This document shows, in pieces, positions 1-64,000 of a stretch of DNA of 64,000 nucleotides (positions are counted from its first letter, which is position 1; each line of letters starts with the position of its first letter). The DNA comes from Methyloversatilis sp. XJ19-49. Its GTDB lineage: Bacteria > Pseudomonadota > Gammaproteobacteria > Burkholderiales > Rhodocyclaceae. Made by a program: the position numbers and the translations under genes. The DNA is taken from the NCBI RefSeq assembly GCF_024580145.1, contig NZ_JANINI010000002.1, positions 186,001 to 250,000 of the forward strand, given 5' to 3'. The notes beneath the pieces are model-generated. The model had not been told where the DNA came from, did not search any database, and saw nothing but the letters and a program-made list of their open reading frames with translations.

Positions 1-502
1 AGGCCATGGCCTGCATGCCGCCCAGGCTGCCGCCGATGATGGCGGCCCAGCTGTCCACGCCCAGCCGGTCGGCCAGCAGCGCCTGCGCGGCCATCCAGTC
101 TTCGACCGTCACGATCGGAAAATCGGCCCCCCAGGGCCGGCCGGTATCCGGATTGGCGCTGACCGGACCGGTCGAGCCGTGACAGCCGCCCAGGTTGTTG
201 ATGCTGACAACAAAGAATTTCGACGTATCGAGCGGCTTGCCCGGGCCGATCAGGTTGTCCCACCAGCCCGTGTTGTTCGGTGCGTCGGCATGCACACCGG
301 CTGCGTGGTGGTGGCCGGACAGCGCCGGGCACACCAGCACGGCGTTTGAGCGCGCGCCGTTGAGCGTGCCGTAGGTTTCGTACATCAGTTCGAAACCGGG
401 CAGCACGGCACCACTCTTGAGCGTCAGCGGCGTGTCGAAACGGGCCGACAGCGGTGCAACGACGCCGACGCTGCCGGAAGAAAGGGGGAAATCGTTGGCC
501 AT
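1..502 (-). CDS. metX: Homoserine O-acyltransferase MetX (5' part; gene runs off the left edge)
   Basis: Reading leftwards from the ATG at 502-500, about 167 residues are present and the gene continues beyond base 1. The product is an alpha/beta-hydrolase that acylates homoserine for methionine synthesis in the cytoplasm. Family landmarks seen are the stretch SGHHHAAG, the [10 protein letters not shown] oxyanion region and [11 protein letters not shown] around the nucleophilic serine. The catalytic Asp and His would lie outside the window. Whether the acyl donor is acetyl-CoA or succinyl-CoA cannot be told from this part. The start is preceded by a terminator-like hairpin and a SAM-II-type aptamer rather than a clear ribosome binding site, which points to feedback control by S-adenosylmethionine. 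Confidence 0.93.
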
Positions 503-503
503 G

Positions 504-535
504 AAAAAACCCGGTAGGCCAAAGCCAGGACCGGG
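504..535 (-). terminator. Intrinsic-terminator-like hairpin directly before the metX start
   Basis: On the minus strand a stem CCCGGT/ACCGGG (510-515 with 530-535) encloses a GGC/GCC inner stem with a CAAA loop and is followed by six T residues (504-509). Only one base separates the T-run from the metX ATG. Together with the upstream aptamer this looks like a transcription-attenuation platform. The same hairpin could instead hide the translation start. Confidence 0.7.
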
Positions 536-537
536 TC

Positions 538-592
538 GCCCTCGCTTTAGCCGTATTTATTATGCGCCCGCAAGCTGAGACAAATCGGCGCA
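538..592 (-). promoter_or_regulatory. SAM-II (metA-motif) riboswitch aptamer
   Basis: Reading the minus strand from 592, TGCGCC is followed by GATTTG, and GGCGCA closes a 6-bp P1 stem. It is followed by AATAAAT and GGCTAAAGCGAGG. The P1 loop contains CTCAGCTT, which can pair with the downstream AAGCGAG (GCTT with AAGC, CTC with GAG, one bulged A), giving the H-type pseudoknot of SAM-II. GATTTG, TTGC, ATAAAT and GCTAAA are the conserved blocks I recall for this family, which is known upstream of metA/metX/metC in proteobacteria. Position before metX is the expected context. A covariance-model search was not run. Confidence 0.8.
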
Positions 593-713
593 CCACACTG
601 AATCCGCATTCTGGCGAAACGGGCGGGTTTGTCAATCTCCGGGCCGCCAGGCCCACTACGGTCGCCGGGTCGGCAAATCCGCGCGCGCGCCTCGACCGGA
701 CGCGAACCACCCG

Positions 714-1031
714 CTAGATGCTGACCGCAGTACCGCTGACACAAACCATCAGCATGCCATTGTCTGCGCCGAGCACTTCGTAGTCGATGTCGATGCCGAC
801 GATGGCGTTGGCGCCGAGCTTCGCGGCGACCTCGCCCATCTCTTCCATGGCGGCTTCGCGCGCGTCGGCCAGCGTACTTTCGTAGGCGCCGGCGCGGCCA
901 CCGACCACATTACGGATGCTGGCGAACATGTCCTTGAAGATGTTGGCGCCGATGATGGCTTCACCGGTGACGACACCGTAGTACTGGCGTATCGGTCGGC
1001 CTTCGAGCGTCTGCGTGGTGGTCATCAGCAT
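714..1031 (-). CDS. YbjQ/UPF0145-family protein
   Basis: A 105-residue cytoplasmic protein of the YbjQ (UPF0145, 'heavy-metal binding') family. Family features seen are the N-terminal [24 protein letters not shown] segment split over residues 11-34, an amphipathic helix rich in Ala and Glu, and the C-terminal [16 protein letters not shown] strand. The length matches the usual 100-110 residues. The molecular role is not established; the family forms pentameric rings. An in-frame ATG two codons downstream (1025) is an alternative start; an AGGGAAA sequence lies just upstream. It sits 18 bp from yebC on the same strand and could be co-transcribed with it. Confidence 0.85.
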
Positions 1032-1049
1032 AAGTGTTTCCCTTGTCGG

Positions 1050-1778
1050 TCAGTCTTCGTCCATCACGGCGGTGGTGTAGACGTCCTGCACATCGTCCAG
1101 ACTGTCCAGCGCATCCAGAAGTTTCTGCATCCGTGCCGTGTCGTCGCCGGTCAGCACGTTCTCGTTCAGCGGTTTCATCGTCACCTCGGCGAACTCGGGC
1201 TTGAAGCCGGCCTTTTCAAGCGCATCCTTCACGGCGACGAAATCATTCGGCGGGCTCAGCACTTCGATCGAACCATCGTCGTTGCTGACGACGTCTTCGG
1301 CGCCGGCTTCGAGCGCGGCCTCCATCAGCGCATCTTCCGGCGTGCCGGGCGCGAAGATGAACTGGCCGCAGTGCTTGAACATGAAGGCGACCGAGCCGTC
1401 GGTGCCCAGATTGCCGCCGTACTTCGAAAACGCGTGACGCACGTCGGCCACGGTGCGCGTGCGGTTGTCGGTCAGGCAGTCAACCATGACCGCCGTGCCG
1501 CCGATGCCGTAGCCCTCGTAGCGGATCTCCTCGTAGCTCACGCCTTCGAGCTCACCGGTACCGCGCTTGATGGCGCGTTCGATGTTTTCGCCCGGCATGT
1601 TTTCAGCCTTGGCCTTGTCGACCGCCATGCGCAGACGCGGGTTGAAGTTGAGGTCACCGCCACCCATGCGGGCGGCCACGGTGACTTCCTTGATCAGCTT
1701 GGTGAATACCTTGCCCCGCTTGGCGTCCTGCCGCCCCTTGCGGTGCTGGATATTGGCCCATTTCGAATGACCTGCCAT
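1050..1778 (-). CDS. yebC: YebC/PmpR-family transcriptional/translation regulator
   Basis: A 242-residue protein starting [15 protein letters not shown], the invariant YebC/PmpR N-terminus, which fixes the ATG at 1778 even though the frame is open further upstream. The middle shows the typical [18 protein letters not shown] segment and the C-terminus ends in an acidic [16 protein letters not shown] tail. The family was described as DNA-binding regulators; more recent work links YebC to relief of ribosome stalling at proline runs. No adjacent ruvC, its frequent neighbour, is present. Downstream lies the YbjQ gene. Confidence 0.95.
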
Positions 1779-1922
1779 GAATGACTTCCGTCCGTGTTGT
1801 GCGAGGCATGATTTTAGTCGAGAGCGTCGCTCGCGCACGCTCAAGTGGGACGCAGGGTACCCGTTAACGCTGTGCGGGCAAGGTATGCCACGCCCGGCCC
1901 TCACCGACCTATGCCTGGACGC

Positions 1923-3152
1923 ATGAAGACTCGACACTCGACAACGCTTTGCCTGCTGGCCATTCTCCTGTCGCTATCGGCCGCTGCCAGCGCCGACAAC
2001 GGCGGGCAGGAACCGATCTGGCGCTTGAGCGGCTTTGGCACGTTCGGCGCCGGCTATCACGGCAGCGACGGCCTCACCTATAGGCGCGACCTCGAACAGG
2101 CCGGCGGCCATGACGGCGGTCGCGTCGGCTTTCGCGGCGACAGCCGGATCGGCGTGCAGGCCAGCGCAAGCTTCGATGCCGGCTGGTCCGCACAGATCCA
2201 GAGCGTCAGCCGGCTCGACAGCGAAGGAAAATGGACGCCGCAACTGTCCTGGACCTTTCTGCGCTACACACCGTCGGACACCCTGGACATGCGCATCGGA
2301 AGGCTGGGTGTCGACCTCTACCTCGATGGCGACTCGCGTCATGTCGGCTACGCTTTCACCGCCGTGCGACCGGCACCGGAAGTGCTGGGCGTTGTCACGC
2401 AGGACCTGTTCGACGGCATCGACCTGACGTTGCGCCGACCGGCTGGAGACGGACTGCTCAGCCTGCGCCTGTATGGCGGTCGCTCGCGAGGAGACCTTTC
2501 GCTGTATGGCCGACAGTATCGTCCGCCGGAGGCGCGCCGGCTCGGTGCCACGCTCGACTGGGTGAGCGAAGGACTGACGCTGCGCGCCGCCTGGGGTGAC
2601 ACCTATACAACACGAGATACGTCATTGCAGCCACTGGCTACAGCGCTGGCATCGGTTCCGATTCCGCTGGCACAGGCCCGGGCGGCACAGTTCGACACGT
2701 CACATCACCTGACCTTTGCCGGCCTCGGTTTTCTCTTCGAACGCGGTCCGTTCTCGGCACAGGGCATGTTCAGCTGGTCGCGCTTCTCGCAGTTTCCGAC
2801 CTATCACGGACAGGGGGCCAACGTCATCCTGGGTTACCGGGTGGGAGCGTTCAAGCCCTACGTGACATACTCCCGCGTATCCCTCGACCCGAGTGAAGAG
2901 ACCGACCTGTCCCTGCCCGCCCCCCTTGCAGGCCTGCAGTCGGCCTACGCGGGTGCCGTGGACCGCCTGACCATGAATCAACGCAGCATCGGCGCCGGCG
3001 TGCGCTATGACTTTGCGCCCAACTACGCCGTCAAGTTCCAGGTTGATCGAATCAACGCCGCCGAGTCGATACTGATCATCGATTCCCGTGGTATGCCGGC
3101 GCGTGATGTCGGCATGACGCTCTATTCGATCGCACTGGATTTCGTGTTTTGA
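1923..3152 (+). CDS. Outer-membrane porin-like beta-barrel protein
   Basis: A 409-residue exported protein. The start chosen (ATG 1923) gives a signal peptide: MKTR, a hydrophobic core [16 protein letters not shown] and cleavage near ASA-DNG. The mature part alternates short hydrophobic strands with Gly/Tyr/Arg-rich turns and ends in LDFVF, a typical C-terminal beta-signal with a final Phe. Segments such as [20 protein letters not shown] resemble porin-like proteins found with diguanylate cyclase operons. Its TGA overlaps the TTG start of the next gene, so the trio 1923-5201 is very likely one operon. The substrate is unknown. No ribosome binding site is evident. Confidence 0.75.
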
Positions 3153-3583
3153 AGCCGGCTACACTTCTTTCGTCCCGCCTGCTCGTGGCGCTATGGCTCG
3201 CGCTGTACGGCGCTGCGGCCGCGGCCAATGGCATCGCGGTGATCGTCAATCCCGACAGCGGTATCGACAGCATCAGCCGTGAAGAGGTGAGCCATCTGTT
3301 CCTTGGTCGCATCAAGCACCTGCAGCCCGGCATGCCGGCCCTGGTCATCGACACCCTGCCGCTGCGCCAGGCGTTCTATCAGTCGCTGGTGCGACGGGGC
3401 ATTCCGGAGATCAATGCCTACTGGGCACGCCTGCGCTTCTCCGGCCGCACCCAGCCGCCACTGCAGATCGAGGACGCGGCCATGGTGATCGAACGGGTCG
3501 CGCGAGACCGCAACGCCATCGGCTACATCAATGGCGCCCTGGTCGATTCACGCGTCAAGACGGTGCTGCGCCTTGAGGACTGA
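3149..3583 (+). CDS. PstS-like periplasmic phosphate-binding-type protein (small)
   Basis: A 144-residue secreted protein beginning with TTG (3149), whose last two bases are part of the upstream TGA. A signal peptide ends near AAAAA-NGIAV. The rest matches the short PstS-like/PBP-like-2 domain: IAVIVNPDSGIDSISREEV, SHLFLGR, a central region with Arg and Tyr/Trp, and NAIGYI near the end. Full PstS proteins are about 320 residues, so this is the reduced single-lobe form often encoded beside a membrane diguanylate cyclase. Likely role: periplasmic ligand sensor or partner of the next gene rather than a transporter component, since no ABC genes adjoin. That role is inference. Confidence 0.75.
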   Translation: MKPATLLSSRLLVALWLALYGAAAAANGIAVIVNPDSGIDSISREEVSHLFLGRIKHLQPGMPALVIDTLPLRQAFYQSLVRRGIPEINAYWARLRFSGRTQPPLQIEDAAMVIERVARDRNAIGYINGALVDSRVKTVLRLED

Positions 3584-5201
3584 TCCGCTGACGCGAGCTC
3601 CGGACGTCGGTGCCGGCACCGCAACGTCGCACCAGTTCGGCGCCAGCGTCGTCTGGCGCACCACGCTGCTCATCCTGTTCTTTGCCGGACTGGTCGGCAT
3701 CCTGGTCGCGCTCGCCAGCACGGTGATGGTGGCGCGCGAAGAACGCGAGCGCATGAAGCAGAGCCTGGTCGAGCTGATGGAAACGGTGGAGCGCACTGCA
3801 AGTGTCGCGGCCTTCGCGCGTGACGAGCAGCTCGCCAACGAGGTCGCGCGCGGCCTGCTGCGCAATGGCGCGGTGTCGCGGGTGGTCATCCGCGAAGGCG
3901 AGAACGAACTGGCAGCCGTCGGCGATGCATCGGTGGATACGCGAACGGTGACGCTGCCAGTGCTCACGCTGCCGCTTGCTTCCCCGTTCGATCCGGCGGA
4001 GCGGGTCGGCGAACTGCAGCTATGGCCTGCCGGCGAGCGGATCGAGCATGACGCCGGTGCCTACTCGGGCTACATCGCCATCATTCTGCTGGTACAGCTG
4101 GTCGTCGTCGTGCTGGCCGTCGCCTGGGTGGTGCTCAATGTTGTGACGCGACCGGTCAAGAAGCTGTCAGACGACCTGCACCTGCTCAAGGTGGGCAGCG
4201 GCGAACAAATCGTGCTGCCGCCTGGTCACCGGAACGACGAGATCGGTCGGCTGACCGAGGACATCAACAGCCTGATCGGCCGCACCGGCGATTTGCTGGC
4301 GGCCGAACGCGACATGCGCGCACAGCTCGAGGAATCGGAACGCAAGTTCAGGCTGCTGTTCGAAAGTGCGCAGACCGGCATCTTCACACTCGACGGCGAA
4401 GGCGTATTGCAGGACTGGAATCCGTGGTTTTCGCGCATGCTGGGCCTGCCGGCGCACGGCGACGCTGCCCGCCGCTATGCGCTGGGCGCGCTGCTGGGCG
4501 ACGACACTTCGCGTCTCGACGCATTGATGGTGCGCACGCTGAGCGATCAGCGTCCGGCCGCAGCGGATTTCGAGATGCCGCATGGCACGGCGGGTTCGCT
4601 CTGGCTGCATCTGGTGCTCAACCCGATGCCCGGCAACCTGATGCAGGGCATCGTCAATGACGTGAGCGAACAGAAGCGGGCCGAAGCCAGCGCAATCGCC
4701 ATGGCCGAGCGCGACCCGCTGACCGGACTGCTGAACCGGCGCGGCATCGAACACCGGCTAGGAGATGCGCTGGCCTCGCTCCGGCCTGACTCGGGCCTGG
4801 CGCTGATGGTGGTCGATCTTGACGGTTTCAAGCAGGTCAATGACACGATGGGGCATGACGCCGGTGACCGCGTCCTGGTTGCCGCCGCCCGCCATCTGGA
4901 GGCGGTGGTACGGCGCACCGATCTGGTCGCCCGCATCGGTGGCGACGAATTCGTCGTTGTACTGTGCGCGCTCGAAAGCGCCGACACCGCCCGCTTCATC
5001 GCTTCGAAGATCGTCAGCACGCTGGCGCGTCCGGTCGATTGCGGCGACGGCCAGTCGGCCACCATCGGTGCCAGCGTCGGCGTGGCCTACACGGCAGCGC
5101 CGGCTGACTTGGCCGACAAGCTGATGCGCCGCGCCGACGACGCGATGTACGAAGCCAAGCGCGCCGGCAAATCGCAGTTCCGGTTCGCGACCGGGAGTTG
5201 A
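3573..5201 (+). CDS. Membrane diguanylate cyclase (HAMP-PAS-GGDEF)
   Basis: About 542 residues from the TTG at 3573, which overlaps the previous gene; an in-frame ATG at 3531 is the alternative. Order of parts: a first membrane helix (TLLILFFAGLVGILVAL), a periplasmic segment of roughly 120 residues, a second helix (IAIILLVQLVVVVLAVAWVVL), HAMP, a PAS domain around 260-370, and a C-terminal GGDEF domain. The active-site motif is an intact GGDEF and an RRTD inhibitory I-site lies five residues upstream, so it should make c-di-GMP and be product-inhibited. No EAL domain. Genetic linkage suggests that it is signalled by the PstS-like periplasmic protein. A tandem repeat follows. Confidence 0.9.
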   Translation: MRTDPLTRAPDVGAGTATSHQFGASVVWRTTLLILFFAGLVGILVALASTVMVAREERERMKQSLVELMETVERTASVAAFARDEQLANEVARGLLRNGAVSRVVIREGENELAAVGDASVDTRTVTLPVLTLPLASPFDPAERVGELQLWPAGERIEHDAGAYSGYIAIILLVQLVVVVLAVAWVVLNVVTRPVKKLSDDLHLLKVGSGEQIVLPPGHRNDEIGRLTEDINSLIGRTGDLLAAERDMRAQLEESERKFRLLFESAQTGIFTLDGEGVLQDWNPWFSRMLGLPAHGDAARRYALGALLGDDTSRLDALMVRTLSDQRPAAADFEMPHGTAGSLWLHLVLNPMPGNLMQGIVNDVSEQKRAEASAIAMAERDPLTGLLNRRGIEHRLGDALASLRPDSGLALMVVDLDGFKQVNDTMGHDAGDRVLVAAARHLEAVVRRTDLVARIGGDEFVVVLCALESADTARFIASKIVSTLARPVDCGDGQSATIGASVGVAYTAAPADLADKLMRRADDAMYEAKRAGKSQFRFATGS

Positions 5202-5205
5202 GTGG

Positions 5206-5438
5206 ACGGCCCCCTGGGCCGGGCGATGCCCGCCCCACCCCCCGAGGGGGCACGTCGCCTTGGGGCGGCCCGGCGGCGACTTCACGGCCCCCTGAATCGC
5301 GCGATGCCCGCCCCACCCCCCGAGGGGCACGTCGCCTTGGGGCGGCCCGGCGGCGACTTCACGGCCCCCTGAACCGCGCGATGCCCGCCCCACCCCCCGA
5401 GGGGGCACGTCGCCTTGGGGCGGCCCGGCAGCGACTTC
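5206..5438. repeat. Three tandem copies of a 77-78 bp GC-rich repeat
   Basis: Copies run 5206-5283, 5284-5360 and 5361-5438 and are nearly identical. Each begins acggccccct and ends gcgacttc, and each contains an inverted repeat in which CGCCCCA pairs with TGGGGCG around an inner CCCCC-GAG-GGGG hairpin. The array fills the gap between the cyclase and the HerA-like gene; no gene is credible here. The self-complementary arms suggest a REP-like or terminator-like unit that has been tandemly duplicated. Confidence 0.85.
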
Positions 5439-5534
5439 ACGACCCGGTGCGCTGAGCGGGAGCCGCGTCGCGCTTGCCAGCCGGGCAGCGTCCGCTGGTA
5501 GCATCGCGCCATTCCTTCCGAAGGACTTGAAGCC

Positions 5535-7061
5535 ATGGCCGATCCGCTCTACGTCGCCCGCGCGGGCGATCTCTCGCTCGCCCTGCTGCCCAATATGGCG
5601 AATCGTCATGGACTGATCACCGGCGCCACCGGTACCGGCAAGACGGTCACGCTGCAGTCGCTGGCCGAGCGCTTCTCCTATATAGGCACACCGGTTTTCA
5701 TGGCGGACGTGAAGGGCGACCTGTCCGGCATGGGGGCGGCCGGCAGCGTCAGCCCGAAGCTGCAGCAGCGCCTGGACCTGCTCGGCATCACCGATTTCAC
5801 GCCCTATCCGAGCCCGGTCTGCTTCTGGGACGTGTTCGGCCAGTCCGGTCATCCGATCCGCGCCACCGTCAGCGACATGGGCCCGCTGCTGCTGGCGCGC
5901 CTGCTCGGCCTCAATGACACCCAGACCGGTGTGCTGACCATCGTGTTCAAGGTGGCTGACGATCACGGCCTGCTGCTGCTCGACATGAAAGACCTGCGCG
6001 CGCTGGTGCAGCACGTCGGCGACAATGCGGCGCAGTTCAAGACGCAGTACGGCAATGTGTCGACGGCATCGATCGGCGCCATCCAGCGCGGCCTTCTGAC
6101 ACTGGAGGAACAGGGCGCCGACCGCTTCTTCGGCGAGCCCATGCTCGACATCGCCGACCTGATGACGCACGACGAACACGGTCGCGGCACCATCAATGTG
6201 CTGGCGGCAGACCAGCTGTACAACTCGCCCAAGCTCTATTCCACCTTTCTGCTGTGGCTGTTGGCCGAACTGTTCGAACAGTTGCCGGAAGTCGGCGATA
6301 TGGACAAGCCAAAGCTCGTGTTCTTCTTCGACGAGGCGCACCTGCTGTTCAACGACGCACCGCCGGCGCTGCTGGAAAAGGTCGAGCAGGTTGTGCGGCT
6401 GATCCGCTCCAAGGGCGTCGGGGTGTATTTCGTGACGCAGAACCCGCTCGACGTGCCGGACACCGTGCTCGGCCAGCTCGGCAACCGCGTGCAGCACGCG
6501 CTGCGTGCGTTCACACCGCGCGACCAGAAGGCGGTCAAGACGGCCGCGCAGACCATGCGCGCCAATCCCAAGTTCGACGCCGAACAGGCCATCATGGAAC
6601 TGGGCACCGGCGAGGCGCTGGTGTCCTTCCTGGACGAAAAGGGCCGGCCTTCGGTGGTCGAGCGCGCCTTCGTGCTGCCGCCGGCGTCCCGCCTCGGCCC
6701 GCTGACCGAGGCCGAACGGGCTGCCATCATCCAGCACTCGCCGATGCGCGGTCGCTACGAACAGACGCTGGACCGCGAATCCGCCTACGAAAAGCTGACC
6801 GCATCGGTGGCCGCCGGCACATCGGCGACGCCGTCACCCACCGCGTCGGCACCCACCGCCGGCACGCCGGCCGCAGGCGAAGGCGGTCTGCTCGGCGGTC
6901 TGAACGATCTGGTGTTCGGCTCGACCGGACCGCGCGGCGGTCAGCGTGACGGCATTGCGCAGATGGCGGCCAAGACGGTCGCGCGCACCATCGCCAGTTC
7001 GGTCGGCCGCGAAATCATGCGCGGCGTGCTCGGCTCCATCCTCGGCGGGCGACGAAAATAA
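5535..7061 (+). CDS. yjgR: HerA-like ATPase of the YjgR/DUF853 family
   Basis: A 508-residue cytoplasmic P-loop ATPase. Walker A GATGTGKT is at residues 30-37 and Walker B is [13 protein letters not shown]; the sensor-like segment [14 protein letters not shown] follows. This arrangement is typical of DUF853 (E. coli YjgR), a HerA/FtsK-related family of unknown substrate. The C-terminus has a low-complexity Ala/Thr/Pro linker (about 425-450) and a Gly/Arg-rich end, also usual for the family. The ATG at 5535 follows a GAAGGA sequence. It is separated from the upstream cyclase by the repeat array; the EamA frame begins at its stop codon. Confidence 0.92.
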
Positions 7062-7171
7062 CCGTACCGACTGCCGCCGCAGACGCCCGGCTGGGCATCT
7101 GGCTGGCCGTCATCGCGTCGGCCGGCTTTTCGCTGAAGGCCATTCTGGCCAAGCTGGCCTATCCATATGGC

Positions 7172-7957
7172 GTGGACCCGGTGACGCTGGTGGCGCTGCG
7201 CATGCTGCTGGCCGCCCCGGTATTCATCGTCGTCGCGTGGCGCGAAGCACGACACAGTCAGCCACTGACCACACGTGACTGGGTGACGGTCAGCGTGCTC
7301 GGCCTGTTCGGCTACTACGGCGCCAGCATGCTCGACTTCTACGGCCTGCTCTATATCTCCGCCGGGCTGGAGCGGCTGGTGCTGTTCACCTATCCGACGC
7401 TGACACTGCTGATCGGCTGGCTGGCGCAGGGCCGGCGCATCACGCCGCGCGAAATCGTCGCCAGCCTGCTGTGCTACGGCGGCATCGCACTGGCCGTCGT
7501 GCACGACATCGAGGTGAGCGGCGAAGTGGCGACCATCGCGCTCGGCTGTCTGCTGGTGTTCGGTTCGGCACTCAGTTTCGCCATCTATCTGACCGGGGCG
7601 GGGGCACCGATCCGCAAGCTCGGCGCGACGCGCTTTTCCGCGCTGGCAACCTTGGTATCCACGGTCGCCGTCGGCCTGCACTTCGCTGCGGTACGCCCGC
7701 TCGACGCGCTGGCGCAACCGGCACCGGTCTGGTGGCTGGCGGCGGCGATGGCGCTGTTCGCCACCGTGCTGCCGGTGTTCCTGCAGTCGGCCGCGATTCG
7801 CCGCATGGGCGCACAGACTGCAGCGCTGGTCGGCAGCACCGGCCCGGTCATCACGGTGTTCCTCGCCTGGTGGCTGCTCGCCGAGCCGGTGTCCGGCCTG
7901 CAGCTGGCAGGTACCGTACTGGTCGTGGCAGGTGTGCTGTGGGTGGGACGCCGCTGA
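7172..7957 (+). CDS. EamA (DMT superfamily) permease
   Basis: A multi-helix inner-membrane protein of the drug/metabolite transporter superfamily with two EamA repeats; the second half contains the typical GSTGPVITVFLAWWLLAEPVSGLQLAG split across residues. From the first standard start (GTG 7172) it has 261 residues, but the same frame is open back to 7058 and encodes a convincing first helix (residues such as LGIWLAVIASAGFSLKA) without any ATG, GTG or TTG. With that part the protein would be near 299 residues, the usual family length. The real start may be a rare codon, for example CTG 7091 or the ATA overlapping the previous TAA. Substrate unknown. Confidence 0.85.
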   Translation: MDPVTLVALRMLLAAPVFIVVAWREARHSQPLTTRDWVTVSVLGLFGYYGASMLDFYGLLYISAGLERLVLFTYPTLTLLIGWLAQGRRITPREIVASLLCYGGIALAVVHDIEVSGEVATIALGCLLVFGSALSFAIYLTGAGAPIRKLGATRFSALATLVSTVAVGLHFAAVRPLDALAQPAPVWWLAAAMALFATVLPVFLQSAAIRRMGAQTAALVGSTGPVITVFLAWWLLAEPVSGLQLAGTVLVVAGVLWVGRR

Positions 7958-7960
7958 GCG

Positions 7961-9544
7961 TCAGGCGGCGAGCGACGGCACGCTGGCTTCGGTGTCGCCC
8001 AGCGTGAAGCAGAAGGTGGCGCCGGCGCCGGGTTCGGAACGCGCCCAGACGCGGCCGTTGTGACGACGGATGATGCGCTGGACCAGCGCCAGACCGATGC
8101 CGGTACCGTCGAACTCGCCATCGCGGTGCAGCCGGTTGAACGGGTGGAACAGCTTGTCGGCATGTGCCATGTCGAAGCCGACGCCGTTGTCCCGCACGTA
8201 GATCACGGCCTGCTGGCCCTTGCCTTCGCTGCCGATCTCGATCTGCGCATGCGCGGTCGGGGCGGAGAATTTCCATGCATTGCGCAGCAGATTGTCGAGC
8301 ACGATGCGCAGCAGGCCGACGTCACCGGCGACCAGCAGACCGGGCTGTATGCGGATGTCGCACTGGCGCGACGGCTCTGCGTTGCGCAGCACGTCGGTGA
8401 TGTCCTGTGCCAGCGCGCTCAGGTCGACCGGCTGGCGCTGCAACGGCAGGCGCGTGACGCGCGCCAGTTCAAGCAGGTCATCGACCAGGTGTTCCATGCG
8501 CAGCGCGGCGCGCAGGATGCGCTGCAGCGAATCGCGCGCACTGTCGGGCAGGCCGGTCACGCCGGGGCTGTTCAGTTCGGTGTCGAGCACGCTGGCAAAA
8601 CCGTGGATCGCACGCAGCGGCCCGCGCAGGTCGTGCGACACCGAATAGCTGAAGCTTTCCAGTTCCTCGAAAGCGGCCTTCAGACTGGCAGTACGGCTGC
8701 GCACCCGCTCGTCAAGTTCATGATTGAGCGCGCGCAGCTCCTCTTCGGCACGCACCTGCCGGCTGACGTCGCGCGCGCTGCCGCGGTAGCCGGCGATGTG
8801 GCCGGTGGCATCGCGCCACGGGCGGGCGGACAGCGCCATGATGCGCACGCTGCCATCCTGCTGCCGCCAGTCGATCACGACGTCGCGGAAGCTGCGCACC
8901 TCGCGCGCCAGCTGCGCCGGATCGTCCGGCCGCTGCAGGCCGGGCCGGCGCATCGCGAACAGGCCGTCCAGCGTGAGCCCGCGCAGCGGCCAGGCGCCAT
9001 CCGAGGTATGCACGATGACGCCATCGATGTCGGTTTCCCAGAACCAGTCGGCCGCCGCTTCCGCGAAGTCGCGCAGCCGGGTTCGTTCCGCTTCCAGTTC
9101 GCTGATCTTCTTGTCCAGCTTGTCGCGCAGGCGCTCGGCATAGAGCGCGTCGGCGTCGGTCGGCACCGGCCGGATCGCCTTGCGGCTCGCGGCAGATTCC
9201 AGTTCCAGGATGAGCCTGTCGATTTCGCACGGCTTGACCAGGAACAGGTCGGCACCCAGCTGATAGGCCAGTTCCTCGTCGCGCCGGTCGGTGAAGGTGG
9301 CGGTGTAGAACACGAACGGAACGCCCGACAGCTGCGGGTGGGCGCGCACCGCGCGGCACAGGCCATAACCGTCCAGCTCCGGCATCAGGATGTCCGACAC
9401 GATGAGGTCGGGGGTGTCGGCGAGCGCCAGGTCGAGTGCCTGCCGTCCGTCCGTCGCGGCCTGCACCTGGTGGCCACGCGCTTCCAGCGCTGCGCTCAGC
9501 ATCAGGCGTGAGTTTTCGTCGTCTTCAGCGATCAGGATGTGCAT
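7961..9544 (-). CDS. Receiver-PAS-histidine kinase hybrid
   Basis: A 527-residue soluble signalling protein. Residues 1-120 are a CheY-like receiver with acidic pocket EDD and phospho-acceptor Asp51 (SDILMPELDG) and a conserved Lys in LVKPCE. A coiled coil leads to a PAS domain (about 165-290), then a HisKA domain with SVSHDLRGPLRAIHGF and a HATPase domain with DNLLRNAWKF, DNGVGF and GTGIGLALV. No transmembrane segment. The start overlaps the stop of the lone receiver gene by one base, making it the last of three tightly coupled genes (12875 to 7961). Likely a phosphorelay component receiving phosphate at Asp51; its output target is not in the window. Confidence 0.92.
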   Translation of the reverse strand: MHILIAEDDENSRLMLSAALEARGHQVQAATDGRQALDLALADTPDLIVSDILMPELDGYGLCRAVRAHPQLSGVPFVFYTATFTDRRDEELAYQLGADLFLVKPCEIDRLILELESAASRKAIRPVPTDADALYAERLRDKLDKKISELEAERTRLRDFAEAAADWFWETDIDGVIVHTSDGAWPLRGLTLDGLFAMRRPGLQRPDDPAQLAREVRSFRDVVIDWRQQDGSVRIMALSARPWRDATGHIAGYRGSARDVSRQVRAEEELRALNHELDERVRSRTASLKAAFEELESFSYSVSHDLRGPLRAIHGFASVLDTELNSPGVTGLPDSARDSLQRILRAALRMEHLVDDLLELARVTRLPLQRQPVDLSALAQDITDVLRNAEPSRQCDIRIQPGLLVAGDVGLLRIVLDNLLRNAWKFSAPTAHAQIEIGSEGKGQQAVIYVRDNGVGFDMAHADKLFHPFNRLHRDGEFDGTGIGLALVQRIIRRHNGRVWARSEPGAGATFCFTLGDTEASVPSLAA

Positions 9545-9915
9545 CAGATGGCCTGCATCAGGACGTTTTCGATCTGCGCCATCACGCGCAGCGGATCGAC
9601 CGGCTTTTCGATGTAGCCGTTGCAGCCGGCCGCCAGCACGCGTTCGCGGTCGCCCGCCATGGCAAAGGACGTGATGGCGATCATCGGGATCGGTGCGCCG
9701 GTTTCGCCGGCCCGGATGCGGCGCGCCACTTCCAGGCCGTCGATGTCGGGCAGCTGGATGTCGAGCAGGATGAAGTCCGGGCGCTCGCGCAGCGCCTCTG
9801 CCACGCCATCCAGTCCGGTGATCGCGCTGCGCGTGGCATAGCCACCGGCATGCAGGATGAAGGTGATCAGTTCGAGGTTGTTTTCGTTGTCCTCGACCAC
9901 CAAGGCGGTCTTCAT
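9544..9915 (-). CDS. Single-domain response regulator
   Basis: A 123-residue stand-alone receiver: acidic pair VVEDNE at 7-11, phospho-acceptor Asp52 in LLDIQLPDIDG, conserved Ser/Thr in IAITSFA and Lys in YIEKPVDP. No output domain, so it works by protein contact or as a phosphate carrier, like CheY or DivK. It overlaps the stop of the upstream MASE1 kinase (bases 9912-9915, ATGA junction) and the start of the downstream hybrid kinase, so the three are probably translationally coupled. Confidence 0.93.
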   Translation of the reverse strand: MKTALVVEDNENNLELITFILHAGGYATRSAITGLDGVAEALRERPDFILLDIQLPDIDGLEVARRIRAGETGAPIPMIAITSFAMAGDRERVLAAGCNGYIEKPVDPLRVMAQIENVLMQAI

Positions 9916-12875
9916 GGCTTGACCCCGTTGCTGGCGCGTCCCGAACCTTCGCGCGGCACGTGCAACGTGAAGCGACTGCCGAGCCCCGGCGTGCTGCTGA
10001 CCTCGACCGAGCCGGACAGCAATTCGGTGGCGATCTTGCGCGTCAGGTAGAGGCCGAGGCCGGTACCGGGGGTTTTCACTCGCAGGTGGGAATCAATGCG
10101 TTCGAAGGGCTGGAACAAGCGGCTCAGGCCGGCTTCGTCCATGCCGATGCCTGTGTCTTCAACAGTGATGTCTAGCCAGCTTCCACGCACACACGCCTCC
10201 ACGGTGATAGTCCCTTCGACGGTGTACTTTACCGCGTTGCTCATGAAATTCAGCAGGCATTGCAGCAGCCTGCGGCGGTCTGCCTGGACCATGATGCCGG
10301 GCGGCACCGACACCCTGATCTCCAGCTTCTTCTCGCGCGCGGCCGGTTGCACGGTCTGCACCGCTTCATCGACCAGCGCTGCCACCTCGATACGCTCCTC
10401 GAATACGTCGATGAAGCCTGCTTCGATCTTCGAAATGTCGATCACGTCGGTGATCAGGGCGAGCAGGTGCTTTGCCGAGCCGTAAACCCGCTGCAACTGA
10501 TCCTGCTGGCGCGCGGTAAGTTCGCCTGCCATGCCGGCGAGCACGACACCAGTGAAGCCGATGATGGAATTGAGCGGTGTGCGCAGTTCATGCGACATCG
10601 AGGCGATGAACATCGACTTGAGCCGGTCGAGATCCTTCAGCTGCTCGTTCGCCTGCGCGAGTTCGGCGGTACGTTCGGTGACGCGCTGTTCCAGCGTTTC
10701 GTTCGCCACGCGCAGCGCAATCTCGTTGCGCTTGATGTCACCGATGTCGCGCAGCACGCTGGAAATGTACTGCACCTTGCCGCTGCCATCGAGATGCGCC
10801 AGGCGCACCGCAGACATCGGCACCAGCGTGCCGTTGCCTGCGCGCAGCGTTGTTTCGCCAATCCAGATGCCATCGCGCAGCACGGTCGGCAGCTGCACAT
10901 CGATGTAGTGGCGATAGCTGTCGGCCGGATAGAAATCGCGTGCCTGCAGTCGTTCCGGCAGTTCGTCCAGTGGCAGTCCGAGCATGCGGCGCGCCGCCAG
11001 ATTGAGATAGGACACATTGAGATCGGTGTCGACGGTGGACACGTAGTCAGGGGTCGCATCGAGGATTGCCGACAGGCGCGACTGTTCCTCCTGGGCGAGA
11101 CGCCTCTCGCGCGCCACCAGGAAGCGCCCGAGCTGCGAGGCCAGTTCGGCAGCGAAGCGGGCTTCGTCATGCGCCCACTCGCGTGTCCGGCCACGCTGTT
11201 CAAGGCAGACCACGCCGGCCAGCCGGCCGTCGAGAAACGCCGGCGCATCGAGCATGGCGGCGAGGCCTTCCCGGTCGAGGTAGTTGTCGGCGAGCTGTGC
11301 GGTGGCAGGGTGCGCGCGGGCGTCGCCGGCAGTGATCGTGCGGCCGCTGCGCAGCGCCGAGAAATAGTCGGGGAATGCCGCGGCATCAAGCACCTGGCCC
11401 TGCGTGTGGCCGTGCGTGATGGCCAGCTGGTCGATGTCGAACAGATCGAGGCAGACCAGTTGCCGCGTGTCGTCGTCCAGCCGCCACACGCTGGCACGAC
11501 TGACCGACAGTGACGCGGCGGCGACTTCGGTCAGCGTGGCCAGCGCATCGTCGTCACCGGCCGACAACGCGGTGTCGGTGCTCAGGCGCATGATCGCCGC
11601 CAGCTGCTTGTCCTGCCGCTCGAGCCGGCTGCGTTGCTCGCGCCGCGCGCGCAGATCGTCGGTCACGTCGATGAAGGTGGCCTGGATGGCCGGCTCGCCC
11701 CGCCACATGACCTGCCGGATATAGGCGTCCAGCGTACGTCGCTCGCCGTCGGCGCGCGTCACGCCGGCCTGCATCGGCAGGATGCGGCCGGACGACAGCT
11801 GGCGGCGGTTGCTGTCGCTGTCGACCACCGGCAGGTCGTCGGCGACGATCATGTCGGCCAGCGAACCTTGCGCCATCAGGTCGGCCACCGACTGGAAGCC
11901 CAGCAGCTCGGCTGCCCGCCGGTTCGCGAACAGCGGCTGGAAGCGCCGGTGGATGAGAATGCCCTGGATCGAGCCGTCGAACAGGTCGAGCAGCTGCGCC
12001 TCGCGCGTGTGCGCCCGGCGAGACGCACTCGCGCGCTCGTTCAGCGTGATCGACAGGGCATAGGACGCTATCGACAAGGTGATGATGAAGGTCTGCAGCA
12101 GCAGCAGCGCGCGCAGCGGGGTGTCGTTGCCGAACGGGCCGGTGCCCTGGCTCGTGCCCCAGAAGGCGAGCCCGTGCATGAGCACCAGCAGCAGGCTCAT
12201 CCAGCGCACCTTGAGGCGGATGGCCGACAGCACCAGCACGGCTGGCAGCATGAACATGAACGGCTCCGGGCCATCCAGTACGCGCAGGAAGATCGCTGCC
12301 GTGGTCAGCAGGGTCAGCGCGAACCACGGCAGCACCTTCGGCAGATCGGCCGCTACCCGCCGCCAGTCCTGCCTGTCCAGCCAGCCGGCCACCAGCTGCA
12401 CCGTCAGCACCGTACCCGCGAAGCTGGCGGCCGCATGCAGTGTCCAGTCCGAAACGTACATCGGCGCGCCCGGATGCCAGGCCAGCCGGGCGCCGTGGAT
12501 AACCGACAGCAACAGCGCAATCGCGAGGAACCACATGTAGTGATCGGCGCGCATGCGTGGAAAGGGCTGCACCGGAAAATGGCGCAGCATCTGAGTGCCG
12601 GCGCCGGTCAGCAGGCCGATGACGATCGCCGAGCCGAGCGCCGGCAGCGGCGTTGCGCCGGCATGCAGCGCCAGCGCGAGATCGGTCAGCATGATGGCGG
12701 GCAGGTGACGCAGGCCGAACAGCAGCACAATGGCGAGCGCCGTGCCGAGCGCCAGCTGGATGACCGGCGGCTGACCGTCCGACAGGCCGAGCAGCGGATC
12801 GACCAGCACGGCAGCGGCATAGGCAGGCACGGCGGCGAGCAGCGGAGCGATCTTCACGGAATGAGGCACGATCAC
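9912..12875 (-). CDS. MASE1-type membrane sensor histidine kinase (PAS-GAF-PAS)
   Basis: About 987 residues from GTG 12875 (GTG 12869 or 12857 are possible; the frame stays open further upstream but that part lacks family character). The first 290 residues form roughly eight hydrophobic helices resembling MASE1. Then come a PAS domain (about 305-425), a GAF-like domain (about 440-590), a second PAS (about 600-725), a coiled coil, HisKA with SMSHELRTPLNSIIGF and a HATPase domain with the N-box NFMSNAVKY, DTGIGM and GTGLGLYL. It lacks a C-terminal receiver; the next gene supplies one in trans. First gene of a three-gene signalling operon, divergent from the ChaN-like gene. The signal sensed is unknown. 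Confidence 0.9.
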   Translation of the reverse strand: MIVPHSVKIAPLLAAVPAYAAAVLVDPLLGLSDGQPPVIQLALGTALAIVLLFGLRHLPAIMLTDLALALHAGATPLPALGSAIVIGLLTGAGTQMLRHFPVQPFPRMRADHYMWFLAIALLLSVIHGARLAWHPGAPMYVSDWTLHAAASFAGTVLTVQLVAGWLDRQDWRRVAADLPKVLPWFALTLLTTAAIFLRVLDGPEPFMFMLPAVLVLSAIRLKVRWMSLLLVLMHGLAFWGTSQGTGPFGNDTPLRALLLLQTFIITLSIASYALSITLNERASASRRAHTREAQLLDLFDGSIQGILIHRRFQPLFANRRAAELLGFQSVADLMAQGSLADMIVADDLPVVDSDSNRRQLSSGRILPMQAGVTRADGERRTLDAYIRQVMWRGEPAIQATFIDVTDDLRARREQRSRLERQDKQLAAIMRLSTDTALSAGDDDALATLTEVAAASLSVSRASVWRLDDDTRQLVCLDLFDIDQLAITHGHTQGQVLDAAAFPDYFSALRSGRTITAGDARAHPATAQLADNYLDREGLAAMLDAPAFLDGRLAGVVCLEQRGRTREWAHDEARFAAELASQLGRFLVARERRLAQEEQSRLSAILDATPDYVSTVDTDLNVSYLNLAARRMLGLPLDELPERLQARDFYPADSYRHYIDVQLPTVLRDGIWIGETTLRAGNGTLVPMSAVRLAHLDGSGKVQYISSVLRDIGDIKRNEIALRVANETLEQRVTERTAELAQANEQLKDLDRLKSMFIASMSHELRTPLNSIIGFTGVVLAGMAGELTARQQDQLQRVYGSAKHLLALITDVIDISKIEAGFIDVFEERIEVAALVDEAVQTVQPAAREKKLEIRVSVPPGIMVQADRRRLLQCLLNFMSNAVKYTVEGTITVEACVRGSWLDITVEDTGIGMDEAGLSRLFQPFERIDSHLRVKTPGTGLGLYLTRKIATELLSGSVEVSSTPGLGSRFTLHVPREGSGRASNGVKP

Positions 12876-13057
12876 GTGTCGGCGATAAACTGATCTGCAT
12901 GTTAAAGCCGTTCCGCCCCGGGCAAGTGTGCGGAACGAACGCCCGGCCGATGCGTCCACCTGCGCGACGTGGGCCGTTGCCTGCACCCTGGCATGTGCCC
13001 TGACGATCCACCCTGACGCTTTCCCATTCCCTGCCCACCCCACCTGATGACCCTGCG

Positions 13058-13948
13058 ATGCGATCAATGATGCGGACAGCCGCCCTGTGCGGAGGATTCC
13101 TTCTGGCGCCTGCGGTACCGGCGGCCTCTTGCGTGACGCCCGGCAGTTGGCTGGAACCGGGGCAGGGCGAGACCGAAAGTGCCGCGCTGATGCGCCGCAT
13201 GAACCGGCAGTCGGTCGTGCTGCTGGGCGAAACGCATGACAGTGCGGCCCACCATGACTGGCAGCTCGACACGCTGCGCGCGTTGCATGCGCTGCGTCCG
13301 CGCCTGGTGATCGGTCTCGAAATGCTGCCACGCAGCGCCCAACCGGCACTCGATGCCTGGGTGCGCGGTGAACTGAGCGAAGCGGCGCTGTTCGAGCGCA
13401 CCGACTGGAAGCGTGTCTGGGGCATGCCGCCCGAGCTGTACGCCGGCATCTTCCGCTTCGCGCGCGACAAGGCAGTGCCGCTGCGCGCACTCAACATTGA
13501 CCGCAAGGTGGTGCGCGAGGTGTCGCGGCTGGGGCTGGCCGGTGTGCCAACGGCGAGCCGCGAGGGGGTCGGAACGCCGGCCGGCGCGCAGGCGCCCTAT
13601 CGTGACTGGCTCAGACAGATCTGGAGCGACCACATGCCGGCTGGCAAGGCGATGCCGGACGACGCCTTCGGCCGCTTTCTCGATGGTCAGCTTCTGTGGG
13701 ACCGCGCCATGGCAGAGGCACTGGCCGGCGCAGTGCGCGAACAGCCGGACGCGCTGGTCGTCGGCCTGATGGGCAGCGGCCACGTCATCCACGGCTATGG
13801 CGTGGAACACCAGCTGCGCGACCTTGGCGTGCCCGATGTCGGCAGCCTGCTGCCGTGGGACGCCGACGGCGACTGCGCCGATCTGGTCGCCGGGGTGGCC
13901 GATGCGGTGTTCGGCATCGTGCCGCCGGCGCGGGGCGCACAGCCTTGA
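13058..13948 (+). CDS. ChaN-family (DUF399) exported protein
   Basis: A 296-residue protein with an N-terminal signal peptide (AALCGGFLLAPAVPAAS). The core shows the ChaN/DUF399 hallmarks: VVLLGETHDSAAHH near 50-63, GLEMLPRS, and a late GSGHVIHGYGV. ChaN of Campylobacter is an iron-regulated lipoprotein that binds haem; whether this one does is untested. A Cys (SCVTPG) lies just after the signal sequence but without a clear lipobox. Its TGA overlaps the ATG of the peptidase gene that follows, so the two are coupled. The M at residue 5 is an alternative start. Confidence 0.85.
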   Translation: MRSMMRTAALCGGFLLAPAVPAASCVTPGSWLEPGQGETESAALMRRMNRQSVVLLGETHDSAAHHDWQLDTLRALHALRPRLVIGLEMLPRSAQPALDAWVRGELSEAALFERTDWKRVWGMPPELYAGIFRFARDKAVPLRALNIDRKVVREVSRLGLAGVPTASREGVGTPAGAQAPYRDWLRQIWSDHMPAGKAMPDDAFGRFLDGQLLWDRAMAEALAGAVREQPDALVVGLMGSGHVIHGYGVEHQLRDLGVPDVGSLLPWDADGDCADLVAGVADAVFGIVPPARGAQP

Positions 13949-15948
13949 TGCTGACGCCGGGCTGGCGTGCGCTTGCCGTGGCGCTGAGCGCGGCGCTGTC
14001 CCCCCTGCCGGCGCTCGCTGCACCGCAACTCGACCTCGTCGTCAGGCTGGAACCGACGCAGGGCAGCCTGAGCGCGCACGCGCTGATTGCGCTGCCTGCG
14101 CACGAGGCGATCGACCTGCGCATCGATGCCCGCCATCGCGTCACGTCGATGCAGCTCGACGGCGGCGCACTGCGTGCCTCGACCGAAGGCGGACTGCAGC
14201 GCATCCGCATTGCAGCGGCAAAACGGCCACGCCAGCTTGAATTGCGCTGGGCCATCCGGGCCGATGCGCCGGATGCCGGCGCCACACATCGCGATACGCT
14301 GACCGCCTTCGCGCCGCAGATTGGCGAAGCCGGCAGTTTCCTGGCGGCTGGCGGCGCCTGGTATCCGCTGCCCTTCGACAGCGCCGGCCCGCTGCTGCAC
14401 CGTTATCGCCTGACCGTCGACCTGCCGGCTGCGCAGCGCGCACTGGCGCCCGGTGACCGCCAGTTCGACACGGTGCGCGACGGCCGGCGCACGGTGCGTT
14501 TCGACATGGCACAGGACAGCGAGGGGGCCGACCTGATGGCCGGACCGTGGGTCGAAGCCGAGCGCAGCGTGCGCTCGATCGATGGCCGCACGCTGACGCT
14601 GACCACATTGTTTCACCCGGACATCGCCGATCAGGCCGAGGGCTACCTCGACGCCGCCGCGAGCCACCTGGCGCGCATCGAACAGACCCTGGGCGCCTAC
14701 CCGTACAGCCGCTTCAGCATTGCGTCGTCACCCACGCCGACCGGATTCGGCATGGCCGGCCTGACCTATCTGGGCATCGAAGTGCTGCGCCTGCCCTTCA
14801 TCCGCCACACCTCGCTGCCGCACGAAATCCTGCACAACTGGTGGGGCAACGGCGTCTATCTTGCGCTGGCGGGTGGCAACTGGTCGGAAGGGCTGACCAC
14901 GTTCATGGCCGACTACGCGCTGCGCGAGGCGAATCAGGGCGAAGAGGGCGCGCGTGCCATGCGGCTCGACTGGCTGCGCGGCCTGTCGGCGCTGTCACCG
15001 GCGGCGCAAGGCAGTCTGGCCAGCTTCGGCGGACGCACGCATGACGCGTCGCAATCCATCGGTTACCACAAGGCCGCACTGGTGTTCCTGATGCTGCACG
15101 ACACGCTGGGCGCATCGGCATTCGACCGTGCGCTGCGCGACTTCTGGCAGGCACACCGCCATCGGCGCGCCGGCTGGCCGGACCTGCGCGCGGCGTTCGA
15201 ACATGCCTCGGGCCGCGATCTCGGACGCCATTTCGCACTGTGGGTGGACGGCAGCGGACTGGCTGCCCCGACGATCGCCGGGGCTGTGGCCGGTCCGGAC
15301 GGTCTGACCGTCACGCTGCAGCAGCCGGCACCGCACTATCCGCTGGAGGTACCGCTGCATGTGCGGATTGCCGGGCAGGTCCGGATCGAACGGGTGGCGC
15401 TGCCGGGTGCGCAGGCACGGGTCAGCCTGCCGCCCGCGGCGGGCTGCGCCGAGCTGGCGCTCGACCCGGATTTCCGTCTGGCGCGCCGTCTGGCACCGGG
15501 CGAAGCACCGCCGGTGCTGCGCGAAGCCACGCTGGACGACACGCTCGGCCTGACCGTGCTGCCGGGCGACGAGCGCCTCGCGACGGCGGCCCGCACGCTG
15601 ACTGCACAGTGGCTTGACCGCACGCCGACCATCGTCGACGCCGCAGAAGCGCCGGGCAGGGCGTCGCGCATGGTCATCGGCAATTTCGCGGACATCGACG
15701 GCTGGCTGGCACGGCACCGTCTGCCGGCGCGCGACCGGGACGGCGAGGTCGTCGCCTGGGCGCTGCGCGCTCCGGCTGGTGGCACACTTGCGCTGGTTGC
15801 CGCGCGCGACGCAAACGCGCTGACAAAGGCGACGCGCACCCTGCCGCACTATGGGCAGCAGGGCTGGGTCACGCTGGCCGGCGGCCGCGCCGCCACACGC
15901 GGTCAGTGGCCGGCGGCGACGGTCTGGACGAAAACCTGCGTGCGCTGA
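13948..15948 (+). CDS. Exported M1-type (gluzincin) metallopeptidase
   Basis: A 666-residue protein whose ATG overlaps the previous stop. A signal peptide is present (VALSAALSPLPALA-AP). The catalytic centre is HEILHNWWGN with His292, Glu293 and His296, and the third zinc ligand is probably Glu314 in NWSEGL, the arrangement of family M1 aminopeptidases. The first 200 residues form the beta-rich N-terminal domain, and residues beyond about 440 a beta domain ending in a poorly defined tail. It is likely periplasmic. Pairing with a ChaN-like gene suggests a shared function such as peptide or haem-protein handling, which is speculative. Confidence 0.88.
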   Translation: MLTPGWRALAVALSAALSPLPALAAPQLDLVVRLEPTQGSLSAHALIALPAHEAIDLRIDARHRVTSMQLDGGALRASTEGGLQRIRIAAAKRPRQLELRWAIRADAPDAGATHRDTLTAFAPQIGEAGSFLAAGGAWYPLPFDSAGPLLHRYRLTVDLPAAQRALAPGDRQFDTVRDGRRTVRFDMAQDSEGADLMAGPWVEAERSVRSIDGRTLTLTTLFHPDIADQAEGYLDAAASHLARIEQTLGAYPYSRFSIASSPTPTGFGMAGLTYLGIEVLRLPFIRHTSLPHEILHNWWGNGVYLALAGGNWSEGLTTFMADYALREANQGEEGARAMRLDWLRGLSALSPAAQGSLASFGGRTHDASQSIGYHKAALVFLMLHDTLGASAFDRALRDFWQAHRHRRAGWPDLRAAFEHASGRDLGRHFALWVDGSGLAAPTIAGAVAGPDGLTVTLQQPAPHYPLEVPLHVRIAGQVRIERVALPGAQARVSLPPAAGCAELALDPDFRLARRLAPGEAPPVLREATLDDTLGLTVLPGDERLATAARTLTAQWLDRTPTIVDAAEAPGRASRMVIGNFADIDGWLARHRLPARDRDGEVVAWALRAPAGGTLALVAARDANALTKATRTLPHYGQQGWVTLAGGRAATRGQWPAATVWTKTCVR

Positions 15949-15954
15949 GCGTAT

Positions 15955-16155
15955 TTATATATGGGGGGCTTGCTCCGGGTGGCGGATCAGCCACGCGGCG
16001 TAACGGCGCTCGTAATCGAGCTTGTCTTCCTGATAAACGGTCCATACGCAGCGTTCGCAGGCGGATTCGCAGCATTCGGAATCCATGGGCATGCTGGGCG
16101 GCACGGGCGCCGGGTCGCTCGGGATGGAAGGGCGGGCGATGGTCAGTTCGGTCAT
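15955..16155 (-). CDS. Small Cys-rich Oxidored-like domain protein
   Basis: A 66-residue protein with the compact motif CCESACERCVWTVYQ and a following LDYERRYAAW, characteristic of the small Oxidored-like (PF09791) domain family. The N-terminal 25 residues are Pro/Ser-rich. No export signal. Its ATG overlaps the stop of the HPt gene (ATGA at 16152-16155), so it is the last gene of a short operon. Four cysteines in eight residues suggest metal or redox chemistry; no function has been shown. Confidence 0.8.
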   Translation of the reverse strand: MTELTIARPSIPSDPAPVPPSMPMDSECCESACERCVWTVYQEDKLDYERRYAAWLIRHPEQAPHI

Positions 16156-16520
16156 GATCGGATCAATGTGCGGATGTGGCAGGCGGCGCGGTTGTAACAG
16201 GTTTCAAGTCGTGACAGTTCTGCATCCAGGTCGAGCGCCGGATCGGCTCGTTTCAAGTGCTGTTCCAGCGTGTATGCCACATCAGACAGCTCGATCGCGC
16301 CAACGTTTCCGGCGCTGCCCTTCACACCGTGAATCGCCTTGAGCAACGCGTCCGGCTCGCCAGCCAGCCGTGCCAGACGCGCGCCGGCCAGAATCGCTGG
16401 CGCATCAATGAGCCAGGTACGCAGGATGTCGTCCAGCGCATCGCCGAGCAGCGCACGCAGGTCATCAAGCCTTGCCGTGTCGATGACCCGGCTCTCAACA
16501 ATGTCAGGATCGGTCGGCAT
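16152..16520 (-). CDS. Stand-alone HPt phosphotransfer protein
   Basis: A 122-residue alpha-helical protein with the HPt signature AIHGVKGSAGNVGA; the phospho-accepting His is in IHGVKGSA. The start at ATG 16520 (MPTDPD) is preferred because AGG stands just upstream; a TTG four codons earlier is possible. HPt proteins relay phosphate between receivers in multistep phosphorelays. No kinase adjoins, but the receiver-kinase genes at 7961-12875 are natural candidate partners. Conserved residues around the His are intact. Confidence 0.88.
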   Translation of the reverse strand: MPTDPDIVESRVIDTARLDDLRALLGDALDDILRTWLIDAPAILAGARLARLAGEPDALLKAIHGVKGSAGNVGAIELSDVAYTLEQHLKRADPALDLDAELSRLETCYNRAACHIRTLIRS

Positions 16521-16580
16521 GCACCTAATCAATGGAAGGATGCTGCGTTATCGGCCGCAGGTGCGCCGGCTGAATGCCGC

Positions 16581-16898
16581 TCAGCTTTCCCAGATCACCG
16601 GTTCGCTGGCGCGCAGTGACCTTTCCATCTGTTCGATCAGCGGTACCGCGCGCTGTGCCAGCGACACGGGCACCGGCGCGCGTGCCGGATCGACGTCGTC
16701 GGGTTCAGGCTGGCCGCGCTGTGCCGCGCGGCTGCTTTCGGCCGCCTCGCGCAGCCGCGCGATGGCGTCCGGCAGTTGTTCAAGTGTGATAATTCCACGC
16801 GGCTCGAAAGCCTTGCCCATCAACGACAGCAGGTCCTTTGCGACGTCGCCGAACATGATGGTGTCCGCAGTGGCCCGGGATTTGAAGGTGATGATCAT
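16581..16898 (-). CDS. DUF1840-family protein
   Basis: A 105-residue cytoplasmic protein beginning MIITFKSRATADTIMFGDVA and continuing AKDLLSLMGK, the conserved N-terminal segment of DUF1840, a family common in betaproteobacteria and of unknown function. The C-terminal third is helical and ends in PVIWES. ATG 16898 is fixed by this conserved N-terminus although the frame is open further upstream. It is divergent from the ROK kinase gene, 56 bp away. Confidence 0.87.
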   Translation of the reverse strand: MIITFKSRATADTIMFGDVAKDLLSLMGKAFEPRGIITLEQLPDAIARLREAAESSRAAQRGQPEPDDVDPARAPVPVSLAQRAVPLIEQMERSLRASEPVIWES

Positions 16899-16954
16899 GA
16901 TGGTTTCGCCGTCGGATGAAGAAGTCCTGATTGTCGCATCGCGCGGGAGGCCGC

Positions 16955-17848
16955 ATGCGCATCGGCATTGATCTGGGTGGAACAAAGACCGAATTGATTG
17001 CGCTGGACGGCAACGGTACGGCGTGCCTGCGCCGACGCGAGCCGACGCCGTCCGGCGACTATGCAGCGACGGTCGCCCTGATCGCCCGGCTGGTGCACGA
17101 CGCCGAACAGCGGCTGGGCGTGCCTGCGACGGTGGGCATCGGAACTCCGGGTTCGCGCTCGCCGCTGACCGGGCGCATGCGCAACGCCAATTCCACCTGC
17201 CTGAACGGCCAGTCCTTGCAGCAGGACGTCGAAGCCGCACTCGGGCGCGAGGTGCGCATGGCCAATGACGCCAATTGCTTCGCGCTGTCCGAAGCGGTGG
17301 ACGGCGCGGGGCGGGGGGCACCGGTGGTGTTCGGCGTCATCCTGGGCACCGGCGTCGGTGGCGGCATCGTCGTCGATGGCCGGGTGCTGGAAGGCGCCAA
17401 TGGCGTGGCCGGAGAGTGGGGTCACAATCCGATGCCCGCGGGGCCGGATACCGAAGGCGGTGCGCCCCCGCCATGCTACTGCGGTCGCGCCGGCTGCATC
17501 GAAACCTGGCTGTCCGGTCCGGCGCTGGCGGCCGATCACCGCCGGGTGACCGGCGAGCCGCTGGCGCCGGAGCAGATCGTCACGCGCGCCGCAACCGGTG
17601 ATGCCGCCTGCTCAGCCACGCTGGCGCGCTACGAAATCCGGCTGGCGCGCGCACTGGGCGGTGTCATCAACCTGCTCGACCCGCAGGTGATCGTGCTCGG
17701 CGGCGGGCTGTCCGCCTTGCCGGGTCTGTATGAGCGGGTGCCGCAGCACTGGATGCCGCATGTCTTTTCCGACCTGATCACGACCCGTCTGTGCCCGCCG
17801 GTGCATGGCGGTTCCTCCGGCGTGCGCGGTGCCGCGTGGCTCTGGTAG
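16955..17848 (+). CDS. ROK-family sugar kinase (fructokinase-like)
   Basis: A 297-residue cytoplasmic kinase. The N-terminal phosphate-binding motif is [15 protein letters not shown], the sugar site includes [11 protein letters not shown], and GTGVGGGIV is the second nucleotide motif. The ROK zinc motif reads CYCGRAGC, followed by [10 protein letters not shown]. The arrangement is closest to Mak-type fructokinase or N-acetylglucosamine kinase; substrate cannot be decided. ATG 16955 follows a GGGAGG ribosome binding site. No sugar transporter is adjacent; the bufferin operon begins 107 bp downstream on the same strand. Confidence 0.9.
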
Positions 17849-17874
17849 TCCATGCAGATTTTTTCCATGGTGCG

Positions 17875-17902
17875 GTAAGGTTCGGCGCGCCGCAGGGTCT
17901 AC
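17875..17902 (+). promoter_or_regulatory. Possible ECF-sigma promoter of the bufferin operon
   Basis: GTAAGG (17875-17880), a 16-bp spacer and GTCTAC (17897-17902) resemble ECF-type -35/-10 elements. Some bufferin operons are under ECF sigma control. No sigma or anti-sigma gene is in the window, and a short match like this arises easily by chance. The intergenic region 17849-17955 also has a weak CCATG...CATGG inverted repeat around a T-run. Confidence 0.25.
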
Positions 17903-17955
17903 TGCCGTGCAAACCACATGACCGGTTTGATTTTTCCACCCTCAGGAGATCACAC

Positions 17956-18222
17956 ATGAACAAGTCCGCCGCCCTTTCTGCCGCCCTCGCATCCGTGTTC
18001 GCCCTCGGCATCGTGACAAGCCCTGTTGTCGCGGCTGCAGAAGGCAAGGAGAAATGCTACGGCGTGGCCAAGAAGGGCGCCAATGACTGCGCATCCGCCA
18101 ATGGCTCGCACAGCTGCGCCGGTCAGGCCAAGGCCGACAATGACCCGAACGAGTGGGTGTTCGTCGCCACCGGCACGTGCGAAAAGATGGGCGGCAAGAC
18201 CGCTGCGCCGAAGAAGGGCTGA
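17956..18222 (+). CDS. bufA: Bufferin-type RiPP precursor (DUF2282, BufA1-like)
   Basis: An 88-residue precursor with a Sec signal peptide (cleavage probably after VVAAA, near residue 28) and a core containing four cysteines at 34, 45, 54 and 75. The core pattern [25 protein letters not shown] and GTCEKMGG is that of DUF2282/BufA1. In the described bufferins an MNIO enzyme converts cysteines of such a precursor into thiooxazole-type copper ligands before export to the periplasm. ATG 17956 follows CAGGAGA. First gene of the operon bufA-bufB-bufC-doxX. That this peptide is modified and binds copper is inferred from family and context. Confidence 0.9.
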
Positions 18223-18229
18223 TGCCCGG

Positions 18230-18255
18230 GGGATGTAGCCGGACGGCTGCATCCC
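18230..18255 (+). promoter_or_regulatory. Stem-loop between bufferin precursor and enzyme genes
   Basis: An 11-bp stem GGGATGTAGCC/GGCTGCATCCC (one G-U pair) with a GGAC loop lies in the 48-bp gap between bufA and bufB. No T-run follows, so it is not a classic terminator. It may protect the 3' end of an abundant bufA mRNA or reduce read-through so that precursor exceeds enzyme. Confidence 0.6.
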
Positions 18256-18270
18256 TGTTCCGAGATTCCC

Positions 18271-19125
18271 ATGATCCTGCATCCTGCCTCGCCGACCGGC
18301 ATCGGTCTGCGCCAGCCGCACTACGCCCGCGTACTGGAAGAACGACCGCGCATCGGCTTTATCGAGGTGCACAGCGAAAATTTCTTTCATGACGGTGGCG
18401 CCGCATTGCGCACGCTGGAGCGCGCCCGCGAATGCTATCCGGTCAGCCTGCACGGCGTCGGTCTGGCACTCGCGTCGGTCGACACGCGCCATGACGCCCA
18501 TGTCGAACGGCTGGCGAAGCTGGTTCAACGCATTGAACCCGAATTCGTGTCCGAGCACCTGTGCTGGAGCGCAGTCGATGGCGTCCACTTCAACGATCTG
18601 CTGCCCTTCCCCTACACCGACGAGGCACTCGCGCTGGTCGCCATGCGCGTGAATGCGCTGCAGGACCGCCTGTGCCGCCCGGTCATGATCGAGAACCTGT
18701 CGGCCTACGTGCAGTTTCACGGCGCGCAGATGAGCGAAGCCGAATTTCTCGCCGATCTGGTCTGCCTGACCGGTTGCGGACTTTTGCTGGACCTGAACAA
18801 CCTTTACGTGAATGCCCGCAATTTCGGCACCGACCCGATGGATGCGCTCGAACGATTGCCGATGCACGCGGTACGGGAGATCCACCTGGCCGGTCATGCG
18901 GTGACCGAATACGGCCTGATCGACACCCATGGCAGCGCGGTGTGCGACGACGTGTGGGCGCTGCTCACCGCCGTGCGCCGGCGTGGTGTCGGCGCACCGG
19001 CACTGATCGAATGGGATACCGATCTGCCGGAACTAGACATCCTGCTGGCCGAGGCGGCCCGGGCCGATCGCATCGGCGCCGACGCCGGCACATCGGATGG
19101 AGACCGCCATGTCTGCGCTGCTTGA
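18271..19125 (+). CDS. bufB: MNIO/DUF692 bufferin-modifying enzyme (BufB-like)
   Basis: A 284-residue TIM-barrel protein of the multinuclear non-haem iron oxidase family (DUF692, relatives MbnB and BufB). Metal-binding positions seen are GFIEVHSENFF near 30-40, SLHGVGL, EHLCW, MIENLS, LLDLNNLYVNARN, IHLAGH and LIEWDTD. Such enzymes use mixed-valent iron and O2 to modify cysteines of RiPP precursors. The adjacent DUF2282 gene supplies the substrate. The 3' end overlaps bufC by 29 bp. The last 20 residues are less conserved and Asp/Gly-rich. Confidence 0.93.
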   Translation: MILHPASPTGIGLRQPHYARVLEERPRIGFIEVHSENFFHDGGAALRTLERARECYPVSLHGVGLALASVDTRHDAHVERLAKLVQRIEPEFVSEHLCWSAVDGVHFNDLLPFPYTDEALALVAMRVNALQDRLCRPVMIENLSAYVQFHGAQMSEAEFLADLVCLTGCGLLLDLNNLYVNARNFGTDPMDALERLPMHAVREIHLAGHAVTEYGLIDTHGSAVCDDVWALLTAVRRRGVGAPALIEWDTDLPELDILLAEAARADRIGADAGTSDGDRHVCAA

Positions 19126-19909
19126 CGCCCAGCGGCGCTTCGCTGGTGCCTTGCGCAGCGCGCAGGGCGAACCGGCCATGCTGCCGTTGCTCTCCGGCGA
19201 CGCCGAACGCAACCGCGGCCTGCTCGGTGTCTATCGCGGCAATGCGGTGGCCAACGCCAACGCCGCGCTGACGCTGGCCTACCCGGTGTGCCGGCAGATC
19301 ACCGGCGACGACTACTTCGATGCGCTGGTACGCCGTTACTGGGCGCAGACGCCATCGACCGACGGCGACCTCAATCGCTACGGCCACAGCTTCGCCGACT
19401 TTCTCGACGGCTTCGAACCGGTGCGCGCGCTGCCCTACCTGCCCGACGTGGCCCGCCTCGAATGGTCGGTGCATGTCGCGACGACGGCGGCCGATACCGC
19501 GCCACTGGGTGGCGAGGCCTTTGCCGGCCTCGACCCCGAGGCGCTGGCCACGGCGCGCCTGCGCATGACGCCCGGTTTCGCGCTGCTCGGCAGTGCATGG
19601 CCGATCGCCGATATCTGGCTGCAGCATCAGCCGGACGCCGCAGGCGGTTCGGGCGGCGCCTTCGACATCGATCTTGAACAGGCTCAGTACGCCGTCGTGT
19701 GGCGCGACGGGCTGCGTGTGCGGGTGGCGGCGCTGTCCGCCGGCGCCCACGCATTCTGGGCCGCCATCGCGCTGGTGGGTGCCAGCTTCGGCGACGCCTG
19801 GGCCGGCGCCAGCACGCAAGAACAGGACTTCAACCTCGCAGCCACCATTGAACAGGCCATTGCATGCGGCTGGCTGCACCACATCGAAACCAGGGGAAAC
19901 GAACAATGA
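19097..19909 (+). CDS. bufC: DUF2063 bufferin partner protein (BufC-like)
   Basis: A 270-residue protein with the DUF2063/HvfC N-terminal domain: LLDAQRRFAGAL, then NRGLLGVYRGNAVANANAALTLAYPV, and the YFDALVRRYW motif near 70-82, followed by a beta-rich C-terminal domain. Partners of this type bind the precursor leader and present it to the MNIO enzyme (MbnC is the analogue). ATG 19097 lies inside bufB; ATG 19109 (MSALLDAQ) is the alternative. It ends four bases into the DoxX gene. Confidence 0.9.
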   Translation: METAMSALLDAQRRFAGALRSAQGEPAMLPLLSGDAERNRGLLGVYRGNAVANANAALTLAYPVCRQITGDDYFDALVRRYWAQTPSTDGDLNRYGHSFADFLDGFEPVRALPYLPDVARLEWSVHVATTAADTAPLGGEAFAGLDPEALATARLRMTPGFALLGSAWPIADIWLQHQPDAAGGSGGAFDIDLEQAQYAVVWRDGLRVRVAALSAGAHAFWAAIALVGASFGDAWAGASTQEQDFNLAATIEQAIACGWLHHIETRGNEQ

Positions 19910-20364
19910 ACGCTGTAACCCGCGCATACGACCTCGGCGCGCCGCTCGCGCGCCTCGCCGATCAGGTGCAGCCGCTGCTGCTGCTCGCCCTGCGCCTGTA
20001 TATCGCCTGGGTGTTCATGAAGGCCGGTCTGACCAAGATCGAGGACTGGGACACCACGCTTTTCCTGTTCACCGAAGAGTACAAGGTGCCGCTGCTGCCG
20101 CCCGCCATCGCGGCCTTCATGGGTACGGCCGGCGAAATCGTGCTGCCGCCGCTGCTCGCCATCGGTCTGGCCGGACGCTTTGCCGCGCTGGGCCTGTTCG
20201 TCGTGAACATCATGGCGGTCGTGTCCTACCCCGCACTGTGGGAATTCGAGTGCCCGGCGGCCGTGGAGGCGCACCTGTGGTGGGGCGTCGGGCTGCTGGG
20301 GCTGGCCGCGTTCGGGCCCGGCGCGCTGTCGGTCGATCGGCTGCTGGGCCGGCGCCGCGACTGA
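19906..20364 (+). CDS. DoxX-family membrane protein of the bufferin operon
   Basis: A 152-residue inner-membrane protein with about four helices. It shows the DoxX pattern: LLALRLYIAWVFMKAGLTKI with KAG-TK near 37-44, a second helix with GEIVLPPLLAIGLAGR, and a final GLLGLAAFGPGALSVD. ATG 19906 overlaps the bufC stop (ATGA). DoxX proteins are regular fourth members of bufferin/HVF clusters; a role in quinone or thiol redox balance is proposed. ATG precedes MNAVTRAYDLG. Confidence 0.9.
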   Translation: MNAVTRAYDLGAPLARLADQVQPLLLLALRLYIAWVFMKAGLTKIEDWDTTLFLFTEEYKVPLLPPAIAAFMGTAGEIVLPPLLAIGLAGRFAALGLFVVNIMAVVSYPALWEFECPAAVEAHLWWGVGLLGLAAFGPGALSVDRLLGRRRD

Positions 20365-20492
20365 GTCGACGCGGGTGCCGGGCCGGCTTTCCATGTCGGC
20401 GCTGAAACATGGTGCAACACAGCATTGGCGTCGCCGGGGAACGCCAGGCCGTTCGCGTTGCCCGACCGGTATTCGATACCGGGTACGCTGCT

Positions 20493-20984
20493 TTGACTGT
20501 TTCCTTCCGCTGCATCCTGCTGTGCGCAGCCGGCCTCGCCAGTGCCGCAGCATCGGCCGACACGACGGCGCCGTCACACCGTCTCGGCCTGCAGATCGGC
20601 CCCTACGTCCATCACTGGGACCACGAATCCGACCACAACGATACGCCGGCCCTGTTCGGCCTCGAGTACGAGTCGCCGACGCGCTGGAACGTCGGCGCGG
20701 CGTGGTTCCGCAATTCCTTTGATCAGGCGAGCGAGTACTACTACGCCGGCCGCAGCTGGCCGATCGACGCGGTCAGCCCGAACCTGTACGTGAAGGTGAC
20801 GGCCGGCGCACTGCTCGGCTATACCGGCGAATACGAAGACAAGATTCCATTCAACCGCAAGGGCGTGGCGTTTGCGGTCATTCCGGCGCTGGGCTACCAG
20901 TACGACCGCTACAACGCCCAGATCGCGCTGCTCGGCACGGCCGGCTTCATGGTGACCTTCGGCATCGATCTGGGGCGCTGGTGA
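20493..20984 (+). CDS. Small outer-membrane beta-barrel-like protein
   Basis: About 163 residues from TTG 20493, chosen because it gives a signal peptide (FRCILLCAAGLASAAASA) directly at the N-terminus; the frame is open from GTG 20409. The mature protein has repeated Tyr/Trp-rich strands (GLQIGPYVHHW, FGLEYESP, YYYAGRSWP, PALGYQYDRY) and ends in FGIDLGRW, an aromatic C-terminus typical of outer-membrane barrels. Similar proteins are sometimes labelled sn-glycerol-3-phosphate transporter or PagP-like. I cannot assign an activity. A CCGGTAT-TCG-ATACCGG hairpin at 20466-20482 lies just upstream and may end the bufferin transcript. Confidence 0.65.
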   Translation: MTVSFRCILLCAAGLASAAASADTTAPSHRLGLQIGPYVHHWDHESDHNDTPALFGLEYESPTRWNVGAAWFRNSFDQASEYYYAGRSWPIDAVSPNLYVKVTAGALLGYTGEYEDKIPFNRKGVAFAVIPALGYQYDRYNAQIALLGTAGFMVTFGIDLGRW

Positions 20985-21030
20985 AGGTCGGGTGAAACGA
21001 CAGCCCGACGATGCGACCGGCGGCAGTGCG

Positions 21031-22122
21031 TCACACCGGCAGCGTCGGTTCGCTGCCGCCGCGCTGCAGGATGACGCCGCAGCCGCGGGTTTCATGCAGG
21101 TCAAGCCGTTCGAGCGAGGGGATCAGCGGCGTCGCCAGCGTCATGATGCGGCGTGCCAGGCTGGCGGTGTCGGCGTCCAGGCCATTCTCATCCATCATTT
21201 CATGCAGCGGCGCGTGGTCGAGCCGTTCGAACAGCGGCGCGAACTGCGCCTTCACGTCGCCGAAATCGACCGTCCAGCCCATGACCGGATCGAGTGGGGC
21301 AGCCAGATGAAGGCGCAGGGTGAAGGTGTGGCCATGAATGCACCGACGCGGATCGCCGTCGGGGGCGCGCTTGAGCTGCACGGCACTGTCCAGCGTGAAT
21401 TCCTTCCACACGCGGTGCTGCAGGCCGTCGAACTGTGCACCGCAGCTTGCGGTTTCGTAAACGGTGACCCAGCACAGGCCGGGCAGCGCGGGTTTCAGCT
21501 GCTGCCATATCCAGGCGGCAATGTTTTCGCTGGTCGGATTGTCCAGCCCGGCGATGTCATTCAGGCAAGCGAGATGCAGCTGCGCATGCAGCGGCGCCCA
21601 CAGTGCGTCGATCCGGTCGTGGTCGACAGGCGCTTCAGATGTCCGCTTCGCATGCAGCAGCACTTCGAAGCCGTGGCCGTGCATGCGGCCGCACTTGTGG
21701 CCGGGCGCGACGCGCGGCAGCTGATGCGCCGACTGGAATACGTGGCGGCGCCACACGTGCGCGTCGCCGTGCCGGTCCAGTTGCACGCCGGCGTGGCGGG
21801 TGCTGCGCACGCCGACGGCGTGCACTTCGGGCAGGTCGAGCTGTCCGCGCAGCCAGCGCGCGAGATTTTCGTCGCCGGGCCGGGTGACGGTGTCGTTCAG
21901 CAGCCGGTAGTCGAGCGGCGCGAGCACCGTGCGCAGGCGAGCCGCCAGCGCATCGACCTCGCCGCCGGCCACACCGCCCCAGCCCTCGGGCAGCGCGGCG
22001 CGCACGCTGCCGGTGAAGCTGTGGCCGTGCAGCGCGTGCGCGCGGTGGGCGGTCGGCAGGTGTTCGAGGTGGCGCGCGGCTTCGAAGTCCGCAGCGGCAA
22101 CTTGGAGCAGGATGTCTTTCAT
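21031..22122 (-). CDS. Three-domain 6-pyruvoyl-tetrahydropterin synthase (QueD/PTPS)-like protein
   Basis: A 363-residue protein made of three consecutive PTPS-like units, each with a zinc-type HGH motif at 32-34, 138-140 and 253-255. A canonical single-domain QueD/PTPS has about 120 residues. Only the middle unit keeps the CxxxHGH motif (CGRMHGH from Cys134), with LDNPTSENIA and TVYETASCGA near 183-220, so it is probably the active one. The first lacks the Cys; the third has CIHGH with the Cys displaced but retains GWTVDFGDVKA and LDHAPL. Start MKDILLQV at ATG 22122. Candidate roles are pterin or 7-deazapurine synthesis; methylotrophs also need pterin cofactors. Confidence 0.85.
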   Translation of the reverse strand: MKDILLQVAAADFEAARHLEHLPTAHRAHALHGHSFTGSVRAALPEGWGGVAGGEVDALAARLRTVLAPLDYRLLNDTVTRPGDENLARWLRGQLDLPEVHAVGVRSTRHAGVQLDRHGDAHVWRRHVFQSAHQLPRVAPGHKCGRMHGHGFEVLLHAKRTSEAPVDHDRIDALWAPLHAQLHLACLNDIAGLDNPTSENIAAWIWQQLKPALPGLCWVTVYETASCGAQFDGLQHRVWKEFTLDSAVQLKRAPDGDPRRCIHGHTFTLRLHLAAPLDPVMGWTVDFGDVKAQFAPLFERLDHAPLHEMMDENGLDADTASLARRIMTLATPLIPSLERLDLHETRGCGVILQRGGSEPTLPV

Positions 22123-22218
22123 GATCGGGGGTCGGGGCATACGGTTGCGGCAGCGCCGCAGTGTGCCTGAGTGCGCAGTACTATCAGTATCGATCGAATT
22201 GCAGAAGGAGCACACCTC

Positions 22219-22605
22219 ATGTCCATCAGTCTGCTCGGCGCGGTGAAGGCCGTGCCCTGGGGCGACGTCATCGCGGCAGCACCGAGCGTGGTGCAGGGCG
22301 CCAATGCGTTGTGGGACCGCGTCGCAAAGAAGCGGCCGAAGGGCGAGCCGGCGGACGCACCGGCGACTGCACCGGCCGGCGCGCCGGCCGAGGTACGGCT
22401 GGCCGCGCTCGAACAGGTGGTCACCGAACTGCAGAAGGAGGCGCTTGCCTCGTCGCAGCTGATCCGTTCGCTGGCCGAACAGAATGTGCAGCTGGTACGC
22501 GAGATCGAAGTGCTGCGCATGCGCTCGCGCGTCATGCTCGCCGCCGCCGTGGTGTTCAGCGTGGCACTGGCGGCCAGCCTTTATTTCGCGCTGGCGGCGC
22601 GCTGA
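22219..22605 (+). CDS. Hypothetical protein with coiled coil and C-terminal membrane helix
   Basis: A 128-residue protein starting at ATG 22219 behind AGAAGGAG. Residues 1-30 are amphipathic, 40-60 are an Ala/Pro-rich linker, 60-100 predict as coiled coil (LAALEQVVTELQKEA and EQNVQLVREIEVLR), and 105-127 form one transmembrane helix (VMLAAAVVFSVALAASLYFAL). This tail-anchored layout suggests a membrane-associated scaffold. I do not recognise the family. It is divergent from the PTPS-like gene and co-oriented with the GNAT gene 42 bp downstream. Confidence 0.75.
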   Translation: MSISLLGAVKAVPWGDVIAAAPSVVQGANALWDRVAKKRPKGEPADAPATAPAGAPAEVRLAALEQVVTELQKEALASSQLIRSLAEQNVQLVREIEVLRMRSRVMLAAAVVFSVALAASLYFALAAR

Positions 22606-22647
22606 ATCCGGCGGATCGCGTCACAGCGCTGCCCGTCGCCGGTCCGC

Positions 22648-23229
22648 ATGACCATGACGTCCCCCGATATCCTGACGCCGCGCCTGCGGCTGCGCGCCAT
22701 GGGTGCCGATTTCCTCGCTGCGTCCGCCGACGGGTGCGACATCGACGAGCTGTCCGCGCTGATCGGACTGAACGTGGCCACCGCGTGGCTGCGTGAATCC
22801 GACCTGGCCGCCCTGCGACTGCAGGACGTGACGACCGACCCGGCCAGCCTGCCCTGGTCGGTGCGCGCGCTGGCACTGCGCGACAGCGACGAAATGATCG
22901 GCCACGCCGGCTTTCATTCCCGCCCGGCGCCCGATTATCTGGCGCCGTACGCCGCCGATGCGGTCGAAGTCGGCTACACGATCTACCCCTGTCACCGCCG
23001 GCAAGGCCTGGCACGCGAAACGCTGGTCGCGCTGATCCGCTGGGCCCACGTCGAGCAGGGTGTGCCGCGCTTCGTCGCGTCGGTCAGCCCGGACAACCTT
23101 GCATCGTGCGCGCTGCTAGCCAGTGCGGGTTTCCGGCGCATCGCATCGTTCATCGACGAGATCGACGGTCTGGAATACGTACTGCTGCTCGACGCACCGG
23201 ACGTGCCGCGTCTGCTCGGCATCGAGTAA
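22648..23229 (+). CDS. GNAT-family N-acetyltransferase (RimJ/RimL-like)
   Basis: A 193-residue protein. It opens with ILTPRLRLRAMGADF, the usual RimJ/RimL-type beta-1, and carries the acetyl-CoA motif VEVGYTIYPCHRRQGLARETL near 110-130, with the Q/RxxGxG/A-type loop RRQGLA. Later ARFVASVSPDNLASCALLASAGFRR matches the motif B region (NLASxxLLxxAGF). Substrate unknown. The ATG at 22648 is followed by a second ATG two codons later. It ends 38 bp from the convergent chemoreceptor gene. Confidence 0.88.
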   Translation: MTMTSPDILTPRLRLRAMGADFLAASADGCDIDELSALIGLNVATAWLRESDLAALRLQDVTTDPASLPWSVRALALRDSDEMIGHAGFHSRPAPDYLAPYAADAVEVGYTIYPCHRRQGLARETLVALIRWAHVEQGVPRFVASVSPDNLASCALLASAGFRRIASFIDEIDGLEYVLLLDAPDVPRLLGIE

Positions 23230-23267
23230 GGCCGGACGGCCGGGCCTGTGCGGCGCCGTCAGTGTGC

Positions 23268-25271
23268 CTACAGCTTGAATCGGCCCACCAGTTCGCCAAG
23301 ATGGTCGGATGCGCGCCCGATCTGCGACAGGGTGGCCGAAGTGCGCTGTATCGCCTGATCGGTGTTCTGCACTACTTCGGAAGCCTGCTCCGCCGACTGC
23401 GCCAGCGCGGTGGTGGCAGCCGACTGTTCCTGCGTCGCTTCGGCAATTTCGCGCACTCGTTCTGCGGCGCGCTGCATGCCGGCCTCGATGCCGCCGATCT
23501 CCTCGGCCACGCGGGTGGCGCGCTCGACGCCGGATTCGACCGCTTCGCGTGTGCTGTTCATGCTCTGCACGGCGCGGTCGGTTTCGCCGTGCATGGCAGA
23601 AATCATGTCCCGGATCTCGGTGGTGGCGTTGCTGGTGCGTTCCGCCAGCTTGCGCACCTCGTCGGCCACCACCGCGAAGCCGCGGCCCTGTTCGCCGGCG
23701 CGGGCGGCTTCGATGGCGGCATTGAGCGCCAGCAGATTGGTCTGGTCGGCGATTTCGCGGATCACCTGCACGATGCCGTTGATCTGCACCGAACGTTCGG
23801 CCAGCCCGGTCAGCGAGCCGGCCAGCGTTTCCATGCTGCCGGCAATGTCGCGCATGTGCGTCTGCATGCCATGTACCGCCTCGCCGCTGCGCTGCGAGGC
23901 GGTGTGCGTGTCGAGCATGACGCAATTGGCGTCGTTCGCATGGCTGGCGATGTGACCGATCGATACGGTGATCTCCTCTATCGTTGCCGCATTGTCACCG
24001 GTGGTGCCGGCGAGCGAGCGTGAGCTGTCGGCGATGTGGCGGGTGGCGTCCGATGCGTCGCGGATGCCGCCGACCAGCGCCTGACTCTGGTCGCGCACCT
24101 CGATGAACATGCGCTGCAGGCTGCCGAGGAAGGCATTGACCGAGGTGGCGACGCGGCCCAGCTCGTCACGACTGCCGGTTTCCGGCAGACGGCGCGTCAG
24201 GTCGCCTTCGCCGCTGGCCAGCGCCTGCATCGCTTCGGCCAGGGTTTCCAGTGGCCGGGTCATCGCGCCGAGCAACACGAACAGCACGCCGGCGGTCAGC
24301 AGCACACTGACGACGCCCATCGCGATAGCGGTGTTGCGCAGCGAATCCGCCGAGGCGGTGATCACGCCTTCCGGCACCGACACCACGCTGCCCCACCAGC
24401 CGTCGCTGTCGCTCAGCGACACGCGCTGCAGGAAGTGAAGCACACCGGCGGCGTCACGCCACTGCAGGCTGCGACCATCGCGCAGCGCAGCCAGTGCATC
24501 GGCCGGCAGGTCGGCGGCCGGCTTGCCGATGCGGGCGGCATCGGCGTGCGCGACCACAAGACCGGACGGCGCGTACAGCGCAACCGTGCCGACGTCGAGC
24601 GGCTTGAGGCGGCCCAGGTCGTCGGCCAGCCGGTCGAGCGCCATGTCGACGCCGGCGATGCCGGCGAAGCGGCCATTGACGACAATAGGTTTGACCAGCG
24701 AGGTGATGAGCATCTTGTTGCCGCCCACCACGTATTCGTAAGGTTCGGCGAGATAGGCGCGGCCGGTCTGCTTCGGCTGCTGGTAATAGTCGCCGGCACC
24801 CGGCTTGTCGTAGTCGATCAGGGCTTCGACCGACAGCGTCTCACCGCTGCGGCTCCAGTAGGGCACGAAGCGGCCGCTGGCGTCATGACCGGCGGTACCG
24901 GCGAAGTCGGTGTCGCGCGCGTCGAAGGCATCGGCTTCCCAGCCGGTGTAGACGCCCAGCAGCGCGGGCCGGCCTTCCAGCGTGCGACGCAGCACACGGC
25001 TGACGGCGTCTCGATCCGGCGTGCCCTTGGCGTGCAGGCCTTCGAGCGACAGCGCCAGCGTGGACGACACCGCCATGGCTTCGTCCAGATCGGCGCCGAC
25101 GTCATGCGCGACCGAGGTCGCCACGCTTTCGGCGCGTGCCAGCCCCTGTTCCAGCACGGCCTGATGGCTGCGCCAGGCGAGTACGCCCAGCGTGACCGAG
25201 AAGCAGAGCAGGACGGTAATGACGGTGGATGCCAGCAGCTTGGTGCGCAGATTCAGGGCGTGCAGATTCAT
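23268..25271 (-). CDS. Methyl-accepting chemotaxis protein with dCache sensor
   Basis: A 667-residue inner-membrane receptor starting [15 protein letters not shown]. One N-terminal helix ([18 protein letters not shown]), a periplasmic region of about 250 residues with dCache_1 features ([46 protein letters not shown]), a second helix near 295-320, HAMP, then a long helical signalling domain. The hairpin tip is [20 protein letters not shown] split over the usual positions, followed by [18 protein letters not shown]. Such sensors often bind amino acids or organic acids. No che genes adjoin; the last five residues do not form a CheR-binding pentapeptide. Confidence 0.93.
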
Positions 25272-25447
25272 GATCAGGCTCGGTTTCGGTGACAAGGCGT
25301 TGACGACGACCAAGAAAGTTTCTTTAAGAGAATAATTTATGAACGTGGTGCAATGTTCAGGCTCCGGCGGGAAGGTCATCGCCCGACCGACCGTCTGGTC
25401 GACCTGCACCGACCCGATGCTCGACGTGCTGCATCTGCACGGGACGT

Positions 25448-25474
25448 AAAAAAGCCGACCCCGAGGGCCGGCTT
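25448..25474 (-). terminator. Rho-independent terminator of the DUF2383 gene
   Basis: Read on the minus strand, AAGCCGGCCC and GGGTCGGCTT form a 10-position stem with one mismatch and a 3-base loop, followed by six T (25448-25453). It lies 45 bp after the DUF2383 stop. The 247-bp gap 25272-25518 holds this hairpin and, presumably, the promoter of the chemoreceptor gene; nothing else is evident. Confidence 0.85.
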
Positions 25475-25518
25475 CCCGTGCCGGGCGGACAGATGACCGC
25501 CCTCCTCATGCAACCCGC

Positions 25519-25971
25519 TCAGGCGGCCGCGCGGTACTGGTCACGCAGCGCACGGATCTGGTCATGGTTGCGCTGCGCGCCGATCAGCTGGCGCTGCACC
25601 AGATTGCGCAGTTCCGGCGGCAGCGGCGCCTCCAGCGCCTTGCGGTAGCGCGCCAGCGCACGGTCCTCGCCACGTTCGGCTTCCTCCAGCATCGCCATAT
25701 CGTCCTTGCCCGGCAGCGCGCCGCGCACGCTGACCCAGCCGCGATGCAGCGCACCGACCACCGTACCCGATGTGTCGGCCTCGCCGCCAGCCCGCACCAC
25801 TTCCGTCTGCAGTTCCTGTGCAGCGGTGCGGCATTCCTGTGCCCGCTGCCTGAACATCGACTGCAGCTTCACCGAGTCCGCCTGATCGGCGCAGGTGTTG
25901 AATCCGTACTCGCCATCCTTGCAGGTTTCGATCAGGCCGTTCAGCACTTCAATCGTTTCGCTCTGGTTCAT
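25519..25971 (-). CDS. PA2169-family four-helix-bundle protein (DUF2383)
   Basis: A 150-residue, all-helical protein. Conserved features of the DUF2383/PA2169 family are SETIEVLNGLIETCKDGEYGF split over residues 4-24, RAQECRTAAQELQ, and an acidic EEAERGEDRALARYRKAL. The fold is ferritin-like with Glu/His-type positions but no proven metal centre. ATG 25971 follows GGAGACATC, a good ribosome binding site. Monocistronic, with its own terminator. Members are frequently stress-induced; that is not shown here. Confidence 0.88.
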   Translation of the reverse strand: MNQSETIEVLNGLIETCKDGEYGFNTCADQADSVKLQSMFRQRAQECRTAAQELQTEVVRAGGEADTSGTVVGALHRGWVSVRGALPGKDDMAMLEEAERGEDRALARYRKALEAPLPPELRNLVQRQLIGAQRNHDQIRALRDQYRAAA

Positions 25972-26053
25972 GATGTCTCCTTGGATGAATGACAGGCATA
26001 TGCGCTGTCGAGACTTCATCCTAAGGAAATGCGGTTCGCCCGGCTGCGGGCGA

Positions 26054-26797
26054 TCACGAAGCCCGGTGTAGGGGATGACCGACCCGCCGGTTGCATCCTG
26101 TTGCAGTCATCCGCGCGCGCCGTGCCGCGGCACCAACGAGCGCGAGGCCCAGACCCAGCATCGCCCAGGTGGTCGGCTCGGGTACCGGCGTGATGGCAAC
26201 GGCGTCGAATGCGCTGCCGCGGATGATGCTGGTCTTCGGATTGTTGGCCACGTCCGGATCCGCATTGCTGAAGCGCAGCACCAGACTCAGGTAGTTGAAA
26301 TCGTCGATGTCGAGCACACCGGGCAGGGTTTGCTCATCGGCCAGCAAGGCTGCGCCGCGAAAGTCGAAGCTGATCGAATCGAGCACGAAGGCGGTGGCGC
26401 TTATTGACGGATTGAACACCGCGAAGGGCGCAATGCTGCCACCGTTGAAACTGCCCCAGCCGCCAGCCAGGAAATCGCCGTCGATCTGCTGCCAACGTCC
26501 GTTCTGCGCCTGGATCGTGAAGCTGCCCAGATTGACGTCGACGATGTCGACGAACAGATCGTCGAGCGCACCGCTCCAGGTCGGTATGGCGCCCGAAGGC
26601 GCGACGCTGGCGTCGATGCGGAAACTCATGCTGAACTGTGCGCCGGCACCGGCCGAAAACGGGCCCGGATTGGTATCGCTGTTCTGCATCTGCACGTCGA
26701 CCAGGATGTCGGCGGCCAGCAGCGGCGCGGACGTGAAGCCCAGACCGGCTGCGAGCAGCAGCACACGGGACATCGATGAAAAGGCAGGCAGTGTCAT
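26054..26797 (-). CDS. PEP-CTERM exported protein with extended C-tail
   Basis: A 247-residue secreted protein. Signal peptide: SRVLLLAAGLGFTSAPLLAA, then a beta-rich Gly/Ser/Asp body. The sorting signal is VPEPTTWAMLGLGLALVGAAARRAR near 203-227, i.e. VPEP, a hydrophobic helix and an Arg cluster. Unlike most PEP-CTERM proteins, which stop at the Arg cluster, about 20 further residues follow, including a Cys. Exosortase would cleave at the PEP motif during export to the cell surface or matrix. GGAGG precedes the ATG. No exosortase gene is in the window. Confidence 0.88.
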   Translation of the reverse strand: MTLPAFSSMSRVLLLAAGLGFTSAPLLAADILVDVQMQNSDTNPGPFSAGAGAQFSMSFRIDASVAPSGAIPTWSGALDDLFVDIVDVNLGSFTIQAQNGRWQQIDGDFLAGGWGSFNGGSIAPFAVFNPSISATAFVLDSISFDFRGAALLADEQTLPGVLDIDDFNYLSLVLRFSNADPDVANNPKTSIIRGSAFDAVAITPVPEPTTWAMLGLGLALVGAAARRARMTATGCNRRVGHPLHRAS

Positions 26798-26954
26798 GAA
26801 GGCATCCTCCGGATCGTGGGCCGGTGACTTACCGGCGAAAAAGACCAAACTGGAGACGTAGCAAGCATCGCGCCGCCTGCCGCAAAGCGCCGTATGCCGT
26901 GGGACTCATGCCAGCCGCCTGCAATATGTAAGATTCTTCGACGCCCGGATGCGC

Positions 26955-28709
26955 TCAGTCCGGCAGTCCGAACACGATGACGGCATCGCCCTGACGGTAG
27001 CCCCAGATGGCGCTGCCGCCGGCCGCCACCGCCACATACGGCTTGCCGTCGAGAGTGAAGGCAATCGGCGGCGCGTTCACGCCGGCGCCGGTCTGAAAGC
27101 CCCACAGCCGCTTGCCGCTGACGCTGTCGAACGCGGACAGGTGGCCATTGCCTTCGCCGGTGAACACCACACCGGATTTCAGCGCAAGCACGCCGCCGAC
27201 CAGCGGCTCATCGGTTTTCACCGTCCATTTGAGCTTGCCGCGCTGCCTGAGGTCGATCGCCGCGAGCACGCCCCAGTTCGCCTCGTCCGACGGCTCCATG
27301 CTGTCGTAGCGCTGCGCCGGCTTGCCCGCCGTGGCGGCACTTTCCTTGATCCAGTAACGCATCGGCATGTGCATCGCGGCGACGAAGGCCAGGCCGCGCG
27401 CGGCGTCGACGGCGGCCGGCGACCAGTTCACTCCGCCGGCCACGCCCGGCGTGATGCGCGTGCCGTCCTTGCTCGCCGCAGCGAACAGATTGTCCTGCTG
27501 CACGAAGGGCTCCGACTTGTACAGCAGCGCGCCACTGGCGCGATCATGCACATAGAACCAGCCCAGCTTCGACGCCTGGCCGACCGCAGGCACCACGCGG
27601 CCACCCGGTTCGCGATGGTCGAACAGCACCGCGGGGCTGGCCACGTCGTAGCCCCACTTGTCGTGCGGAATCTGCTGGAAGTGCCAGGCATGGGCGCCGG
27701 TCTTCGCATTGATGGCGACCAGCGATGCGGTGTACAGGTTGTCGCCCGGGCGCGTAGTGTCGTTGATCTGCGGGCTGGGGTTGCCGGTGCCGAAGTACAG
27801 CAGGCCGCTTTTTGCGTCATAGGCCGGCGCATTCCACACCGAGCCGCCGCCGTACTCCCACGCGTCCTTGTGCTGCGGCGCGCTGGCACGCTCGCCGGCG
27901 ATGTCGCGGTTCAGCGGCAGGCCATCGGCAGTTTTCTCGACGAAGTCGCCTTCCCAGCCGCCATCCTGCGGCTTGCGCACGGTGTCGAACTGCCACACCC
28001 GCTGGCCGGTCTTCGCGTCGAAGGCCGCCAGAAAACCGATGCCGCCGTACTTGCCCGCCATGCCGACCACCGACGCGAGCTGGCCGGCGCGGCCGGGCAC
28101 GTCCAGATGCAGCCCGTAACCCACGCCGTTGATGCCGACGATCACCTTGCCTTCGACCACCAGCGGTGCAGCCGCCGCGCCGACGCCCGAACCGCCGCCG
28201 ACCTCGCCCTTGATGCCTTCGCTGCTTTCGGTCGTCGCGTTGTCCGGCCGCGCCAGTTCGATGTCCCAGTGCGGCTTGCCGGTGGCGGCGTCGAGCGCAA
28301 CCAGGCGCGCGTCCACGGTGGCGACGAACACGCGGCCGTCGTCGAACGCCACGCCCCGATTCGCCGGGCCACAGCACACCTTCTCCGTGCGCTTCCTGTG
28401 CGTGTAGCGCCACAGTTCGACACCGGACCGCGCATCGAGCGCCACCACATGCGAACCGGGCAGCGACACGTACATCTTTCCCTCCACGACCAGAGGCGTG
28501 GCCTGGAAGGTCTGCGCGATGCCGCTCTGGTAGATCCACTTCGGCACCAGCTTCCGTACGGTCTTCGGCGTCAGGCCCGGTATGTCGGCAAGACGCGTAT
28601 TCGCGTGGTCGAGGCCGAAGGTGGGCCAGTCGCGATCCGGTGCGGCGACCACCGGTGCGGTGGCGAGAGCGGTGAGCAGGCAGAGCGCATTCGGAATCAG
28701 ACGGTGCAT
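26955..28709 (-). CDS. PQQ-type quinoprotein dehydrogenase-like protein
   Basis: A 584-residue periplasmic protein with a signal peptide (LLTALATAPVVAAP) and an eight-bladed PQQ-propeller: the N-terminal DWPTFGLDHANTRL, an adjacent cysteine pair at 112-113 (VCCGP) typical of PQQ alcohol dehydrogenases, GTGNPSP with Asn310 and repeated W-motifs. Two positions expected to bind calcium look changed: the methanol-dehydrogenase Asp303 position reads Gly353 in HDKWGYD, and no counterpart of Glu177 is seen in VGINGVGYG. No C-terminal cytochrome c domain. Start MHRLIP at ATG 28709. Substrate unknown; no cytochrome or pqq genes adjoin. Confidence 0.85.
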   Translation of the reverse strand: MHRLIPNALCLLTALATAPVVAAPDRDWPTFGLDHANTRLADIPGLTPKTVRKLVPKWIYQSGIAQTFQATPLVVEGKMYVSLPGSHVVALDARSGVELWRYTHRKRTEKVCCGPANRGVAFDDGRVFVATVDARLVALDAATGKPHWDIELARPDNATTESSEGIKGEVGGGSGVGAAAAPLVVEGKVIVGINGVGYGLHLDVPGRAGQLASVVGMAGKYGGIGFLAAFDAKTGQRVWQFDTVRKPQDGGWEGDFVEKTADGLPLNRDIAGERASAPQHKDAWEYGGGSVWNAPAYDAKSGLLYFGTGNPSPQINDTTRPGDNLYTASLVAINAKTGAHAWHFQQIPHDKWGYDVASPAVLFDHREPGGRVVPAVGQASKLGWFYVHDRASGALLYKSEPFVQQDNLFAAASKDGTRITPGVAGGVNWSPAAVDAARGLAFVAAMHMPMRYWIKESAATAGKPAQRYDSMEPSDEANWGVLAAIDLRQRGKLKWTVKTDEPLVGGVLALKSGVVFTGEGNGHLSAFDSVSGKRLWGFQTGAGVNAPPIAFTLDGKPYVAVAAGGSAIWGYRQGDAVIVFGLPD

Positions 28710-28808
28710 GGCAGCGGTCGAAAACGGAAAGCCGTGATGATAGGCCGTCAGGCGCATCGCGTCGGCCATGGGAGTGCACGGCTGCCGAAACGCAAGTTTG
28801 CAATCCGC

Positions 28809-28824
28809 TGGTCCGTTCGGACCA
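28809..28824. promoter_or_regulatory. Inverted repeat in the divergent PQQ/PEP-CTERM promoter region
   Basis: TGGTCCG-TT-CGGACCA, a perfect 7-bp inverted repeat, lies in the middle of the 238-bp region between the start codons of the quinoprotein (28709) and PEP-CTERM gene (28948). It could be a repressor operator or a short hairpin. There are no nearby T-runs. Confidence 0.35.
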
Positions 28825-28947
28825 CGCACGTTCGCTTCGCGCTGCTTTCGCTGTAACGCTCGTCTGTCACATTCGAGGATGCGCGGCCGAACGTGCCGGC
28901 AGGTTTTCCCATCCTTCTGTTTTCCCCCGCATTTCCGGAGATCCGAC

Positions 28948-29715
28948 ATGTTCCGCAAGACCGCAATCGCCCTGCTGCTGGCTGCCACCGGCGTCAGTGC
29001 TCACGCCGCGCTGAGCGCCGGCGACATCGCCTTCACCTCGTTCAACGCGGACGAAGACGGCCTGTCCTTCGTGGCGCTGGCTGCCATCGACGCCAACACC
29101 ACCGTTTTCTTCTCCGACAACGAGTGGACCGGCAGCGCCTTCAATACCGGCGAAAGCTACAGCCAGTGGAATTCCGGCGCCTCGGTCATCGCCGTCGGCA
29201 CCGTCGTACGCTTCGCCGCCTACGACGCCGAGGCGCCTTTGGCGTCGGTCGGCACATTGAGCCGCGCCACCGTGTCGGGCAGCAGCAACTGGGGTCTTGC
29301 CGGCTCGAATGAAACCGTTTACGCCTACCTGGGCAGCAGCGCCACCGATCCAACCACCTTCCTCGCCGCCATCACCAATGGCACCTTCGAAGCCAACGGC
29401 CCGCTCACCGGCACCGGCCTGACCGAAGGCACATCGAACGCCGTCCGCCTCACCGCAAAGGCTGGCGCGTCGACCCAACCTGACTACGCCGAGTACAGCG
29501 GCTCGCGTGGCACCTTTGAAAACGTCGCTGCCGCGAAGCTCGCCCTGGGCGACCTGAACAACTGGACGATCGACACCGTCAGCAACAGTTCTTCTGCCAG
29601 CATCGTTCCGGACACCACCGCGTTCTTGATCACACCGGTGCCGGAACCCGAAACCTACGCGCTGATGCTGGCCGGCCTCGGCCTGATCGGCGTCGCCGCC
29701 CGCCGTCGCAAGTAA
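28948..29715 (+). CDS. PEP-CTERM exported protein (surface/repetitive)
   Basis: A 255-residue secreted protein. It begins MFRKTAIALLLAATGVSAHA, a clear signal peptide, and ends VPEPETYALMLAGLGLIGVAARRRK (positions 231-255), the textbook PEP-CTERM tripartite signal. The body is rich in Asn, Ser, Thr and Gly and begins LSAGDIAFTSFNADE, resembling the LTD/endonuclease-like extracellular domains found in many PEP-CTERM proteins. Probably anchored or released at the surface by exosortase. ATG 28948 follows CCGGAGATC. Its function is otherwise unknown. Confidence 0.9.
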   Translation: MFRKTAIALLLAATGVSAHAALSAGDIAFTSFNADEDGLSFVALAAIDANTTVFFSDNEWTGSAFNTGESYSQWNSGASVIAVGTVVRFAAYDAEAPLASVGTLSRATVSGSSNWGLAGSNETVYAYLGSSATDPTTFLAAITNGTFEANGPLTGTGLTEGTSNAVRLTAKAGASTQPDYAEYSGSRGTFENVAAAKLALGDLNNWTIDTVSNSSSASIVPDTTAFLITPVPEPETYALMLAGLGLIGVAARRRK

Positions 29716-29755
29716 GTTTCGTCAGCCCGGGCGTTCCGCAGCGGGACGTCCGACA

Positions 29756-29784
29756 CCGGCGGGCACCCATGCGGTGCCCGCCGG
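29756..29784 (+). terminator. 12-bp hairpin between the PEP-CTERM gene and dnaE
   Basis: CCGGCGGGCACC and GGTGCCCGCCGG form a perfect 12-bp stem with the loop CATGC. No T-run follows, so termination would be Rho-assisted, or it acts as a 3'-end protecting hairpin. It ends 26 bp before the dnaE start. Confidence 0.55.
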
Positions 29785-29810
29785 GCAGGAGGGAGCGGTA
29801 CACTTGTCGC

Positions 29811-32800
29811 ATGTCTGCTCCCGCCTTCGTCCATCTCCGTCTTCATTCCGAATTTTCCATCGTCGACGGCATCGTCACGCTCGACGCGGCCGTCAAGGCC
29901 GCCGCGCAGGACGGCATGCCGGCGCTGGCGATTTCCGACCTGACCAATGTGTTCGGTCTGGTGAAGTTCTACAAGGCTGCACGCAGCAAGGGCGTGAAGC
30001 CGATTGCGGCGGTCGATGTCTTCATCACCAATGAAGCCGAACGCGACAAGCCGTACCGACTGCTGCTGCTGGCGCGCAACCGCGAGGGCTACGGCACGCT
30101 GTGCCGCCTGCTGACCCGCGCCTATCTGGAGAACAAGCACCGCGGCCGGGCGGAAATCCGGCGCGAGTGGTTCGAAGCGGCCGACACCGGCGCAGCCGGC
30201 CTGATCGCGCTGTCCGGCGCGATGCAGGGCGATGTCGGGCTGGCGCTGCTGGCCGGCAACATGGAATCGGCGCGCCGGCTGGCGGCCGACTGGTCGCGGC
30301 TGTTCAATGGCGATTACTGCATCGAGCTGCAGCGCGCCGGCCATCCGAACACCGAGGTGTATGTGGCCGATGCGTGCGCGCTGGCCATCGAAACCGGCAT
30401 TCCGGTGGTGGCGACGCACCCGGTGCAGTTCATGGCGCCGGACGACTACAAGGCGCACGAGGCGCGCGTGTGCATCGCCCAGGGCTACGTGCTGACCGAC
30501 AAGCGGCGGCCGCGCGATTTCACCGAACAGCAGTACTTCAAGACCTCGGCCGAAATGGCCGAACTGTTCGCCGACATCCCCGAAGCGCTGGACAACACGG
30601 TCGAGATCGCGCGCCGCTGCAATCTCACGCTGACGCTGGGCAAGAACTACCTGCCGCAGTTTCCGACGCCACCCGGCATGACGATCGACGACTTCATGAT
30701 CGCCGAGGCAAAAGCCGGTCTCGAGACGCGGCTGGCATTGCTGTTTCCGGACGAGGCGGTGCGCGCGTCGCGCCGCGACGAGTACGAGGCGCGGCTCAGG
30801 TTCGAGTGCGACACCATCATCCAGATGGGCTTCCCCGGCTACTTCCTGATCGTGGCCGACTTCATCAACTGGGCCAAGAAGAACGGCGTGCCGGTCGGGC
30901 CGGGTCGCGGCTCGGGCGCCGGCTCGCTGGTCGCCTACTCGCTCGGCATCACCGATCTCGATCCGCTCGCCTATGCACTGCTGTTCGAACGCTTCCTGAA
31001 TCCGGAACGGGTGTCGATGCCTGACTTCGACGTCGACTTCTGTCAGGACAAGCGCTGGATGGTGATCGAGTATGTGCGCCAGAAGTACGGCGCCGACGCG
31101 GTCAGCCAGATCGCCACCTACGGCACCATGGCCTCGCGCGCGGTGATCCGCGACGTCGGCCGCGTGCTCGACATGGGCTACAACTTCTGCGACCAGCTGT
31201 CGAAGCTGATTCCGGTGGTACAGAACAAGCCGCTGTCGCTGGCCGAGGCGCGCGAACAGGCGCCGCAACTGGCCGAGCGCGAACAGAACGAGGAAGAGGT
31301 GCGCGAACTGCTGCGCCTCGCCGAGCCGCTCGAGGGCCTGGCGCGCAATGTCGGCATGCACGCCGGCGGCGTGCTGATCGCGCCCGGCAAGCTGACCGAT
31401 TTCTGCCCGCTGTACCAGCAGGACGGCGACGACGCGGCGCCGGTCAGCCAGTTCGACAAGGACGACGTCGAAGCCATCGGCCTGGTGAAGTTCGACTTTC
31501 TGGGCCTGCGCAACCTCACCATCATCGAACTGGCCGTCGACTACATCGAGCGCATGACCGGCGAGCGTCCCGATCTGCTGAGCCTGCCGTTCACCGATCC
31601 GGCCGCCTACCAGGTGTTGAAGGAAGCCAACACCACGGCCATCTTCCAGCTGGAATCGGAAGGCATGAAGAAGCTGCTGTCCAAACTGCAGCCCGACCGC
31701 TTCGAGGACATCATCGCCGTGCTGGCGCTGTACCGCCCGGGGCCGCTGGGCTCCGGCATGGTCGATGACTTCATCCTGCGCAAGAAAGGTCAGCAGGCGA
31801 TCGACTACTTCCATCCCGATCTCGAAGGCTGCCTGTCACCGACCTATGGCGTCATCGTGTATCAGGAACAGGTGATGCAGATTTCGCAGATCATCGGCGG
31901 CTACACGCTCGGCGGTGCGGACATGCTGCGCCGCGCCATGGGCAAGAAGAAGCCGGAGGAAATGGCCAAGCACCGCGAAACCATCGCCGCCGGTGCCGCC
32001 ACCAAGGGCTACGACCCGGCGCTGGCCGAACAGCTGTTCGACCTGATGACGAAGTTCGCCGAATACGGCTTCAACAAGTCGCACACCGCCGCCTATGCCG
32101 TCGTCACCTACCACACCGCCTGGCTGAAGGCCCACCACTGCGCCGCCTTCATGGCCGCATCGCTGTCGTCCGACATGGACAACACCGACACCGTGAACAT
32201 CTTCTTCCTCGACGCGAAGAAGAACCGGCTCACCGTGCTGCCGCCCGACATCAACCGGTCCGAATACCGCTTCGTGCCGGTGTCGCGCAGCGAAATCCGC
32301 TATGGCCTGGGTGCCGTGAAGGGCACCGGCGAGCAGGCGGTGAACGCCATCATCGAGGCACGTACGAGCGGCGGGCCCTTTGTCGACCTGTTCGACTTCT
32401 GCCTGCGCGTCGACCGCCGCACGGTAAATCGCCGCACCATCGAGGCGCTGATCCGCGGCGGAGCGTTCGACGCGACGCGCGAGGGCGCCGACCCGGACCG
32501 CAACATCCTGATGTCCAGCGTTGCACTTGCCATGGAAGCGGCCGAACAGGCGGCGGCCAACGCACATCAGGGCGGCCTGTTCGACGACGCTCCGGCGGGC
32601 GTCGGCACCCGCGCCCCCGAGTACGTGAGCTGCAAGCCATGGAGCGAACGGGAAAAGCTGCAGAACGAAAAGCAGGCGCTCGGCTTCTATCTGTCGGGTC
32701 ACCCGTTCAACAGCTATGCGCAGGAGTTCTCGCGCTTCGCGCGGCGCAAGCTGGCGCAGCTCGAATCGTCGCGCGACCCGACCGTGGTCGCCGGGCTGGT

Positions 32801-33296
32801 CGTCAGTTCGCGCGTACAGATGACGCGTCGCGGCAAGATGGCTTTCGTCGTGCTGGACGACGGCACGGCGCAGGTCGAGGTGTCGGTGTTCAACGAACTG
32901 TTCGACGCTTCGCGCAACAAGCTGCGCGAAGACGAAGTGCTGGTGATCGAGGGCCGCGCTCAGTTCGACGACTATTCCAATTCGATGCGCGTCGTCGCCG
33001 AAAGCCTGCTGACCGCCGGCGAGGCGCGCGCGCGCTTTGCGCGCCGGCTCGAACTCAGGGTCAATGGCGAAGTGGCCGGCGCAGGTGGTGCGCGCGCGGC
33101 CTGCGCACGTCTGCGCAGCCTGCTCGAACCGTTCCGCGCCGAGGGCGGGTGCCGGGTGCGTCTGCACTACAGCAGCGGCCAGGCCATCGCACCCCTCGAT
33201 TTCGGCGACCAGTGGCGGGTGCGGCTGGACGACGCGTTGTTCGACGGGTTGCGTGACTGGTTGCCGCCGGAATCGGTCGGTGTCACCTATGCCTGA
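29811..33296 (+). CDS. dnaE: DNA polymerase III alpha subunit
   Basis: A 1161-residue replicative polymerase. The start MSAPAFVHLRLHSEFSIVDG is the PHP-domain N-terminus (conserved HLRLHSEFS). PHP runs to about 280; the palm contains GPGRGSGAGSLVAYSLGITD near 370 and the catalytic acidic pair PDFDVDFC near 405; fingers include EQVMQISQ and FNKSHTAAYA; residues 830-900 carry the helix-hairpin-helix part, 970-1060 the OB fold (VVAGLVVSSRVQMT). Length is normal for betaproteobacterial DnaE1 (about 1160). Essential for chromosome replication. The last 8 bp overlap the cupin gene. Confidence 0.97.
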   Translation: MSAPAFVHLRLHSEFSIVDGIVTLDAAVKAAAQDGMPALAISDLTNVFGLVKFYKAARSKGVKPIAAVDVFITNEAERDKPYRLLLLARNREGYGTLCRLLTRAYLENKHRGRAEIRREWFEAADTGAAGLIALSGAMQGDVGLALLAGNMESARRLAADWSRLFNGDYCIELQRAGHPNTEVYVADACALAIETGIPVVATHPVQFMAPDDYKAHEARVCIAQGYVLTDKRRPRDFTEQQYFKTSAEMAELFADIPEALDNTVEIARRCNLTLTLGKNYLPQFPTPPGMTIDDFMIAEAKAGLETRLALLFPDEAVRASRRDEYEARLRFECDTIIQMGFPGYFLIVADFINWAKKNGVPVGPGRGSGAGSLVAYSLGITDLDPLAYALLFERFLNPERVSMPDFDVDFCQDKRWMVIEYVRQKYGADAVSQIATYGTMASRAVIRDVGRVLDMGYNFCDQLSKLIPVVQNKPLSLAEAREQAPQLAEREQNEEEVRELLRLAEPLEGLARNVGMHAGGVLIAPGKLTDFCPLYQQDGDDAAPVSQFDKDDVEAIGLVKFDFLGLRNLTIIELAVDYIERMTGERPDLLSLPFTDPAAYQVLKEANTTAIFQLESEGMKKLLSKLQPDRFEDIIAVLALYRPGPLGSGMVDDFILRKKGQQAIDYFHPDLEGCLSPTYGVIVYQEQVMQISQIIGGYTLGGADMLRRAMGKKKPEEMAKHRETIAAGAATKGYDPALAEQLFDLMTKFAEYGFNKSHTAAYAVVTYHTAWLKAHHCAAFMAASLSSDMDNTDTVNIFFLDAKKNRLTVLPPDINRSEYRFVPVSRSEIRYGLGAVKGTGEQAVNAIIEARTSGGPFVDLFDFCLRVDRRTVNRRTIEALIRGGAFDATREGADPDRNILMSSVALAMEAAEQAAANAHQGGLFDDAPAGVGTRAPEYVSCKPWSEREKLQNEKQALGFYLSGHPFNSYAQEFSRFARRKLAQLESSRDPTVVAGLVVSSRVQMTRRGKMAFVVLDDGTAQVEVSVFNELFDASRNKLREDEVLVIEGRAQFDDYSNSMRVVAESLLTAGEARARFARRLELRVNGEVAGAGGARAACARLRSLLEPFRAEGGCRVRLHYSSGQAIAPLDFGDQWRVRLDDALFDGLRDWLPPESVGVTYA

Positions 33297-33792
33297 GCAC
33301 GCGCCACCGCGCACCCGGCTGATCGATCTGGCTGCGCTTGATGCACTCACTGCCCGGGCGCAGGCCAGCCCGCGCCGGCGCATGAACGACAACCTGCATC
33401 CGCAGGACGCCCATCCCGCGCACCGGCTGCTGAATGCCGTCGAGCCGGACAGCTACGTCCAGCCGCATCGCCACCTGGATCCGGCGAAGGACGAAACCAT
33501 CCTGTGTCTGCGCGGCCGTTTCGGCTGCATCCTGTTCGACGACACGGGCGCCGTTCAGTCGCTGCATCGGCTGGGTGCGGGCTACGCCTGTGGCATCGAT
33601 ATCGGTCATGGCCAGTATCACAGCCTTGTTTCGCTCGAATCGGGCTCGGTCATGTTCGAAGCCAAGTCGGGGCCGTATCTGCCTCTGGGCACCGGAGAGG
33701 CGGCGCCGTGGGCGCCGGGTGCCGGTGATCCGGCCGCCGGGGCCTATCTGCGCTGGATGGCGGGTCTGTTTGCCGCCCTGCAGGCGGGCTGA
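33289..33792 (+). CDS. WbuC-family cupin protein
   Basis: A 167-residue protein starting at ATG 33289, inside the dnaE end. Features of the WbuC cupin family: NDNLHPQDAHPAHRLLNAVEPDSYVQPHRHLDP split over residues 25-65, with the metal-binding His pair in QPHRH, and CLRGRFGCILFDDTG. WbuC proteins are common near dnaE in betaproteobacteria and are annotated as sugar-related cupins without proven activity. Its stop is 147 bp ahead of the OmpR-type regulator. Confidence 0.85.
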   Translation: MPEHAPPRTRLIDLAALDALTARAQASPRRRMNDNLHPQDAHPAHRLLNAVEPDSYVQPHRHLDPAKDETILCLRGRFGCILFDDTGAVQSLHRLGAGYACGIDIGHGQYHSLVSLESGSVMFEAKSGPYLPLGTGEAAPWAPGAGDPAAGAYLRWMAGLFAALQAG

Positions 33793-33939
33793 CCCCGCTG
33801 TGGCATACTCGAATGTCCATTGAGCGGTACCCGGTCACGCTTCAGGCGGCATTTATCGTGCATTCCGGCCCTTCAGTCCGCGACCTGCCTGCCGTCAACC
33901 CTGTCTGACCCGCTCATTTCTACGGATACAGATCCCGCC

Positions 33940-34668
33940 GTGCAGACTGCCCGAATTGCTTTGCTGGAAGACGACCCGGTCCAGGTGGAAATACTGGGCA
34001 CCTGGCTGCGTGCCGCAGGCCACGACGTGCATGTTTTCATGCGATCTCGTGACCTGATGCGCGAAGCGGTGCGTGAAAGTTACGACCTGCTGCTGATCGA
34101 CTGGGAATTGCCCGACCTGCCGGGTGCCGATGTGCTGCGCTGGCTGCGCAACGAGCGCCAGTTGCAGACGCCGGTCATTTTCGTGACGGCGCGGCAGGAC
34201 GAGAACGACATCGTCACCGCGCTGGCCGCCGGCGCCGACGATTACATCGTCAAGCCGGCGCGGCGCCTTGAACTGCTGACCCGGATCGAGGCGGTGCTGC
34301 GGCGCAGCCGCCCGCCGGCAGACCAGCCGGTGGTCGAGGCCGAGCCCTACCATTTCGATCTGAATTCACACACGGCGCGCCTGCACAACGAGGTAGTCGA
34401 CCTGACCGAACGCGAGTTCGAGCTGGCCGTGTTCCTGTTCCGCAACGTCGGTCGCCTGGTATCGCGCGGTCACCTGCTGGAATCGTTGTGGGGCCGCAAG
34501 GGCGATGTGCCGACACGCACCGTCGATACCCACATGTCGCGCGTACGCTCCAAGCTCGCCCTGCGTCCGGAGAATGGCTATCGACTCGCGTCGACCTACA
34601 ACTATGGCTACCGGCTGGAGCGTGTGTCCGGTGACGCCCGGCCGACCGAGAGCGAAGCGGTGGACTGA
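33940..34668 (+). CDS. OmpR-family response regulator
   Basis: A 242-residue regulator from GTG 33940 (MQTARIALLEDDP); the frame is open further upstream but those residues are not receiver-like. Receiver: acidic pair EDD at 10-12, phospho-acceptor Asp54 in LLIDWELPD, Lys in IVKPAR. The C-terminal winged helix contains LTEREFELAVFLFRNVGRLVSR and the recognition segment TVDTHMSRVRSKL, ending YNYGYRLE. No cognate kinase is next to it, so it is an orphan regulator here. A bidirectional terminator follows within 20 bp. Confidence 0.9.
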   Translation: MQTARIALLEDDPVQVEILGTWLRAAGHDVHVFMRSRDLMREAVRESYDLLLIDWELPDLPGADVLRWLRNERQLQTPVIFVTARQDENDIVTALAAGADDYIVKPARRLELLTRIEAVLRRSRPPADQPVVEAEPYHFDLNSHTARLHNEVVDLTEREFELAVFLFRNVGRLVSRGHLLESLWGRKGDVPTRTVDTHMSRVRSKLALRPENGYRLASTYNYGYRLERVSGDARPTESEAVD

Positions 34669-34685
34669 GTTGCACAACTCGCAGA

Positions 34686-34728
34686 CCGACAACAAAAAAG
34701 GAGCCATCGGCTCCTTTTTTGTTGTCGG
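34686..34728. terminator. Bidirectional terminator with a 20-bp perfect stem
   Basis: CCGACAACAAAAAAGGAGCC (34686-34705) is fully complementary to 34709-34728 with a 3-base ATC loop. The inner GGAGCC/GGCTCC is flanked by six A and six T, so a U-tract exists whichever strand is transcribed. It separates the convergent regulator (ending 34668) and mscL (ending 34740). Confidence 0.93.
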
Positions 34729-34739
34729 CTTGGTCCGGA

Positions 34740-35168
34740 TTACTTCGACAGCGAATCGCGGATCTGGCGCAGCAGCACGACCTCTTCGGCTGGCTCGGCC
34801 GGCGCCGCCGGTTCCGCCGCCTCTTCCCGCTTGAGCCGGTTGATCTGCTTCACCATGATGAAGATGATGAAGGCAAGAATGACGAAGTTCAGCGCGATCG
34901 TCAGGAAGCTGCCCCAGGCGAACACCGGTACGCCCGCCTTCTTCAGGTCGGCCAGCGTTTCCGGCACGCCGGGCGGAATATCCTTGAGCACGATGAAGAA
35001 CTGGCTGAAATCCAGGCCACCGAAAATCGCACCCACGATGGGCATGATCAGGTCGGCGACGACCGAGTCGACGATCTTGCCGAAGGCTGCGCCGATGATG
35101 ACGCCCACCGCGAGGTCGACGACATTGCCCTTCATGGCGAATGCCTTGAATTCCGAAACGAAGCTCAT
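34740..35168 (-). CDS. mscL: Large-conductance mechanosensitive channel MscL
   Basis: A 142-residue inner-membrane channel. It starts [21 protein letters not shown], the conserved MscL N-terminal amphipathic helix ([10 protein letters not shown]), continues with [13 protein letters not shown] (TM1) and [22 protein letters not shown] (TM2, positions about 85-107), and ends in a charged helical tail (LRQIRDSL). Length is normal (130-145). It releases solutes on hypo-osmotic shock. ATG 35168 follows AAGGAGATCAGC. Single gene with its terminator shared with the regulator. Confidence 0.96.
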
Positions 35169-35397
35169 GCTGATCTCCTTGTTGATATGGGTGCAATTCG
35201 CGCGCGGGCGGCGCGCGCGAACCGGTGACTTCCGGCGGCGAGCAAGATAGCACACGGCCGGCGTGGCGCCGGTCCGGGCTGCCAGCCGCCATCTCTGATA
35301 CGCTCGCCAGCCACCGTGCCGCTTGCGTCAGCCGGATCGAGCACCGTCCGGCAACGCGGCACGTGTCATCAGCCGGTCTGTTTCGTATGGAGAAGGC

Positions 35398-37635
35398 ATG
35401 AAGATACTCAAGCTTGCCGCTTTCGCGCTCGGCGGCGTCGCTGCGCTGCTCGCTGCGGCCGTGCTGTACGTGGCGATCACCTTCGATGCCGTCCGCGTGA
35501 AGGAAGAACTGAGGCGCGTCGTGCTTGAACAGAAGCAGCGCACGCTGGACATCGAAGGCGACGTCGACCTGTCCTTCTATCCGAATCTCGGCCTGAAGCT
35601 GGGCCGCACCGCACTGTCCGAACACAATTCGACCGAACGCTTCGCGGCCATCGACGGTGCGCGCGTCTCGGTCGCCGTGCTCCCGCTGCTGTCGGGTTCG
35701 CTGGTCATCGACGAGATCCGGGTCGAGGGCGCCAGCGTCACCCTGATCCGCTACAAGGACGGCTCGTTCAACTTCGAAGACCTGCTCTCGGCCGAAAAGG
35801 ACGAGGGCTCGCCGGTCCGCTTCGACATCGCCGGTCTGAAGCTGTCGCGGTCGGCACTCGCTTTCCGCGACGAGGGCAGCGGTGCGGTGCACACGCTGGA
35901 CGACATCGAGCTGGCGGTCGGCAAGCTGTCGAATACTGCACGCGGCAAACTCGACATGGCCGCGCACTGGACGTCGGCGCAGCCGACGGCCGACACGCGC
36001 ATCGTACTGGCCGCCGGCTATGACTATGACCTGCTGACCCAGCGCTTCGCGCTCGAAGCGCTGGGCGCGACCATGGAGGGTACGCTGCTTGACCTGACGG
36101 ACCTGCGCGCCGCACTGACGTCGACCCGGCTCGAAGCGGGCGCCGAAGGCCGCATCGACATCCAGAAGCTGGCGTTTGACCTGTCCGCCAGACGGGCCGG
36201 CGAGGCGCTGTCGGCGAAACTGGCAGCGCCTGCGCTGCAACTCGATGCCGGCGGCGCCCGCGGCGACGAAATCAATCTGGCCGCGAAGATCGATTCGAGC
36301 GCCCGCATGGCGGACATCAAGCTGCAGTTCAAGGGCATCGAAGGCAGCCCGCAGGCGGTCCGGGTGGCCGGACTGACGCTGACGCTGGACGCCCGTCAGG
36401 ACACGGCGACCGTCAAGGCCGCCCTGGCCACGCCGCTGAACGTTCAACTGGACGGGCCGTCCGCCGAGTTGTCGGCGCTCGAGGGCTCGATCGACATCGC
36501 GCATCCGTCGTTGCCGATGAAGAGCGTCAAGCTGCCGGTCAAGGGCTCGGCTCGCGCAGACCTGAAGGCGCAGACCGCGGCGCTCGATCTCGACACACGG
36601 CTCGACGACAGCCACATCCTGCTCAAGCTCGCCGCGACCCGCCTGCAGCCGCTGTCGCTGACCTTCGACGTCGACATCGACCAGCTCAATCTCGATCGCT
36701 ACCGCCCGCCTGCAGCAGCCGGCGACGCAACCAGGCCCGCCGCCGGCAACCCGGACGACACGCCGGTCGATCTGTCCGCGCTGCGCGACATCAATGCCAC
36801 TGGCAGCGTGCGCATCGGTGCGCTGCAGCTGGCTGGCGTGAAGATGACGAAGATGACGCTGAACGTGAAGGCGTCGAACGGAAAGCTGGAGGTATCGCCC
36901 TATTCAGCCACGCTCTATCAGGGCGCGGCCAGCGGTGCGCTCATCCTGAATGCCGATGGCAACCGCATCGCGCTGAAGCAGACGCTGTCGGACATCGACG
37001 TGCATCCGCTGATCCGCGATGCAGCCGGCAAGGACCTGCTGGAGGGGCGCGGCACGGTCATGCTGGATGTCGCGACCTCGGGTACGACGGTCGGCGCCCT
37101 GAAGCGCGCACTCGATGGCAATGCGTCGCTGAAGCTGCGCGACGGCGCGATCCGCGGCATCAATCTGGCGAAAAGCCTGCGCGAGGCGAAGGCGAAGCTG
37201 GGCGGCGGCACCACCGTACAGCAGGCCAGCGCCACCGAAAAGACGGACTTTTCAGCACTCAGCGCCAGCTTCCGCATCGACGACGGCATCGCCCGCAATT
37301 CGGATCTGACCGCCAGCTCGCCCTTCCTGAGGCTGGCGGGTGCCGGCACCGTCAATCTGCCCGAGGCCAGTGTGGATTACCTCGCCCGCGTCACGCTGGC
37401 CGCAACCAGCAAGGGGCAGGACGGCCGCGCCGCAGACGAGCTCAGGGGCGTGACCGTGCCGGTGCGCCTGTACGGTCCGTTCGCCAGCCTCGACTACAAG
37501 ATCGAGCTCGCCGATCTGGTCAAGGGCGCCGCCCGCACGGCGGTCGAGCAACAGAGCCAGAAACTGCAGGAAAAAGCCCGTGACAAGGTGCAGGAACAGG
37601 TCGGCGACAAGCTCAAGGGGCTGTTCGGCCGCTGA
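35398..37635 (+). CDS. AsmA-family protein
   Basis: A 745-residue inner-membrane-anchored protein. One N-terminal helix (KLAAFALGGVAALLAAAVLYVAI) is followed by the AsmA N-domain with FDAVRVKEELRRVVLEQ and GDVDLSFYPNLGLKLG (DVxLSFFPxxGL-type motif), several hundred residues of repetitive beta strands, and the AsmA C-domain around 560-690 with NASLKLRDGAIRGINLAKSLREAK. The C-terminus is a charged helix (DKVQEQVGDKLKGLFGR). AsmA proteins are thought to take part in lipid transport between membranes. Start ATG 35398 follows GGAGAAGG. Single gene; the 229-bp upstream gap also carries the mscL promoter. Confidence 0.92.
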   Translation: MKILKLAAFALGGVAALLAAAVLYVAITFDAVRVKEELRRVVLEQKQRTLDIEGDVDLSFYPNLGLKLGRTALSEHNSTERFAAIDGARVSVAVLPLLSGSLVIDEIRVEGASVTLIRYKDGSFNFEDLLSAEKDEGSPVRFDIAGLKLSRSALAFRDEGSGAVHTLDDIELAVGKLSNTARGKLDMAAHWTSAQPTADTRIVLAAGYDYDLLTQRFALEALGATMEGTLLDLTDLRAALTSTRLEAGAEGRIDIQKLAFDLSARRAGEALSAKLAAPALQLDAGGARGDEINLAAKIDSSARMADIKLQFKGIEGSPQAVRVAGLTLTLDARQDTATVKAALATPLNVQLDGPSAELSALEGSIDIAHPSLPMKSVKLPVKGSARADLKAQTAALDLDTRLDDSHILLKLAATRLQPLSLTFDVDIDQLNLDRYRPPAAAGDATRPAAGNPDDTPVDLSALRDINATGSVRIGALQLAGVKMTKMTLNVKASNGKLEVSPYSATLYQGAASGALILNADGNRIALKQTLSDIDVHPLIRDAAGKDLLEGRGTVMLDVATSGTTVGALKRALDGNASLKLRDGAIRGINLAKSLREAKAKLGGGTTVQQASATEKTDFSALSASFRIDDGIARNSDLTASSPFLRLAGAGTVNLPEASVDYLARVTLAATSKGQDGRAADELRGVTVPVRLYGPFASLDYKIELADLVKGAARTAVEQQSQKLQEKARDKVQEQVGDKLKGLFGR

Positions 37636-37649
37636 GCAGCGGCGAGTGA

Positions 37650-37722
37650 GAGCGGCGGCCTCGCCGCGATCGAGCAGCGATGGTCGATGATCAGCGTGCG
37701 TATCGCGGCGAGGCCGCCGCTC
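37650..37722. repeat. REP-like element: 21-bp perfect inverted repeat
   Basis: A 21-bp arm (37650-37670, beginning GAGCGGCGGCC) is repeated perfectly inverted at 37702-37722, separated by 31 bp. Immediately after, GCTCCCACAG occurs twice (37719-37740). This structure and the phrase CTGTGGGAGC are typical of REP elements in gamma- and betaproteobacteria. It lies between convergent genes (AsmA, GlcG/HbpS) and may also act as a terminator or mRNA stabiliser. Confidence 0.8.
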
Positions 37723-37761
37723 CCACAGCCGCTCCCACAGGCCCGCGCCCGTAAGGGCCCG

Positions 37762-38181
37762 TCAGGCCGGCATTTCCCAGCTCGCGCCGATGGCCGCGAT
37801 GCCGGCGCGGGCGACGATGGCATCTTCGCTGGACTTCACGCCCGATACGCCGACCCCGCCGACGCATTCGCCGTCCACGATGATCATTTCGCCGCCTTCC
37901 AGCGGCAGCACCGGCATGCGCAATGCGGCGAGGCGACCGCTGTTGACCACATCCTCGATCGCCTTGCTCGGCTTGCGAGCGAGCGCGCAGGTGCGGGCCT
38001 TCTCCGGTGCGATCTGGGTGCTCATCGGCGGCGCGCCATCAAGGCGTTGCAGCCACATCAGGTTGCCGCCGTCGTCGACGATGGCGATGGTGACGGGCCA
38101 GTTGCGTTTCAGGGCTTCGGCTTCCGCCGCGGCCGCAATCTGCCGCGCGTCGTCGAGCGTCAGGGTGAGGCGGGTTCTCAT
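37762..38181 (-). CDS. GlcG/HbpS-family haem-binding-type protein
   Basis: A 139-residue protein of the GlcG/HbpS family (DUF336). It shows LTLDDARQIAAAAEAEA at 6-22, VTIAIVDDGGNLMWLQRLDGA, ALARKPS, PLEGGEMIIVDGECVGGVGVSG and a C-terminal SSEDAIVARAGIAA, the usual landmarks. HbpS binds haem extracellularly in Streptomyces; most bacterial members have unknown roles and no signal peptide, as here. ATG 38181. The 319-bp region upstream has no gene. Confidence 0.88.
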   Translation of the reverse strand: MRTRLTLTLDDARQIAAAAEAEALKRNWPVTIAIVDDGGNLMWLQRLDGAPPMSTQIAPEKARTCALARKPSKAIEDVVNSGRLAALRMPVLPLEGGEMIIVDGECVGGVGVSGVKSSEDAIVARAGIAAIGASWEMPA

Positions 38182-38500
38182 GGTCGTACTCCGTCAATGT
38201 CAAGAGAGGGCGTTGAACCCGAAAGCCGGTACTGCTCCGCTGCGCTGCGGAGAAGGCCGGTCAGGGGTTTTCGTGCGACGCTTGGCCGTGACGGGTGGTC
38301 CGGCGGGTGCGCGGGCCGGCGGGCGGATTGCTCACCGGCACTGTGCGTCTGGCTGACTTCTGTGGTGCATGTTCCACGCGGCGAGCAAACTGGTGGGCTG
38401 CCGCGGGGCCGGCAATCTACCGGCGTCACGGTCAGCATCCTACACTGTCGGCCTGCCCGCGCGAGACGGGTTCCGCACACAAAACCGACAAGGAGAACGC
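38182..38500. other. Intergenic region between a haem-binding-type gene and focA
   Basis: No credible gene. It contains CTCCGC-TGCGCT-GCGGAG (38235-38252), a 6-bp hairpin, and GC-rich sequence with several weak start codons lacking ribosome binding sites. Both promoters of the divergent neighbours must lie here. An AAGGAG ribosome binding site (38490-38495) belongs to the focA-type gene. Confidence 0.6.
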
Positions 38501-39322
38501 ATGGCCAGCAATCTGGGGATCGATCTGTACTCGCCGAAGGAGATTGCCGAGAAGGTCGAAAACATCGGCATCGTCAAAGCCAACCTGCCGGTGCGCACGA
38601 TGTTCATGCTCGGTGTGCTGGCTGGCGCCTTCATCGGCTTCGGTGCGCTGTACTTCACCCTGGTGGCCAGCGATGCCTCGCTCGGCTTTGCGCTGACCCG
38701 TGTGCTGGGCGGGCTTGCCTTTTCGCTCGGCCTCATCCTGGTGGCCGTGGCCGGCGCCGAGCTGTTCACCGGCAACAATTTCCTGGTCATGGCCTGGGCC
38801 GAGGGGCGCATTCCATTCAGTCTGCTGGCGCGCAACTGGGCCATCGTATATGTGGCGAATGCGGTCGGCGCGCTGGGCATGGTGGCCCTGGTGTTCCTGT
38901 CACATCACGGCGACATGAACGGCGGAGCGGTGGCGGAAACCTATGTGAAGGTGGCGGCGGCCAAGACGGCCACACCTTTCCTGATCGTGTTCGTGAAGGG
39001 CATCCTGTGCAATGCCCTGGTCTGTCTCGCAGTCTGGCTGGCGACCGCCGGGCGCAGCGTGACCGACAAGGTGCTGGCGATCGTGTTTCCGGTATCGGCG
39101 TTCGTGGCCGCCGGATTCGAGCACTGCATCGCCAACATGTATTTCATTCCGATGGGCATGTTGCTGCATGCGAACGGCGTGCTGCCGGCTGGCGTCGATC
39201 TGTCGGGACTGACCGCGGCCGGGCTGGCGGGCAACCTGGTCGCGGCGACGCTGGGCAACATCGTCGGCGGCAGCATTCTGGTCGCCGGGGTGTATTACAT
39301 GACCTTCCGCCAGCGCGCCTGA
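38501..39322 (+). CDS. Formate/nitrite transporter (FNT, FocA-like)
   Basis: A 273-residue inner-membrane channel of the FNT family with six helices. Hallmarks are an N-terminal KANLPVRTMF, GVLAGAFIGFGAL, GAELFTGNN (the FNT GxELFTGN signature, around 88-97), LVCLAVWL and the second signature FEHCIANMYF. The FocA/NirC-type His-Cys region reads AGFEHCIANMY with the pore His. FocA moves formate and NirC moves nitrite; in a methylotroph formate would be sensible, but the substrate is not decided by sequence. AAGGAGAACGC precedes the ATG. Confidence 0.92.
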   Translation: MASNLGIDLYSPKEIAEKVENIGIVKANLPVRTMFMLGVLAGAFIGFGALYFTLVASDASLGFALTRVLGGLAFSLGLILVAVAGAELFTGNNFLVMAWAEGRIPFSLLARNWAIVYVANAVGALGMVALVFLSHHGDMNGGAVAETYVKVAAAKTATPFLIVFVKGILCNALVCLAVWLATAGRSVTDKVLAIVFPVSAFVAAGFEHCIANMYFIPMGMLLHANGVLPAGVDLSGLTAAGLAGNLVAATLGNIVGGSILVAGVYYMTFRQRA

Positions 39323-39383
39323 CGGAACCGGGGGCGTCCACCGCGCGGGCTTCGCGTTCAGGACTGCCGTTCGGTGCCGCCCA

Positions 39384-40634
39384 TCAGTCCTGATGTTCGG
39401 TGCGGCGGCCGACCGGCAGCCCGAGTTGCTTGAGCTTGCGGTACAGGTGGGTACGCTCCAGCCCGGAGCGCTCCGCCAGCCGGGTCATGTTGCCGCCTTC
39501 GCGCTCCATGTGGTGTTCGAAATACAGCCGCTCGAACGCCTCGCGCGCATCGCGCAACGGCTGGTTCAGGCCGGGCAGTGCCGCGTTGCCGGCGGGGCGC
39601 AGCAGCGCGCGCAGCGCGCTCGCGTCCAGATCATCGTCGAGCGTGGCCAGCGCAGCCGAACGCAGTGCCGACACAAGTTCGGCGTAACCGCCCGGCCACG
39701 GGTGCTGGCGCAGCAGTGGCCGAGCCGACTCGGCCAGCGCGCGCACCGGAATTTCGCCCGCGTCCGCCAGATGTTTCAGCACGTCGTCAGCCAGATCGCC
39801 GATTTCGTCGCGCAGTTCGGCCAGCGTCGGCAGCGGCAGCACGACGTCGAACAGCCGCGACAGCAAGGCATCGTCCCAGCCGCCGGCGGCCTGCAGTTCC
39901 GCCAGCGGCTGGGCACAGCTGGCAATCAGTTTCGCGTCGAGCCGTTCCAGCCGGTCGACCGCGAAGGCGAGGTTTTTCTGCTGCATGCGCGACAGCGTGC
40001 CGATATCGCCAGCATGGATGACGCCGCCGCGCGCTGCGTCGAGCTGTTCCTGCGTGATGGCGCCCGGTATGCCGGCCAATTCGATCCAGCGCCGCCCGGG
40101 CACCGCCAGCGTGCGTGCTGCCAGTTCGGCGAAGCTCGACGGGCCGCAGCGCAGCATGATGATGCGCGAACGGCTCGCCATCTGTTCCAGCCGGCGGCGC
40201 AGGTCGCGCAGCGGGCCGCTGCGCGTGACGCCGGTCAGCGAAGGCGCGGCCGGGCGCTGTTCGGCTGGCGCACTGCGGATCAGCGCGCGCTTCACGCTGG
40301 ACAGCAGCTTGGCCAGCGCGATCGGCTTTTCGAGGAAATCGAGTGCGCCGATGCGTGTCGCCTCAACGGCCGAATCGATGGTGCCGTGGCCGGACATCAT
40401 GATGACCGGCATGGTCAGTTGCCCGCCCGAGGCCCATTCCTTCAGCAAGGTGATGCCGTCGGTGTCGGGCATCCAGATGTCCAGCAGCACCAGGTCAGGT
40501 CGCGCGGACAGACGCGCATTGCGCGCCGCAGCCGCGTTCTCCGCCAGCGTCACGTCATGCCCCTCGTCCCGCAGGATTTCGGACAACAACTCCCGGATAC
40601 CCATCTCATCGTCGACCACCAGTATGCGAGCCAT
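39384..40634 (-). CDS. ntrX: NtrX-type response regulator with degenerate AAA+ domain
   Basis: A 416-residue regulator. Receiver: VVDDE, phospho-acceptor Asp in LLDIWMPDTDG, Lys in FLEKPI. C-terminal Fis-type helix-turn-helix: REGGNMTRLAERSGLERTHLYRKLKQLG. Between them a shortened AAA+ domain lacks the Walker A lysine loop and the GAFTGA sigma-54 contact; the segment GGVIHAGDIGTLSRMQQ replaces the usual GGTLFLDEIG Walker B. It therefore probably does not drive sigma-54 open-complex formation. Paired with ntrY (13 bp apart), it belongs to the conserved rsmB-DUF4390-ntrY-ntrX operon. Confidence 0.9.
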   Translation of the reverse strand: MARILVVDDEMGIRELLSEILRDEGHDVTLAENAAAARNARLSARPDLVLLDIWMPDTDGITLLKEWASGGQLTMPVIMMSGHGTIDSAVEATRIGALDFLEKPIALAKLLSSVKRALIRSAPAEQRPAAPSLTGVTRSGPLRDLRRRLEQMASRSRIIMLRCGPSSFAELAARTLAVPGRRWIELAGIPGAITQEQLDAARGGVIHAGDIGTLSRMQQKNLAFAVDRLERLDAKLIASCAQPLAELQAAGGWDDALLSRLFDVVLPLPTLAELRDEIGDLADDVLKHLADAGEIPVRALAESARPLLRQHPWPGGYAELVSALRSAALATLDDDLDASALRALLRPAGNAALPGLNQPLRDAREAFERLYFEHHMEREGGNMTRLAERSGLERTHLYRKLKQLGLPVGRRTEHQD

Positions 40635-40647
40635 GTTTTCCTGACTT

Positions 40648-42750
40648 TCAGGCTGCCAGCGGCAGCGCTATGCGGATTTCAGCGCCGTGCGGCGCAATGT
40701 TTTCGATTTCGATGCGACCATCGTGCTCATCCACGATCTTCTTCACGATGGCCAGCCCAAGGCCTGTACCCCGTGCTTTCGACGTGACATAGGGTTCGAA
40801 CGCGCGCGCCAGCACCTGGGCTGGAAAGCCGTGGCCGTTGTCGCGCACCGACAGCTCGACGCGGTTGCCGCGGCGGCGCGTGTGCACGCTGATCTGCGGC
40901 GTGCCGGCTTCGGCCGAAGCATCCTGCGCATTCTGCAGCAGGTTGTGGATGACCTGTCGCAGCTGGCCGGCGTCACCACTGATGTGCGGCAGGTCGGTCG
41001 CCAGATTCCGTTCAATGCGGGGCGTCGAGGTTTCGTAGAGGCCGAGCACTTCGTCCACCAGCCGGTTCAGGTCGAGCGGCGTCAGTACCGGCTGCGGCAG
41101 CCGCGCGTAGTCGCGGAAGGAATTGACCATGTTCTTCATCGCCTCGACCTGATCGACGATGGTCGAGGTGGCACGCGCCAGCAGGCGCTGGCCGTCCTCG
41201 TCGAGCTTGTCCGCCAGCTTGAACTGCAGCCGCTCGGCCGACAGCTGTATCGGCGTCAGCGGATTCTTGATCTCGTGCGCCAGTCGGCGTGCCACCTCGC
41301 CCCACGCGGCGCTGCGCTGCGCGGCAATCAGCTGCGTGATGTTGTCGAACACCACGACGAAACCGCCGCCGCCGGCCTGCGGCAGTTGCGAACCGCGCAG
41401 CAGCAAAGTCTTGCCCGGGCCGAACGGATCGGCGATGTCGATCTGCCGGCTCCACGACTCCTGCCCCTCGTCGATGGCCGCCAGGATGGTGTCGCGCAAC
41501 TCAGGATGACGCGGCCATTGAGCCAGCGCAATGTCTTCCCAGCCTTCGAGCCGGTCATCCAGGATGGCCAGCGCGCCCTGGTTGGCGGCACGCAACCGGG
41601 TGGACGGACTGAACGCCAGCACACCGGTCGACAGATTGCCGAGGACGCCTTCGAGGTAGGTGCGTGCCGCCTCGGTCTCGCTGCGGCTGCGCTCGGCCTG
41701 CGCGCGCGCATCGTTGAGCTGTTCGGTCATGCGACGGAACGACTGGGTCAATGTGCCCAGCTCGTCGCGCGTGGCGAGCGCCGGGATCGGGCTGAAATCG
41801 CCCTGCATCACCGCATCGGTGCCGCGCGCCAGGATGGACAGCGGCGCCGACATGCGTCGGCTGATCACGAAGGCCACGGCCAGCGCCGACAGCAGCGCGA
41901 GCAGCAGCGCCAGCGTCAGTGTCAGCGCGAAGATGCGCTTGAGTCCGGCACGCGCCAGCGACAGTTCCTGATAGTCGCGATAGGCGCTCTGCACCGCCTC
42001 CGCATTCAGCGCCAGCGAAGCCGGCAGCGGCTGCAGCAGCTGCAGCACCGGGGCGTCGGACGCCAGTGTCGCGCCGCCGATGAACACCAGCGCACGCACG
42101 GTCAGGCCGTCGTTGCTGTCGGTGTCCACGGTGGTCAGACCCATGCCCTGACGCGCCTGGCGCAGCTGCGACGGCGATGGCAATGAAGGCACCAGCCGGG
42201 TGGCCGACGAACTGGTCGTGACCACCTGTCCCTGCGGCGAAAACAGCGTTGCACTCTCCACGCCGGCCTGCTCACGCAGCACGTCGAGCCGTGCGCTGCG
42301 CTTGAGCACCGGTGTGTCGGACAGGTCGCGCGCCATCGTACGGGCCTTTTCCAGCAGGTCGGCTGACAGGTAGTCGAGCGTGTTGCGACCGAGGATGAGG
42401 CCGCCTTCGAGTGCCTGTTCGATGCGCACGTTGAACCACGAATCGACGGAACGCGACACGAAATTCACCGACAGCACGTAGATCAGCGCGCCCGGCGCCA
42501 CCGCCAGCGCAGCAAACGCCGCGAACAGGCGCAGCTTCAGGCGCGAGCCGAACACCGCGGCGCGGTGCTCGCGCAGCAGGTGCGCCACCAGCCAGGTCAC
42601 AAGACCGAGCAGGCCGAGCGCCACAGCCACATTCAGGCCGAGCAGCAGCGGGTAGCTGCGCGCGAACAGCGCGGTATTTTCACTGGCCAGCGACAGCAGC
42701 AGCAGCAGCACGCCACTGAGCGCAGTACTGGCGAAGATGAAGTTCCTCAT
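40648..42750 (-). CDS. ntrY: NtrY-type membrane sensor histidine kinase
   Basis: A 700-residue kinase. Helices near 10-30, 45-65 and 80-100, a periplasmic region of about 180 residues, another helix near 270-295 and HAMP are followed by a PAS-like segment (about 365-460), HisKA with RRLAHEIKNPLTPIQLSAERL, and a HATPase with NLLQNAQDA, DNGHGF, and GTGLGLAIV. This is the NtrY architecture. It overlaps the DUF4390 stop by 4 bp (ATGA). Thought to sense nitrogen or redox state; partner NtrX follows. Upstream rsmB and DUF4390 complete the transcription unit. Confidence 0.93.
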   Translation of the reverse strand: MRNFIFASTALSGVLLLLLSLASENTALFARSYPLLLGLNVAVALGLLGLVTWLVAHLLREHRAAVFGSRLKLRLFAAFAALAVAPGALIYVLSVNFVSRSVDSWFNVRIEQALEGGLILGRNTLDYLSADLLEKARTMARDLSDTPVLKRSARLDVLREQAGVESATLFSPQGQVVTTSSSATRLVPSLPSPSQLRQARQGMGLTTVDTDSNDGLTVRALVFIGGATLASDAPVLQLLQPLPASLALNAEAVQSAYRDYQELSLARAGLKRIFALTLTLALLLALLSALAVAFVISRRMSAPLSILARGTDAVMQGDFSPIPALATRDELGTLTQSFRRMTEQLNDARAQAERSRSETEAARTYLEGVLGNLSTGVLAFSPSTRLRAANQGALAILDDRLEGWEDIALAQWPRHPELRDTILAAIDEGQESWSRQIDIADPFGPGKTLLLRGSQLPQAGGGGFVVVFDNITQLIAAQRSAAWGEVARRLAHEIKNPLTPIQLSAERLQFKLADKLDEDGQRLLARATSTIVDQVEAMKNMVNSFRDYARLPQPVLTPLDLNRLVDEVLGLYETSTPRIERNLATDLPHISGDAGQLRQVIHNLLQNAQDASAEAGTPQISVHTRRRGNRVELSVRDNGHGFPAQVLARAFEPYVTSKARGTGLGLAIVKKIVDEHDGRIEIENIAPHGAEIRIALPLAA

Positions 42751-43340
42751 TGCCGCACCGCCTGCTGTGCGGTGAAACCCCAGCGCTGCCACTCGGATTC
42801 CAGCGTCCAGTCGCGATTGCTCATCGCGCTGAGCTGGAACGGCTTGGGCAGCTGGGTCACATCGAGCCGCAGGCGCAATGCGGCGACATAGCTGCCGCCG
42901 GCCTTCAGACGCCCCGAGTCGATGATCGGCCAGTTGCGCAACCGGCCGATCAGCTTGAGCGCTTCGTCCAGCGTGTCGAAGCCCTGATGCAGCGCGCCGG
43001 TGGATACCCGGTACTGCTGGGTCAGTGCGTGATAGCTCAGCCGGTAGGTCAGCGCGCGCTCGACCACGTCTTCATCAAGCCAGTACCAGCGTGGCCGGCT
43101 GATTTCGAATTCGAGCACGAAGTACAGCGCCACACCGCGTGTCACCGCTTCGGCAAGCCGCGGCGACAGCGTGACGCCGATGTCGGTCGACAGCTGATAG
43201 CCCTCGTCGCTGTGATCGAGCCGGACATCGCGCATTTCCACATCGGCCGCAGCGTGACCGGGGGTCATCAGGCAGACCGTCAGCAGGCAGGCCAGGATGC
43301 AGCGCCATACCCCCGGCCAGAGCGGGAGTCGTTCAGACAC
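42747..43340 (-). CDS. DUF4390-family exported protein
   Basis: A 197-residue protein from GTG 43340, overlapping the rsmB stop; an ATG at 43379 inside rsmB is less likely. It has a signal-type hydrophobic segment (ILACLLTVCLMTPGHA) and the DUF4390 pattern: DVEMRDVRLDHSDEGYQLSTDI, PRLAEAVTRGVALYFVLEFEI, RPRWYWLDE, YRLSYHALTQQYRV and LRLRLDVTQLPKPFQ. It always sits between rsmB and ntrY in betaproteobacteria, so a role in the NtrYX pathway is plausible. Its function is unknown. Confidence 0.88.
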   Translation of the reverse strand: MSERLPLWPGVWRCILACLLTVCLMTPGHAAADVEMRDVRLDHSDEGYQLSTDIGVTLSPRLAEAVTRGVALYFVLEFEISRPRWYWLDEDVVERALTYRLSYHALTQQYRVSTGALHQGFDTLDEALKLIGRLRNWPIIDSGRLKAGGSYVAALRLRLDVTQLPKPFQLSAMSNRDWTLESEWQRWGFTAQQAVRQ

Positions 43341-44640
43341 CGGGGGTTTTCTGCAGCAGGGCGTAGTAGAACCCGTCATGCTCGGCGTCCGGCAGCAGTT
43401 GCAGATCGAATGCGCCGCATGGGCTCAGGCGTTGGCAGTCGGCATGGCGGGTCACGAAGGCGGCGACCTGTTTGTGGTTTTCCGCGCGGAAGACCGAACA
43501 GGTGGCGTAGAGCAATTTACCACCTGGCGCCAGCACGCGCCAAAGGCTGTCCAGCATGGTGCGCTGCTGCTTCGCGAAACGGGCGATGTCGTCCGGCCGG
43601 CGCAGCCACTTCGCATCCGGATGTCGCCGCACGACGCCGGACGCGCTGCACGGCACGTCAGCCAGGATGCGGTCGAACAGCCTGCCGTCCCACCACTTGT
43701 CGACCGCCGCGGCATCGCCGATCTGCACCCGACCGTCCAGCCCGAGCCGTGCAAAATTCTCGCTGATGCGCTGCGCACGCGGCGCGCTGTGGTCGAGCGC
43801 CAGCAGTTCGATATCGGCGCATTCCAGCAGATGAGATGCCTTGCCGCCCGGTGCTGCGCAGGCATCGAGCACGCGCTGCCCAGAACGTACGTCGAGCAGT
43901 CCGGCGGCGCGCTGGGCACCCAGATCCTGCACCGACATCAAGCCGTCGGCGAAGCCCGGCAGGCGGGCGACCGGGCAAGGCTTGTCGAGCAGCAGGCCGG
44001 CATCACCGTGACGGGTCGTTGCGATGTCCTCGGCTGCCAGGCGGGCTTGCACCTCCTCCACGGTCGCGCGCCGGAGATTGACCCGCAGTGCCATTGGCGG
44101 ATGGTTGTTGCCCTGCTGCGCGATGTCCTGCCAGTGATTCGGGTGGTCGCGGCGCAAGCGGTCAAGCCACCAGCGCGGGTGCTGCAGGCGCGCTGCGTCG
44201 TCACCCGCGACCGCGGCATCCAGTTCGTCGCCGCGCCGCTGCGCGCTGCGCAGCACCGCATTCATCAGCCCGCCGAAGCGGTCACCACCGAGCGTGCGCG
44301 CCGCGTCGACCGCCTGGCTGACCGTGGTGTGCGCGCTGTCCGGCCGCGCATCGAGGCGGCACAGCGCAACCAGCAGCAACGCACGCCGATCAAGCTCGCG
44401 CAGCGGCTTGGGCACCAGCACGGCGAGCCGGGCCTCGATCGCGGCATGCGCGCGCAGGCACTGGTAGGCCAGATCGCGCACGGCGGCGGTATTGGTCGAC
44501 AGTGTGTCAGGCATGCGGCTGAACGCGTCGTCCAGCGCATCACCCTTGAGTACGGCAGCCACGGCGTGGGCGGCTCCGAGCAGGGCTGCCGCCAGTGAAT
44601 CGGCGGCGACCGGCTGACCGGAAGAAGATACGGAATTCAA
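43333..44640 (-). CDS. rsmB: 16S rRNA (cytosine-967-C5)-methyltransferase RsmB
   Basis: A 435-residue enzyme from TTG 44640 (the frame is open further back, but without ATG close to the conserved N-terminus). An N-terminal NusB-like helical domain (about 1-140: LRELDRRALLLVALCRLDARPDSAHTTVSQAVDAAR split over residues) is followed by the SAM-binding Rossmann domain. Motifs: CAAPGGKASHLLE, DVPCSASGVVRRHPD with one catalytic Cys, and LLYATCSVF with the second. Methylates C967 of 16S rRNA using S-adenosylmethionine. Second half of the operon after htpX and DUF2237. Confidence 0.95.
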   Translation of the reverse strand: MNSVSSSGQPVAADSLAAALLGAAHAVAAVLKGDALDDAFSRMPDTLSTNTAAVRDLAYQCLRAHAAIEARLAVLVPKPLRELDRRALLLVALCRLDARPDSAHTTVSQAVDAARTLGGDRFGGLMNAVLRSAQRRGDELDAAVAGDDAARLQHPRWWLDRLRRDHPNHWQDIAQQGNNHPPMALRVNLRRATVEEVQARLAAEDIATTRHGDAGLLLDKPCPVARLPGFADGLMSVQDLGAQRAAGLLDVRSGQRVLDACAAPGGKASHLLECADIELLALDHSAPRAQRISENFARLGLDGRVQIGDAAAVDKWWDGRLFDRILADVPCSASGVVRRHPDAKWLRRPDDIARFAKQQRTMLDSLWRVLAPGGKLLYATCSVFRAENHKQVAAFVTRHADCQRLSPCGAFDLQLLPDAEHDGFYYALLQKTPGV

Positions 44641-44664
44641 TGCATGGGTACCGGCAAGAGGCGA

Positions 44665-44694
44665 GTCAGGACCCGCTCCGGAGCGGGTCCTGAC
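44665..44694. repeat. 30-bp perfect palindrome upstream of rsmB
   Basis: GTCAGGACCCGCTCC (44665-44679) is immediately followed by its exact reverse complement, giving a stem of about 13 bp with a short loop. It lies in the 70-bp gap between rsmB and the DUF2237 gene. No T-run. It may be an intercistronic hairpin or transcription-slowing site. Confidence 0.7.
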
Positions 44695-44710
44695 GGGGGT
44701 AAGCAGACGA

Positions 44711-45100
44711 TCAACCCGTCCAGGCGTGCTGGCGCAGCGCTTCGATCGGCGCATAGCGCAACGCAGCCTCGTGCGTGGCGACCAGGATCACCTTCGGTGC
44801 CTGACCGGCGTCAAAGGCTTCACGCCAGCGTGCTGCGCACAGGCACCAGCGGTCGCCGGCCCGCAGGCCGGGGAAGTCGTACTCCGGGCGCGGCGTCGAC
44901 AGGTCATTGCCGCGCGCGCGGGAAAACAGCAGGAAGTCGTCGGTCAGCACCGCACACACGGTGTGCGAGCCGAAGTCGTTGTCGTCGGTGTTGCAGCAGC
45001 CGTCGCGGAAAAAACCGGTCAGCGGCTTGAACGAACAGGGCTCGAGCGGCCCGCCGAGCACGTTGCGGGCATTGCCGTCGGGCCGCCAGTCGCGATCCAT
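44711..45100 (-). CDS. DUF2237-family protein
   Basis: A 129-residue cytoplasmic protein of the DUF2237 family. Conserved segments seen: NVLGGPLEPCSFKPLTGFFRDGCCNT, SHTVCAVLTDDFLLFS, NDLSTPRPEYDFPGLRAGDRWCLCAARW (cut short here), then ILVATHEAALRY. Five cysteines and a high Trp/Phe content are usual. ATG 45100 is 1 bp from the htpX stop, indicating one transcript. Its biochemical role is unknown; an association with redox/thiol stress is only inferred. Confidence 0.88.
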   Translation of the reverse strand: MDRDWRPDGNARNVLGGPLEPCSFKPLTGFFRDGCCNTDDNDFGSHTVCAVLTDDFLLFSRARGNDLSTPRPEYDFPGLRAGDRWCLCAARWREAFDAGQAPKVILVATHEAALRYAPIEALRQHAWTG

Positions 45101-45101
45101 G

Positions 45102-45950
45102 TCAGCGTGCCAGCGCGCGCAGGCGCGCCACGCGTTCCGCCGTTTCCGGGTGGGTGCTGAACAGGCCGCGCAGGCCGCCGCCCGAAAGGGGATTCATGAT
45201 CATCATCTGGCCGGTCTCCGGGTGCGCTTCGGCGGTTGCCATGGGGATACCCCGCGCGTAAGCGTCTATTTTAGTGAGTGCGTCCGCCAATGCATGCGGA
45301 TCATTCGATATTTCCGCGCCGCCCCGGTCGGCCCCGAACTCGCGCGTGCGCGAGATCGCCATCTGGATCAGCATGGCAGCAATCGGCGCCAGCAGGGCAA
45401 CAATGATGCCGACCACCGGGTTGGCCGGACGGCCGTCCGCATCACGGCTGCCGCCGAACAGCATGCCGAACTGCGCCAGCGCCGAGATGGCGCCGGATAC
45501 TGTGGCCGAAATGGTCGAGATCAGGATGTCGCGGTTTTTCACATGCGCCAGTTCGTGCGCCATCACGCCACGCAGCTCGCGCGCGGACAGCATGCGGACG
45601 ATCCCGGTGGTTGCCGCCACGGCTGCATTCTCCGGGTTGCGGCCGGTTGCGAAGGCATTCGGTTGCGCTTCGTCGATCAGGTAGACGCGCGGCATCGGCA
45701 GTTCGGCCTGCTGCGCCAGTTCAGCCACCATGTTGTAAAGATAGGGCGACGAGGCGGCGTCGACTTCGCGCGCGTTGTACATGCGCAGCACCATCTTGTC
45801 GGAGAACCAGTAGGCCCACACATTCATCGCGCCGCCGAACAGCAGCGCGAGCAGCATGCCCTGCTGCCCGCCGATGGCCGCGCCGACGACGCCGAACAGC
45901 GCGACGATGCCGGCCATCAGGATCGAGGTTTTCAGCCAGTTGCCAAACAT
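45102..45950 (-). CDS. htpX: Membrane zinc metalloprotease HtpX
   Basis: A 282-residue protease of peptidase family M48. Two N-terminal helices (10-28, 29-48), catalytic motif [10 protein letters not shown] with His132, Glu133 and His136, two further membrane segments in the middle ([20 protein letters not shown] and [19 protein letters not shown]), and the third ligand Glu in [13 protein letters not shown] near 215. It degrades misfolded inner-membrane proteins. The fmt stop is 173 bp upstream, so it may also have its own promoter. Confidence 0.95.
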
Positions 45951-46123
45951 TGTGCTTACCAGTCAGTGAAATCGGACGCCGTATAGATTGCGCACTCAGC
46001 CGAAAATTCAAGCCGAAAACCGCAGTTGATCGGCGTTGCGGGCAGGGTGGCAGGAAAGGCGCGACTACAAGGCAGGAGGCTCCCTGCAAGGACGAGCAAC
46101 GCCACCGGGCGCCCGGCCGACGC

Positions 46124-47083
46124 TCAGCCCGGCAGCTGTGCCTGCTGGCCCGCTGCAAGCGCGTGACCGCGCAGGAATTCGGCCACCGGCAGCCGGCGCC
46201 CGCCGGCCTTCTGCAGTTCGGTGATGCACAGAGAGCCTGCGCCGCAGCCGATCACCACGCCTTGATCATCGACCCGGCTGATCAGGCCGGGTGCGCCCGG
46301 CTCGGCCAGCACTTCGGCCCGCCAAAGCTTGATCGGCGTGCCATCCACCGACATCAGCCCGCCGGGAAAGGGATCGAAGGCGCGCAGCCGGCGACCCAGT
46401 TCGGACGCGGAGCGACGAAAGTCGAGGGCCGCTTCGGTCTTGCCGATCTTGGCCGCGTAGCACGCGCCATGGTCCGGCTGCGCGCGCGGCGTGACGCGGC
46501 CTGCCAGCAGGTCGGGCAGGGTATCGATCAGCAGCCGCGCGCCGGCTTCGGCCAGCCGGTCGTGCAGCGTGGCGGTCGTGTCGATGTCCGTGATGTCGAC
46601 CACATGCTCGGCGAGCATCGGGCCGGTGTCCAGACCGATGTCCATCTGCATCAGCGTGATGCCGGTGCGGGCGTCGCCCGCTTCGATGGCGCGCTGTATT
46701 GGCGCCGCGCCGCGCCAGCGCGGCAGCAGCGACGCATGGATATTGATGCAGCCGAGGCGCGGAATGTCGAGCACGGCACGCGGCAGCAACATGCCGTAGG
46801 CGACGACCACCAGCAGGTCGGGCGCAGCCTCCACCAGCGGCGCGCGCAGTTCCGGCGTTTTCAGCGTATCGGGCTGATCCACCGTCAAGCCATGCGCCAG
46901 GGCGCACGCCTTCACCGGACTGGGCGTGAGCTTCATGCCACGGCCGGCCGGCCGGTCAGGCTGGGTCAGCACAAGCGGGATGTCGCAGTCGAAACCGATC
47001 AGCGCCTCGAGCGCACGAGCGGCAAATTCCGGTGTGCCGGCGAACGCGATGCGCGGCGGGTCAGTGAGTGAGCGTGAGGGCAT
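46124..47083 (-). CDS. fmt: Methionyl-tRNA formyltransferase
   Basis: A 319-residue enzyme that formylates initiator Met-tRNA with 10-formyltetrahydrofolate. N-terminal [18 protein letters not shown]; catalytic Asn/His in [22 protein letters not shown]; Asp in GLDTGPML; a C-terminal OB-like domain (PLMxx-type, about 205-319) with [15 protein letters not shown] and [10 protein letters not shown] 47083 shares one base with the def stop (TGATG), so def and fmt are translationally coupled, the usual arrangement in bacteria. Confidence 0.96.
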
Positions 47084-47586
47084 CAGGCGCTTTCGCGGGC
47101 CTGCTTCGCGATGCGATTCTTGATGCGGCTCTGTTTCAGTTGCGACAGGTGATCGACGAACACCTTGCCCTGCAGATGATCCATTTCGTGCTGGATGCAC
47201 ACGGCGAGCAGGCCATGTGCATCGATTTCGTGCTCGGTGCCGTCGAGCGAAAGCGTGATGACCCGGATGTGCTCCGAGCGCGTCACCTTTTCGTAGATGC
47301 CGGGTACCGACAGACAGCCTTCCTCATACACCTGCTCGCCGTCGCGCTCGACGATGCGCGGGTTGATCAGCGTGATCAGCCCGGTCTTGTCCTCACTGAT
47401 ATCAATCACGATGACCTGCTTGTGCACATCGACCTGGGTCGCGGCCAGTCCGATTCCGGGTGCGGCATACATCGTTTCTGCCATGTCGGCGGCCAGTCTG
47501 CGCGTGCTTTCATCGACCCCCTGCACCGGCGACGCTTTCTTGCGCAGACGGGGATCGGGAAATTTCAGTATCGGAAGTAGTGCCAT
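47083..47586 (-). CDS. def: Peptide deformylase
   Basis: A 167-residue metalloenzyme removing formyl groups from new proteins. Motif 1 GIGLAATQ at 44-51, motif 2 EGCLSVPG with the metal-ligand Cys91, and motif 3 HEMDHLQG with His133, Glu134 and His137 are all present. First gene of the def-fmt block. No ribosome binding site is obvious in the immediate upstream region, which opens into a 329-bp divergent gap shared with the LysM gene. Confidence 0.97.
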
Positions 47587-47915
47587 AAAAGTCGTGCTGA
47601 TTTAATGGATTAGCAGTGAATTTTCATGCAGACTGTCATTAGTTGAAGCAGCTTGCTACACTGACGCATGCCGATGGCCTGAGCCTTGCCTGCCGTCATG
47701 CAACGCGCGCCGCAATCCATGGTGCAACCCATGATCTCCGGCGGCGGAACCAGGACGTGCGCGGCTCATGTCGCCGCGCACGCTGCCGTAGCAAACGCTT
47801 GAACCAATATCGAGAGGCAAACCCCCGGCCGGGTTCCGGCGGTGCAACACGAAACGAGGCGACCCTCCGTCCGTAACCGTTGTGCTACCGGCATCCGCCA
47901 GTGCGAGGCCACACC
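47587..47915. other. Divergent intergenic region between def and the LysM gene
   Basis: No convincing gene. The sequence 47640-47900 is GC-rich with stray short ORFs and no recognised RNA. It must contain the promoter of def-fmt on the left (an AT-richer stretch around 47590-47650) and that of the LysM-dprA-smg operon on the right. No palindromes of note were seen. Confidence 0.6.
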
Positions 47916-48935
47916 ATGCGCAAGATTATATGCTCCCTGCTGGTCGCCCTTTCAAGCGCGACCGCCTTCGCCCAGTCAGACGGTGCGCCCGCCATTGCCA
48001 GCAACGCGCCTGACCGCCATGTCGTCAAGCCGGGGGACACGCTGTGGGGCATTGCCGGCCTGTTCCTGAAGGAGCCGTGGCGCTGGCCCGAAGTCTGGCG
48101 GATGAATCGCGAACAGATCCGCAACCCGCACCTGATCTACCCCGGGCAGATCGTCTATCTGGAAGATTTCAACGGCTCGCCCCGCCTGCGCGTCGGTCAG
48201 CCGGTCAAGCTTTCGCCCAGGACCTACGAAGAAGCGGTGCCCGAGCCGATTGCCTCGATTCCGCACAAGGCCATCGAACCCTTCCTGACCAGACCGATTG
48301 CGGTGGAAGCCGGTTTCAACGAAACGGCGCCGCGCATCGTCGGCACGCAGGAAGGCCGCGTGTACCTGAGCGCGGGCGATGTGGCCTACGTGACCGGCGT
48401 GACCGACAGCTCGTCGCTGTGGCATGTCTATCGGCCTGCCGCGCCGATCCGCGATCCGGAAACCAAGGCCGTGCTGGGCTTCGAGGCCGAATACCTGGGG
48501 GATGCGCGGCTGACGCGCGAAGGCGACCCGGCTACGTTCGAGGTCGAATCAGCACAGTTCGAAATGGGCAAGGGCGACCGGCTCATTCCGGCCCCACCGT
48601 CTGAACTGGTCGCCTACGTGCCGCGAGCCCCCGAAAAGAACATCGAAGGCAGCGTGGCGCGCATCGTCGGCGGCGTGGCGTCGGCCGGACGTCACAACGT
48701 GGTACTGCTGAACCGTGGCGCGAATGACGGCGTAGAGGTCGGTCACGTATTCGCTGCCTTCGTCGCCGGCAAGCAGGTCACCGAGCGCCGCGACCAGCAG
48801 ATCAATACCTTCCAGATCCCGGACGAGCGCTCGGGCGTGGTGTTCGTGTTCCGGGTGTTCGACAACATTTCCTACGCGCTGGTGATGGATGCCAAGCGCC
48901 CGATCGCCGTCGGCGACCGCATCCGCAAGCCCTGA
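47916..48935 (+). CDS. LysM-domain exported protein
   Basis: A 339-residue periplasmic protein. Signal peptide IICSLLVALSSATAFA (cleaved before QSDG); a LysM domain at about 40-90 (VVKPGDTLWGIAGLFLKEPW, then NPHLIYPGQIVYL), a second part to 339 with no recognised catalytic residues (IVGTQEGRVYLSAGDVAY and NVVLLNRGANDGVEVGHVF). The LysM part should bind peptidoglycan; such proteins precede dprA in many betaproteobacteria. The function of the C-terminal half is unknown. ATG 47916; no strong ribosome binding site seen. Confidence 0.88.
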   Translation: MRKIICSLLVALSSATAFAQSDGAPAIASNAPDRHVVKPGDTLWGIAGLFLKEPWRWPEVWRMNREQIRNPHLIYPGQIVYLEDFNGSPRLRVGQPVKLSPRTYEEAVPEPIASIPHKAIEPFLTRPIAVEAGFNETAPRIVGTQEGRVYLSAGDVAYVTGVTDSSSLWHVYRPAAPIRDPETKAVLGFEAEYLGDARLTREGDPATFEVESAQFEMGKGDRLIPAPPSELVAYVPRAPEKNIEGSVARIVGGVASAGRHNVVLLNRGANDGVEVGHVFAAFVAGKQVTERRDQQINTFQIPDERSGVVFVFRVFDNISYALVMDAKRPIAVGDRIRKP

Positions 48936-48964
48936 ACGCCGACGACTCGATCGCGCGGTCGCCG

Positions 48965-50050
48965 GTGGAGCGCGTATCCGATGCATCGCTTGCAGCCTGG
49001 CTGCGGCTCACGCTGACACGCGGACTCGGGCTGGACGCACAACGCCGTCTGCTGTCGGCATTCGGCCCGCCGGAGCGGGTGTTCGCGGCGTCCGGCCCGG
49101 CGATCGCCGCGGCGGTCGGCGACAAGGCGGCCCGCCTGCTGGCCGCCTTCGATGACGATGCAGCGATCGCGCGAACGCTCGACTGGGCGCACCAGCCGGG
49201 CAATCACCTCGTCACGCTGGCCGACGCCGCGTATCCGCAAGCCCTGCTCGAAATCCCCGATCCCCCGACGCTGCTGTATGTGAAAGGCCGCGTCGAGTTG
49301 CTGAACCGGCGTGCGCTTGCCATCGTCGGCGCGCGCAACGCCACCGCACAGGGCGCACAGACGGCCGAACAATTTGCGCGCGAGCTGTCGCGCGGCGGCC
49401 TGACCATCGTCAGCGGCCTCGCGCTGGGCTGCGACGCCGCCGCCCACCATGGCGCGCTCGACGGCCCGGGTTCGACCATTGCGGTGATCGGCACCGGTGC
49501 CGACCGCATCTACCCGCCGCGCAATCAGGACCTCGCGCGCCGCGTGGCCGCGCAGGGCGCCGTGCTCACCGAATTTCCGCTCGGCACACCGGCGCTACGG
49601 GAAAACTTTCCGCGCCGCAATCGCATCATTTCCGGCCTGTCACGCGGTGTGCTGGTGGTCGAGGCGGCCGCACGCAGCGGCACGCTCATCACCGCCCGCC
49701 TTGCCGGCGACCAGGGGCGCGAGGTGTTCGCGATTCCCGGGTCGATCCACTCGCCGCTGTCCAAGGGCTGCCATCAGCTGATCCGCCAGGGGGCCAAGCT
49801 GGTGGATGACGCGCGCGACATCCTGTCCGAGCTGCAGCCTGAGGCGCCACCGGCCGGGGCCACCGCCGCACGCGTGACGGACGACGCCTCGGCGCTGCTT
49901 GATGCAATGGGCTTCGATCCGGTCGGAATCGACCTCATCGCGCAACATACCGACTTGACGGCAGACACCCTCTCCGCCATGCTGCTTTCGCTGGAACTCG
50001 AAAGGCGGGTGGCGTTGCTGCCGGACGGTCGATTCCAGCGCATCAGGTGA
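48965..50050 (+). CDS. dprA: DNA-processing protein DprA
   Basis: A 361-residue protein that protects incoming single-stranded DNA and loads RecA during transformation. N-terminal helical SAM-like part, then the extended Rossmann fold: ALAIVGARNATAQG, LSRGGLTIVSGLALGCDAAAHHGAL, GTGADRIYPPRNQDL, NFPRRNRIISGLSRGVLVVEA and KGCHQLIRQGAKLV are the usual blocks. The C-terminal 70 residues form a winged-helix (DML1-like) domain (DLTADTLSAMLLSLELERRV). GTG 48965 is taken as start. The LysM gene ends 29 bp upstream. Confidence 0.94.
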   Translation: MERVSDASLAAWLRLTLTRGLGLDAQRRLLSAFGPPERVFAASGPAIAAAVGDKAARLLAAFDDDAAIARTLDWAHQPGNHLVTLADAAYPQALLEIPDPPTLLYVKGRVELLNRRALAIVGARNATAQGAQTAEQFARELSRGGLTIVSGLALGCDAAAHHGALDGPGSTIAVIGTGADRIYPPRNQDLARRVAAQGAVLTEFPLGTPALRENFPRRNRIISGLSRGVLVVEAAARSGTLITARLAGDQGREVFAIPGSIHSPLSKGCHQLIRQGAKLVDDARDILSELQPEAPPAGATAARVTDDASALLDAMGFDPVGIDLIAQHTDLTADTLSAMLLSLELERRVALLPDGRFQRIR

Positions 50051-50128
50051 TACGGTTCGGGTCAGCCCGAGCCGGGTGACAAACCGCCGGTGGGCCTTGC
50101 CGCCAACCGGCACGCGCGGAGCCGAATC

Positions 50129-50590
50129 ATGATCGACGTTCTGGTCTATCTTTTCGAAACTTACGCGCATCTGGACAGTTATCCCGAGCCTAACCAGCTC
50201 GCGCGCAAGCTCACGGCTGCCGGTTTCGAGCAGGACGAAATCGAGGAAGCAATGGGCTGGCTGTCCGGTCTTGAAAGCGCCGGTGGCGCCGACAAGCCGA
50301 AGATTGCCGAAGAAAGCCGCTCCATCCGGCTGTACTCGGCGGCGGAGCAATCGCGGCTCGATACCGAATGCCGTGGCTTCCTTTCATTCCTCGAAGATGC
50401 CGGTGCGATCAACGCCCTGACCCGCGAAATCGTGGTCGAGCGTGCGCTGGCGCTGGAGGATGACGAGGTGTCGCTGAGCCAGCTCAAGGTGATCGTGCTG
50501 ATGGTGCTGTGGAACCAGCAGGCGACCACCGACACCCTGGTCCTCGAGGAGCTGCTGTCCGACGAAGACGAGCCGCGCGCCCCGCATTGA
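50129..50590 (+). CDS. smg: Smg family protein (DUF494)
   Basis: A 153-residue acidic, helical protein of the Smg/DUF494 family, starting MIDVLVYLFETY at ATG 50129. Conserved segments include GFEQDEIEEAMGWL, AEQSRLDTECRGFLSFLEDAGAI and VLMVLWNQQ. It sits between dprA and topB, the normal betaproteobacterial order. Smg has been linked to DNA processing or the cell envelope without biochemical proof. Confidence 0.93.
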   Translation: MIDVLVYLFETYAHLDSYPEPNQLARKLTAAGFEQDEIEEAMGWLSGLESAGGADKPKIAEESRSIRLYSAAEQSRLDTECRGFLSFLEDAGAINALTREIVVERALALEDDEVSLSQLKVIVLMVLWNQQATTDTLVLEELLSDEDEPRAPH

Positions 50591-50738
50591 TCCGGCGCGC
50601 GACGTGGCGGGCATGGCGGGGTCCCGCGTATTCGCTTGCCTGTTCGGAATTTTTGTCCCTATCATGCGCCGCTTTCACGCCGCTTGATCCGGCGCGCACC
50701 CGGTGCGCCGCAGTCGGCGATCGGGTCATCGGGCAGGC

Positions 50739-53402
50739 ATGGGCAAAAAACTGATCATCGCGGAAAAGCCGTCGGTAGCGCAGGACATCGCGCGCTCCGT
50801 CGGCGGATTCACGCGCGAAGGTGACTACTTCGAAAGCGACGACTACGTGTTGTCGTCCGCAGTCGGCCATCTGCTGGAACTGGCCGTGCCCGAGGAATAC
50901 GAGGTCAAGCGCGGCAAGTGGTCGTTTGCCCACCTTCCGGTCATTCCGCCCCGCTTCACGCTCAATCCGATCGACAAGACCGCCGAGCGGTTGCGCCTGC
51001 TGACCCGGCTGATCAAGCGCAAGGATGTCGACAGCCTCGTGAATGCCTGTGACGCGGGCCGCGAGGGCGAGCTGATCTTCAATTACATCGTCGAGCACAG
51101 CAAATCGACCAAGCCGATCGAGCGTCTTTGGCTGCAGTCGATGACGACGACGGCGATCCGCGACGGCTTCGTGAAGCTGCGCAGCGCGCAGGAGGTCGAA
51201 GGTCTGCGTCAGGCCGCGATGTCGCGTGCCGAAAGCGACTGGCTCATCGGCATCAACGGCACGCGCGCGATGACCGCGTTCAACTCGAAGACCGGCGGCT
51301 TCCACCTGACGACGGTCGGCCGGGTGCAGACGCCGACGCTGGCCATCGTCGTGCGGCGCGAGGAAGAAATCCGTCGCTTCAAGTCGCGCGACTACTGGGA
51401 AATCGAAGGTCTTTTCGGCGCAGTGGCGGGTGAGTACACCGGCCGCTGGATCGACGAGAAATTCAAGCGGCCGGAAGGCGACGAGCACGCCCGCGCCGAA
51501 CGCGTGTGGGACGAGGCGAAAGCGCGTGCCATCCAGGCCAAGTGCGCCGGCAAGACCGGCACGGTCGAGGAAGAGGCCAAGCCATCGACCCAGCTGTCGC
51601 CGCTGCTGTACGACCTCACGTCGCTGCAGCGCGAAGCCAACGGACGCTTCGGTTTCTCTGCCCGCGTCACGCTGCAGATCGCGCAGGCACTGTACGAGAA
51701 GCACAAGGTGCTGACCTATCCGCGTACCGATGCGCGCGCGCTGCCGGAAGACTATCTGCCGACGGTCAATGACGTTCTTGCACGCCTGCCGCAGACCTAT
51801 GCGCCGCATGCCAACGAAATCGTGAAGCACGGCTGGGTCAAACCGAACAAGCGCATCTTCAACAACGCCAAGATTTCCGACCACTTCGCCATCATTCCGA
51901 CCGGCACCGAGCCGAAGTCGCTGTCCGAGGCCGAAGCCAAGATCTACGACCTGGTGACGCGCCGCTTTCTCGCGGTGTTCTTTCCGGCCGCCGAATACCA
52001 GATCACCACCCGGATCACCCGCGTCGAGGGCGAAGCCTTCAAGACCGAGGGCAAGGTACTGGTGAATGCCGGCTGGCTCGCCGTGTATGGCAAGGAGGCG
52101 GCGCTGGTCGATGACGAGGCCAAGGCCAAGGGTGAAACCGTTGCGGCCAGTCTGGTGCCGGTCAAACCGGGCGAGACGGTCAAGGTTGAAGACATGCTGG
52201 TCAAGGCGCTGCAGACGCGCCCGCCGGCGCGCTACTCGGAAGCGACGCTGCTGTCCGCGATGGAAGGCGCCGGCAAGACCATCGACGACGAAGAGCTGCG
52301 CGCAGCGATGGCCGGGCGTGGTCTGGGCACACCGGCGACCCGCGCGCAGATCATCGAGAACCTGATCCTCGAAAGCTACATGCTGCGCGAAGGTCGCGAA
52401 CTGATTCCGACCGCCAAGGGTTTTCAGCTGATGATTGCGCTGCGCGGCCTGAAGATCGACGAACTCAGTTCGCCCGAACTGACCGGCGAGTGGGAATACA
52501 AGCTGTCGCAGATCGAGCGCGGCGAGCTGTCGCGCGAAGCCTTCATGGGCGAGATCGCCGACATGACGCAGCGCATCGTGCATCAGGCGAAGAGTTACGA
52601 AAGCGACACCATTCCGGGCGATTTCGCGACGCTGGAAGAAAAGTGCCCGCGCTGCGGCGGTGTCGTGAAGGAAAACTACAAGAAGTTCCAGTGTCAGAGC
52701 TGCGACTTCGCGCTGTGGAAGATCGTCGCCAGCCGCCAGTTCGAAACGCACGAAATCGACACTCTGCTGCGCGACCATCAGGTCGGACCGCTGACCGGCT
52801 TCCGCAACAAGATGGGCCGGCCATTCAATGCGCTGATCAAGCTCAACGACAAGCTGGAGCCGGAGTTCGACTTCGGCCAGCCGCGCGATGACGAAAATGC
52901 CGAGCCGGTCGATTTCTCGTCGCAGACACCGCTTGGCGCCTGCCCGAAGTGCGCGGCAAGAGTGTACGAACAGCCGATGTCCTACATCTGCGAAAAGGCG
53001 GTCGGTCCGGACAAGAGCTGCGACTTCCGCTCGGGCAAGATCATCCTGCAGCAGCCGATCGAACCGGAACAGATGCAGAAGCTGCTGGAGGCCGGTCGCA
53101 CCGATCTGCTGAAGGGGTTCGTGTCGTCGCGCACCAAGCGCAAGTTCTCCGCTTTCCTGGTGCGTCAACCGGATGGCAAGGTAGGCTTTGAATTCGAGCC
53201 GCGCGCGGTCAAGCCGAAAGCCGGGGCGAAGGAGACCAAGGCAGCAGTGCCGGGCGCCGATCTGGCGGAAAGCGAATCGCCTGCCGGAGCGGCGATGAAG
53301 AAGGCGGTCGCAAAAAAGGCTGCACCGGGCAAGACCGCAGTGAAAAAGGCCGCGCCTAAAAAAGCTGCACCGAAGAAGGCCGCTGCGAAAAAACCGGCCT
53401 GA
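50739..53402 (+). CDS. topB: DNA topoisomerase III (type IA)
   Basis: An 887-residue topoisomerase. The TOPRIM domain starts LIIAEKPSVAQDIARSVGG and has DAGREGE; the central part has SWLIGINGTRAMT-like residues (written DWLIGINGTRAMT), and the active tyrosine is Tyr327 in LTYPRTDARALPEDY. The C-terminus has two zinc-binding segments (CPRCGG with CQSC; CPKCAAR with Cys-rich follow-up) and a tail after 830 rich in Lys/Ala/Pro (AAPKKAAPKKAAAKK), histone-H1-like. E. coli TopB has about 650 residues; the longer C-terminus is usual in this lineage. It decatenates DNA. ATG 50739. Confidence 0.93.
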   Translation: MGKKLIIAEKPSVAQDIARSVGGFTREGDYFESDDYVLSSAVGHLLELAVPEEYEVKRGKWSFAHLPVIPPRFTLNPIDKTAERLRLLTRLIKRKDVDSLVNACDAGREGELIFNYIVEHSKSTKPIERLWLQSMTTTAIRDGFVKLRSAQEVEGLRQAAMSRAESDWLIGINGTRAMTAFNSKTGGFHLTTVGRVQTPTLAIVVRREEEIRRFKSRDYWEIEGLFGAVAGEYTGRWIDEKFKRPEGDEHARAERVWDEAKARAIQAKCAGKTGTVEEEAKPSTQLSPLLYDLTSLQREANGRFGFSARVTLQIAQALYEKHKVLTYPRTDARALPEDYLPTVNDVLARLPQTYAPHANEIVKHGWVKPNKRIFNNAKISDHFAIIPTGTEPKSLSEAEAKIYDLVTRRFLAVFFPAAEYQITTRITRVEGEAFKTEGKVLVNAGWLAVYGKEAALVDDEAKAKGETVAASLVPVKPGETVKVEDMLVKALQTRPPARYSEATLLSAMEGAGKTIDDEELRAAMAGRGLGTPATRAQIIENLILESYMLREGRELIPTAKGFQLMIALRGLKIDELSSPELTGEWEYKLSQIERGELSREAFMGEIADMTQRIVHQAKSYESDTIPGDFATLEEKCPRCGGVVKENYKKFQCQSCDFALWKIVASRQFETHEIDTLLRDHQVGPLTGFRNKMGRPFNALIKLNDKLEPEFDFGQPRDDENAEPVDFSSQTPLGACPKCAARVYEQPMSYICEKAVGPDKSCDFRSGKIILQQPIEPEQMQKLLEAGRTDLLKGFVSSRTKRKFSAFLVRQPDGKVGFEFEPRAVKPKAGAKETKAAVPGADLAESESPAGAAMKKAVAKKAAPGKTAVKKAAPKKAAPKKAAAKKPA

Positions 53403-53498
53403 CGGCAGGGTTCTCTTCCTCGCCGATGTGATGCGCCTGGCGCATCCGCTCGCGCGAAGTCCGGTGCATGCGGGCTGGCCGCGTGATCTCTGGCGGCC

Positions 53499-53531
53499 AA
53501 AAAAATGCCCGACTCGAGGCCTGAGTCGGGC
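53499..53531 (-). terminator. Terminator of the entericidin gene
   Basis: On the minus strand GCCCGACTC and GAGTCGGGC form a 9-bp stem with loop AGGCCTC, followed by seven T (53499-53505, A on the plus strand). It lies 28 bp after the entericidin stop. On the plus strand the hairpin has no T-run, so it mainly serves the minus-strand transcript. Confidence 0.9.
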
Positions 53532-53558
53532 GAAGCGGGAAAGGGTGAAGCGCGGGTA

Positions 53559-53702
53559 CTACATCTTCTTCTGCACGTCGCGCGCGGTGTCCTGCACCGC
53601 CTCGCCACCGGACTCGATGTCCTTGCCGGCGCCGGCAATCGTGTTGCAACCCGCCAGTGCAAGACCGGCACTCAGAATAAGTATCGTCATCAGCTTGTTC
53701 AT
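53559..53702 (-). CDS. Entericidin A/B-family small lipoprotein
   Basis: A 47-residue peptide, too short for normal ORF listing. It reads MNKLMTILILSAGLALAGC with a lipobox LAGC (Cys19), then NTIAGAGKDIESGGEAV and QDTARDVQKK, the standard entericidin core. Lipidation at Cys19 places it in the membrane. Entericidin pairs in E. coli act as toxin/antidote around osmotic stress; single copies like this occur widely and are not proven to be toxic. ATG 53702 follows GGAGACAAGC. A terminator follows. Confidence 0.92.
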   Translation of the reverse strand: MNKLMTILILSAGLALAGCNTIAGAGKDIESGGEAVQDTARDVQKKM

Positions 53703-53755
53703 GCTTGTCTCCGTTGGGAAAGTGGGTGCTGCGTTCATAAATCTGGCCTTGTGTT

Positions 53756-54151
53756 TCAGATCGTGCTGCGAAGCTGCGACACCGCGGGCAGGATTTCACC
53801 GTCATCGTCGCTCGAAGCCGCATCACCCTCTGAGTCGGGCGTCAACATCAGACCGTCGTCCACCGCCTGCAGACGATAGGCAGGCACCGCCAGACGCAGG
53901 CCGGCATTGCCCGAGCGCGACACGCGCACCATGGCGTAGCGCGCGCTGCGTTCGCCGTGGCGCCCGGACACGGTCTGCTCGACCACGCCCAATGTGACGC
54001 CGTCGGTGTCGAACACCTCCCGTCCATCAAGCTTCGACAATGCGGATAGGCTGTCGGGTGCGGCGGTGCCGCGCCCTATCTGGAAAGCGGTCAGCAACGC
54101 GGCGCTCAGCAGGGCGCCACACAGCGCCGACATCAGCAATCGAATCGTCAT
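53756..54151 (-). CDS. PRC-barrel-like protein with N-terminal membrane segment
   Basis: A 131-residue protein starting at ATG 54151 behind GGAGAAACG (ATG 54172 is a possible longer start). A hydrophobic segment (LLMSALCGALLSAALLTAF) could be a signal anchor. The rest resembles a PRC barrel (KLDGREVFDTDGVTLGVVEQTV, then RYAMVRVSRSGNAGLRLAVPAYRLQ). The end is acidic and disordered (SEGDAASSDDDGE). PRC-barrel proteins are often stress-linked; family assignment here is tentative. It lies 53 bp upstream of the entericidin on the same strand. Confidence 0.7.
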   Translation of the reverse strand: MTIRLLMSALCGALLSAALLTAFQIGRGTAAPDSLSALSKLDGREVFDTDGVTLGVVEQTVSGRHGERSARYAMVRVSRSGNAGLRLAVPAYRLQAVDDGLMLTPDSEGDAASSDDDGEILPAVSQLRSTI

Positions 54152-54331
54152 GATGCGTTTCTCCGTCTGCATGACACGACTGCAGTATGCGCAGCGGTCA
54201 CGGCGCCGCCTGTCGTCCGCACGGCGGGGTGGCTGTAGGACGATTCCCGCATCGACGCAGGTGCGCACGGCCCGTCTCGGGTACGCTCGCGCTCTGACCC
54301 TTGCTCTGACCCCTCTCGTGGAGAAAATGTG

Positions 54332-54910
54332 ATGGCTATGCTGGTACTCGGTCTGGTGTTGCTGCTGGGCGTCCACTCGACGCGGCTGATTGCTCCGGGC
54401 CTGCGCGACGCAGGCGTCGCGCGCCTCGGTCTGCTGCCGTGGAAAATCCTTTATGCGGTGCTGTCCCTGATCGGCCTGGTGCTGATCGTGCAGGGTTATG
54501 GCGAAGCGCGCATGGCGCCGACGCTGCTGTGGGCACCACCGGTATGGACGCGCCACCTGGCCGCGCTGCTCACGCTGCCGGCCTTCGTTCTGATGGCCTG
54601 TGCCTATGTGCCGGGCACACGCATCCGCGCAAAACTCGGCCATCCGATGGTGGCCGGCGTGAAGATCTGGGCGTTCGCCCACCTGATCGCCAACGGTACG
54701 CTGGCCGACCTGCTGCTGTTCGGCAGCTTTCTGGTGTGGTCGGTCGTCATGTTCGCCACGCTGCGCCGGCGCGACCGCGCAGCCGGTCTGCGACGCCCGG
54801 CGGGCAGTGCATCGCGCGATGCAATCGCCATCGTCGCCGGTGTCGTCGGCTGGGCGGTGTTCGCCGGCTGGCTGCATCTCGCGCTGATCGGCGTGAAGCC
54901 TTTCGGCTGA
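54332..54910 (+). CDS. NnrU-family membrane protein
   Basis: A 192-residue inner-membrane protein of the NnrU family, with about six helices. It starts MAMLVLGLVLLLGVHSTRLIAP (HS/HR motif of NnrU), includes WAPPVWTRHLAALLTLPAFVL and the conserved HPMVAGVKIWAFAHLIANGTLADLLLF cut into segments, and ends GWLHLALIGVKPFG. NnrU is linked to denitrification gene expression in Rhodobacter; most homologues have unknown roles. Start at ATG 54332 (a GTG one codon earlier also lies there) behind GTGGAG. Confidence 0.9.
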   Translation: MAMLVLGLVLLLGVHSTRLIAPGLRDAGVARLGLLPWKILYAVLSLIGLVLIVQGYGEARMAPTLLWAPPVWTRHLAALLTLPAFVLMACAYVPGTRIRAKLGHPMVAGVKIWAFAHLIANGTLADLLLFGSFLVWSVVMFATLRRRDRAAGLRRPAGSASRDAIAIVAGVVGWAVFAGWLHLALIGVKPFG

Positions 54911-54920
54911 ACGTGCGGCC

Positions 54921-55349
54921 ATGATCACCCTGCACATCGAGCGGCTTCGCCCGGGCGACGATCTGAGGCGCTGCCTGGAAGCCGTCGCGCGCCGGCAGGA
55001 CATCGGCGCCGCCTTCGTGCTGTCGGCGGTGGGCAGCCTGGCGCCCGCCACGCTGCGACTGGCGGGTCGCGACAGGGCCACCGTCATCGATGGCAACAGC
55101 GAGTTGCTGACGCTGTCCGGAACGGTGAGCCGACACGGCGTTCACCTTCATGTCATGGTGGCCGACGCCGACGGACGCGTCACCGGTGGTCACCTGCTGG
55201 CGGGCAGCATCGTGCGCACCACGATGGAACTGGTTCTCGGCATCGCCACCGGCTGGGACATCCGGCGCGAGATCGACCCGGCAACCGGTTTCGAGGAAAT
55301 GGTGGCCGAGAACCTGCATGAACTGCTCGGCGCCCGTGGCCCCGATTGA
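54921..55349 (+). CDS. PPC/DUF296-domain DNA-binding-like protein
   Basis: A 142-residue protein consisting of one PPC (plant and prokaryote conserved, DUF296) domain: ITLHIERLRPGDDLRRCLEAVA, FVLSAVGSLAPATLRLA, LLTLSGTVSRHGVHLHVMVADADGRVTGGHLLAGSIVRTT shown in segments. The HxHxx and GGHL motifs are the family's trimer/metal features. In plants fused to AT-hooks; stand-alone bacterial members have unclear function. It is 10 bp downstream of the NnrU gene and probably in the same transcript. Confidence 0.88.
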   Translation: MITLHIERLRPGDDLRRCLEAVARRQDIGAAFVLSAVGSLAPATLRLAGRDRATVIDGNSELLTLSGTVSRHGVHLHVMVADADGRVTGGHLLAGSIVRTTMELVLGIATGWDIRREIDPATGFEEMVAENLHELLGARGPD

Positions 55350-55433
55350 GCACACTGCCTGCAAATGAGGCGTCGTGCCCACATCCTTGCTGGCGGCGGC
55401 GCTGCCCTCGCCATACAGCTTTCGCCCACAGCC

Positions 55434-55456
55434 TTGTCCACAGAAACTGTGGATGG
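55434..55456. promoter_or_regulatory. DnaA-box-like palindrome 1
   Basis: TTGTCCACA (55434-55442) and, facing it, TGTGGATGG (55448-55456) form an inverted pair around TCCACAG-AAA-CTGTGGA. The first deviates from TTATCCACA at one base, the second at two. Confidence 0.5.
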
Positions 55457-55582
55457 ACTGCGTGACCAGCATGCGCGAGCAATCACCTCAATTGTCCGCA
55501 CCCTGCCTCAATAATGAGCAACCCTATTGACACCGTTGCAGCATGCGGCGCTCCGGCCGGTGTTACCGCGTGATGAAGCATC

Positions 55583-55605
55583 TTGTCCACAGATACTGTG
55601 GATAA
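55583..55605. promoter_or_regulatory. DnaA-box palindrome 2
   Basis: TTGTCCACA (55583-55591, one mismatch) faces TGTGGATAA (55597-55605), whose complement is the perfect consensus TTATCCACA. Same TCCACAG-ATA-CTGTGGA layout as palindrome 1, lying 72-94 bp before the helicase start. Confidence 0.6.
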
Positions 55606-55676
55606 CCGGCATGCGGCGCACGGCGATCGGCACACGCCGTGTAAGCTCGCACCGATCTGACGACAGGACGCAACAC

Positions 55677-57368
55677 GTGGCAAAGGTGGTACCCGATGGC
55701 TGGCGCGAAATGGATGGCGGCAACGACGCCGGCGATGCCATCCGTCCGGGTGCCGCAGCAGAGCGCGAACGCGCCACGCTGGCGCTGCTCGAGCGCGCGC
55801 TGCCGGCGGCCTACACCGTCTATCACGGCGTGCACTGGACGCGTCTCGATCAGGGGTTTTCGATCTACGGCGACATTGACTTCGTCATCGTCAACGCCGC
55901 CGGCAACCTGCTCGCCATCGAACAGCGCAGCGGCTATCTCGAAGAAGGTCAGCACGGCCTGCTGACCCGCCACCGCGGACGCGACCGCAATGTCGCGGTC
56001 GGCATCGCGCGCTCGCGCCATGCCCTGCACACCCGTCTGGCATCGCGTCTGGGCGGCGCCGATGCCACACTGCCCAGCCTCGAATACCTGCTGTACTGCC
56101 CGGACCACTTCGTGCGCCAGGCGCATACCGCCGGCATCGAGCCGGAACGCATCGTCGACGCGGCGCTGCGCGACACGCTGGCAGCGCGCATCCAGTCGAT
56201 TCTTCCGCCGGGCGAACACGGCGCGCGCGCCGCCGAAGTGCATCGTTTCCTGCGCGACGAAATCAAGCTCGAAGCCGACGTCAGCGCGCGCATGGGCATC
56301 GCGCGCGAGCGCGTGACCCGGGTTGCCGGCGGCCTCTCGCAGTGGGCGCGCGCGCTCGACTTCACGCCCTACCGACTGCGCGTCGTCGGCACGGCCGGTT
56401 CGGGCAAGACGCAACTCGCGCTCGCCGAGTACCGCGCTGCAGTCGAAGCCGGGCTGCGTCCGCTGTATGTCTGCTTCAATCGTCCGCTGGCCGATCACCT
56501 CGCGCGCATCGCGCCCGAGGGCGGGCTGGCGTGCACCTTCCACCACCTGTGCGAGCGCGTGCTGGCCGAGCACGGCGAGCGGCCCGACTACGCACGCCCC
56601 GACGCGTTCGACGCGCTGATCGCGCGCGCCGGCGAACTCGACGTGCCGGACGCCCTCCGTTTCGACACCGTCATCGTCGACGAGGGCCAGGACTTTTCCA
56701 CCGACTGGGCGACCCGGCTGTGGCGGCATGCCGCCGACGAGGCGCGTCTGATCTGGCTGGAAGACCCGATGCAGAACCTGTATGGCCGTACGCCGATCGA
56801 TCTTCCCGGCTGGGTGACGCTGCGCGCGCGCAGCAATTTCCGCAGCCCGCGCCCTGTCGTGCACATGCTGCAGACGCTGCTGCAGGACGTGCTGCCCGAA
56901 GCCGCGCAGATCGAGGCGGCATCGCCGTTCGATGCCGACGACGTCGAGCGGCTGGTGTATGACGCCGAACATCCGCTGACCCAGCGCGTCAAGGAAGCGA
57001 TCCGCCTGTGCTTCGCCGCCGGCTTTCGCACCGAAGACGTCGCCATCGTCAGCTGGCGTGGCCGCGAACAGTCGGAACTGCTGCGCCACGACCGGCTCGG
57101 CGCCAACGCGCTGCGCAGCTTCACCGGCCAGTACGACCTGCTCGGCCAGCCGGAATATTCCGAAGGTGATGTGCTGATCGAATCGGTCTACCGGTTCAAG
57201 GGTCAGTCGGCGCCGGCGGTCATCCTCGCCGAAGTCGACTTCGATGCGCTGGACGAGCGCACGCTGCGCAAGCTGTTCGTCGGCGCCACACGCGCCATGA
57301 TGAAGCTGGTACTGGTGGTCAGCGAACGTGCCGGGCGCACGCTCGACGAACGCCTTGGGCGGGGCTAG
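55677..57368 (+). CDS. UvrD-like ATP-dependent helicase with degenerate NERD-type N-domain
   Basis: A 563-residue protein from GTG 55677 (CAGGACG upstream). Residues about 30-130 resemble a nuclease-related NERD domain (GDIDFVIVNAAGNLLAIEQRSG), but the ExK catalytic position reads EQR, so nuclease activity is doubtful. The helicase core has Walker A GTAGSGKT at 238-245, Walker B VIVDEGQDFS, motif III/IV SNFRSPR and motif VI LFVGATRAMMKLVLVVS, plus YRFKGQSAPAVIL. This is the superfamily I layout without clear motif-Ia spacing for UvrD itself. btuC begins 6 bp downstream, so it may share the transcript. Confidence 0.87.
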   Translation: MAKVVPDGWREMDGGNDAGDAIRPGAAAERERATLALLERALPAAYTVYHGVHWTRLDQGFSIYGDIDFVIVNAAGNLLAIEQRSGYLEEGQHGLLTRHRGRDRNVAVGIARSRHALHTRLASRLGGADATLPSLEYLLYCPDHFVRQAHTAGIEPERIVDAALRDTLAARIQSILPPGEHGARAAEVHRFLRDEIKLEADVSARMGIARERVTRVAGGLSQWARALDFTPYRLRVVGTAGSGKTQLALAEYRAAVEAGLRPLYVCFNRPLADHLARIAPEGGLACTFHHLCERVLAEHGERPDYARPDAFDALIARAGELDVPDALRFDTVIVDEGQDFSTDWATRLWRHAADEARLIWLEDPMQNLYGRTPIDLPGWVTLRARSNFRSPRPVVHMLQTLLQDVLPEAAQIEAASPFDADDVERLVYDAEHPLTQRVKEAIRLCFAAGFRTEDVAIVSWRGREQSELLRHDRLGANALRSFTGQYDLLGQPEYSEGDVLIESVYRFKGQSAPAVILAEVDFDALDERTLRKLFVGATRAMMKLVLVVSERAGRTLDERLGRG

Positions 57369-57374
57369 CGGTAC

Positions 57375-58400
57375 ATGTCCATCCCTGCTGACGCCATGCA
57401 ATCCCCTGCGTCCGTGCGCACCCGCACGCCGCGTCTCCGCACGCTGGCGCTGCCACTGCTCGCCATCGGCCTTCTGCTGTCGATCGCGCTGTCGCTGTCG
57501 CTCGGCAGCGTGCCGGTCAGCCCGGCACAGCTGTGGCAGATCATGACGACCGGCGGCGATGCCGGGGTGGCCGGCGACGTGGTGCTCGGCCTGCGACTGC
57601 CACGCGTGCTGGCGGCCGCAGCCTGCGGTGGACTGCTCGCGCTGGCCGGCGCGCTGATGCAGGTCCTGCTGCGCAATCCGCTGGCCGACCCCTACGTGCT
57701 CGGCATTTCCGGCGGCGCCTCGGTCGGCGCACTGCTGGCCATGGCGGCCGGACTGGCGGGCGCGCTGTTCGAGCTGTCCGCCCTCGCCGGGGCACTGACC
57801 GCGATGGCGCTGGTGTTCGGGCTGGCTCACGGCGAGGGCGGGCGCACGCCGACGCGGCTCCTGCTGACCGGCGTCATCGTGTCGGCCGGCTGCGGCGCGG
57901 CGGTGTCCTTCATGCTCACCGTGGCGAACGAGCAGTCGCTGCGCGGCATGCTGTTCTGGCTGATGGGCGACGCCGGCGTGGCCGCGCCGCCCGCAGCCGC
58001 GCTGTGGGCGCTGGCCATCGGCGTGCTGGTGTGCGTGCCGCTGGCGCGTGACCTGAACCTGCTGGCGCGCGGCGACCTCACCGCGCAGACGCTCGGCGTA
58101 CCGGTGCTGCGCCTGCGCCTGGCGATCTACCTGATCGCGTCGGCGCTGACCGCCGTCGCAGTGACCACGGTCGGCGCGGTCGGATTTGTCGGTCTGGTCG
58201 TGCCGCACCTGATGCGGCTGGCGCTCGGCAACGACCAGCGTCTGCTGCTGCCGGCCAGTGCGCTGGCGGGCGCCCTGCTGCTGCTGCTGGCCGATACCGC
58301 AGCGCGCACCCTCATCGCGCCGGCGCAACTGCCGGTCGGCGTGCTGACGGCGCTGCTCGGCGTGCCGGTATTCCTGTTCCTGCTGCATCGCCGTCAATGA
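57375..58400 (+). CDS. btuC: BtuC-like ABC permease (cobalamin/iron-chelate type)
   Basis: A 341-residue membrane permease of the FecCD/BtuC family with about ten helices. Typical segments: LRLPRVLAAAACGGLLALAGALMQVLLRNPLADPYVLGISGGASVGALLA in pieces (the RNPLADPxxLGxSxGA motif near 95-115), then AVGFVGLVVPHLMRLALG (the P-H-M(xx)R signature near 270-288). ATG 57375 begins MSIPADAMQS after the helicase stop. It overlaps btuD by 4 bp. With btuD and btuF it forms an uptake system for cobalamin or a siderophore; no outer-membrane TonB receptor is in the window. Confidence 0.92.
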   Translation: MSIPADAMQSPASVRTRTPRLRTLALPLLAIGLLLSIALSLSLGSVPVSPAQLWQIMTTGGDAGVAGDVVLGLRLPRVLAAAACGGLLALAGALMQVLLRNPLADPYVLGISGGASVGALLAMAAGLAGALFELSALAGALTAMALVFGLAHGEGGRTPTRLLLTGVIVSAGCGAAVSFMLTVANEQSLRGMLFWLMGDAGVAAPPAAALWALAIGVLVCVPLARDLNLLARGDLTAQTLGVPVLRLRLAIYLIASALTAVAVTTVGAVGFVGLVVPHLMRLALGNDQRLLLPASALAGALLLLLADTAARTLIAPAQLPVGVLTALLGVPVFLFLLHRRQ

Positions 58401-59176
58401 GCACCGTCGCTCCCCTGCTCGTCGCGCGCGGTGTCAGCGCCGGCATCGACGGACGCACCTTGTGCGCCGCGCTCGACCTCGACATCCGGCCGGGTGAAAT
58501 GCTCGCGGTCATCGGCCGCAACGGCATCGGCAAATCCACCGTGCTGAGCACGCTGGCCGGGCTGCGTGCGCCGCTGGCCGGCCAGCTGACGCTAGACGGC
58601 ATGCCGATCGGATCGGTGGCGCCGCGCGCGCTGGCACGCCGGCGCGCGCTGCTGGCGCAGTCGCACGAAGACGCCTTCGCGTCGACCGTGCTCGATACCG
58701 TGCTGGTCGGTCGGCACCCACACATCGGCCGCTGGTCGGACGACAGCGCGCACGACGTGCAGGTCGCGTTCGACGCGATGGCCCGCGTATCGCTCACCGG
58801 CTTCGAGGCGCGCGACGTGCGCACGCTGTCCGGCGGCGAAAGACAGCGTGTGGCCATCGCCGCGCTGCTGGCGCAGGACGCGCCGCTGTGCCTGCTCGAC
58901 GAGCCGGTTACCCATCTCGACCTCGATTACCAGATGGACACGCTGTCGCTGTTCGCCGGCATGGCGCATGACGAGGGGCGCGCCGTGGTGGCCGTGCTGC
59001 ATGACCTCAATCAGGTGCTGCGTTTCTGCGACCGCGCGCTGCTGCTGACCGGCGGCGGCGAGTGGGTCTGCGGAGCGGTCGACACGGTGCTGCAGCCAGA
59101 CACGCTGTCACGCGCGTTCTGCCATCCGCTGCGCGAGCTGCGCGACGGTGAGCGTCGCTATTTCGTGCCGGCATGA
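58397..59176 (+). CDS. btuD: BtuD-like ABC ATPase
   Basis: A 259-residue ABC ATPase. Walker A GRNGIGKST (about 36-44), Q-loop region around QSHEDA, signature LSGGERQRVAIAALL, Walker B LCLLDEPVTHLD and the H-loop VAVLHDLNQVLRFC. It energises uptake through the BtuC-like permease. ATGA overlap with btuC; the ATG of btuF overlaps its stop. Confidence 0.94.
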   Translation: MSTVAPLLVARGVSAGIDGRTLCAALDLDIRPGEMLAVIGRNGIGKSTVLSTLAGLRAPLAGQLTLDGMPIGSVAPRALARRRALLAQSHEDAFASTVLDTVLVGRHPHIGRWSDDSAHDVQVAFDAMARVSLTGFEARDVRTLSGGERQRVAIAALLAQDAPLCLLDEPVTHLDLDYQMDTLSLFAGMAHDEGRAVVAVLHDLNQVLRFCDRALLLTGGGEWVCGAVDTVLQPDTLSRAFCHPLRELRDGERRYFVPA

Positions 59177-60054
59177 TGCGTCAGATCTGGCTGCTGATCG
59201 GACTGATGCTAGCCGCAAACCCGGCGCGTGCCGCCGTCAGCGTGACCGACGACGCCGGACGCCGCGTCGTGCTGCCGGCCCCCGCGCAGCGCATCGTCAG
59301 TCTGGCACCGCACGTGACCGAGCTGCTGTACGCCGCCGGCGCAGGCGCGAAGCTGGTCGGCGCGGTGGAATACAGCGATTTTCCGCCGGCGGCGCAGGCG
59401 CTGCCGCGGGTCGGCAGTTCCAGCGCCGTCGACATCGAGGCGGTCGCAGCGCTGAAGCCCGATCTGGTCATCGCCTGGCAGAGCAGCACCCGCGCCGCGC
59501 AATACGGTCAGCTCGACCGGCTGGGCATTCCGGTTTTCGTCAGCGAACCGCGCTCGCTGGATGACATTCCGCGCACGCTCGAACTGCTCGGCCGGCTGGC
59601 CGGTACGTCCAAGATCGCGGAGGCCGCAGCGCTCGACTTCCGCACGCGACGCGACAGGCTGGCGGCGCGCTATGCATCCCGCCCGCCGGTCGGCGTGTTC
59701 TACCAGATCTGGGACCGGCCGCCGATGACGGTCAATGGCGAGCATCTGATCAGCGCCGTGATGGCGCTGTGCGGCGGACGCAATGTGTTTGCCGATCTGC
59801 CCATCCTCGCGCCGACAGTGACCGAAGAGGCGGTGCTGGCCGCTGCACCCGAGGTCATCGTCGCCAGCGGCATGGCCGACGCGCGCCCGGAGTGGCTGGA
59901 CGCATGGCGGCGCTGGCGCAGCCTGCCGGCCGTCGCCCGGGACAACCTCTACTTCATTCCGCCGGAACAGCTGCAGCGCAATACGCCGCGCGTTCTCGAC
60001 GGCGCGACGCAGATGTGCGAACAGCTGGAACAGGCGCGCACGAAGCGACGCTGA
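59173..60054 (+). CDS. btuF: BtuF-like periplasmic cobalamin/iron-chelate-binding protein
   Basis: A 293-residue class III substrate-binding protein with a signal peptide (LLIGLMLAANPARA-AV). Landmarks: TDDAGRRVVLPAPAQRIVSLAPHVTELLYAAGAG in segments, GSSSAVDIEAVAALKPDLVIAW, and PTVTEEAVLAAAPEVIVASG, as in cobalamin-binding BtuF proteins. ATG 59173 overlaps the btuD stop. Substrate is probably vitamin B12; the linked helicase does not help. No B12 riboswitch is seen upstream of the operon. Confidence 0.9.
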   Translation: MMRQIWLLIGLMLAANPARAAVSVTDDAGRRVVLPAPAQRIVSLAPHVTELLYAAGAGAKLVGAVEYSDFPPAAQALPRVGSSSAVDIEAVAALKPDLVIAWQSSTRAAQYGQLDRLGIPVFVSEPRSLDDIPRTLELLGRLAGTSKIAEAAALDFRTRRDRLAARYASRPPVGVFYQIWDRPPMTVNGEHLISAVMALCGGRNVFADLPILAPTVTEEAVLAAAPEVIVASGMADARPEWLDAWRRWRSLPAVARDNLYFIPPEQLQRNTPRVLDGATQMCEQLEQARTKRR

Positions 60055-60079
60055 AAGTCCGCAAGCGATCGCGCAGGAC

Positions 60080-60106
60080 GGCGGGCGCCCGGAAACGGGC
60101 GCCGCC
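60080..60106. terminator. Hairpin between convergent btuF and ampG genes
   Basis: GGCGGGCGCCCG (60080-60091), the loop GAAA and CGGGCGCCGCC (60096-60106) form an 11-bp stem with one bulged G. A short weak T-stretch follows on the plus strand. It can end the btuCDF transcript. Confidence 0.7.
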
Positions 60107-60116
60107 TTGACCCTTG

Positions 60117-61487
60117 CTAATTGCCCCGTTCCGCCCGCGCCGCCAGCCAGACCAGCGCGAGCACCGGCACGCCGAGCAGTGCGGTGCCGGTGAAGAAGAA
60201 TTCATAACCACGCGCGTCCACCACGACGCCGGAGAACCCGGCGATGAACTTGGGCAGCAGCAGCATCAGCGAACTGAACAGCGCGTACTGCGTGGCCGAA
60301 TACGCCACATTGGTCAGCCCCGACAGATAGGCCACGAAGGCGGACGACGCAATGCCGGCCGACAGGTTGTCAGCCGAGATCGCGAAGATGAGGCCGCTCA
60401 CATCGTGGCCGCGACCGGCCAGCCAGACGAACAGCAGATTGGTGACCGACGAGAGCAGCGCACCGAGAAACAGCGTCTTCATGACACCGATGCGGGCCGT
60501 CAGCACGCCGCCGATCACCGCACCGGCGATGGTCATGCCCACGCCGTACACCTTGGCGACCGTCGCCACCTCATCCTTCGTATAGCCCATGTCGACATAG
60601 AAGGCGTTGGCCATGATGCCCATGACCACGTCGGAAATGCGGTAGGTGCCGATCAAAGCCAGCAGCAGAACCGCCTGCCAGCGGTAGCGGCGGATGAAGT
60701 CGAGCAGTGGCGACAGTGCGGCGCCGTGCAGCCACGCCGCCAGACGCAGCAGCGGGCCGTGCAGGCCCCCGCGCATAAGCCAGTCGCGGGCGCGCGCCTC
60801 GCGCTGCACGGTTTCGGCCGACACCACCACCTCCGGCTCGCGGATCAGCAGCGTGGTCACCACGCCGACCGACATGCTCGCCGCCATCACGAGATAGGCG
60901 AAGCGCCAGGGCGCGTGCTCATAAACGAGTTCGGTCGCATCGACCGATGCCGCCAGCCAGAGCACGCCGGCCGAGGCGACGATCATCGCGATGCGGTAGC
61001 CGCCCTGGTAGGTGGCCGCCATCGCACCCTGCAGCCGCTGTTCGACCGCCTCGATGCGGTAGGCGTCGAGCGCGATGTCCTGCGTCGCCGAGGCGAAGGC
61101 AACCGCCAGCGCACAGTACGCCATGCGGCTCAGGTTCTGCGCCGGATCGGTTGCAGCCATGCCGAGCAGCGCCAGCGCGATGGTGAGCTGCGACGCCAGC
61201 AGCCAGCTGCGGCGCCGACCGAGCATTCCGGTCAGCAGCGGCAGTGGCAGGCGATCGACCAGCGGCGACCACATCCACTTGAACGCGTAGGCGAGACCGA
61301 TCCAGCTGAAATAGCCGATGGTAGAGCGATCGATGCCCGCCTCGCGCAGCCAGTACGACAGCGAGCCGAGCACCAGGATCAGCGGCAGGCCGGCGGAGAA
61401 GCCGAGAAACAGCATGCCGGCGACGCGCGGGTGCGCATAGACCTTCAGACTGTCGAGCCAGCCGGCAGCAGTGGAGTGCGGGGTCAC
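60117..61487 (-). CDS. ampG: AmpG-like muropeptide MFS transporter
   Basis: A 456-residue inner-membrane MFS transporter with about 12-14 helices. AmpG landmarks: FLGFSAGLPLILVLGSLSYWLREAGIDRSTIGYFSWIGLAYAFKWMWSP seen in consecutive segments (the AmpG LG(L/F)xSGLP and KxxWAP-type motifs), LGRRRSWLLASQ, QDIALDAYRIE, GYRIAMIVASAG and DVVMGIMANAFYVDMGYTK. It imports GlcNAc-anhydroMurNAc peptides during wall recycling. Single gene, convergent with btuF. ATG 61487. Confidence 0.92.
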   Translation of the reverse strand: MTPHSTAAGWLDSLKVYAHPRVAGMLFLGFSAGLPLILVLGSLSYWLREAGIDRSTIGYFSWIGLAYAFKWMWSPLVDRLPLPLLTGMLGRRRSWLLASQLTIALALLGMAATDPAQNLSRMAYCALAVAFASATQDIALDAYRIEAVEQRLQGAMAATYQGGYRIAMIVASAGVLWLAASVDATELVYEHAPWRFAYLVMAASMSVGVVTTLLIREPEVVVSAETVQREARARDWLMRGGLHGPLLRLAAWLHGAALSPLLDFIRRYRWQAVLLLALIGTYRISDVVMGIMANAFYVDMGYTKDEVATVAKVYGVGMTIAGAVIGGVLTARIGVMKTLFLGALLSSVTNLLFVWLAGRGHDVSGLIFAISADNLSAGIASSAFVAYLSGLTNVAYSATQYALFSSLMLLLPKFIAGFSGVVVDARGYEFFFTGTALLGVPVLALVWLAARAERGN

Positions 61488-61575
61488 GGGCGAGGCGCAG
61501 GGGCGGAGAAGAAGGCCGGAAGATACCAGCCCCGCCGACCGACCGCGCAGCGGCGCCGTTCGAACAACCGTGAGT

Positions 61576-62433
61576 TCAGGCGTATTCCGGGAAGAACAGC
61601 CCCATCACAGCGGCCATGGAACTGCTTGCTTCGGCGCATGCGCCCTCGAAAGCCTGCGGTTCCAGCCGGGTCATGTTCCACGCCTCGGGTACTACAGTGG
61701 CCACAATTCGGGCCGAATCGAGCAGTTCGCCGTCGTGGCCGACAGCGCAGCGCGCGAAATGCAGCAGGCAGGCTTCGAACTCGTGCGGTGCGCCACGTGC
61801 CGGGTCTATCTGCGCGCCGATGGCGGTCGAAAAGCTGACCGGCAACTGCCATGATCGCAGAAGTTCGGCACCAATTTCGGCGTAGTCGCATCCGATGACG
61901 TCGCGTTCGATCAATTCCGGCGCGGCGCCCGACGCGTGGCACTGCGCCAGCGCTGCTTCGGCCAGTTGAGGAACATGCATGTACATCACCATGTGGCCGA
62001 TGTCGGCCAGCAGGCCGCCGACGAACAGACGTTCGGCATCAAGCAGGCCGCAGCTCTTGGCGGCCGCGCGCGCCAGCAACCCGCGCATCGCGGACGCGCG
62101 CCAGAAGCGGGCAACGTCCATGCGCTCGGGGCGCATGCCGGAGAAGACGGCGGTCACCGTGGTGGCCAGCACGATGTCGTGCACCTGCTGCATGCCGAGC
62201 ACGCTGACCGCGCGCGACATGGTTTCGACCTTGCCGGGAAAGCCGTAGAAGACGCTGTTGACGACGCGCAGCACGCGCATCGTGATTCCGGGATCCGCCA
62301 CCACCACTTTCGCAAGGTCGAGCACCGAACCTTCCGGGTCGTCGAAGACCTGTTTCACGCGATGGTAGATGGCCGGCAGGGTCACCAGCTCTGTCGTGCG
62401 CTGCGCCAGTTCCTGTGCGGTATGGAAGGACAT
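61576..62433 (-). CDS. HDOD-domain protein
   Basis: A 285-residue cytoplasmic protein of the HDOD family. It contains ELVTLPAIYHRVKQVFDDPE, DLAKVVVADPGITMRVLRVVNS, YGFPGKVETMSRAVSVLGMQQV, LFVGGLLADIGHMVMYMHVP and ERDVIGCDYAEIGAELLRSWQLP. The HD residues are replaced (D-IGH retained late but no HD pair), as expected in HDOD proteins that regulate rather than hydrolyse. Start at ATG 62433 (MSFHTAQ). Role probably in signal control; neighbours do not narrow it. Confidence 0.88.
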   Translation of the reverse strand: MSFHTAQELAQRTTELVTLPAIYHRVKQVFDDPEGSVLDLAKVVVADPGITMRVLRVVNSVFYGFPGKVETMSRAVSVLGMQQVHDIVLATTVTAVFSGMRPERMDVARFWRASAMRGLLARAAAKSCGLLDAERLFVGGLLADIGHMVMYMHVPQLAEAALAQCHASGAAPELIERDVIGCDYAEIGAELLRSWQLPVSFSTAIGAQIDPARGAPHEFEACLLHFARCAVGHDGELLDSARIVATVVPEAWNMTRLEPQAFEGACAEASSSMAAVMGLFFPEYA

Positions 62434-62544
62434 GTCGGGTGTCGGAACGATGGCAGTGAGCTGAATTCGGCAATCTTGCCGAAAACTTGAGTTACCGGCG
62501 CCGAACCCGCGCCCGCTGGCGGGCAATCCCGATTCGCGCGCGGC

Positions 62545-62847
62545 TCATGATCGCCTGCCGTCGGAACCCAGCCTGTGCTGCAACTGCTGCAGCAATCGCC
62601 AGCCACCCCACAGCCGCAGGCCCCAGCGCCAGACGCGGCGCGGCCGCAACACGAACAGACAAACCGCTGCCCCCGCAATGATCTCCGGATGTACCCGCAC
62701 CCACCGAACACCTTCGCGTACCGTGTCGCCAAAGCGCAGTGCCGGCGACAGCGCGGCCGATTGTTCCACGGCAATGCTGCGCAGCGTTCGCGAGCGCTCC
62801 AGCAGCCGCTCGCGCGTCAGGGCAAGGCGCATGCGTTGCGGATTCAT
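62545..62847 (-). CDS. yqjK: YqjK-like protein
   Basis: A 100-residue basic protein of the YqjK-like family. It begins MNPQRMRLALTRERLLERSRTLR, has a short membrane-like segment (IIAGAAVCLFVLRPRRVWRW) near 55-75 and an Arg-rich end. ATG overlaps the stop of yqjE (62844-62847). The three genes yqjD, yqjE, yqjK form one operon as in E. coli, where YqjD binds ribosomes at the inner membrane. Function of YqjK is unknown. Confidence 0.8.
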   Translation of the reverse strand: MNPQRMRLALTRERLLERSRTLRSIAVEQSAALSPALRFGDTVREGVRWVRVHPEIIAGAAVCLFVLRPRRVWRWGLRLWGGWRLLQQLQHRLGSDGRRS

Positions 62848-63224
62848 GGTTGCAGGCTGTCGCGGTCGCGTTTCAGCTCGTCAAGCGACGATGCGAACAG
62901 TCTCGTGCCCTCTGCCATGCGCGCCCGCGCAACGACCGCCGCGAGCACCCCGAGCGTGATGAACAGCGTGGAAAACAGCGTCAGAGCCAGCAGGCGGTGG
63001 CTGTCCCACAGAAGCACCGTCAACAGTACCGCCAGAAAGGCGATGCCAAAGGTGAGAAAGGCGATGGCCAGTGCGCCATACACCAGCAGTTCGGTCAGAC
63101 GCAGCGCTTCATCGCGCGCCTCTACCGTGACCAATTCCAGCCTGACATGGACAAGTTCGATCAGGCTGGAGAAGAACCCCTTCAGCGATACGGCAAGACG
63201 CTCGGGCCGTTGCGGTTCCGACAT
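62844..63224 (-). CDS. yqjE: YqjE-family phage-holin-like membrane protein
   Basis: A 126-residue protein with two adjacent membrane helices (LLVYGALAIAFLTFGIAFLAVLL and ALTLFSTLFITLGVLAAVVA) preceded by an amphipathic segment (FFSSLIELVHVRLELVTVEARDE). This is the Actinobacteriophage-holin/YqjE family layout. ATG 63224 gives MSEPQRP. It lies between yqjD (5 bp away) and yqjK (4-bp overlap). Confidence 0.86.
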   Translation of the reverse strand: MSEPQRPERLAVSLKGFFSSLIELVHVRLELVTVEARDEALRLTELLVYGALAIAFLTFGIAFLAVLLTVLLWDSHRLLALTLFSTLFITLGVLAAVVARARMAEGTRLFASSLDELKRDRDSLQP

Positions 63225-63229
63225 CGCGC

Positions 63230-63550
63230 TCAGCGACGACCGATCAGCAGCCCGATCAGCAAACCGGCGCCGGCCGCAACGCCGATCGCCTTCCACGGGT
63301 GGTCGTGTACATAGTCATCGGTGACGCGCGCCACTTCGCGCGACTTTTCCTTCAGCGCGGCTTCGGCGTCGGCCAGCTTGTGACGTGCGGAGGTCAGGTT
63401 CTCCTGCATGCGCACGCGCAATTCACCCACTTTTTCACCCGCCTGATTGGCCGTGACCTTCAGCAGTTCTTCCGCGTCCGCGATCACCACCTTCAGGTCC
63501 GCAATCAGCTTTTGCTTGGTTACCGTTGATTGATCGATGAGTTCGGACAT
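63230..63550 (-). CDS. yqjD: YqjD/ElaB-family (DUF883) ribosome-associated membrane protein
   Basis: A 106-residue protein with a coiled-coil body (KLIADLKVVIADAEELLKVTA, RHKLADAEAALKEKSREVARV) and a C-terminal DUF883 anchor: YVHDHPWKAIGVAAGAGLLIGLLIGRR at the end, whose WKAIGVAAGAGLLIG is the hallmark. E. coli YqjD/ElaB bind stationary-phase ribosomes and are under RpoS. ATG 63550 follows AAGGAGAACATCA. First gene of the yqjDEK operon. Confidence 0.93.
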   Translation of the reverse strand: MSELIDQSTVTKQKLIADLKVVIADAEELLKVTANQAGEKVGELRVRMQENLTSARHKLADAEAALKEKSREVARVTDDYVHDHPWKAIGVAAGAGLLIGLLIGRR

Positions 63551-63601
63551 TGATGTTCTCCTTGTTGAATGGGCTGCCTTTAAAGACAAGAAGTTAACCC
63601 C

Positions 63602-64000
63602 TTAAGTTGCCTCGCGCAACGCACCTGTGTGGGCCTGCACCCTTGAAGCACGTAGGCGACCGGCTACGCCGATCAGGCCAAGACCGGCCAGCAGCATGGC
63701 CCAGGTCTGCGCCTCCGGCACCGGTGCGAGTGCGGATGCGAAGGCGGACGCGACCTGCTGGTGAGCTGCCGTGGTGATGTGCACACCATCCCAGAACAGA
63801 TATCCGGCACCGTTGCCGTCGATGCAGGACACGCTTTCGATGCAGGCGTCCGTCGCGTTCGTGAGGCCGAACGCTTGCGGATCGGCATTGACCGCGGTGG
63901 TCAAAGCGAAGGTATCGGCGGTGAAGAAGTTCGCATCCGGCAGCGCAGTGTCGAGATCGGCCAGCAGATCGGCCAGTGCGGCATTGTGTCCAAGCGATAT
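63602..64000 (-). CDS. PEP-CTERM SGNH/GDSL hydrolase-like protein (3' part)
   Basis: The last 132 codons of a gene starting beyond base 64000. It begins in LGHNAALADLLADLD, a block III-like element of SGNH hydrolases, and has WDGVHITTAAHQ, whose Asp-x-x-His resembles the catalytic block V. The C-terminus has VPEAQTWAMLLAGLGLIGVAGRLRAS, a PEP-CTERM sorting signal in which PEA replaces PEP, followed by about 15 extra residues (QAHTGALREAT). An extracellular esterase/lipase is likely. The signal peptide and catalytic Ser are outside the window. Confidence 0.88.
   Translation of the reverse strand: MSLGHNAALADLLADLDTALPDANFFTADTFALTTAVNADPQAFGLTNATDACIESVSCIDGNGAGYLFWDGVHITTAAHQQVASAFASALAPVPEAQTWAMLLAGLGLIGVAGRLRASRVQAHTGALREAT

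Follow-up and report, generated by a model that had tools for sequence, protein, structure and literature searches.

A Buf1 bufferin operon in Methyloversatilis and a candidate unlinked ECF sigma factor with a DUF3379 partner

Genes of the Buf1 operon and its Buf2 counterpart

The window analyzed here is a 64-kb stretch (64,000 nucleotides) of the genome of Methyloversatilis sp. XJ19-49. A first-pass annotation had placed four consecutive genes between positions 17956 and 20364, and all four open reading frames are present as described. They are followed by a possible fifth gene:

17956..18222, plus strand: bufA1, 88-residue bufferin precursor, DUF2282 (Pfam PF10048, 86.3 bits, cut-off 22.4)
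18271..19125, plus strand: bufB, MNIO (DUF692) bufferin maturase (NCBIfam NF050167 MNIO_BufB, 343.4 bits, cut-off 310)
19109..19909, plus strand: bufC, DUF2063 partner protein (PF09836, 74.8 bits, cut-off 27.2)
19906..20364, plus strand: doxX, DoxX-family membrane protein (PF07681, 56.7 bits, cut-off 23.6)
20409..20984, plus strand: 191-residue protein directly 3' of doxX, possible fifth gene

The annotated length, DUF2282 identity and four cysteines of the precursor all hold. By inspection, the cysteines are found at residues 34, 45, 54 and 75 and the N-terminus shows the n-, h- and c-regions typical of a signal sequence, while no NCBIfam model matched BufA1 at an E-value of 0.001. Each of the genus precursors listed likewise carries four cysteines. 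Assignment of 18271-19125 to DUF692 had been set beforehand as a check on the annotation and is upheld by Pfam (MbnB_TglH_ChrH, PF05114; MNIO, formerly DUF692; 327.2 bits, cut-off 25) as well as by NCBIfam, where BufB exceeds the equivalog cut-off of the bufferin maturase. BufB further matches the sequence of a DUF692 crystal structure (3bww_A, E-value 1.5e-34). Among named records its three best relatives, at 90-93% identity, all come from Methyloversatilis MAGs, in keeping with a Methyloversatilis-like genome.

The DUF2063 and DoxX identities, also proposed earlier, are confirmed by the Pfam scores above; the corresponding NCBIfam models are matched below their cut-offs (BufC against NF050145 HvfC, 47.6, cut-off 142; DoxX against NF050144 HvfX, 53.8, cut-off 80). 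BufC has no sequence relative in the PDB up to an E-value of 1. By inspection, bufC more likely starts at 19109 than at the longest-ORF start 19097, and doxX likely starts at the ATG at 19906, forming an ATGA overlap with the bufC stop codon. DoxX is 76-99% identical in 7/7 loci compared (L004-L010), and the 191-residue protein, which has no Pfam or NCBIfam match at an E-value of 0.001, is kept at a like position in the same seven loci with 58-90% identity.

The gene order bufA-bufB-bufC-doxX is that of Buf1 operons. The bufferin-type architecture claimed for the locus thus stands: four-cysteine precursor with a probable signal sequence, BufB-type MNIO, DUF2063 partner, DoxX and their order all agree with Buf1 as described in PMC12452194. 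Judged by its sequence, positions 17956-20364 constitute an ordinary, textbook Buf1 bufferin operon.

Across XJ19-49 and 60 relatives, DUF2282 was found in 37 of 61 genomes, comprising all 13 genomes of the genus and 24 of the 48 others. Each of the 13 genus genomes contains two MNIO genes (E-value 0.001). In XJ19-49, the second MNIO gene is preceded by a six-cysteine precursor that passes the NCBIfam BufA2 model (101.9, cut-off 60) and is followed by a DUF2063 gene:

G000:C1:210518-212554: Buf2 operon encoding six-cysteine BufA2, MNIO and DUF2063 protein

A like six-cysteine precursor precedes the second MNIO gene in 13/13 genus genomes, and both bufferin families are therefore present in the genus.

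A conserved ECF-type promoter element and a candidate sigma factor

Two features lie upstream of bufA1:

17875..17902, plus strand: ECF-type promoter, -35 GTAAGG (17875-17880) and -10 GGTCTAC (17896-17902)
17910..17929, plus strand: short stem-loop CAAACC/GGTTTG near the predicted transcript 5' end

By its sequence, the element at 17875..17902 has the shape known for ECF promoters, as in the consensus sequences reported for Caulobacter and Neisseria. No sigma-70-like promoter was found by a scan of 17700-21100. In an alignment of 14 upstream regions from Methyloversatilis and near relatives, conservation in non-coding DNA is confined to GTAAGGT and GGTCTACTG, the start-codon region aside. Both GTAAGG-N15-GGTCTACTG, as an exact match, and GTAAGG-N15-GGTCTACT are found upstream of bufA1 in 13/13 genus genomes. 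The pattern GTAAGGTN{14,15}GGTCT matches once in the window (17875-17900) and never in 100 shuffles; across the 13 genomes it yields 44 sites versus 6 for the reversed control. Random 220-nt windows drawn from the 64-kb window (n=4000), which consist mostly of coding rather than upstream DNA, contain the element in 0.15% of cases exactly and in 0.32% with one mismatch.

The spacer is N15 at bufA1 and one base longer (N16) at the other targets. An initial pattern, GTAAGGT-N15-GTCTAC with one mismatch allowed, matched only bufA1 in the genome and produced 6 control hits, its -10 part being too narrow; the shared element became apparent only with the ECF promoters in view. For the GTAAGC form, counting gives no enrichment, with 27 sites versus 72 for the reversed control. 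This form was dropped as a genome-wide search term, and the evidence for most bufA2 sites and every MsrB site therefore comes from their position and conservation. The bufA1 promoter reads GTAAGG-N15-GGTCTAC and not the Caulobacter-type GTAACC-N16-CGAA.

The stem-loop at 17910..17929 was picked up by a scan for terminator-like structures, which returned three matches in the region compared with 1.9 +/- 1.4 in shuffles. It is unlikely to be a terminator because it is so close to the predicted start. Counterparts reading AAGCC/GGCTT are found in some other species and no comparable stem is present in L050 and L076; the stem is possibly conserved.

The first-pass annotation had also stated that no ECF sigma gene adjoins the operon. 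The open reading frames bear this out, and an ECF gene with a matching promoter is found on another contig:

G000:C23:151495-152010: ECF sigma gene, unlinked to bufA1

Searching the genome for sigma region 4 gave a list of 24 matches, with response regulators accounting for many. Immediately before the start of the ECF gene on C23 lies GTAAGGTT-N14-GGTCT. In each of the 13 genus genomes, the orthologue of this gene is preceded by the element (12 GTAAGG, 1 GTAAGC), which begins 57-60 nt before the match start. The ECF gene is followed, with a GTGA overlap, by a gene for a 250-residue protein matching DUF3379 (107.7 bits). A cysteine near the N-terminus and an HxxxCxxC motif are present in the DUF3379 proteins of all 18 orthologous pairs. 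The ZAS anti-sigma motif is spelled HxxxCxxC. Pfam lists DUF3379 as a family of unknown function. In the open-licence PMC literature, we found no paper naming DUF3379, alone or alongside 'sigma factor', and among the four papers listed that combine at least three of Methyloversatilis, bufferin, copper and sigma factor, none names both Methyloversatilis and bufferin.

Clear ECF orthologues (52-100% identity) are encoded in 18 of the 61 genomes, namely the 13 genus genomes and G018, G024, G035, G052 and G058; weaker matches in other genomes (26-39% identity) were left out of this count. All 18 also encode DUF2282. In three of the more distant genomes the ECF gene is located near bufA1, with open reading frames assigned by inspection: G035 shows the order bufA1-doxX-ECF-anti-sigma, G052 the ECF and anti-sigma genes followed by bufA1-bufB-bufC, and G058 an ECF pair divergent from bufA1-bufB-bufC-doxX. 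The sigma factor gene is thus a bufferin neighbor elsewhere while being unlinked in Methyloversatilis.

Genomes without a clear ECF orthologue have the element before bufA1 in 0/13 loci; 19 genomes of this kind encode DUF2282, and these 13 are the ones whose loci the search returned. Among ECF-bearing genomes outside the genus, it precedes 3 of 7 scanned bufA1 copies (two exact, one with one mismatch); it was not found at bufA1 of G018 or at the second bufA1 copies of G052 and G035. The G052 cluster is headed by the ECF gene, and a one-mismatch site precedes that gene. How the operon is induced had been left open by the annotation, and the conserved ECF-type promoter together with the probable sigma factor narrows this in silico. 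A regulator of the sigma-F/NrsF type was ruled out, as NrsF (PF06532) has no match in the XJ19-49 genome while the Caulobacter control was positive.

Predicted regulon and regulatory model

Upstream of bufA2, the element is found within 180 nt in 12 of 13 genus genomes, and the remaining one (G005) reads GTAAGG...GGTCA with one mismatch. MsrP and MsrB were chosen for closer analysis since pattern matches pointed to them, and 220 nt upstream of every copy in the 13 genomes were then scanned. The element precedes 16 of 17 MsrP copies (10 exact, 6 with one mismatch), the exception being one copy in G010. Leaving aside the five copies already found by the pattern, 11 of 12 carry it, including a second MsrP in four genomes. 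For exported MsrB, 9 of 10 orthologues (at least 71% identity) have the element, all except that of G006, and it is found at none of five distant MsrBs (at most 52% identity). All nine MsrB sites were original pattern matches, and the new information is therefore the single miss and the 0/5.

Further genes are associated with the element through pattern matches only. An ArsS-like radical SAM protein (TIGR04167, 449.9, cut-off 300) is encoded behind it in eight loci read, a DUF1223 gene in two and, by inspection, a thioredoxin-like gene in one. A gene for a sigma-54 activator on C42 also has the element in XJ19-49, and a related gene follows the element in L151 and L158; no such reading frame was listed at the corresponding site of L144 (G003), and the gene was kept outside the claimed regulon.

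We consider it likely that the Buf1 operon is driven by the unlinked ECF/DUF3379 pair and that this pair also serves the Buf2 operon and Msr genes. This proposal builds on the observed domains, promoter conservation, co-occurrence and adjacency, from which we infer promoter recognition by the sigma factor and the anti-sigma role of its partner. The DUF3379 protein would hold the sigma factor encoded at G000:C23:151495-152010 inactive until envelope stress, presumably thiol-oxidizing or metal-related, disarms it. The freed sigma factor would then transcribe its own gene, the bufA1 operon from the ECF promoter, and the Buf2 operon, as well as MsrP, probably MsrB and perhaps the ArsS-like radical SAM gene. 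By analogy with characterized bufferins, BufA1 would be made with a Sec signal, two central cysteines would be oxidized to thiooxazoles by BufB with the aid of BufC, the outer two cysteines would form a disulfide, and the exported peptide would chelate periplasmic copper.

Relation to known systems and alternative explanations

Much of this arrangement has precedents. The bufferin survey of Antoine et al. 2025 (PMC12452194) describes genes for sigma factors and NrsF in Buf1 and not in Buf2 clusters, whereas the unlinked ECF and DUF3379 proteins are predicted here to serve both families. Sigma-F of Caulobacter crescentus is reported to control two DUF2282-DUF692-DUF2063 operons, one of them with DoxX, and a YedY gene (PMC3511200). 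Its targets are thus much the same as those proposed here, including MsrP/YedY, and the promoters share a GTAA-type -35 and N16 spacing; however, they read GTAACC...CGAA in Caulobacter as described there and GTAAGS...GGTCT in Methyloversatilis. The anti-sigma factors also differ, NrsF in Caulobacter being replaced by the DUF3379 anti-sigma candidate in XJ19-49, and in Methyloversatilis the regulon may additionally include the MsrB and ArsS-like genes. A Buf2 bufferin of C. vibrioides figures in PMC12452194. Caulobacter CC2907-2905, one of the two sigma-F operons, is probably this Buf2 operon, so a Buf2 operon under an ECF factor encoded elsewhere is probably not unprecedented.

For Neisseria meningitidis sigma-E, which has a ZAS anti-sigma factor, the reported targets are its own operon and MsrA/MsrB, with promoters reading GTMAGBWTT...CGTCTAAH and 12-13 nt between, and the factor is described as unresponsive to peroxide, diamide and singlet oxygen (PMC2893595). 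Compared by eye with this consensus, GTAAGGTT and GTCTA fit at the same spacing, while the -10 element here begins with GG and that of bufA1 reads GTCTAC. The cysteine near the N-terminus and the HxxxCxxC expected of a ZAS-type anti-sigma factor are likewise present in all 18 DUF3379 proteins. The Neisseria sigma-E operon is presumably an MNIO operon itself, a reading that draws on PMC13097082. The regulon of Haemophilus RpoE2/HrsE is described as resembling that of Neisseria, and the sigma gene is reported to be induced by HOCl and H2O2 (PMC7907618). The likeness to Methyloversatilis lies in targets that include Msr and a cluster containing DoxX, and in the Neisseria promoter consensus, which by eye comes close to the element. 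However, the Msr type reported for these systems is MsrAB, in contrast to MsrP and a separate MsrB, the gonococcal and Haemophilus precursors contain EGKCG repeats (PMC13097082), unlike those of Methyloversatilis, and the Haemophilus anti-sigma factor has 67 residues (PMC7907618) compared with 250 in the DUF3379 protein of XJ19-49. A Brucella ECF16 pair is reported to regulate an MsrPQ-type operon under HOCl (PMC8315932).

Given the precedents from Caulobacter, Neisseria, Haemophilus, Brucella and the bufferin survey, what is new is limited to the putative pairing of an ECF sigma factor with a DUF3379 protein, the unlinked position of this pair in the genus and its predicted control of both bufferin families as well as methionine repair. 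In this genus of methylotrophs, bufferins and methionine repair would thereby be linked by a pair other than that of Caulobacter, which suggests that it is the combination, rather than the regulator, that is kept by selection. If this is true, DUF3379 gains a role as an anti-sigma family. We tentatively hypothesize, while giving it somewhat less than even chances, that MNIO copper peptides and periplasmic methionine-sulfoxide repair may form one recurring stress module taken over independently by different ECF/anti-sigma pairs (sigma-F/NrsF in Caulobacter, sigma-E/ZAS in Neisseria, ECF/DUF3379 here), with bufferins acting in defense against envelope damage beyond copper resistance alone and the ArsS-like radical SAM enzyme as a new partner.

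It is very improbable that the DUF2282/DUF692/DUF2063/DoxX genes represent a sulfur-metabolism or membrane operon producing no RiPP. Pfam does label DUF2282 a 'predicted integral membrane protein', and DoxX was taken as a sulfur-metabolism protein in a 2012 Caulobacter study (PMC3511200); the MNIO_BufB equivalog match, the four cysteines of the genus precursors listed and the published bufferin work, as summarized in PMC12452194, all argue against this reading. A role of the regulon mainly in repairing oxidized envelope proteins, where bufferins would limit copper- or oxidant-driven damage and copper excess itself would not be the signal, is a serious possibility, though we hold it to be rather doubtful. 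Such a role is compatible with control by the ECF/DUF3379 pair as far as the circuit is concerned and at odds with it on the signal. It fits the element common to MsrP and probably MsrB, the HxxxCxxC motif of the DUF3379 anti-sigma candidate and the Haemophilus case, in which an ECF sigma factor with a small anti-sigma factor is reported to control MsrAB and a DoxX-containing cluster and its gene to be induced by HOCl and H2O2 (PMC7907618), whereas the bufferins of PMC12452194 are reported to bind copper and to protect against it.

The Buf1 operon could instead be constitutive or under a CueR- or CusR-type copper regulator, with GTAAGG/GGTCTAC belonging elsewhere. The lack of an adjoining ECF gene would be in keeping with this explanation, but we regard it as unlikely: no sigma-70-like promoter was found in 17700-21100, GTAAGGT and GGTCTACTG are themselves the conserved blocks of the 14 aligned regions, the ECF gene and MsrP also have the element upstream, and it is missing from every one of the 13 loci in genomes without a clear ECF orthologue.

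Genes 3' of doxX

Two genes follow doxX, the last of the four bufferin genes:
window 20409-20984, gene for a 191-residue protein, directly 3' of doxX
window 21031-22215 (-), gene for a protein with three 6-pyruvoyl-tetrahydropterin-synthase stretches

A counterpart of the 191-residue protein, which has no family match in Pfam or NCBIfam, is encoded directly 3' of doxX in all seven related operon loci compared (L004-L010; five titled Methyloversatilis, two titled by higher taxa). It is possibly an outer-membrane protein and the fifth gene product of the operon.

Other genes behind the ECF-type promoter element

Further sites of the element in the same genome include:
G000:C42:151627-151653 (L165), minus strand, before a sigma-54 activator gene
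G000:C1:128274-128300 (L166), minus strand, before an ArsS-like gene

The activator is membrane-anchored (692 residues), and a related gene follows the element at L151 and L158. The ArsS-like radical SAM protein (TIGR04167), a family not known to be linked to bufferins, is encoded 3' of the element in the eight genus loci read.

Stem in the bufA1 leader

One short stem lies near the 5' end of the leader:
window 17910-17929, CAAACC/GGTTTG

The leaders at two further bufA1 loci, L050 and L076, have no comparable stem; in other species it is found again with altered pairs (AAGCC/GGCTT).
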